A DNA stretch of 25,040 nucleotides from a virus. Positions 1-25,040 of the stretch are shown one piece after another. A model generated the notes under the pieces. The model did not search any database. It had not been told where the DNA came from and was given only the letters and a program-made list of their open reading frames with translations. The DNA is taken from positions 1-25,040 of the IMG/VR virus record IMGVR_UViG_3300035228_001969. One strand, 5' to 3'. The position numbers were made by a program, and so were the translations under genes. Numbering within the stretch: the first letter of the stretch is position 1; every line of letters begins with the position of its first letter.

Positions 1-160
1 TTGGTAGACAGTTCTCAAACTGGTCGTAAAGGGCAGCATCATTGATTCCATTCTTTACCATGCAGTCGGTTGAATATCCGAGAGGACACCCAACCATAAG
101 ATCCATCACATATTGGATCTCAGAGGGCGTTAGGGTTACTTCTATAGTCTGGTTAGTCAT
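1..160 (-). CDS. Hypothetical protein, N-terminal part (runs off left edge)
   Basis: The frame is open from an ATG at 160 to the window edge, giving 53 codons. It begins MTNQTIEVTLTPSEIQYVMD and contains two cysteines. I do not recognise a family. Support for it being real: it follows a strong terminator plus promoter element at 226-260, it is on the same strand as all neighbours, and a 17-codon leader ORF (157-210) ends in an ATGA overlap with its start. No good Shine-Dalgarno sequence sits directly before the ATG, so translation may depend on coupling to that leader. The C-terminal part lies outside the window. Confidence 0.6.
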   Translation of the reverse strand, partial: MTNQTIEVTLTPSEIQYVMDLMVGCPLGYSTDCMVKNGINDAALYDQFENCLP

Positions 161-210
161 AAGTGGTTCAAGACGCTTGTGGGCGATTGTGGAGGGGTCT
201 CAGCAGTCAT
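157..210 (-). CDS. Possible 17-codon leader ORF
   Basis: This is a tiny ORF reading MTAETPPQSPTSVLNHL, with ATG at 210 and stop TGA at 159-157. The stop overlaps the ATG of the next gene as ATGA. A purine-rich stretch (AGAGAA) lies about 7 nt upstream of its ATG, whereas the main gene lacks a clear ribosome-binding site. It would be the first ORF on a transcript starting near 219. It could be a coupling leader peptide or chance, and nothing else in the window supports it. Confidence 0.25.
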   Translation of the reverse strand: MTAETPPQSPTSVLNHL

Positions 211-225
211 GGTGAGTTCTCTACC

Positions 226-260
226 AGTATACATGAAAAAAGCACCCTGTCAAGGGTGCT
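226..260 (-). promoter_or_regulatory. Promoter with -35 in a terminator loop
   Basis: On the minus strand the hexamer TTGACA (253-248) is the complete 6-nt loop of a terminator hairpin. It is followed by a 16-nt spacer (247-232) and TATACT (231-226). The -35 is consensus and the -10 differs from TATAAT at one position, so this is a credible host sigma-70 promoter. A transcript would start near 219 and serve the gene starting at 160. The same layout recurs at 2663-2697. Confidence 0.6.
235..260 (-). terminator. Rho-independent terminator
   Basis: A 7-bp stem, AGCACCC / GGGTGCT (260-254 with 247-241), encloses the 6-nt loop TTGACA. A run of six T follows on the minus strand (241-236). It starts about 10 nt after the stop codon of the gene ending at 270 and would end that transcript. 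Confidence 0.85.
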
Positions 261-269
261 ATACTAGAT

Positions 270-1355
270 CTAGTTTTCAATCTTATGAACTAATGTCTTA
301 AAATCATCATCTCCCATAAATTGTGTGAACCACTTCTCATATCCACCGTTAGGACCTTGTTTCTGCTTGTGGTTGAGACCCTTCTCATATGTGATGTTCA
401 ACCAATACAAGAAGAACGGAACACCTTGAGAAAATCCATCCATCTTACCACGATCCTTGATCACAAGGTCATGGTTACGACCGTTTTCTCTAGCGATCCA
501 TGTGGCAGAGTTGACATTACCTTTACCAGCTATAGGAATACCGATAATCTCACCATCTTCATCCAAAGCAGTTTCCGCAAGGAGAGACAATAATTGACTG
601 ACGTTATTATTGAATGGTCCTTTCTGAATGTGGAAAAGAAACAATGCAGTCATGAATGTAGCATCAAACTGCTTATTGTATCCTGTTTGAGACAGGAGTT
701 CATCAACTGCTTTGATGTTGTCCATGTAAGTATGAACAGCGCAAAGAGTTTGACTACGACGATACTCATCCATAGTAATAGATTCATCATCAGTGTCGGT
801 CCAAAGACCACGCTTACCGAAAGTATCAGAATCATGATACTGACATGTGTAACTAAGAGCGGTGACAATAGCACCATCTTGAAACTTCTTAGTTAGAGGG
901 AAATAGCGAAGGGACTTAAAGATACCCTGACAAACCTCTGCTGTCTGTTCAGTAGCAGATGGGTTATCAAATGCCCAATAGATGTTACGAAGACCAATGA
1001 GAGTCTTTTCATCATACTTGATAGCAAGAACATGTTCAGGAATCTTGTCAGTTTTACCCTCTTGCCATGCACGAGCTCGAGTATTAGCATCTAGACGCCA
1101 TTGATGCCCTGCGGAGTACTTTGAATTATCTTCCCATACATCATCTTCTGTTAGTTCACCGACTGCTACAATAAGATGTGTTGGAAAGAGTTTACGCAAG
1201 TGATCAAGCACTCCTCGTTTCTTCAATCGGTTAATAGTATTACGCTGAGTAATCCACTCAGGTAAGTTTAAAAAATTCTTTGTTTCCATCAGACAGATGG
1301 AGACACCAGGCGCGATCTGATACCACACGCCAAGTGCGAGTAAGTTTGGTTTCAT
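270..1355 (-). CDS. ParB/Srx-like domain protein (tentative)
   Basis: A 361-residue soluble protein. Residues about 60-140 resemble the ParB/sulfiredoxin-like fold: a beta strand (LIVAVG), then WRLDANTRARAW at 86-97, comparable to the D-G-N-T/H-R-x-x-A motif of that fold, then YWAFDNPSA near 126-134. The rest, about 140-361, is unrecognised. I chose the ATG at 1355 (MKPNLLALG): it has AGAG about 8 nt upstream and lies just downstream of a perfect sigma-70 promoter. The frame is open to a TTG at 1385, and an internal ATG (METKNF) near 1289 is an alternative. It sits alone between its own promoter and the terminator at 235-260, suggesting an independently expressed, perhaps early, gene. A nuclease, a DNA-binding protein or a transcription modifier are all possible. 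The ParB-like call is inference from motif shape only. Confidence 0.75.
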   Translation of the reverse strand: MKPNLLALGVWYQIAPGVSICLMETKNFLNLPEWITQRNTINRLKKRGVLDHLRKLFPTHLIVAVGELTEDDVWEDNSKYSAGHQWRLDANTRARAWQEGKTDKIPEHVLAIKYDEKTLIGLRNIYWAFDNPSATEQTAEVCQGIFKSLRYFPLTKKFQDGAIVTALSYTCQYHDSDTFGKRGLWTDTDDESITMDEYRRSQTLCAVHTYMDNIKAVDELLSQTGYNKQFDATFMTALFLFHIQKGPFNNNVSQLLSLLAETALDEDGEIIGIPIAGKGNVNSATWIARENGRNHDLVIKDRGKMDGFSQGVPFFLYWLNITYEKGLNHKQKQGPNGGYEKWFTQFMGDDDFKTLVHKIEN

Positions 1356-1422
1356 AATAGGTCTCTTAATTGAGGTTAGCAACAATACCTTCAGACTGGT
1401 GTGTCTTTGGCATGTTGGTTAT

Positions 1423-1451
1423 ATTATATATCAGACTAGAAATTCTGTCAA
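1423..1451 (-). promoter_or_regulatory. Perfect consensus sigma-70 promoter
   Basis: On the minus strand TTGACA (1451-1446) is followed by exactly 17 nt (1445-1429) and TATAAT (1428-1423). Both hexamers and the spacing match the bacterial sigma-70 consensus. The -35 box lies inside the last codons of the methyltransferase gene, and its stop (1433-1431) lies in the spacer. Transcription would begin near 1416 and drive the gene at 270-1355. A promoter this strong fits immediate-early expression by unmodified host RNA polymerase. Confidence 0.8.
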
Positions 1452-2219
1452 CCCCTTTCGCAAACGAGTTTCCGCGAATGTCAGGTAATCCTGATCAATG
1501 TCGTATCCAATGTAGTCCCATCCTATATTCTGTGCGGCAACACCAGCAGTACCAGTGCCAAAGAAAGGATCAAGAACTATGCCAGACTCAACACCAGTCA
1601 TCTTGAGACAATCTTCCACCAGTTTGACAGGGAATGTTGCAGGATGCTTTCCGCGTAAAGATTTACTGTTGATAGTCTCATATGGTATAAACCAACAGTT
1701 ACCCTTATCTCTCAGGTTTGGTTTAGTATCAGCAGTATTCTTTCCGCGAATGTTTGCCTCATAGTATTCATACTTGACACCAACAGCAAGACGATCTACA
1801 CTCACGTTTCCATCTTTAGTGAAATGAAACAGATGTTCCCATGTAGGACACAAGAATCGTTTGCTATTGATAGGTTTGAAATGACCACTTGTCTTGTCAT
1901 TGACATGAACAGACTTGACCCAGTTGATATGATTTTGTAAAATCCAGTCATTTCTGAGTGCAAGACCGACTTCCATACCCACCCACGGATCGATGTTAGA
2001 ATATCCCATGTTAACAAATAGGTGCCCAGTATCCTTGAGCACACGCTTACCTTCAAGGAATACTTCTACCAACCACTCAATATATTCTTGACGTGGTTTG
2101 TTGTCATCATACTTACCATATTTGATGTTGAGGTTATATGGTGGAGATGTGACGATAGCATCTACACTACCGTCCTCCAGTTGTTTCATACCATCTAAAC
2201 AATCAAGAAAATAATGCAT
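1431..2219 (-). CDS. DNA methyltransferase, beta class (N4-cytosine or N6-adenine)
   Basis: A 262-residue protein with the ordered motifs of an amino-methyltransferase of the beta group: motif IV TSPPYN at 24-29 first, then KHPATFPVKL at 191-200, then the SAM-binding motif I DPFFGTGT at 217-224, followed by YIGYDID at 236-242. It transfers a methyl group from S-adenosylmethionine to an exocyclic amino group in DNA. TSPPY favours N4-cytosine but also occurs in N6-adenine enzymes. I chose the ATG at 2219 because GGAG lies 6 nt upstream; the open frame extends to a GTG at 2273 but without such a site. The start overlaps the upstream gene by 17 nt, implying translational coupling. No restriction endonuclease is nearby, so it looks like an orphan phage methylase that may mask phage DNA from host nucleases. 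Confidence 0.92.
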   Translation of the reverse strand: MHYFLDCLDGMKQLEDGSVDAIVTSPPYNLNIKYGKYDDNKPRQEYIEWLVEVFLEGKRVLKDTGHLFVNMGYSNIDPWVGMEVGLALRNDWILQNHINWVKSVHVNDKTSGHFKPINSKRFLCPTWEHLFHFTKDGNVSVDRLAVGVKYEYYEANIRGKNTADTKPNLRDKGNCWFIPYETINSKSLRGKHPATFPVKLVEDCLKMTGVESGIVLDPFFGTGTAGVAAQNIGWDYIGYDIDQDYLTFAETRLRKGLTEFLV

Positions 2220-2640
2220 TACGATCTCCGTATGGAATAGAACCTTTAGGGTATTGAGTAAGATCAGATCCACGTTTGAATATAACGCGAACCTTAGGGA
2301 ATTCTACCACATCACAGAAGATATAGATCATGTCAATAGCATGTTCCCAGAGTTTCTCTTCATCTACAGAGCGACCAGCACCAAGCATTACACTAGGACA
2401 GAACTTAGCACCACCTTTAGTGAAACACTTAGCATCAAATAACTCTTTCATATATTTGTAGCGATGGTCATAACCTTTACCATCTTCAAACACAAGACCC
2501 TCAAACCACTCTTCTAATTGTAGTTCAAGAAATCCTGATGCACGGCGACCATCTGTAAACAATTTATCTACACGTTCTTGAGATAGAGTGCCAAAAGATG
2601 CAGGACATTCAAAAGTGTAGGTTTTGTTCAGTTCAATCAT
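2203..2640 (-). CDS. Hypothetical protein
   Basis: A 145-residue protein starting MIELNKTYTFECPASFGTL. It has mixed charge and no signal peptide, membrane segment or recognised catalytic motif. Residues about 95-125 are hydrophobic and aromatic (DMIYIFCDVVEF) and look like a beta-strand core. It is the first gene behind the promoter at 2663-2668/2685-2690 and overlaps the start of the methyltransferase by 17 nt, so the two are probably co-transcribed. The leader before its ATG has no clear Shine-Dalgarno sequence. A role alongside DNA modification is possible from position alone. Confidence 0.8.
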   Translation of the reverse strand: MIELNKTYTFECPASFGTLSQERVDKLFTDGRRASGFLELQLEEWFEGLVFEDGKGYDHRYKYMKELFDAKCFTKGGAKFCPSVMLGAGRSVDEEKLWEHAIDMIYIFCDVVEFPKVRVIFKRGSDLTQYPKGSIPYGDRNALFS

Positions 2641-2662
2641 GGGTGTTTGTGTCTATGCTGTA

Positions 2663-2697
2663 ATTGTACACGAAAAACAGGTGGCGTCAACCACCTG
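2663..2697 (-). promoter_or_regulatory. Promoter with -35 in a terminator loop (second copy)
   Basis: On the minus strand TTGACG (2690-2685) is the 6-nt loop of a terminator hairpin. It is followed by a 16-nt spacer (2684-2669) and TACAAT (2668-2663). Each hexamer has one mismatch to consensus. The expected start near 2656 lies 16 nt before the ATG at 2640. Stem length, loop length and spacer length all equal those of the element at 226-260, although the stem sequences differ. Confidence 0.6.
2673..2697 (-). terminator. Rho-independent terminator
   Basis: A 7-bp GC-rich stem, CAGGTGG / CCACCTG (2697-2691 with 2684-2678), encloses TTGACG and is followed by five T (2677-2673). It begins 7 nt after the stop codon of the oxygenase gene ending at 2705 and would end the long fibre/oxygenase transcript. 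Confidence 0.85.
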
Positions 2698-2704
2698 CAA
2701 CCAG

Positions 2705-3259
2705 TTAGCGAAGTGGTGGACCAGGAGCCCACCCCACTAGACTTTTTCTGATACCCTTTGTTACAGGTTTGACCCTATGTGGCAGTGTTGAAGGAAACAC
2801 AATCAATGTTCCTGTTTTATTTTCAGCAATGACAGTCTCAGTCTTCAACTCATGATCACCAAAAGAATAACGACCAATTTCAAATTCCCCTCCCTCATAG
2901 TCATCATTCAACATTAATGTAAATGATAGTTTTCTAGGTGGATTGTGCCCAGTTGTATCGATATGCCAACAATAGTGATCTCCAACATTATAATGAGAGT
3001 ATTGAATTGATTTATTCTCAAAGAAAGGATGTAGATTAAACTTAAAATTGTCTTCGTTGATAACATTCACCCAGTGACAACAAAATTTGTATGCCATATC
3101 ACTCTCAGGAATAAAAGTAATTTTAGATGATCTTATGTCATGATCTAATCCTGATTTTATTTTGGATTGCTTCCAAGAAGAATCAATAGTATCCAATTCA
3201 TTGTAGATACGCTGTGGTATTTTAATTATGTGGATAATTGCTTCTTCGTTATGAATCAC
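2705..3259 (-). CDS. 2OG-Fe(II) oxygenase, PKHD-type hydroxylase-like
   Basis: About 184 residues from a GTG at 3259. The fold signature is the double-stranded beta-helix of 2-oxoglutarate/Fe(II) dioxygenases: HID at 99-101 supplies two iron ligands, H161 in LPHR the third, and R171 in KGIRKSLVGW the 2-oxoglutarate salt bridge. PRKLSFTLMLND and GGEFEI between them are typical core strands. Such enzymes couple decarboxylation of 2OG to hydroxylation, often of protein proline or other side chains. The frame stays open to ATG codons at 3331, but 3259-3331 codes better in the frame of the preceding small gene, so I prefer the GTG, which overlaps that gene by 11 nt. No Shine-Dalgarno is visible. 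This is the last gene before the terminator at 2673-2697. The substrate is unknown. Confidence 0.85.
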   Translation of the reverse strand: MIHNEEAIIHIIKIPQRIYNELDTIDSSWKQSKIKSGLDHDIRSSKITFIPESDMAYKFCCHWVNVINEDNFKFNLHPFFENKSIQYSHYNVGDHYCWHIDTTGHNPPRKLSFTLMLNDDYEGGEFEIGRYSFGDHELKTETVIAENKTGTLIVFPSTLPHRVKPVTKGIRKSLVGWAPGPPLR

Positions 3260-3407
3260 TGAAGATAGGGATAATGTTAGTCTTAGCGTGTTCTGTTTTG
3301 TTAATGTGCTGTTCCCACATGCTGGCATCATCTAGATTATAGAAGATTGCTTGCTGCTTTGCTTGCCCCTTCTTCTTGTTCTTCATCCACACAACTGCAT
3401 ACTTCAT
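3249..3407 (-). CDS. Small hypothetical protein in an overlapping frame
   Basis: A 52-residue ORF starting MKYAVVWMKNKKKGQAKQ. The N-terminus is lysine-rich, followed by protein-like sequence (AIFYNLDDASMWEQHI). GAG lies about 9 nt before the ATG at 3407; a second ATG is at 3386. It overlaps the 3' end of the gene at 3337-3570 by 71 nt in another frame and the next oxygenase by 11 nt. It is too short for many gene finders. The composition looks coding, and it fills what would otherwise be a gap between 3260 and 3336. It could instead be the original C-terminus of the upstream gene, separated by a frameshift. Confidence 0.55.
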   Translation of the reverse strand: MKYAVVWMKNKKKGQAKQQAIFYNLDDASMWEQHINKTEHAKTNIIPIFSDS

Positions 3408-3570
3408 TCCAATACTCGCGATAAACACATAAAGTTGACTGATAACGACCATGACGACATGTTGGGTCAGGTCGATCGACATAACAAATGGTGATATACT
3501 GATCACCAATAAAATCTACCCACCCTTTAGTGGTGTGATACTGAACCATCATACCACGAGTAAACTTCAC
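3337..3570 (-). CDS. Small hypothetical protein
   Basis: A 77-residue protein with a GTG start at 3570 that overlaps the preceding stop as GTGA; GAGG lies about 8 nt upstream. An in-frame ATG follows six codons later. The sequence (MKFTRGMMVQYHTTKGWVDFIGDQYITIC...) looks like a small beta-rich SH3-like fold with a V-x-Y...G-W-V-D-F-I pattern, but that is inference. The last 23 residues (EVCSCVDEEQEEGASKAASN...) look less ordered and overlap the frame of the next small gene. No function recognised. Confidence 0.7.
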   Translation of the reverse strand: MKFTRGMMVQYHTTKGWVDFIGDQYITICYVDRPDPTCRHGRYQSTLCVYREYWNEVCSCVDEEQEEGASKAASNLL

Positions 3571-3767
3571 TCGTCAACCTCTTCAAATGGCTTACGATTT
3601 TTGTTTTCTGGTTTAGGAAGACGGAACATCTCCTTAAGATCATTCAAATCATTTAGTTGCTGTTGAATAGAATCAAGTCTCCTCTGTATCACATTAAAGT
3701 TATGATCGCTGTTGCTCTGGATTGTCAACATGTTTTCAACTGTTTGTTTAAAGTCTTCTTCAGTCAT
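3567..3767 (-). CDS. Small coiled-coil protein
   Basis: A 66-residue protein, highly charged. Residues about 5-48 are predicted helical with heptad-like spacing of I/L/M (VENMLTIQ..., NVIQRRLDSIQQQLNDLNDL), pointing to a short coiled coil. The C-terminal tail is basic then acidic (PKPENKNRKPFEEVDE). The ATG at 3767 overlaps the previous stop as TAATG and its own stop overlaps the next GTG, so it belongs to a tightly coupled operon. Function unknown; it may be a small oligomeric adaptor. Confidence 0.75.
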   Translation of the reverse strand: MTEEDFKQTVENMLTIQSNSDHNFNVIQRRLDSIQQQLNDLNDLKEMFRLPKPENKNRKPFEEVDE

Positions 3768-4015
3768 TAGTAGCGTTCAGGAATACGGTGTTCTAGGTTG
3801 AGAGCAGTGTTGCCAGTCATGTAGTCTCTAAGAGACATAGCACGACAATATGCTTTCTTGTGGTATTCTATCACATCATCGACGCCAGATAGCATCTCTT
3901 CATGCGCTTGTCGTGCTGATACTTTATCATCGTTGAGATAATCATCGATCGCATTTTGCATACGATCTTTGCGCTGTTTTGAATACTCATGGTTCCAGTT
4001 GATTTCAGTTTTCAT
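3767..4015 (-). CDS. Small hypothetical helical protein
   Basis: An 82-residue protein from the ATG at 4015 (MKTEINWNHEYSKQRKDRMQ...), rich in charged residues and mostly helical by eye. The frame is open to 4060, with a second ATG at 4027, but the extra N-terminal residues overlap the previous coding frame. I therefore prefer 4015, which gives an 11-nt overlap with that gene. It ends in a TAATG overlap with the next gene. No domain recognised. Confidence 0.72.
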   Translation of the reverse strand: MKTEINWNHEYSKQRKDRMQNAIDDYLNDDKVSARQAHEEMLSGVDDVIEYHKKAYCRAMSLRDYMTGNTALNLEHRIPERY

Positions 4016-4229
4016 TAAAGTCTTCATTGCGACGTTTGTCAAGGTATTCGATGATCTCACTACGCCATTCTAGCAGTTCATGATAGCATTGCTGATCATG
4101 TGCGTCCTGACGTAGCTGATAGTCTGGTTTAAGAACGCTCTCATAGAAGATATAGAACGCATCTTTACGTTTCTCGTGTTTTGTGGTACTATTCCAATCC
4201 ATGGGGTTCGACGGACGCTCTGCTACCAT
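4005..4229 (-). CDS. Small hypothetical protein
   Basis: A 74-residue protein, MVAERPSNPMDWNSTTKHEK..., charged and helix-rich, with no recognised motif. Neither the ATG at 4229 nor the one at 4202 (MDWNSTT, 65 residues) has a good ribosome-binding site. If the promoter-like sequence at 4225-4254 is active, the first ATG would lie in its -10 box and 4202 would be the real start. It is the first gene of the run of small genes 3249-4229 and overlaps the next by 11 nt. Confidence 0.65.
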   Translation of the reverse strand: MVAERPSNPMDWNSTTKHEKRKDAFYIFYESVLKPDYQLRQDAHDQQCYHELLEWRSEIIEYLDKRRNEDFNEN

Positions 4230-4254
4230 AGCACAGGTGTCAACCTGCTGTCAA
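4225..4254 (-). promoter_or_regulatory. Weak promoter-like sequence with hairpin loop TTGACA
   Basis: On the minus strand TTGACA (4254-4249) is followed by 18 nt and TATGGT (4230-4225). Inside the spacer a second TTGACA (4243-4238) is the loop of a short CAGG / CCTG hairpin. The hairpin resembles the elements at 226-260 and 2663-2697, but with only a 4-bp stem and no T-run. The -10 is poor and overlaps a candidate start codon. This is a candidate internal promoter for the small genes. Confidence 0.3.
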
Positions 4255-5094
4255 GTCCTCGAACTGTTCCACTTTGTGAACATACACAAAGGTTTCTTTA
4301 TGGGATCCATCTGGGTTTATAATAAACTCAATGTCAAACCATGAGTTATGTGTACAAATAGAAGTAATATAATCTGCTTCTTCATCTGTTAAAATATCAA
4401 GTTTATCTTTCTTTAATACATTGAGATACATTTGTGCTTTTTCATTTCTTCTTTCAACTGCAAAAACAAACTTATCTTGCTTATCAAATGTTTTGGTAAC
4501 ATTAAAAAATAATTTGTATGATAACTCATCTGTATCTAATTTAAACTTCAATACTCCATAACCATATTTTGTCACATACTTAGGAAATGCATTAATTTTC
4601 TTAAGGAAGTTTTGATCTGCATAACTATCAAAACTATAGTCATCGTCATATACAGTGCAACCATTGTATGCACCATCTGGTTTGTATAACATACCAAGTA
4701 AGAAAGTCTTATTACTTAAGGTAACGTTAGTATGTCTCTCAAATTTGGATCTTAGATCCATAAAACCTTCACAATCGATTGCTCGCGAGAATTTATTCCA
4801 CACTGGAAATAAAACAGGATATCTAATACCATGCTTCGCAAGAATTTCAATGATATCTCCATCATTATGCTCAATAAACAAATGTTTATTAAATTCATAT
4901 TCAGGATCTGTCACATGACCAAAGACATAATTAAAATACTTATTTAATTTAAGTTTAAGATCAGTATCCAAATCAGGAAGATATGCAGGATCCATCAGAG
5001 ACGTAAATCTCCTAGGCATTGTTTCTATAGTAGAAACTTTCTCTCTTGTAGTAAGACTGTATTTGTCAACAACAGTATATCTTTCGGAAAACAT
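4240..5094 (-). CDS. Hypothetical protein
   Basis: A 284-residue soluble protein starting MFSERYTVVDKYSLTTREKV. It is rich in aromatic and charged residues (repeated Y/F/D/K, for example TVYDDDYSFDSYADQNFL at about 148-165), with no signal peptide, membrane segment or catalytic motif that I recognise. The ATG at 5094 overlaps the preceding stop as TAATG. It sits in a coupled chain with two oxygenases upstream and small genes downstream. Its role could be substrate binding or partner function for those enzymes, but that is position-based speculation. Confidence 0.82.
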   Translation of the reverse strand: MFSERYTVVDKYSLTTREKVSTIETMPRRFTSLMDPAYLPDLDTDLKLKLNKYFNYVFGHVTDPEYEFNKHLFIEHNDGDIIEILAKHGIRYPVLFPVWNKFSRAIDCEGFMDLRSKFERHTNVTLSNKTFLLGMLYKPDGAYNGCTVYDDDYSFDSYADQNFLKKINAFPKYVTKYGYGVLKFKLDTDELSYKLFFNVTKTFDKQDKFVFAVERRNEKAQMYLNVLKKDKLDILTDEEADYITSICTHNSWFDIEFIINPDGSHKETFVYVHKVEQFEDLTAG

Positions 5095-5441
5095 TATTCG
5101 TTAGTTAAAATAGTTTGACCTTCAACATTACACAGAGAATAGAAGATATAATTTTCTGGCGTTGTTGTTTCTGCTTGACTTGCTGGAAAACTTGCTTCTA
5201 AGAATTCGACAGTCATTTGCATATCATCAACTTCCATAAAAACATATTCCGATTGCTTCAGTGCTGTCCACATATCCAGAGGCAGAATCGATTTATAAGT
5301 TTCATATGAAGCATTGATAGCATCAACATCAGTGCTATTATTCCACCCATAGGATCTCAGCATAACAACTGGTTTTCCTTTCATAAGAGCATAGTTCTCG
5401 ATGAAGTTATCAAAATAATATACGTCGTAAGATGTGTTCAT
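5094..5441 (-). CDS. Hypothetical protein
   Basis: A 115-residue protein starting MNTSYDVYYFDNFIENYALM. The ATG at 5441 overlaps the previous stop as ATGA, which decides the start over an in-frame TTG at 5459. It looks like a small alpha/beta protein (KPVVMLRSYGWN..., SEYVFMEVDDMQ...) with no recognised family. It is translationally coupled to an oxygenase gene upstream and to the 284-residue gene downstream. Confidence 0.8.
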   Translation of the reverse strand: MNTSYDVYYFDNFIENYALMKGKPVVMLRSYGWNNSTDVDAINASYETYKSILPLDMWTALKQSEYVFMEVDDMQMTVEFLEASFPASQAETTTPENYIFYSLCNVEGQTILTNE

Positions 5442-5947
5442 TTTAGTACGAGTTTCCAAGCAATTGTTTTACGCAGACCTAGAAATAATCTAGATGTTCC
5501 TTCTGCTCTATGAGGAATATTTCCTGAGAATAGGATTGCTGAGTTAGGAACAAACTCAGAGTAATGGTATGTATCACCTGTTTTAAATACTGTCTTACCT
5601 TCCCACTCTTGATCCCAACTATCGTTAGCATAAAGAAGAAATGTTCTGCCTTGATCATTGTGCCAATCCTGGTGAAAATTACCAGAAGTGCCAAATGTAT
5701 GACCATTACAGTAAACAGCAGTTAATTCATACTTTTGATTAGTCTTTTCCTCAATGATATTTAGAAGATATTCAGTGAAGAAGAAGTCATCACCTAGATG
5801 CATCATCCAGAATGGTATCTTTCTCTCTGGATGTCCTGATGGATATGATCCATGACCATACTCCCACTTAGGTTGATTCAACTTCTCAAGTATCAACATG
5901 AAATCTTTTCGTGAGAGAAAATTATCATATCTTACAATATCATTCAT
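5438..5947 (-). CDS. 2OG-Fe(II) oxygenase
   Basis: A 169-residue dioxygenase of the double-stranded beta-helix fold. The iron ligands are H92 and D94 in FHQDWHND and H146 in NIPHR. R159 in LFLGLRKTIAWKL is the likely 2-oxoglutarate contact. The FHQDWHND form with a second histidine, and the ILFSGNIPHRAEG segment, place it in a different subgroup from the enzymes at 2705 and 5944. The ATG at 5947 overlaps the upstream stop as ATGA. It would hydroxylate an unknown substrate in the infected-cell cytoplasm, using O2 and 2OG. It lies directly next to another oxygenase gene. Confidence 0.88.
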   Translation of the reverse strand: MNDIVRYDNFLSRKDFMLILEKLNQPKWEYGHGSYPSGHPERKIPFWMMHLGDDFFFTEYLLNIIEEKTNQKYELTAVYCNGHTFGTSGNFHQDWHNDQGRTFLLYANDSWDQEWEGKTVFKTGDTYHYSEFVPNSAILFSGNIPHRAEGTSRLFLGLRKTIAWKLVLK

Positions 5948-6423
5948 TTTTGCAACCAGCATAAAAACACATCTCTACGTCCCGAAATAACTCTATTCAC
6001 TCTATGGATATAATTACCAGGATATATTACTGCTTTACCTTTCTGTAATTTGACAGGTGTAGAACCATCAATAATCAATTCACCTCCTTTATACCCATCA
6101 TTAAGAAAACATGTCATACTATAATCCGATTTAACACCACCACACATAGCAGCATCATAGTGGTCTCCATACATCCCACCAATACTATACTTAGTAAAAT
6201 ATATCTGAGATATTGCTGATATTTTAACAGGGAGATCTACTTGTGATATTATATCACGACAATAATTATTCAAATCAACATGTCCTGGTCCATCAAATAC
6301 AGTTTGACATCGTTTATCTTCTCTAGGATTGCTAATTCTTCCGTCTTTAAATGTTAAGTGATTAAAATATAGATTAATGTATTCAAGTTGTTCATCATTT
6401 AATAAATCAGTTTCGTATATCAT
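5944..6423 (-). CDS. 2OG-Fe(II) oxygenase, PKHD-type hydroxylase-like
   Basis: A 159-residue prolyl-4-hydroxylase-like enzyme. HYD at 88-90 gives two iron ligands, H140 in YIHRV the third, and R150 in SGRRDVFLCW the 2-oxoglutarate contact. The core strands YSMTCFLNDGYKGGEL and KGKAVIYPGNYIHRV are typical of the PKHD/YbiX-like group. At under 160 residues it is a minimal catalytic domain without accessory domains. Both ends overlap neighbours as ATGA: upstream the probable fibre chaperone, downstream another oxygenase. This suggests equal co-expression with fibre assembly. The substrate is unknown. Confidence 0.9.
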   Translation of the reverse strand: MIYETDLLNDEQLEYINLYFNHLTFKDGRISNPREDKRCQTVFDGPGHVDLNNYCRDIISQVDLPVKISAISQIYFTKYSIGGMYGDHYDAAMCGGVKSDYSMTCFLNDGYKGGELIIDGSTPVKLQKGKAVIYPGNYIHRVNRVISGRRDVFLCWLQK

Positions 6424-7370
6424 TCTTCCAATTCAGAATCATTAACATAATATCGATCCCAATCCTCAGGAATCCTATCTGGAACACCAAGAAGTTCCAT
6501 CATTTTTTTCATATTATCGTTAATTTTTCTATTTACTAATTTGTGTTTACCTGCAAGTAAATACATTTGATCTTCTCTGCTCTTCATAAAATCAGATGAT
6601 GCTTCAGAATCATGCTTGACCCATTGGTTAGCATCATTTACATCCAGAAATGCAGGTGCATCAGTTACACCATCTTCCAACTTACCATTTGGATATATTT
6701 TTAAGTAATAATTTGGATCTCTAGGCCACTTTAATTCATAGGTATATTTAAAGTATGCTAAACCAGATCCACCAAATCTTTCATCCTTTGGGTTTACCAT
6801 ACTTTCTTTGCGAACCCATCTTCTCCAAGCAATCCACCTATCTCTTTCGCCTTCATATTCTTCTTCGATATCAGGAAGAACTCTCCAATCAGACAAGTTT
6901 AACATTTCAGTTTTTTGTCTTTTAATTTTAAACCATCTCTGCTCATAGAAAATAATTTCTTTATCAACATCTCCAATAACTTTTTCGACTTCAAGATTTC
7001 GGATTTCAACACCAATCTCAAAAAACGTTATACATAGATCACAAAATTCTTTTGCCTGTGCTGAAGTAGCACCAGTGAAAGAATATGTTTTGTAATATGA
7101 AGTTTCTGTTTTAAAGTCGTATTGACGTTTCTGTCTTTGACAGAAATAAGTTCCATCATCAAAATACTGAAAGAAATCAATTCTGTCGTTGTCATTGTGC
7201 CAGAAATCATCAACAGATTCTGTTAAAAATTTCTCTAATAAATCAGCATCTAACGCTGTTTTTTTATTACCACGACTACGGTAATCAGTAGCAGTAACTT
7301 CAATTTCTGTATTAGGAGTTACAAATTTGTTGATAAAATCAACTTCTATAGCAATCTTTCTTAATTCCAT
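6420..7370 (-). CDS. Probable tail-fibre assembly chaperone
   Basis: A 316-residue protein. Residues 151-188 (R-Q-K...NLSDWRVLPDI...W-I-A-W-R-R-W-V-R-K) match the pattern of phage tail-fibre assembly proteins, R-x(3)-L-x(2)-S-D-W-x(2)-L-P-D...W-x(2)-Y/W-R-x(2)-L/V-R, as in the Phage_tail_APC/gp38-type families. The N-terminal part (about 1-150) is beta-rich and specific to this protein. The C-terminal part (about 205-316) contains WPRDPNYYLKIYPNGKL and a charged helical tail. Fibre chaperones usually lie beside the fibre genes they serve, as here. The gene sits between two oxygenases and overlaps the next by ATGA. The family call rests on a short motif. Confidence 0.65.
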   Translation of the reverse strand: MELRKIAIEVDFINKFVTPNTEIEVTATDYRSRGNKKTALDADLLEKFLTESVDDFWHNDNDRIDFFQYFDDGTYFCQRQKRQYDFKTETSYYKTYSFTGATSAQAKEFCDLCITFFEIGVEIRNLEVEKVIGDVDKEIIFYEQRWFKIKRQKTEMLNLSDWRVLPDIEEEYEGERDRWIAWRRWVRKESMVNPKDERFGGSGLAYFKYTYELKWPRDPNYYLKIYPNGKLEDGVTDAPAFLDVNDANQWVKHDSEASSDFMKSREDQMYLLAGKHKLVNRKINDNMKKMMELLGVPDRIPEDWDRYYVNDSELEE

Positions 7371-7376
7371 GGGTTG

Positions 7377-8054
7377 TTAAGTGCTCTTGATGTACCATCC
7401 TGTTATGATATATTTATCTTCAGTCAATACAGTATTTCCTTTATGCGAATGTGTATATCCAGATGGCCAAATAACAACAGTTCCTGCAGTAGGTTTAATT
7501 CTTCTTCTTTGATACAAAAATTCAGTTTCTGCTTCACCATCAGGCATGTCATTAAGATAAATCATCCAAACTACTTCTCTAGGAGCATGTGCTAGATCAG
7601 CATTTTCATGATGCCACAAATGATATCCACCTCCAGGAGGTGTTTTTTGAAACTTAATGTCAGTAGATACTAATCCAGTATGTTTTAATGATTGATACTT
7701 ATGAATGTAATGCCTCACACAACTCTTTAGTACAGAGTTTGTTTTAGTAGATAAGTCTCTATTAGAAAAATTTAACAAAAATGAATAATCTTTTCTATTC
7801 AAATCTCCACCATATTGCTGAGAAGAATTGAATGGTATCTCTGCATTTGGACTGTACTCTGTTGTTGCTGATGGGACCTCAATACAAGCAGTATCATAAA
7901 CTGAATTTGCATATTTGATCAACTCTTCACACAATGGTCTTGGCATAAAATTTGGCCAGACACCAATAAAATCATCAAAGTCAGATTTGGTAATTCTATT
8001 GTCGAGCATTAATTCAAGAGGTCTATAATCTGGAACACTCGATTTTTGATTCAT
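7377..8054 (-). CDS. 2OG-Fe(II) oxygenase with HxE metal site
   Basis: A 225-residue dioxygenase. The metal-binding segment GGGYHLWHHEN (141-151) gives H148 and E150 in place of the usual HxD. The third ligand is H202 in GYTHSHKGN, and K214 in EDKYIITGW takes the place of the usual arginine for 2-oxoglutarate. VVWMIYLNDM and TAGTVVIWPSG are the flanking core strands. Residues 1-120 form an extra N-terminal region not seen in the smaller enzymes nearby. HxE and Lys are tolerated in some 2OG enzyme subgroups, so activity is plausible. The ATG at 8054 follows the stop of the collar-fibre gene by 2 nt. It is the first oxygenase after the fibre genes. Confidence 0.88.
   Translation of the reverse strand: MNQKSSVPDYRPLELMLDNRITKSDFDDFIGVWPNFMPRPLCEELIKYANSVYDTACIEVPSATTEYSPNAEIPFNSSQQYGGDLNRKDYSFLLNFSNRDLSTKTNSVLKSCVRHYIHKYQSLKHTGLVSTDIKFQKTPPGGGYHLWHHENADLAHAPREVVWMIYLNDMPDGEAETEFLYQRRRIKPTAGTVVIWPSGYTHSHKGNTVLTEDKYIITGWYIKST
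7411..7418 (-). promoter_or_regulatory. Possible T4-type late promoter
   Basis: GATAAATA on the minus strand is one mismatch from the T4 late consensus TATAAATA and lies about 40 nt before the ATG at 7370. It is inside the 3' end of the oxygenase gene, where it encodes D-K-Y, so it may simply be coding sequence. Confidence 0.25.
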
Positions 8055-8056
8055 AA

Positions 8057-11000
8057 TTAATATGCCTTGATGATATATTTAGTCTTGTGAAATGGGTTGA
8101 TAATTGGGACTTGTCTCTGTGGTTGCATCTCAACATCAGGAGTTGGTCTCTTAAAACTACTAGAATATGTAAACGTCCCGTTTGTTAGATCACTAAAGAC
8201 CTGACCCTGAGTGAACACTACCTGAAGTTTATCGGCAGCACCACCAGATCCATTAGCAGCAACTGCAGCTACTTCAACTATTTTATCAGCACCAATAGGA
8301 TTCCAGAATGCAGTAGAGAGTACGTCCCCCACACTATAACCAGAACCAGCACTTAGAATCTGATCAACACGTATTCTACTATCATTTGCAGAATTACCTC
8401 CAGGAGCAGGCCATGCTTGATATGTGATTCTTAAACGCATACCAGATCCACTGCCACCAAGCATATCTTCATCTCTGGTTTCTTCGTCAGTTGGACTAGT
8501 CCACGTATTCTCACCAGCTTGTCTGTAAGACCACTCACCAGTGCCTGCTGAGAAATATTGTCCCCCGGTGCCAGTGCCGCCACCAGATGGAGATTTTCCA
8601 CCGGCAACAACGTATCTATTAGACCACCATAGATTAAAGGTTAATAATGCCCCATCGACGCCACCACCTAGACCAGATCCAAATGGTGTCGTGTTGCTAC
8701 CTACACCATCAAGATTACCACCAGTAAAATCAGCATTTGGGTTGCCAACTGGATTTTCTGTAATTAAATGACTATGAGTACGTGTTTGTGTTCCAGGAGC
8801 AGTATTTAAATACTGGTTGATCGCAAAAGAAGATGGTTGTGTATCAAATACACCACTGAAATATCTATTAGTATTACCATTAGGGGTAGTAGGGTTGTTA
8901 CTTACTCCACGATTTTGAAGATTTGCACCCGCTAAAGCACTAAAAGGAGAGATCCACCATGTTTGAAATTGGATTGAATACGGAAGGTCATCACTCTCAG
9001 GACCAAATGCCGTCGAAGATCCACTAATTGTAGAGTTATATGGAAAATTGGTGGGAAATTGTTCAATCCAACCATCAAAATCAAAATCAGAACCATAATA
9101 TCTTGTTAATTCTAACTGAAAATTAGCACCAAGAGTAGTGCCAAAAAAGTTTTTCCATGCAAGGCGAATTGCGGTTGTATTTTGCTCTGGACTTGCGTTT
9201 TCAGGTGCTCTAGCATCAAATTCACCTGGGTTACTAACCCCAGGTTGGTATCGTGAACCTGCCATCATAGATCTACCTAATGGTTGGTTCCATGGAATAC
9301 TAGCTTCTCCCTCATTACCTTCTGTAACTGCAGAAATATAGGCATGATTATGTGTGGGAGCGGCAACAGTAATAGCAGACAGACCTCCAACTTGTGCTGT
9401 AACAAAACTATTAGGATTAATTTCAAAGATAACTTGATCAGTAAGTGTTTCCAATCCAGTTAGTCTAACTGTTCCAAGAGAGAAAAAATCACTATCTAAA
9501 CTTCCTAGAGCACCAGGAGGTCCTTGAACTTGATCCAAAGGATTTGATCCACGAGCACCAACCCTATTAAAATACCAAAATCCACCTTCAGCACCAGGAT
9601 CATTGATACCTTTTGAAGATCCCGGAGTAATTGGCACAAATGCCGAATTACCTCTGGTATTATCTACGATACCAATGCCACACAATTTTCTGTTTCTATA
9701 ATCTGGAACATTAAATTCGTCAGTAGTCTCGCCATACTCTCCGTCAAGAATAGTATACAATTCAAAGTAATCATTCTTATCCAATGAACGACCATCACAT
9801 GGAACAAATCCAGGATACCTATCATTATTCCCACCATCTAAATCTCCATAACTACCTACACTCTCCTTAAGAACAGGAAGAACTGTTCCAATTGGATACC
9901 CATCGAATTTCTTAGATTTTCTACTGTACCAAACGGCAGCATCAGTAGATGGGGGTGGAACTGTAGCATATGTTGTAACTTGCCAAATAAATTGATTTGG
10001 ATCTCCTGTACCAAGTCTAATTGTTGTGGTTTCTGGTGTATTAAGTTGTAATGCTGCTTGCACTACAATATAGAACGAAGAATTTACAAGAGGATCAAAT
10101 GTTCTTGGACCTGCTACAGGAGAATCAAAATCAATAGAAATCAATGCAGGATATCCAGCAATACTTTCAATTGTGATTGGTCTATTAATGCCAGTAACAG
10201 TAACTGGAGCACTAGAAACAAAAGACTCAGGAATTTGATTATTTCTGTTTGCTGGTGGACTCCAATCAGCATCAGTATCTGGTCCAAGACTAGTTCTTAC
10301 CTGCCAGGGGGGAATCTGACGATCACCAACCTGAATTTGCATGGTTAAGGGAGTATTAAACAAAGGTGATGATTGTAGATAAAGAGTTAATTTATCACCA
10401 TTTCCTACTGTTGTGGGGAATACCCCAACAGAATCAGTATTTTTCTTAATACGAACCTGGGTAGAATTAGTAGAAACTAGTACTACTGGAACCTGAATAC
10501 CATCTGTCAATCCTTGAATTCCAAGAGCGGATGCAGGTTGTTCGTCTGATCCCACAAGTGTATCTTCAATTGCACCATCTACATTAGTAAATGAGAATGA
10601 GTTGGGATTAGTTGAAGGACTTGCACCCGTTTCTACACTCCAACTATCTCCATTGAGAGCATCTCCAATTGAAAGATTAGTTGTAACTGGAAATAAAGCA
10701 TTATTTGAACTCAAAATTCTTAACTGTAAGTAATCACCATTGTTCACAGTTCCATCATTACCGGTAAAAGTTGCTCCCGAAAGAACTTGAAATCCATCTG
10801 AGTTTGTTGAAGTATTACTTGTCGATGAAATTGCCCATTCACCATTGCCACTGGTATTAATATTAGCAGAAGCAATCAATCCCTGTAGTCTAATAACCTC
10901 ACTATAACAATATGTGTTTGTTGGTTGATCTTCTAAATCTGTAAAATCTGGGAATGGTTCTGGTTCATTTGTTGGTTGTGATATAGTTAAGATATCCCAT

Positions 11001-11518
11001 CTTGCACTAGATGTACCAATAACAAGTGTCAATCTTGAAAACTGTGTCGTAAACTCAGAAGATTTTAACCTAACTCGAATTTTTGCACCATTTGTTACAG
11101 TTATAGCTCCACCACTTTGAATCCACCCCGTATCAAAACTTCCATTGCCATTATAATCAATACGCATCGCATAATTCTCGATGCCTCCACCAAGATTAGA
11201 TCCAAGTACTATGGCTGCTTGAGTGTCGGGTGTTAATCCACTTAAAGAAGTAGATGGTATACCATCCGGTGGAAGAAATACTATATCCGTAGTATACATC
11301 GTATCAAGATCCGCTTCATCAATGTCATTGAATGGAAAAGGATCTGGAGTAAAATCTTCAGGAATGGTTGTAATCAACCAAAACTGCTGTAGATCACCAA
11401 TATTAATAGTTACAGTATTAGTGGTGTTCCACTGATTAGGTGCAATAAACCTAAACTGTACGTAATCACCTTCTGATACGTAAAGTGGTTGATCGTTAGG
11501 TGCAAACGAATATGTCAT
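8057..11518 (-). CDS. Long tail fibre protein with phage collar domain
   Basis: A 1153-residue structural protein. Residues 1 to about 520 consist of repeated beta-sandwich units of roughly 90-110 residues, each ending in a W-x-(I/V)-x-T segment (FWLITT, WDILT, WSVET, WQVRT, WQVTT). Residues about 540-615 are a Phage Tail Collar-type domain (YPIGTVLPVL...GFVPCDGRSL...FNVPDYRNRKLCGIG). The C-terminal half is rich in G, N and S and has H-x-H pairs (THNHAY near 724, THSHLI near 912), similar to metal-binding histidines in T4 gp12-like fibres. It ends KTKYIIKAY, a motif shared with the other collar proteins here. It likely forms trimers and contacts the host surface. A late-promoter-like box lies just upstream. 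The ATG at 11518 is preceded directly by AAAAGGA. Confidence 0.85.
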   Translation of the reverse strand: MTYSFAPNDQPLYVSEGDYVQFRFIAPNQWNTTNTVTINIGDLQQFWLITTIPEDFTPDPFPFNDIDEADLDTMYTTDIVFLPPDGIPSTSLSGLTPDTQAAIVLGSNLGGGIENYAMRIDYNGNGSFDTGWIQSGGAITVTNGAKIRVRLKSSEFTTQFSRLTLVIGTSSARWDILTISQPTNEPEPFPDFTDLEDQPTNTYCYSEVIRLQGLIASANINTSGNGEWAISSTSNTSTNSDGFQVLSGATFTGNDGTVNNGDYLQLRILSSNNALFPVTTNLSIGDALNGDSWSVETGASPSTNPNSFSFTNVDGAIEDTLVGSDEQPASALGIQGLTDGIQVPVVLVSTNSTQVRIKKNTDSVGVFPTTVGNGDKLTLYLQSSPLFNTPLTMQIQVGDRQIPPWQVRTSLGPDTDADWSPPANRNNQIPESFVSSAPVTVTGINRPITIESIAGYPALISIDFDSPVAGPRTFDPLVNSSFYIVVQAALQLNTPETTTIRLGTGDPNQFIWQVTTYATVPPPSTDAAVWYSRKSKKFDGYPIGTVLPVLKESVGSYGDLDGGNNDRYPGFVPCDGRSLDKNDYFELYTILDGEYGETTDEFNVPDYRNRKLCGIGIVDNTRGNSAFVPITPGSSKGINDPGAEGGFWYFNRVGARGSNPLDQVQGPPGALGSLDSDFFSLGTVRLTGLETLTDQVIFEINPNSFVTAQVGGLSAITVAAPTHNHAYISAVTEGNEGEASIPWNQPLGRSMMAGSRYQPGVSNPGEFDARAPENASPEQNTTAIRLAWKNFFGTTLGANFQLELTRYYGSDFDFDGWIEQFPTNFPYNSTISGSSTAFGPESDDLPYSIQFQTWWISPFSALAGANLQNRGVSNNPTTPNGNTNRYFSGVFDTQPSSFAINQYLNTAPGTQTRTHSHLITENPVGNPNADFTGGNLDGVGSNTTPFGSGLGGGVDGALLTFNLWWSNRYVVAGGKSPSGGGTGTGGQYFSAGTGEWSYRQAGENTWTSPTDEETRDEDMLGGSGSGMRLRITYQAWPAPGGNSANDSRIRVDQILSAGSGYSVGDVLSTAFWNPIGADKIVEVAAVAANGSGGAADKLQVVFTQGQVFSDLTNGTFTYSSSFKRPTPDVEMQPQRQVPIINPFHKTKYIIKAY

Positions 11519-11545
11519 TCCTTTTAGTTATGATCCCAGTTCTAT

Positions 11546-11553
11546 TATTTATT
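11546..11553 (-). promoter_or_regulatory. Possible T4-type late promoter
   Basis: AATAAATA on the minus strand differs from the T4 late consensus TATAAATA at the first base. It lies in the 39-nt gap between two fibre genes, 28-35 nt upstream of the ATG at 11518. Its position in one of the few non-coding gaps in the structural region supports a real late promoter for the collar-fibre gene. Confidence 0.5.
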
Positions 11554-11557
11554 GACC

Positions 11558-14500
11558 CTAGATTTGTCTAACGTCATCCCAATCATCATTCTTGTTAATA
11601 TCAACCTTAATTGGGTAATCTGCCTTAATTTCTACAGGAATGTCAATATCATTAATCTGATACATCTCGGATAAAATTTCTGTTTCTGGCGTATAGACAG
11701 GATCAGCATCTTTTAACTTCTCATCAGTTTCATCGACAACAAAATTATCTGGTGTTTGATCTATATTGACTAATGTTCTCGCAGTGCGTTCAGCAGTTCC
11801 ACCATTTCCTGAAGCTACCATGGAAAAATCAACTATATATGGTCCAAAATTATTCCATGGGACTGTAATTGGAATACCTGTTCCATTTGCTATGGTGTCA
11901 CTAACAGTTCCGCTAGCACCACCATTAATTTCTGCACTAGTTGCAGCAGTTCTATTAATTGTTGTTCCCGTTACAACAGTTCCATTCAGATATGTGTATG
12001 TTGGAGTTATTTGAATGCTAGCATTTGCATATTGTGTTTCATAATCAATAGTAAAGTTATTATCATAATCTATGACTGCCGGAGCAGTAATGCTAGCAGT
12101 TGGGTTTTGATATACAGTTATCGTAATACAAGTTTCTGGAGAAACTCCACCAGGACCACTAGCAACAGCACAATATGTTGTGGTGTCATTGGGACATACA
12201 GATGTAGAACTATTAGCATTTGTATTTGCGATACCACCTTGTGTCCACGAAACACTATTTCCATCACCACTTATAACCCAAGAAAGAGTTGTGCAATTTC
12301 CAGTAATAATTGATGATCCTTGACTAGATGTAATAGAAATAGTAGGAGGAATTAATACAGAAATAGTAATTTGTCTCGTGGTGTCTCCAGCTGGACCGTT
12401 TGCACTCAAAGTATATGTTGTGTCTTCTGTGGGATTAACAACGACAGAATCTACAAAATTACTGAAAGAAGGTGTCATATTCAATACTCCCGGTGTAACA
12501 GCTAAAGTGGTGACATCACCAAATACAATCCAACTCAATGTTACAGGAGCTCCTGAAATAACTTCAATATTTGAGGTATTTCCATCAGCATCTACTGCTG
12601 TAAAGTTAGCACTAGGGGGAAGATATACAATATGACCCTCAATATATCTTTCGCCAGCAGCACTAAGACTCAATACAATCTCAATACCAGCAGCAGCGCA
12701 ACGTGCAAGAAAATAATCATATGATGCCTGCACTGTTGCAAGTGTCATAGAACCTGAAATATCAATCCAGATAGAAACAATCGTTCCATATGGCAGAGAA
12801 CCAAAATTACAAATAGCAAACCAATCAGATCTAGATGCTGCACTACCGTTATCGCGATTTACAGTAATTGGTCCATATGCATTAGCATCACCAGGAAAAT
12901 TAGTGGCAATATCAATACCACCGCTGCCACCCGGATCTAGAATGTAGAAAGATCTATATGGAAATGCTGTTCTGAATCCTCTACGATTATTTACAGTACC
13001 ACCAATAATTGGTGGATTTTGTCCCCATACGTTGTTTAAGTTTCCCAGACTATTATAATAACTACTTTGAGTTTCATCAATGACAGATACACAAGTGATA
13101 AGTTTTGCTGCTTCTACTGCTGTTATACTACTTGCTTTCACAATTAGAGGTGCTTCAGTTTGTGTAAAATTTGGTTTGATACGATATACTCCTGGTTCTG
13201 TTGGCATCGAATTGCTACCCACAGAATTTCCTTGAACTGCTGGTGCTGTACCAATTTGTCTTAGTTTAGTCCATTGTTGATTTGCATTTAAATCAACTAG
13301 TATAGGAAGATTTGATTTAACTTCTACCTGAATGTCAATATCATCAACATAATACATCTCGGATAAAATTTCTGTTTCTGGCGTATAGACAGGATCAGCA
13401 TCTTTAAAAAGATCACCAGTTTCATCAATGTCTATATTATCTGGTGTTTTGTCAACATTAATTAAAACTGTAAACGCTTCAGTCGTTGATCCACCGTTAC
13501 CACTAGCAGTAATAACATAACTTATGCTGAGTGGTCCTCTATCAGTATAAACAATATTTGTATCGTAGGTTCCACTATATGAAGAGTTAGGTCCAAATTC
13601 AGCAGAAGATGCTGTATTTAAATCTAAAATAGGATCAGTGGTATTAGCAACAAAATCATAATTGTAAGTAGCAGACAATGTTACTGATGTATTTGCATAA
13701 TCTCCTTCATATTCAATTATTGCTTGCTGACCATAATCGATCACCGCAGGATAATCTACAGTTAAAGTTGGAGGATAGTATACAGTTAATATTACTGATG
13801 TTTGTGGAGAAACGCCACCAAGACCAGTAACATATCCAGTGTAAGTTGTAGTAACAGATGGACTAAGAGATGTACTACTTTCTAAATTTGTATTTGTAAT
13901 ACCACCAGCAATCCAGTATAACGCATCACCATCTCCAGAGACACTCCAAGAAAGATTTGCACTGCCACCAAGAATAATAGATATACTACTCAAAATAAGA
14001 GTAAGTACAGGTGGAATATAAACTACAATATTCCCAGTGCCAGCACTATCTGTTAATCCACCAGGACCAGTGACTGTTAATGTATATTCCAAATCATCTT
14101 GGGGATAGACTGTTACAGATCCATCAGGAACAGTAATCGAAGCAACTCCATTATTAATACTCCCAGTAAGAGAAAACAATGATGTCCACTCTAGTACAAC
14201 AGGTGCTCCACGAATAATAGTACGAGGAGTAGCAGTAAAACTAGTAATATCTGGGGGTCCTATATCATATCTTGCCCTAAACCATCCATTTCCATAATTA
14301 GATGTTCCTGAATTGTAATTAAAACTACAATAGCTGTTGTCAAAACTTGATCCACCACCTTGTCCTGCACGTCCACCTATATTATTATCTAATCCAAACG
14401 CTCCGCCATCACCACGGGGACGAGCACCAGCTCCACCACCACCGCCGCCACCACCGCCGCCATCGGTCGGACAGTCATCACCTTGATCACCATTTTGAAT

Positions 14501-17011
14501 ACTACTCAAACTTCCATTATACAATCCTTTTCCTGCCTGACCAGTATTACCAACAGCACTGCTATTCCAAGAAGCACCACCGCCACCAGCTCCTCCGCCT
14601 ACAACAGCAACATATCCATTTTTAACAGAGTCGTAAATACTGCTGGCACCGCCGCCGCCGCCGCCTCCACCAGAGCATCCTTGGGGACCACTATTACCAC
14701 CTCTTCCACCACTAGCAACATTAGAAGATCCACCACTGCCAGAACCAGAACCAGCAACACACCCAAATCCATTTGATCCTGCATTACCTAATCGCATAGT
14801 AAATGTTCTTTCAACATAATCAGGAAAATAAAAAGTTGCTCTTCTACCAGAACCTCCACCACCACCAGAACCATTTTCGTCAGTACCACCGCCACCACCA
14901 CTTCCTGCTGATATATCAACAGTTACGTTAATTCCATACGAAGGAATATATACAGTATCATCAGAATAAAATGTAGTGTCGTAATCAGTTATACTAGTAT
15001 CTGGCACAACAACATTTACATCAAAACAAACAGTCGAACTAATTCCACCATTACCAGAAGCAACAACACAGTACTGAGTACTATTCTGAGGATAAACTAA
15101 TGCTGTACCGTTAATATTTGAACTACTAGGTACAGGAGTGCCATTTGTCCATTGTATACTAGATGCATCTCCTGTCGTAGCCCATGTTAAAGCAAGACCT
15201 GCGCCTCGACTAATAGTACTAGTGGGAGCAGTAAGTGTAATAACTGGTCTAGCATAAACAGTAATTGTTTTAGTAGCACTAGTAGAACCAGTGGCATTTG
15301 TAACTGTATACGTATATGTTGTTGAAACATTAGGACTCACACTAGTAGAACCACTAGATCCTGGGTTAGCAACCCCGGTCATACTATAACCAGTAATATC
15401 GTATCCTCCTCCACTCCAGGTTAATGTAGTAGGATCACCAGACTGGGAATCTCCAACAGTAATACTATTATCTCCCTGAGGATCATTTGAAGTAAGACTT
15501 GCAGTTGGTAAGAGAAGATTAACGGTAATTGTTATACTTGCTTCTGATGTCCCATTACTATTAGTTGCTGTAAATTTATAAGTTGTAGATACTGCAGGAG
15601 AAGGAGAATAGTCTCCACTATTTCCCACAGTAGTAATAGGACTAGTTACAGTTCCACTGGCAACCTCTGTAGCAGTAAAGGTAGTAGAAGTTATAGCATC
15701 GCCAAGAGTAGGGATAGTAGCAGAGTATGTAAGTTTTACAATATCGCCTCTATTGATAGTATTATCAACATCATCCGAAACAAGAGTTACTGTTGGTGGT
15801 TCTGGGTCAACGGATCCAGTCCAATCCATTGCCACGCCATATGGACCACCACTATTAACATGTTCAATTCGTAAAGTATGTACACCAGCATCAATTGAAT
15901 TGGGTGTAGTAAGAGAAGTATTAATATTGTAAGTGTCAAGTGAAAATTGTAATACATTATCAATGTATACATCAGCACTATCATCTACAGCTGTATTAAA
16001 TGTTTGTTTTCCTGTAGTATTAAAATTAATTTGCCATTCAATTGATCTAGTAACAGTAGTGCCTTCTGGTTCTTGACCACCTACGTTAGTATTAGTTAAA
16101 AAAGTAGTCCATAAGTTATTTGGATCAGACCCTTGTGGTCCTATAACGTTACCAATTTGTGGAGATCTAGTGGTCCACGCGCTATCTGATGTAATAATTT
16201 GCGCTTCATATGAAACCTCAGCATATCCGTCATTTGTAAAAGATCCTGCGAATTGATTTCTACGCTTTGCTGCACATGAACTTACATACGTAGTGTTATA
16301 ATATCCGCCGCCACCTATACCAGGATATCCAGAGCTCTGATTACCAGCTTGATTATTCGCACCACCAGCACCGCCAGGGCATCCACCACCACCGCCTCCA
16401 GATCCTGCATTGTGTGATGTACTGCCTATACCACCCTGTCCACCATCAGATCCCGAATTAATATTTGTAGTTACAGTATTGACGTAAACGGCGGTTTGAT
16501 TACCCGGATTACCAGAACCGCCACCAGCACCGCCGCCACCTGCTTCTAGTAATATAATAGTTCCATATTTAAATGCAGATGATCCACCGCCACCAGGACC
16601 ACCACTTCTAGTACAAGTATATGTCCCATTTCCATCGCTACTTGGTGCAACACCACCTGGTCCACCATTATGATAACCAGCACCACCTAACGCACCCGGA
16701 TCTTCAGCTCCACCAAGAACATAAAAATTGTTAGTACCTTTAAGTCCCTTCTGAAAACTAATAGTTTTTCCTGCCATATTAGATTTAAAGGATCCGGTCA
16801 ACCATTGTCCATACTGTCCTCTATTATCCTGAGCAGCATTTCCGGTGGAGTAGTTAATACCACAACTATTATTAACAGAACCATCCCAATAATCACGAGA
16901 TCCAAAACCTTTTCCTCCTCTTCCACCACGAATAGAGTAAGTAATTTTTACAGCATTACTTGGAATAGTAAAACTTCCGCTATTTGGAAAAGTTTGTGTA
17001 ATTACTGTCAT
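11558..17011 (-). CDS. Giant glycine-rich, Ig-like tail fibre/adhesin with vWA-like motif
   Basis: An 1817-residue protein. By position: glycine-rich block about 25-260; PA14-like beta-sandwich about 275-405 (DDSADVYIDNVLQF...AGVHTLRIEH); three Ig/PKD-like repeats about 408-660; second glycine-rich block about 670-920 with runs of up to ten Gly; Ig-like repeats about 925-1185; module 'TPDN...W...RQI' at 1189-1253; region about 1255-1460 with D-I-S-G-S (D1417, S1419, S1421), a MIDAS-like DxSxS motif; more Ig-like repeats; and a second TPDN module at 1753-1817 that ends the protein. The internal copy of a terminal module suggests fusion of two fibre genes. Gly-rich blocks may form a polyglycine sandwich as in T-even gp38-type adhesins (inference). 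The ATG at 17011 overlaps the upstream stop as TAATG. Likely a host-recognition fibre. Confidence 0.85.
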   Translation of the reverse strand: MTVITQTFPNSGSFTIPSNAVKITYSIRGGRGGKGFGSRDYWDGSVNNSCGINYSTGNAAQDNRGQYGQWLTGSFKSNMAGKTISFQKGLKGTNNFYVLGGAEDPGALGGAGYHNGGPGGVAPSSDGNGTYTCTRSGGPGGGGSSAFKYGTIILLEAGGGGAGGGSGNPGNQTAVYVNTVTTNINSGSDGGQGGIGSTSHNAGSGGGGGGCPGGAGGANNQAGNQSSGYPGIGGGGYYNTTYVSSCAAKRRNQFAGSFTNDGYAEVSYEAQIITSDSAWTTRSPQIGNVIGPQGSDPNNLWTTFLTNTNVGGQEPEGTTVTRSIEWQINFNTTGKQTFNTAVDDSADVYIDNVLQFSLDTYNINTSLTTPNSIDAGVHTLRIEHVNSGGPYGVAMDWTGSVDPEPPTVTLVSDDVDNTINRGDIVKLTYSATIPTLGDAITSTTFTATEVASGTVTSPITTVGNSGDYSPSPAVSTTYKFTATNSNGTSEASITITVNLLLPTASLTSNDPQGDNSITVGDSQSGDPTTLTWSGGGYDITGYSMTGVANPGSSGSTSVSPNVSTTYTYTVTNATGSTSATKTITVYARPVITLTAPTSTISRGAGLALTWATTGDASSIQWTNGTPVPSSSNINGTALVYPQNSTQYCVVASGNGGISSTVCFDVNVVVPDTSITDYDTTFYSDDTVYIPSYGINVTVDISAGSGGGGGTDENGSGGGGGSGRRATFYFPDYVERTFTMRLGNAGSNGFGCVAGSGSGSGGSSNVASGGRGGNSGPQGCSGGGGGGGGASSIYDSVKNGYVAVVGGGAGGGGASWNSSAVGNTGQAGKGLYNGSLSSIQNGDQGDDCPTDGGGGGGGGGGAGARPRGDGGAFGLDNNIGGRAGQGGGSSFDNSYCSFNYNSGTSNYGNGWFRARYDIGPPDITSFTATPRTIIRGAPVVLEWTSLFSLTGSINNGVASITVPDGSVTVYPQDDLEYTLTVTGPGGLTDSAGTGNIVVYIPPVLTLILSSISIILGGSANLSWSVSGDGDALYWIAGGITNTNLESSTSLSPSVTTTYTGYVTGLGGVSPQTSVILTVYYPPTLTVDYPAVIDYGQQAIIEYEGDYANTSVTLSATYNYDFVANTTDPILDLNTASSAEFGPNSSYSGTYDTNIVYTDRGPLSISYVITASGNGGSTTEAFTVLINVDKTPDNIDIDETGDLFKDADPVYTPETEILSEMYYVDDIDIQVEVKSNLPILVDLNANQQWTKLRQIGTAPAVQGNSVGSNSMPTEPGVYRIKPNFTQTEAPLIVKASSITAVEAAKLITCVSVIDETQSSYYNSLGNLNNVWGQNPPIIGGTVNNRRGFRTAFPYRSFYILDPGGSGGIDIATNFPGDANAYGPITVNRDNGSAASRSDWFAICNFGSLPYGTIVSIWIDISGSMTLATVQASYDYFLARCAAAGIEIVLSLSAAGERYIEGHIVYLPPSANFTAVDADGNTSNIEVISGAPVTLSWIVFGDVTTLAVTPGVLNMTPSFSNFVDSVVVNPTEDTTYTLSANGPAGDTTRQITISVLIPPTISITSSQGSSIITGNCTTLSWVISGDGNSVSWTQGGIANTNANSSTSVCPNDTTTYCAVASGPGGVSPETCITITVYQNPTASITAPAVIDYDNNFTIDYETQYANASIQITPTYTYLNGTVVTGTTINRTAATSAEINGGASGTVSDTIANGTGIPITVPWNNFGPYIVDFSMVASGNGGTAERTARTLVNIDQTPDNFVVDETDEKLKDADPVYTPETEILSEMYQINDIDIPVEIKADYPIKVDINKNDDWDDVRQI
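11561..11755 (-). repeat. TPDN module, copy C (C-terminus of 1817-aa fibre)
   Basis: Encodes residues 1753-1817: TPDN-x(3)-DET, then KDADPVYTPETEILSEMY, then DIDIPVEIK...W..VRQI and stop. A 54-nt stretch (11660-11713) is identical in DNA sequence to 13352-13405 in copy B. It forms the end of the protein, as in the neighbouring 605-residue fibre. Confidence 0.85.
13253..13447 (-). repeat. TPDN module, copy B (internal in 1817-aa fibre)
   Basis: Encodes residues 1189-1253, with the same order of motifs as copies A and C, ending W-T-K-L-R-Q-I, but the reading frame continues into the vWA-like region. It shares 54 identical nt with copy C and, at 13383-13429, 46 of 47 nt with 17156-17202 in copy A. 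Confidence 0.85.
14433..14462 (-). repeat. Poly-glycine codon tract
   Basis: An uninterrupted run of GGT/GGC-type glycine codons (CCA/CCG triplets on the plus strand) encodes about ten Gly in a row within the second glycine-rich block of the giant fibre. Other runs occur near 14641-14672 and 14850-14903. Their GC-rich triplet structure contrasts with the AT-rich surroundings and is prone to length change. Confidence 0.7.
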
Positions 17012-18828
17012 TAGATTTGCTCTACTTTATTCCAAGATCCACCTTTATTTACCTGAACCAATATTGGGTAATCTGACTTAATTGCAACAGGAATATCTAT
17101 ATCTTCAATTTTATAAAGTTGAGATTCAATAACTACGTCTGGCGTAATATCGGGTGTATAGACAGGATCAGCATCTTTAAAAAGATCATCAGTTTCATCA
17201 ATACTTATATTATCCGGAGTTTCATCAATATTAACAATAACAATCTTTTCTTCTACCACACTCCCACCATCTCCTTCAGCAGTCAATCTAACAACAATTG
17301 ATCTAGGACCAAAATTATCCCACTGAGCATTAAATGTAGTAGTTCCGTTCGCATCTATATTTTCACTACCAGTTTCTGCAGAACCTGCCGTTGCTAGATC
17401 AATAGTTTCATCTAATACAGATGTTCCATTATTGGGGCCAGCGATATATCCAGAGTTAAAAAATTCAAGTTTTAAACTTGTATTAGCATATTGTGTTTCA
17501 TATATAACATCAAAAGAACCCACACCATAATCAATTACCTCAGGAACTTCAAATTTTCCAATAGATGGTGCTGAAATTACAACTATTGTTACTGATGCTT
17601 CTGGATTAAATGAAACTAAATCAGAATTTGAGGTATTGTATCCTTCAGCTGTATATGTTGTTGTAACTGTAGGAGTAACAGTAGAATTACTTACTAAATT
17701 ACCGTTAGTAATATCGCCATTCGTTGGCCATCTGATGGCATCAAGATCCCCGGCTGAATTCCAAGTTAATATAGCACTTGGACTTGTTGGTGTACATAGA
17801 TATATATTACTACTAAGATAAACTTGGGGAAAAATAGTTTCAATTAATTCGATTGTTCCTGCTGTTCCATTAGCACACCCACCATCAGTTCCACCTCTAG
17901 ATCCTGCAGCACCAACAACTGCCGGTGCAAATGTTCCAAGAGTATAATCTGTTGTTGCTTCAAATGTTTCATAAGATATAGTACCATAAGCAACAGCAGC
18001 TCCTCCACCACCTCTGCCCGTAGCACCTGGTTTAAGACCCGTAGCGGTAACAGCAAAATCACGAATATAACTATTACTGCCATATGTGTCCCCTGAATCA
18101 ACAGAGGTTTGAAACCAAATATCAATTCCACTTGACGTTTTATTGTCAGTTCCATTCAAACTATATGGCTGTCCACCAGTGCCACCACCAGCAGCTGTTG
18201 TTCCAGATGTAGTAATCGAGATGGTCCAAAGATCATTTGCAAAAGGAGCAGTAAAAGTCAGAGCATAATATTTTCCACCTGATGGTGTTAATACTTTGCC
18301 AACTGAACTTGCACCTGGATTTTGATAAGACAGAGTAATATCAGCAGAAGTTGATACAAAACTATGACTTTTTGGTGGAACTCCACCAACAGCAACATCT
18401 TGATTATTAAAAAAGTGAGTAGATGTAGAAGTGTATGTATTATATCCACTAGATCCACTTCCACCATCTTTTTTAACAGTACCAATATATGCACCAATGC
18501 CACCAGTGGGCAGCGATCCACGATTTCCATTTGCATAAGCTACAGAAGTTCCAGCACCGGACCAAGTAAATCCTGCTGTAGCTCCTCCCCCTTGTCCACC
18601 AGCATTTTTTGTAGTAACTCCCCCGCCAACACCTCCAGTCAAAGTAAATCCTAAAAAACTAGTTTCTCCGCCACTAGTTCCCGCTGTTCTAGTTAATGAA
18701 GTATTACCTTGAATATTTTCTCCTCCGCCACTAGCACCATACATCTTAAAAGATAAACTATAGATATAAGGATCTATAGTATAACCACTAGTAGAGGAAG
18801 TAGAAGTAATAGTAGATGTGCGTGGCAT
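17011..18828 (-). CDS. Glycine-rich tail fibre/adhesin
   Basis: A 605-residue protein. A Ser/Thr start (MPRTSTITSTSSTSG) leads into a glycine-rich region to about residue 330 (MYGASGGGE, GGVGGG, GGQGGGAT, GRGGGGAAV). An Ig-like domain follows at about 335-430, then a domain starting PEVIDYG (about 440-530) and the terminal TPDN module at 537-605, ending W-N-K-V-E-Q-I. The last 250 residues have the same domain order as two segments of the neighbouring 1817-residue protein, so these are paralogues. No signal peptide is needed because virion proteins assemble in the cytoplasm. The ATG at 18828 is 2 nt after the stop of the collar gene, and its own stop overlaps the next ATG. Likely a host-binding fibre. 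Confidence 0.85.
   Translation of the reverse strand: MPRTSTITSTSSTSGYTIDPYIYSLSFKMYGASGGGENIQGNTSLTRTAGTSGGETSFLGFTLTGGVGGGVTTKNAGGQGGGATAGFTWSGAGTSVAYANGNRGSLPTGGIGAYIGTVKKDGGSGSSGYNTYTSTSTHFFNNQDVAVGGVPPKSHSFVSTSADITLSYQNPGASSVGKVLTPSGGKYYALTFTAPFANDLWTISITTSGTTAAGGGTGGQPYSLNGTDNKTSSGIDIWFQTSVDSGDTYGSNSYIRDFAVTATGLKPGATGRGGGGAAVAYGTISYETFEATTDYTLGTFAPAVVGAAGSRGGTDGGCANGTAGTIELIETIFPQVYLSSNIYLCTPTSPSAILTWNSAGDLDAIRWPTNGDITNGNLVSNSTVTPTVTTTYTAEGYNTSNSDLVSFNPEASVTIVVISAPSIGKFEVPEVIDYGVGSFDVIYETQYANTSLKLEFFNSGYIAGPNNGTSVLDETIDLATAGSAETGSENIDANGTTTFNAQWDNFGPRSIVVRLTAEGDGGSVVEEKIVIVNIDETPDNISIDETDDLFKDADPVYTPDITPDVVIESQLYKIEDIDIPVAIKSDYPILVQVNKGGSWNKVEQI
17014..17219 (-). repeat. TPDN module, copy A (C-terminus of 605-aa fibre)
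   Basis: Encodes residues 537-605, with the same motifs as copies B and C but with a short insertion after the YTP (DITPDVVIESQLY in place of ETEILSEMY). The DNA of 17156-17202 matches 46 of 47 nt of copy B. Confidence 0.8.
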
Positions 18829-18830
18829 TT

Positions 18831-19721
18831 TTAAAATTTGATAATATATTCTACAAGAATGAATGGAGTGACCAAATCATTTAGTGTTACTTGATCTGAA
18901 ACATCTACATCAATTGTTGCGGCAACACTAGACATGTCAATTTCTTGCTGAGGATGTGAATATGTAAAATTTGAATTATAACTGTTTGGAGTTGTAATGT
19001 TATGTTTATGCTTTGATACTGTCTCCCATTGTCTACTAAATCCAAACTGATGACCAGCTCCACTATTTGCTATTTTCTGTGCATAATCTTTACCACCAAA
19101 GAAAGATGTCGCATGATTATCACTATGATTTAAATACACAGTATTAGTAGTATTATGTGCATGTCCCTGGAAGTTATCAATATTCAATGTAGTTTCTGAA
19201 GTTTCGCGTTCTACATTATATCTTGGATTACCAAGCATATTAACAGTTCCACTTTCAGCAAGTTGCATATTTCCATTATATGTTGCTGTAATCGTATTTC
19301 CAAAATTAGATGTTACTTCAATTTGAGGACCAACTCTGTTCGTAACTACATTGGATGCACCTCCTGTATCAACAAAATCATTATTATACAAACCAGTTCC
19401 TCTACCACCAATAATAACTTTAGATCCTAAATCGGGTAATTGAAATTGCCCCAACTCATTGACACTAGGATCCGCTGCTCTAATATTAGCACCATCTCTA
19501 GCAAATCTAGTTTCTTCACCAACTCCTAAAATTTGTGCAAGATTATAATAATCCTTAGCATTTAAAATACTTCCATCGCATCTAAGATATCCAGCAGGAA
19601 TTTGTGCTTTAAATTCTGCAGATGTTGGACTATTACTGGATCCTAAACTAGGAGAAGAATGGACTAAAATTTGTCCTGTACACCCTCCATATCTTGCTCT
19701 CTCGTTTGTATAATTTGCCAT
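18831..19721 (-). CDS. Short tail fibre protein with phage collar domain
   Basis: A 296-residue protein. Residues about 12-115 carry a Phage Tail Collar-type domain: GQILVHSSPS, then IPAGYLRCDGSILNAKDYYNLAQILG, then GQFQLPDLGSKVIIGGRG. Two H-x-H sites follow (GHAHN near 187, SKHKHN near 237), comparable to the metal-coordinating histidines of T4 gp12-like short fibres. It ends VEYIIKF, a variant of the C-terminus shared with the other two collar proteins. The ATG at 19721 is one base after the upstream stop. It probably forms a trimeric baseplate- or fibre-attached receptor-binding tip. Confidence 0.85.
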   Translation of the reverse strand: MANYTNERARYGGCTGQILVHSSPSLGSSNSPTSAEFKAQIPAGYLRCDGSILNAKDYYNLAQILGVGEETRFARDGANIRAADPSVNELGQFQLPDLGSKVIIGGRGTGLYNNDFVDTGGASNVVTNRVGPQIEVTSNFGNTITATYNGNMQLAESGTVNMLGNPRYNVERETSETTLNIDNFQGHAHNTTNTVYLNHSDNHATSFFGGKDYAQKIANSGAGHQFGFSRQWETVSKHKHNITTPNSYNSNFTYSHPQQEIDMSSVAATIDVDVSDQVTLNDLVTPFILVEYIIKF

Positions 19722-19722
19722 T

Positions 19723-21009
19723 TTAGTATGCCCTGATGATATATACGCAAGTTAATGTTGGTTGTGCCGTATTCATATTAATCTGTAAAGAACCAGCGTT
19801 GCTAGTATTATCAAGAGTAGCATTAGGAACATTCAAAGAAGAATTCAATCTAGGTTGAGGTTTCAAACTATTTTGATCATAAACGACCTGAAATGGGTCA
19901 TGTACGTGTGCCTGTATAGTGTCATCTAAGAAATCGGATCCTTCATTACTCACAAACGTTCCATATGCACCCGATGATAGTGAATCGGGATAAAAATTTC
20001 TAAACCCATCAGGAATAGTAAAAACTTCACCAAAAAGACCATATGGAATCTCATCATCTTGTGAAAGAAGAGGTCTTCCCGAAGCTGGTGTTGATGGTAA
20101 TGGTTGCCATTCTCCCCATACTGCAAGCGGACTATCTGACAGATTACCAGCTGACAAGTTAATTGGAGGATTTTCTGAATTAATTCTACCAACCATCCTT
20201 CCAGGAGATCCCCCTCCAAAACCAGTATATCCTTGTGAAACAACTTCAGCTAAAGAACCATTATCAACTAATTCTGTATTTTCTTTATACCATTCTAAAC
20301 CAATTCTAACGGTATCAACACTATCACCAAAAAGGTCGAGAATATCACCAGTCTCATCATATGCTGCATAATTAACGGTCATTGTTATATTATCATATGG
20401 TATAACACCTAGACCTGGACGTTCCGATTGAGGACTTGCAATAGTTTCATATACTCCAGGGTGTTGATGATTTCTGATATGTTGATGTCCTAGTTTTCGT
20501 CCTCCAATAAAAATTGATCTTTCTCCCTGTCCAGGAACTGCTTCATTTCCACTAATTGCTCCAACGTAACCATTTCTATCATTAAGTGTAAAAATAACAT
20601 CTGTAGTTACATCATTAAAAACAGTATTAATACCATTATCTGTATTTTCACCAATAAATGGTTCAATTAATGGTCTAGCACCAGCATCAGTATCAATAAT
20701 ATTTCCCGTTCCGCCAGCACCAGCTGGTGCAAAATATGATCCTTCGATATCAACTAAAGCTCTTCCACCAAGAAGGTCAGGAAGTTTAAATTCTCCAGTA
20801 TAATTTGGAAAACCCCCTCCCAAATTTGAAGTTCCTTCATTATAAGTATCAGCAATTGCTTGTACAAGCAAAGGATAATCTCTTGCGTCTGGTTGACTTC
20901 CATCACAAACAATCCACCCATCCGGAATTCCGGATAGAGGACCACTCCAAGGGATGATGCTGCCTATAACGGCAGCTTTCATCTGTCTAACTGATTGATA
21001 GAAACTCAT
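19723..21009 (-). CDS. Tail fibre protein with phage collar domain
   Basis: A 428-residue protein. Residues about 14-105 form the collar domain: GSIIPWSGPLSGIPDGWIVCDGSQPDARDYPLL, then GEFKLPDLLGGRALVDIEGS. Histidine pairs occur at about 172-180 (GHQHIRNHQHPG) and 368 (HVHDPF), as expected for metal-stabilised gp12-like trimers. It ends CVYIIRAY. The ATG at 21009 follows the stop of the giant structural gene by 3 nt, indicating co-transcription. It is a paralogue of the collar genes at 18831 and 8057, and the order suggests tandem duplication followed by divergence. Confidence 0.87.
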   Translation of the reverse strand: MSFYQSVRQMKAAVIGSIIPWSGPLSGIPDGWIVCDGSQPDARDYPLLVQAIADTYNEGTSNLGGGFPNYTGEFKLPDLLGGRALVDIEGSYFAPAGAGGTGNIIDTDAGARPLIEPFIGENTDNGINTVFNDVTTDVIFTLNDRNGYVGAISGNEAVPGQGERSIFIGGRKLGHQHIRNHQHPGVYETIASPQSERPGLGVIPYDNITMTVNYAAYDETGDILDLFGDSVDTVRIGLEWYKENTELVDNGSLAEVVSQGYTGFGGGSPGRMVGRINSENPPINLSAGNLSDSPLAVWGEWQPLPSTPASGRPLLSQDDEIPYGLFGEVFTIPDGFRNFYPDSLSSGAYGTFVSNEGSDFLDDTIQAHVHDPFQVVYDQNSLKPQPRLNSSLNVPNATLDNTSNAGSLQINMNTAQPTLTCVYIIRAY

Positions 21010-21012
21010 CTC

Positions 21013-24000
21013 TTATACGTCCATTAGATACCAACCCTTAAGGGAAGTTGGAGCACCTGGTCCACCAGCAGCTGATGTAGTTCCCGCATAAACTAATCCA
21101 AACGAAGCACGAGGTGTCTGAACAACCAATTCGCCTGCATTATAATTAGCAAGTTCACTAGGCGAAATTCCAGTTAACATTGCGGTGCCAGTATTAGAGG
21201 TTTCTCCCTGAATACCGTTGCCATTATCTGCTCTAACAACCATTGATATGTTATAAGTTAATGCCCCACCTATATCTATAATACGAACCATATCGCCCAT
21301 CAAAGGACTGGGGGGAAGTTTAACAAGTGTATTTCCAGTGCAATTGATAAAGTAATTGACATTTGCATCACACTCAACTACACTGCTAGCAGTATAAACC
21401 CACTTACGACCACCAGTTTGTGAGAAGTAATCAGTGATACCAGCAACAGTGACAGCACCATCATTTGCAACATCAAAGATTGTAGTTCCATTAGAGTTAA
21501 CCGTTAGATCACCACCATTAACTGTTAGATCACCACCAACTACAACAGGACCACCAAATGTAGATGTTCCAGTTCCTAGAGCAGATAGAGAACCATAGGT
21601 AGTGAAGTCTCCAGAAGAGTTATTAAATATCAGTCTTGGTTCAGATAGATCTGCAACACCTGTAATATCAGTGCCATAGAACTCCAGATCTCCTGTACTA
21701 TAGATGCTTCCCGTTGCTGTATCAACTTGGAAAGTAACGGCTTCAACAACACCATCTCTACCACCATTTGAAAGAGTTAGGAACTCTGTGTTACCTTGAG
21801 GGGTCAACTTAAATAGTTGACTATCAGAATAAGCTGGTGTGGCAGCAGGATTACCCTTGATTGCAGCAAAAGTAGATCCTCTAAGTGTGATCGTATTATT
21901 TGTGGTTAAAGATCCTTGAGTAATAGTATTACCAGTGCCAGAATCAACAATGAACTTATTAAATCCTACTCCAGCAAAAATATCACCGAAGATGTAAGTA
22001 TCACCAGTTGTAGACTCAACTTTAAATACATCAGCAGCAGGATTACCACCATCATTAACAATCAAAGATTGTGGTGATGTTGAAATTAGTTCTACAATTG
22101 ATACAAATTCTGATGATGATAATCTGATATAATCAAGTGTGGAAATAGTTCCACCAAATTCAGCAACACCAATATTAACATCACCAGCACCAGCGCCAAT
22201 ACCAGTTAATGGTTCATCTAGTTGACCATTGTCATCAAGATCAGAACCTGTAATATAAGAAGCATTTGCTTGCTTAGTAAACTTAGAAATAACACAACCG
22301 TCTGGGTGGTCTGTATATGTTCCAGTACCTTCAGCACCTCTACTAACAATTAATCGATATCCGTTAGGATCCTGTGGATTAGCAATATTTGCAATACCAA
22401 TAACACGTAGAATTTCACTTCTTGCTTCATCTCTCAATCCGCTAATGACATTTGCGCCAGTTCCGATCGAATCGGGAGATGCTGCACTTGCTCTATCAAG
22501 GAAGAGAAGATCACCAACTTGAAAATCTCCAATAACAGGTTGTGAAATTGGCAAGTAATAACTAGTGCCAGCAGAGTTAGTTCCATTAACTTGTAAAGTA
22601 AGGTCTCCACCACCACCGCCACCCAATTGGGAATCAGTAATAGTTAGAACTTCATTATCAGCATATCCTTCACCAGGACTCTCGATGCTAACATCAAGAG
22701 TGTAGTCAAATCTGACAATAATTGTAAATGTAGCACCTGATCCAGCACCAGAAGTAGTTGTAGAAAGGAAAGAATATGTTCCAGGTGTTCTGCTATTAGC
22801 ACCATTGTTAGTAACGTTATCAATAGAAGCAATCTGACCACCAGCAACCAAGAATGCTGTTGAACCCCATTGAGATACACCAGCGGTATCAATAATTTTT
22901 CCGGTTGTCTCATACTTATAGAAATCAATGTTTGGATTTTCAACACCACCAACTAAATGTGGAATTCTAGTAGTTGCAAACTTACCTCTACCAATCTTGA
23001 GAATACCAGCATTTAGACCACCGTCTAGTCTGATGTTACCCTCAACAATTGCAGAAGCAAGAACATTAAGAGTGTTTCTGATGAATGTAGTACCACCAGT
23101 AGAACCTAGTGTAAACGTAGTTGCGTTCGTTGCAAGGTTGACAGTGTTAGTTTGATCACCATCAAAAAGATTAACAACTCTTGTTTGGGTGTATAATCTA
23201 GACTCACTAGTTCCAGCACCCCATCCGGTGCCAATTTCAAGATTGCCAGCAACTCCAGTATAGAATGTGCCAATCTTAGTATAAGATGTAGCATCTGCTT
23301 GAGTTGCCCATGCACCACCAAGTGTAATCTTACACTCAGATGTAGCATTGTTGCTTACAGTAGCAATATCAATTGTTGCATCATCAGCATTCCTGTGAAT
23401 TTTAAGAACACCAGTTTGAGTTGCCTCACCAACTAGAATTGTCTGTTTAGTGGTAGAGTTACCAATTGCAATGCTTTGATCAACCGTTTGGTTGTTCATA
23501 AAGTTCAAAATCTGACCATCACCGGCAAAATTCAGAATCTGTGCATTAGAATTAATAAAATTAAATGCATTGTTAGTGGTAGTAATATCGCCGCCATTAA
23601 CTTCAATATCTGCTTGGAAGTTAGCGTCATCCGAGAATCTAGAATCACCAATAACAACGAAGTTTCTATCCAAGTTATTAATAGGATTGACAACATCATT
23701 AACAGCAGTATTAATACCAAGTCTTCCACTGTTAGTGGTCATGACTCTTAATGTAGAAATATCACTTGGATTTGCACTATCGCCACCAACTAGGAATGCA
23801 TTATCCTGGTTAGTCTCTACATGAATAATACTAGTTTCAGTTAAGTAAGATAAGATCTTCTTACCGCTAATAAAGGTATTGCCAACAACATCTAGGTTTG
23901 CTCTTGGTTCAGTTTCATTGGTTATAAATGCATTTTGTGATGCAGCGTGATCAGAACGAGCAATAGTATTAACGCCTAATTTGTAATCACCAATAGTTTC

Positions 24001-25040
24001 AGTTTCTGTTCTAAGTGTCTCAGCACCAATAACACCCTGTTCTTTCCAGGAAGAATTAGAGAAGTCAACACTAGGATTAGTTCCTGCAGGAGCAGAACTT
24101 AGAACACCACCAGCACCATTCCAACTTAATGTTTCAATGGTAATGTTGTCATTAACTTGGAAGTGAACGTAGTTGTTTGCAGGGTCAAATGCATCACCAT
24201 TAGGACTGAATACTGTCCAAGTATTAGTCAGTCTAGAATCAATATAATCATTGAGTCTAATTTGTGATCCAGAAGTAATGCCAATAGCAGAGTTTGCAAC
24301 ATCAACACCATTCTGATCTTTGAATATCAACTTAACTACGTTAGTTCCATCAAAATCAATCGTAAAGATGTTGTTGTTGGGAATCTGAGTGAAGTAGTTG
24401 GAGAAGATCCAACCAAGTGAACCTGACTTACCAATTTCTTTTCCTTTGAAAAGAACATCGCCTGCTTTAGCAGCAACACCACCAAAATCAACAAATTGAT
24501 TAGTGATTAGTCTATTTCCATTTTGAGCAACTAAATTGCTGTTATTTGGAGAGATGTTAGAAGGGACGCCGTTAGTGATATGAGTCTTAAACTCATATGC
24601 CTGACCTTTTCCTCTTGCATTAAATCCAAAGATAGCAGCATTAACTCTGTTCTTGCTGATTCTAATATCACCAAGTGTTGGAGGAGCAAAGTTAGTCCTA
24701 TCAAGAGACTCATCTTGCTCATCACCAGTTACAGGATCAACAGAAGATACATTAGAACGAATAATTAACGAATCTCTAACTTCAGTTAGGTCATTATCCT
24801 GAACAGAAATAATTAGAGGCGACTGGAATACGTTTTGTTGTGAACCATCACCACCAACAACTGTAATATTCTGGTTGAACGTTACAGGAGTATCGAATGA
24901 TGTAACTAGATTTCCGATATCTTCATCATCGTCATCACTAGCACGTAATGTTGCCGACTCAAGGAATGTTTCTACACCAGTAATAGCATTGATTTTTCTA
25001 TTACCAATGTAAAGATCACCGTTAGAGTTTAGACCCGTGT
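21013..25040 (-). CDS. Giant virion structural/tail fibre protein, N-terminus outside window
   Basis: The minus-strand frame is open from the right edge to the stop at 21015-21013, giving at least 1341 codons. A TTG at 24330 is not the start: coding sequence continues upstream without a stop (for example GKEIGKSGSLGWIFSNYF just before it). The protein is rich in N, T, G, I and V with many short repeated beta segments (FVVIGDSRF, GDLTVNGGDLTVN, GDLEFYG), suggesting a trimeric beta-helical fibre. The last 140 residues (GGRKWVYT..., LPPSPLMGDMVRIIDIGG, GELVVQTPRASFGLVYAG, GWYLMDV) form a compact terminal domain of a kind I associate with large cyanophage structural proteins. Such proteins build long fibres or baseplate-linked structures. 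Exact class uncertain. Confidence 0.8.
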   Translation of the reverse strand, partial: TGLNSNGDLYIGNRKINAITGVETFLESATLRASDDDDEDIGNLVTSFDTPVTFNQNITVVGGDGSQQNVFQSPLIISVQDNDLTEVRDSLIIRSNVSSVDPVTGDEQDESLDRTNFAPPTLGDIRISKNRVNAAIFGFNARGKGQAYEFKTHITNGVPSNISPNNSNLVAQNGNRLITNQFVDFGGVAAKAGDVLFKGKEIGKSGSLGWIFSNYFTQIPNNNIFTIDFDGTNVVKLIFKDQNGVDVANSAIGITSGSQIRLNDYIDSRLTNTWTVFSPNGDAFDPANNYVHFQVNDNITIETLSWNGAGGVLSSAPAGTNPSVDFSNSSWKEQGVIGAETLRTETETIGDYKLGVNTIARSDHAASQNAFITNETEPRANLDVVGNTFISGKKILSYLTETSIIHVETNQDNAFLVGGDSANPSDISTLRVMTTNSGRLGINTAVNDVVNPINNLDRNFVVIGDSRFSDDANFQADIEVNGGDITTTNNAFNFINSNAQILNFAGDGQILNFMNNQTVDQSIAIGNSTTKQTILVGEATQTGVLKIHRNADDATIDIATVSNNATSECKITLGGAWATQADATSYTKIGTFYTGVAGNLEIGTGWGAGTSESRLYTQTRVVNLFDGDQTNTVNLATNATTFTLGSTGGTTFIRNTLNVLASAIVEGNIRLDGGLNAGILKIGRGKFATTRIPHLVGGVENPNIDFYKYETTGKIIDTAGVSQWGSTAFLVAGGQIASIDNVTNNGANSRTPGTYSFLSTTTSGAGSGATFTIIVRFDYTLDVSIESPGEGYADNEVLTITDSQLGGGGGGDLTLQVNGTNSAGTSYYLPISQPVIGDFQVGDLLFLDRASAASPDSIGTGANVISGLRDEARSEILRVIGIANIANPQDPNGYRLIVSRGAEGTGTYTDHPDGCVISKFTKQANASYITGSDLDDNGQLDEPLTGIGAGAGDVNIGVAEFGGTISTLDYIRLSSSEFVSIVELISTSPQSLIVNDGGNPAADVFKVESTTGDTYIFGDIFAGVGFNKFIVDSGTGNTITQGSLTTNNTITLRGSTFAAIKGNPAATPAYSDSQLFKLTPQGNTEFLTLSNGGRDGVVEAVTFQVDTATGSIYSTGDLEFYGTDITGVADLSEPRLIFNNSSGDFTTYGSLSALGTGTSTFGGPVVVGGDLTVNGGDLTVNSNGTTIFDVANDGAVTVAGITDYFSQTGGRKWVYTASSVVECDANVNYFINCTGNTLVKLPPSPLMGDMVRIIDIGGALTYNISMVVRADNGNGIQGETSNTGTAMLTGISPSELANYNAGELVVQTPRASFGLVYAGTTSAAGGPGAPTSLKGWYLMDV
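21499..21540 (-). repeat. 21-bp tandem repeat, two copies
   Basis: Two adjacent 21-bp units (21499-21519 and 21520-21540) differ at only a few bases and encode G-D-L-T-V-N-G then G-D-L-T-V-N-S. They look like duplicated beta-helix rungs near the C-terminus of the giant structural protein. Confidence 0.6.

Follow-up and report, generated by a model that had tools for sequence, protein, structure and literature searches.

A putative fused terminator and sigma-70 promoter ahead of a restriction-modification block in a T4-like cyanomyovirus

The analysis of a T4-like cyanomyovirus sequence outlined, between a 2OG oxygenase gene and an RsaI-like endonuclease gene, a compact composite element that very probably fuses an intrinsic terminator with a sigma-70 promoter reading in the same direction. 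The sequence analysed, hereafter the window, is a 25,040-base IMG/VR virus record near Synechococcus phage ACG-2014e, with which its bases 1-8000 share 94.3% identity over 69% of bases. Composites of this type, with TTGAC in the hairpin loop, are a recurring class across cyanomyoviruses and not a single case.

All the genes of the region lie on the minus strand (Table 1), and the oxygenase transcript is the one that the element would terminate. The RsaI-like endonuclease presents 44% identity to a Syn19 protein and 34% to an ACG-2014j protein, both annotated as R.RsaI endonuclease, and the DNA methyltransferase is 80% identical to Syn19 Dam. The order of restriction, modification and unknown gene seen in the window block is also found in Syn19, and searches with the third gene of the block returned no match in Pfam or NCBIfam. 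An earlier note on this DNA had described the element as separating the oxygenase from a methyltransferase block, which is accurate on the oxygenase side, but the endonuclease gene precedes that of the methyltransferase. Upstream of the third gene, a promoter without a hairpin is an internal contrast to the two composites of the window. The second of these composites is followed by a small gene on the minus strand, and in ACG-2014e and its relatives the codons of the leader ORF located there appear to make the C-terminal tail of a different methyltransferase. The late-promoter octamer TATAAATA is absent from the window.

Table 1. Positions in the window of the two composite elements, their parts, and the neighbouring genes and signals.
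Feature	Position	Strand	Remarks
Composite terminator/promoter	2663..2698	-	gap between 2OG oxygenase and RsaI-like endonuclease genes; about 36 letters
5' arm GCAGGTGG	2698-2691	-	part of composite 2663..2698
TTGACG, loop and putative -35	2690-2685	-	part of composite 2663..2698
3' arm CCACCTG(T)	2684-2677	-	part of composite 2663..2698
T-run	2677-2673	-	part of composite 2663..2698
Putative -10, TACAAT	2668-2663	-	spacer of 16 nt from TTGACG
Second composite	226..260	-	gap after gene 270..1385
5' arm AGCACCC	260-254	-	part of second composite
TTGACA	253-248	-	part of second composite
3' arm GGGTGCT	247-241	-	part of second composite
T-run	240-236	-	part of second composite
Putative -10, TATACT	231-226	-	part of second composite
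2OG-Fe(II) oxygenase gene	2705..3331	-	PF13640, E=1.2e-15; stop at 2705
RsaI-like restriction endonuclease gene	2203..2640	-	ATG at 2640; first gene downstream of composite 2663..2698
DNA methyltransferase gene	1431..2219	-	same block as the endonuclease; PF01555, E=1.2e-47
Third gene of restriction-modification block	270..1385	-	
Plain consensus sigma-70 promoter TTGACA-17-TATAAT	1423..1451	-	12/12 matches; without hairpin; upstream of third gene
17-codon leader ORF	157..210	-	just after second composite; ends over start codon of next gene (160-2)

The element reads on the minus strand, from 2698 to 2663, as GCAGGTGG TTGACG CCACCTGT TTTTCGTG TACAAT, and its hairpin begins 7 nt past the oxygenase stop codon. 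The 7-bp stem, the TTGACG hexamer, the T-run and the 16-nt spacer that had been noted at 2663-2697 were all confirmed, and could be assigned to the minus strand. The scanner called both a promoter and a terminator at this position, the promoter (TTGACG-16-TACAAT) matching at 10 of 12 positions as judged by sequence only. No T-run follows the hairpin on the plus strand, so the element is restricted to the minus strand. The predicted RNA folds with a dG of -14.6 kcal/mol (z -3.3), a stability reached by 1 of 200 shuffles. Its loop comprises four bases (UGAC) and not the six previously described, since the two end bases of the hexamer pair to close it, here as U-G. No curated RNA family in Rfam matches the window or the six loci examined.

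The RsaI target GTAC occurs at 2666-2669, overlapping the putative -10 box of the endonuclease's own promoter, an arrangement that could permit control by methylation. GTAC also lies over the -10 in ACG-2014j, L298 and L301, and does not in L087, L094 and L099. This tetranucleotide is scarce in the window (42 vs 79), and its under-representation extends to the other cyanophage genomes examined, whether or not they have an RsaI-like gene.

The second composite is predicted to fold with a dG of -13.0 kcal/mol, again reached by 1 of 200 shuffles, with a U-A pair closing the loop. The loop identity claimed for the two elements is not complete, TTGACA and TTGACG agreeing at five of six positions. 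TTGAC and the T-run are the only sequence shared by the two composites; we rejected the view of them as mutually recombining repeats on these grounds, and they need not be copies of one another. The 25-mer core of the second composite, AGCACCCTTGACAGGGTGCTTTTTT, was found exactly in 48 IMG/VR contigs. Among its 49 IMG/VR copies, the best -10, picked with a mild preference for spacer 17, lies at spacer 17 in 46 and at 16 in 3; 35 of these -10 hexamers match at five or more of six positions, and 33 are TG-extended.

Strict composites occur twice in the window and once in total in 400 dinucleotide shuffles of it (0.0025 per window), and a chance origin was rejected on this basis. Nine cyanomyovirus genomes (complete or large, 1.78 Mb) contained 14 strict composites against about 0.1 expected, and the genomes of RB49, phi1, T4 and KVP40 contained none. 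ACG-2014e has elements at 135073 and 180986. TTGAC is one of the four 5-mers most often seen in the loops of cyanophage terminators (11/162) and appears in no loop among 160 terminators of those four phages. Furthermore, a good -10 at promoter spacing accompanies 11 of 13 TTGAC-loop terminators vs 38 of 149 others (Fisher p=3.8e-5). The collected sequences amount to 48 non-redundant elements with 16 distinct stems, whose spacer is 17 nt in 41, 16 nt in 6 and 18 nt in 1. A spacer of exactly 16 nt is a local state and not a rule, and the identical geometry seen in the two window elements does not extend to the class.

A broader census took in 64 non-redundant cyanophage hairpins that have a -10 close by; in 30 of them both a -35-like hexamer and a TG extension are lacking, and many hairpin/-10 pairs may for this reason be the product of chance in AT-rich DNA. 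A -35 was present in 13 of 23 TG-extended composites and in 11 of 41 non-extended ones; the idea that a TG-extended -10 always compensates for a non-TTGAC loop, suggested by L090, L098 and L088, was not borne out. A conserved CTGG upstream of the hairpin was likewise discarded, being present in only 12 of the 48 elements.

The gap upstream of the RsaI-like gene presents several arrangements in related phages. ACG-2014j and several contigs carry the same stem with a wobble or outer-pair change and a spacer of 17, and in L087, L094/95 and L099 unrelated stems surround TTGACG, TTGACT and TTGACA, with T-run and -10 present. L090/91, L098/100/102 and L088/89/97 show a hairpin and T-run with other loops, followed in several cases by TGCTATRAT, and L092/93, L103 and L105-107 are without a hairpin. 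ACG-2014e presents TTGACA-17-TATATT at the same gap, with a broken stem and no T-run, and this promoter-like sequence precedes a different restriction-modification set. The constant loop expected of homologous gaps is hence kept by some relatives, but others have non-TTGAC hairpins or none, which in part amounts to the outcome named in the earlier note as contradicting its reading, and only three unrelated TTGAC stems were found at this gap itself.

The analysis traced TTGAC-loop elements at two further genomic positions in IMG/VR: the hsp20|gp139 gap, where gp139 is the gene name as annotated in ACG-2014e, and the purC gap, which was abandoned as a covariation set, being mostly without the element. 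TTGAC and the T-run are present in 74 of 76 complete orthologous hsp20|gp139 gaps of related cyanophages, and 39 distinct sequences align without gaps. Their seven stem pairs are paired in 90.8% of cells vs 78.0 after shuffling (sd 1.3), and cells with a double change number 37 vs 9.9. The covariation score reaches 0.407, compared with 0.170 in shuffles (sd 0.019) and at most 0.154 in slid controls. The pair three bases from the hexamer, for instance, is C-G in 18 sequences, G-C in 13 and U-A in 3. Because the set was picked for TTGAC and T-run, the constancy of these bases is to some extent built in. The choice made no use of the hexamer's sixth base, which is G in 35 of 39 sequences, nor of the TG-extended -10, which is also kept.

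The compensatory stem changes around a constant loop and -10 that the earlier note had anticipated were thus borne out in these 39 distinct orthologues. Its interpretation of conserved geometry as a mark of dual selection survives in the form of stem covariation with TTGAC kept; the geometry itself is not constant. The two hsp20|gp139 exceptions (L431 and L442) present TTGACA-17-TACACT with the hairpin gone and different upstream sequence, a putative promoter kept where the terminator is lost, and in some purC gaps the start codon comes directly after the terminator, and a promoter is absent. These results, obtained for same-type elements outside the 2663..2698 gap, support selection on both the terminator and the promoter functions. 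They also suggest that the hairpin is selected as an RNA structure, a view that for the 2663..2698 gap, with its few stems, draws on the same-type element elsewhere.

We propose that host RNA polymerase, either as the early holoenzyme or arriving by transcription of the oxygenase and tail genes, would transcribe the palindrome, and that the RNA would form an 8-9 bp hairpin followed by U5, ending the transcript. In double-stranded DNA, the loop hexamer TTGACG would act as the -35 box, with the 3' arm and T-run making up most of the 16-nt spacer and TACAAT serving as the -10. Host sigma-70 holoenzyme would then start a new transcript about 7 nt past the -10, with a short leader up to the endonuclease ATG. 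Within about 36 bp, the element would in this manner insulate the restriction-modification block and supply it with an early promoter of its own. We infer both activities in infected cells, and the start site. Cyanobacteria lack Rho (PMC13289151), and the strength of the terminator in the host is uncertain because canonical intrinsic terminators close no more than 22% of the transcription units of one freshwater cyanobacterium (PMC13289151).

It could be argued that the element is a plain terminator, its promoter likeness being a by-product of the AT-rich sequence after the T-run. The purC gaps lacking a promoter fit this view, as does AGCACCCTTGACAGGGTGCTTTTTT in a Bacteroidales contig, where it follows a tyrosyl-tRNA synthetase gene with no -10 and is evidently convergent. 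TTGAC loops are enriched, however, and go together with a -10 spaced 16-18 nt away, and the promoter persists in L431 and L442 where the hairpin is lost, which makes a plain terminator very improbable. The palindrome is also centred on the -35 box, the usual place of an operator, and restriction-modification genes are often controlled by operators of such a kind. The dyad could in that case bind a dimeric regulator of the endonuclease promoter, with the hairpin being incidental. Such an operator needs conserved arm bases, but the arms of different elements have unrelated sequences, and at hsp20|gp139 they covary in the manner of paired RNA bases. Moreover, the T-run invariably comes after the same arm, and the elements adjoin stop codons and precede unrelated genes. 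We regard an operator acting at the DNA level as extremely improbable.

The reading as a fused terminator and promoter is compatible with a mobile recombination cassette like that of the PeSL work considered below, in which short shared elements let phages swap gene blocks, a possibility that we entertain tentatively. AGCACCCTTGACAGGGTGCTTTTTT joins 16 upstream to 17 downstream gene families, with one upstream family meeting 7 downstream ones, and in two contigs a single 395-aa gene is flanked by a pair of copies separated by 1,282 bp. In addition, ACG-2014e matches the window (about 92%; 91.6%) up to 2686, inside the hairpin, beyond which it carries another restriction-modification set and rejoins the window at 208, the exchanged module thus having its edges at both elements. 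Against this, in a small control the homology break falls at the element in 10 of 21 pairs and further upstream in 7 of 21, and gives no convincing enrichment of synteny breaks at elements. The two window elements share too little sequence for mutual recombination, and identical hairpins can arise independently, as the Bacteroidales terminator without a -10 implies. Only one other cellular contig carries AGCACCCTTGACAGGGTGCTTTTTT, L303 (DKPS01000040.1), which is binned as a Saprospiraceae bacterium and is cyanophage DNA by its proteins.

Several further observations concern these neighbourhoods. The RsaI-like restriction-modification block lies between both composites (226-2698). The 395-aa protein stands alone between exact AGCACCCTTGACAGGGTGCTTTTTT copies (L256:3656-4843 and L280:1765-2952) and has no Pfam match. 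A stretch like GAGACCTTTCGTGCGGTCTCTACGAAAGTCGGAA, with a possible stem of its own and no Rfam match, precedes the hairpin in a family of at least 13 contigs, among them L267, L281, L094, L099 and L303.

The overlap might also reflect functional coupling, with the polymerase released at the hairpin staying on the DNA and re-initiating at the -35/-10 there, which would lie under or beside the footprint of the just-terminated enzyme. Recycling after termination has been shown for E. coli polymerase (PMC6978322, PMC11347151); its extension to the cyanophage element is speculation by analogy, and we deem coupling unlikely. Were it true, the phage would pass polymerase on between successive gene blocks, and the natural single-function variants constitute material on the coupling of termination and re-initiation. 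The data suggest that marine T4-type phages, whose hosts lack Rho, fit the end of one operon and the start of another within about 36 bp. As a signature, TTGAC in a terminator loop with a close -10 could help in annotating the early operons of cyanophage contigs.

For marine cyanomyoviruses, earlier reports list host-like (sigma-70) early promoters as well as predicted terminators (PMC3037559; S-PM2, PMC4503421), the same promoter class in the same hosts. The relevant passages of these reports predict both signals separately, listing promoters apart from terminators, and do not describe their overlap; PMC4503421 attributes stem-loops and a low PeSL density to S-PM2. With ordinary bacterial intrinsic terminators, the element shares a GC-rich stem, a small loop and a T-run, but where those usually have UUCG or GAAA in the loop, it has a -35 hexamer, followed further on by a -10.

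The closest likeness is to the PeSL (promoter-early stem-loop) composite motifs of T4-type phages, reportedly described by Arbiol (2010, Genome Biol Evol 2:140) and Comeau (2014, Genome Biol Evol 6:1611). Both combine a terminator stem-loop with a sigma-70-like early promoter in one direction, in intergenic positions of the variable regions of T4-type phages. At 2663..2698 the stem-loop followed by a T-run is present, as is, from its sequence alone, the same-direction early promoter. These composite promoter-terminator motifs are cited as published in PMC4503421. The element does not display the tandem spacing of RB49, which may be a defining trait of PeSLs. The RB49 examples present a hairpin, T-run, A-rich stretch and then TTGAC, that is, a separate promoter after the hairpin, and past the terminator stem -10-like hexamers peak at 35-45 nt in RB49, phi1, T4 and KVP40 vs 5-15 nt in cyanophages. 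In the element described here, unlike the RB49 PeSL, the hairpin loop itself provides the -35 box, with the -10 lying 8 nt past the stem. The cyanophage form can hence be described as an overlapped variant of the PeSL, predicted to work like a PeSL with a spacing that is not that of RB49.
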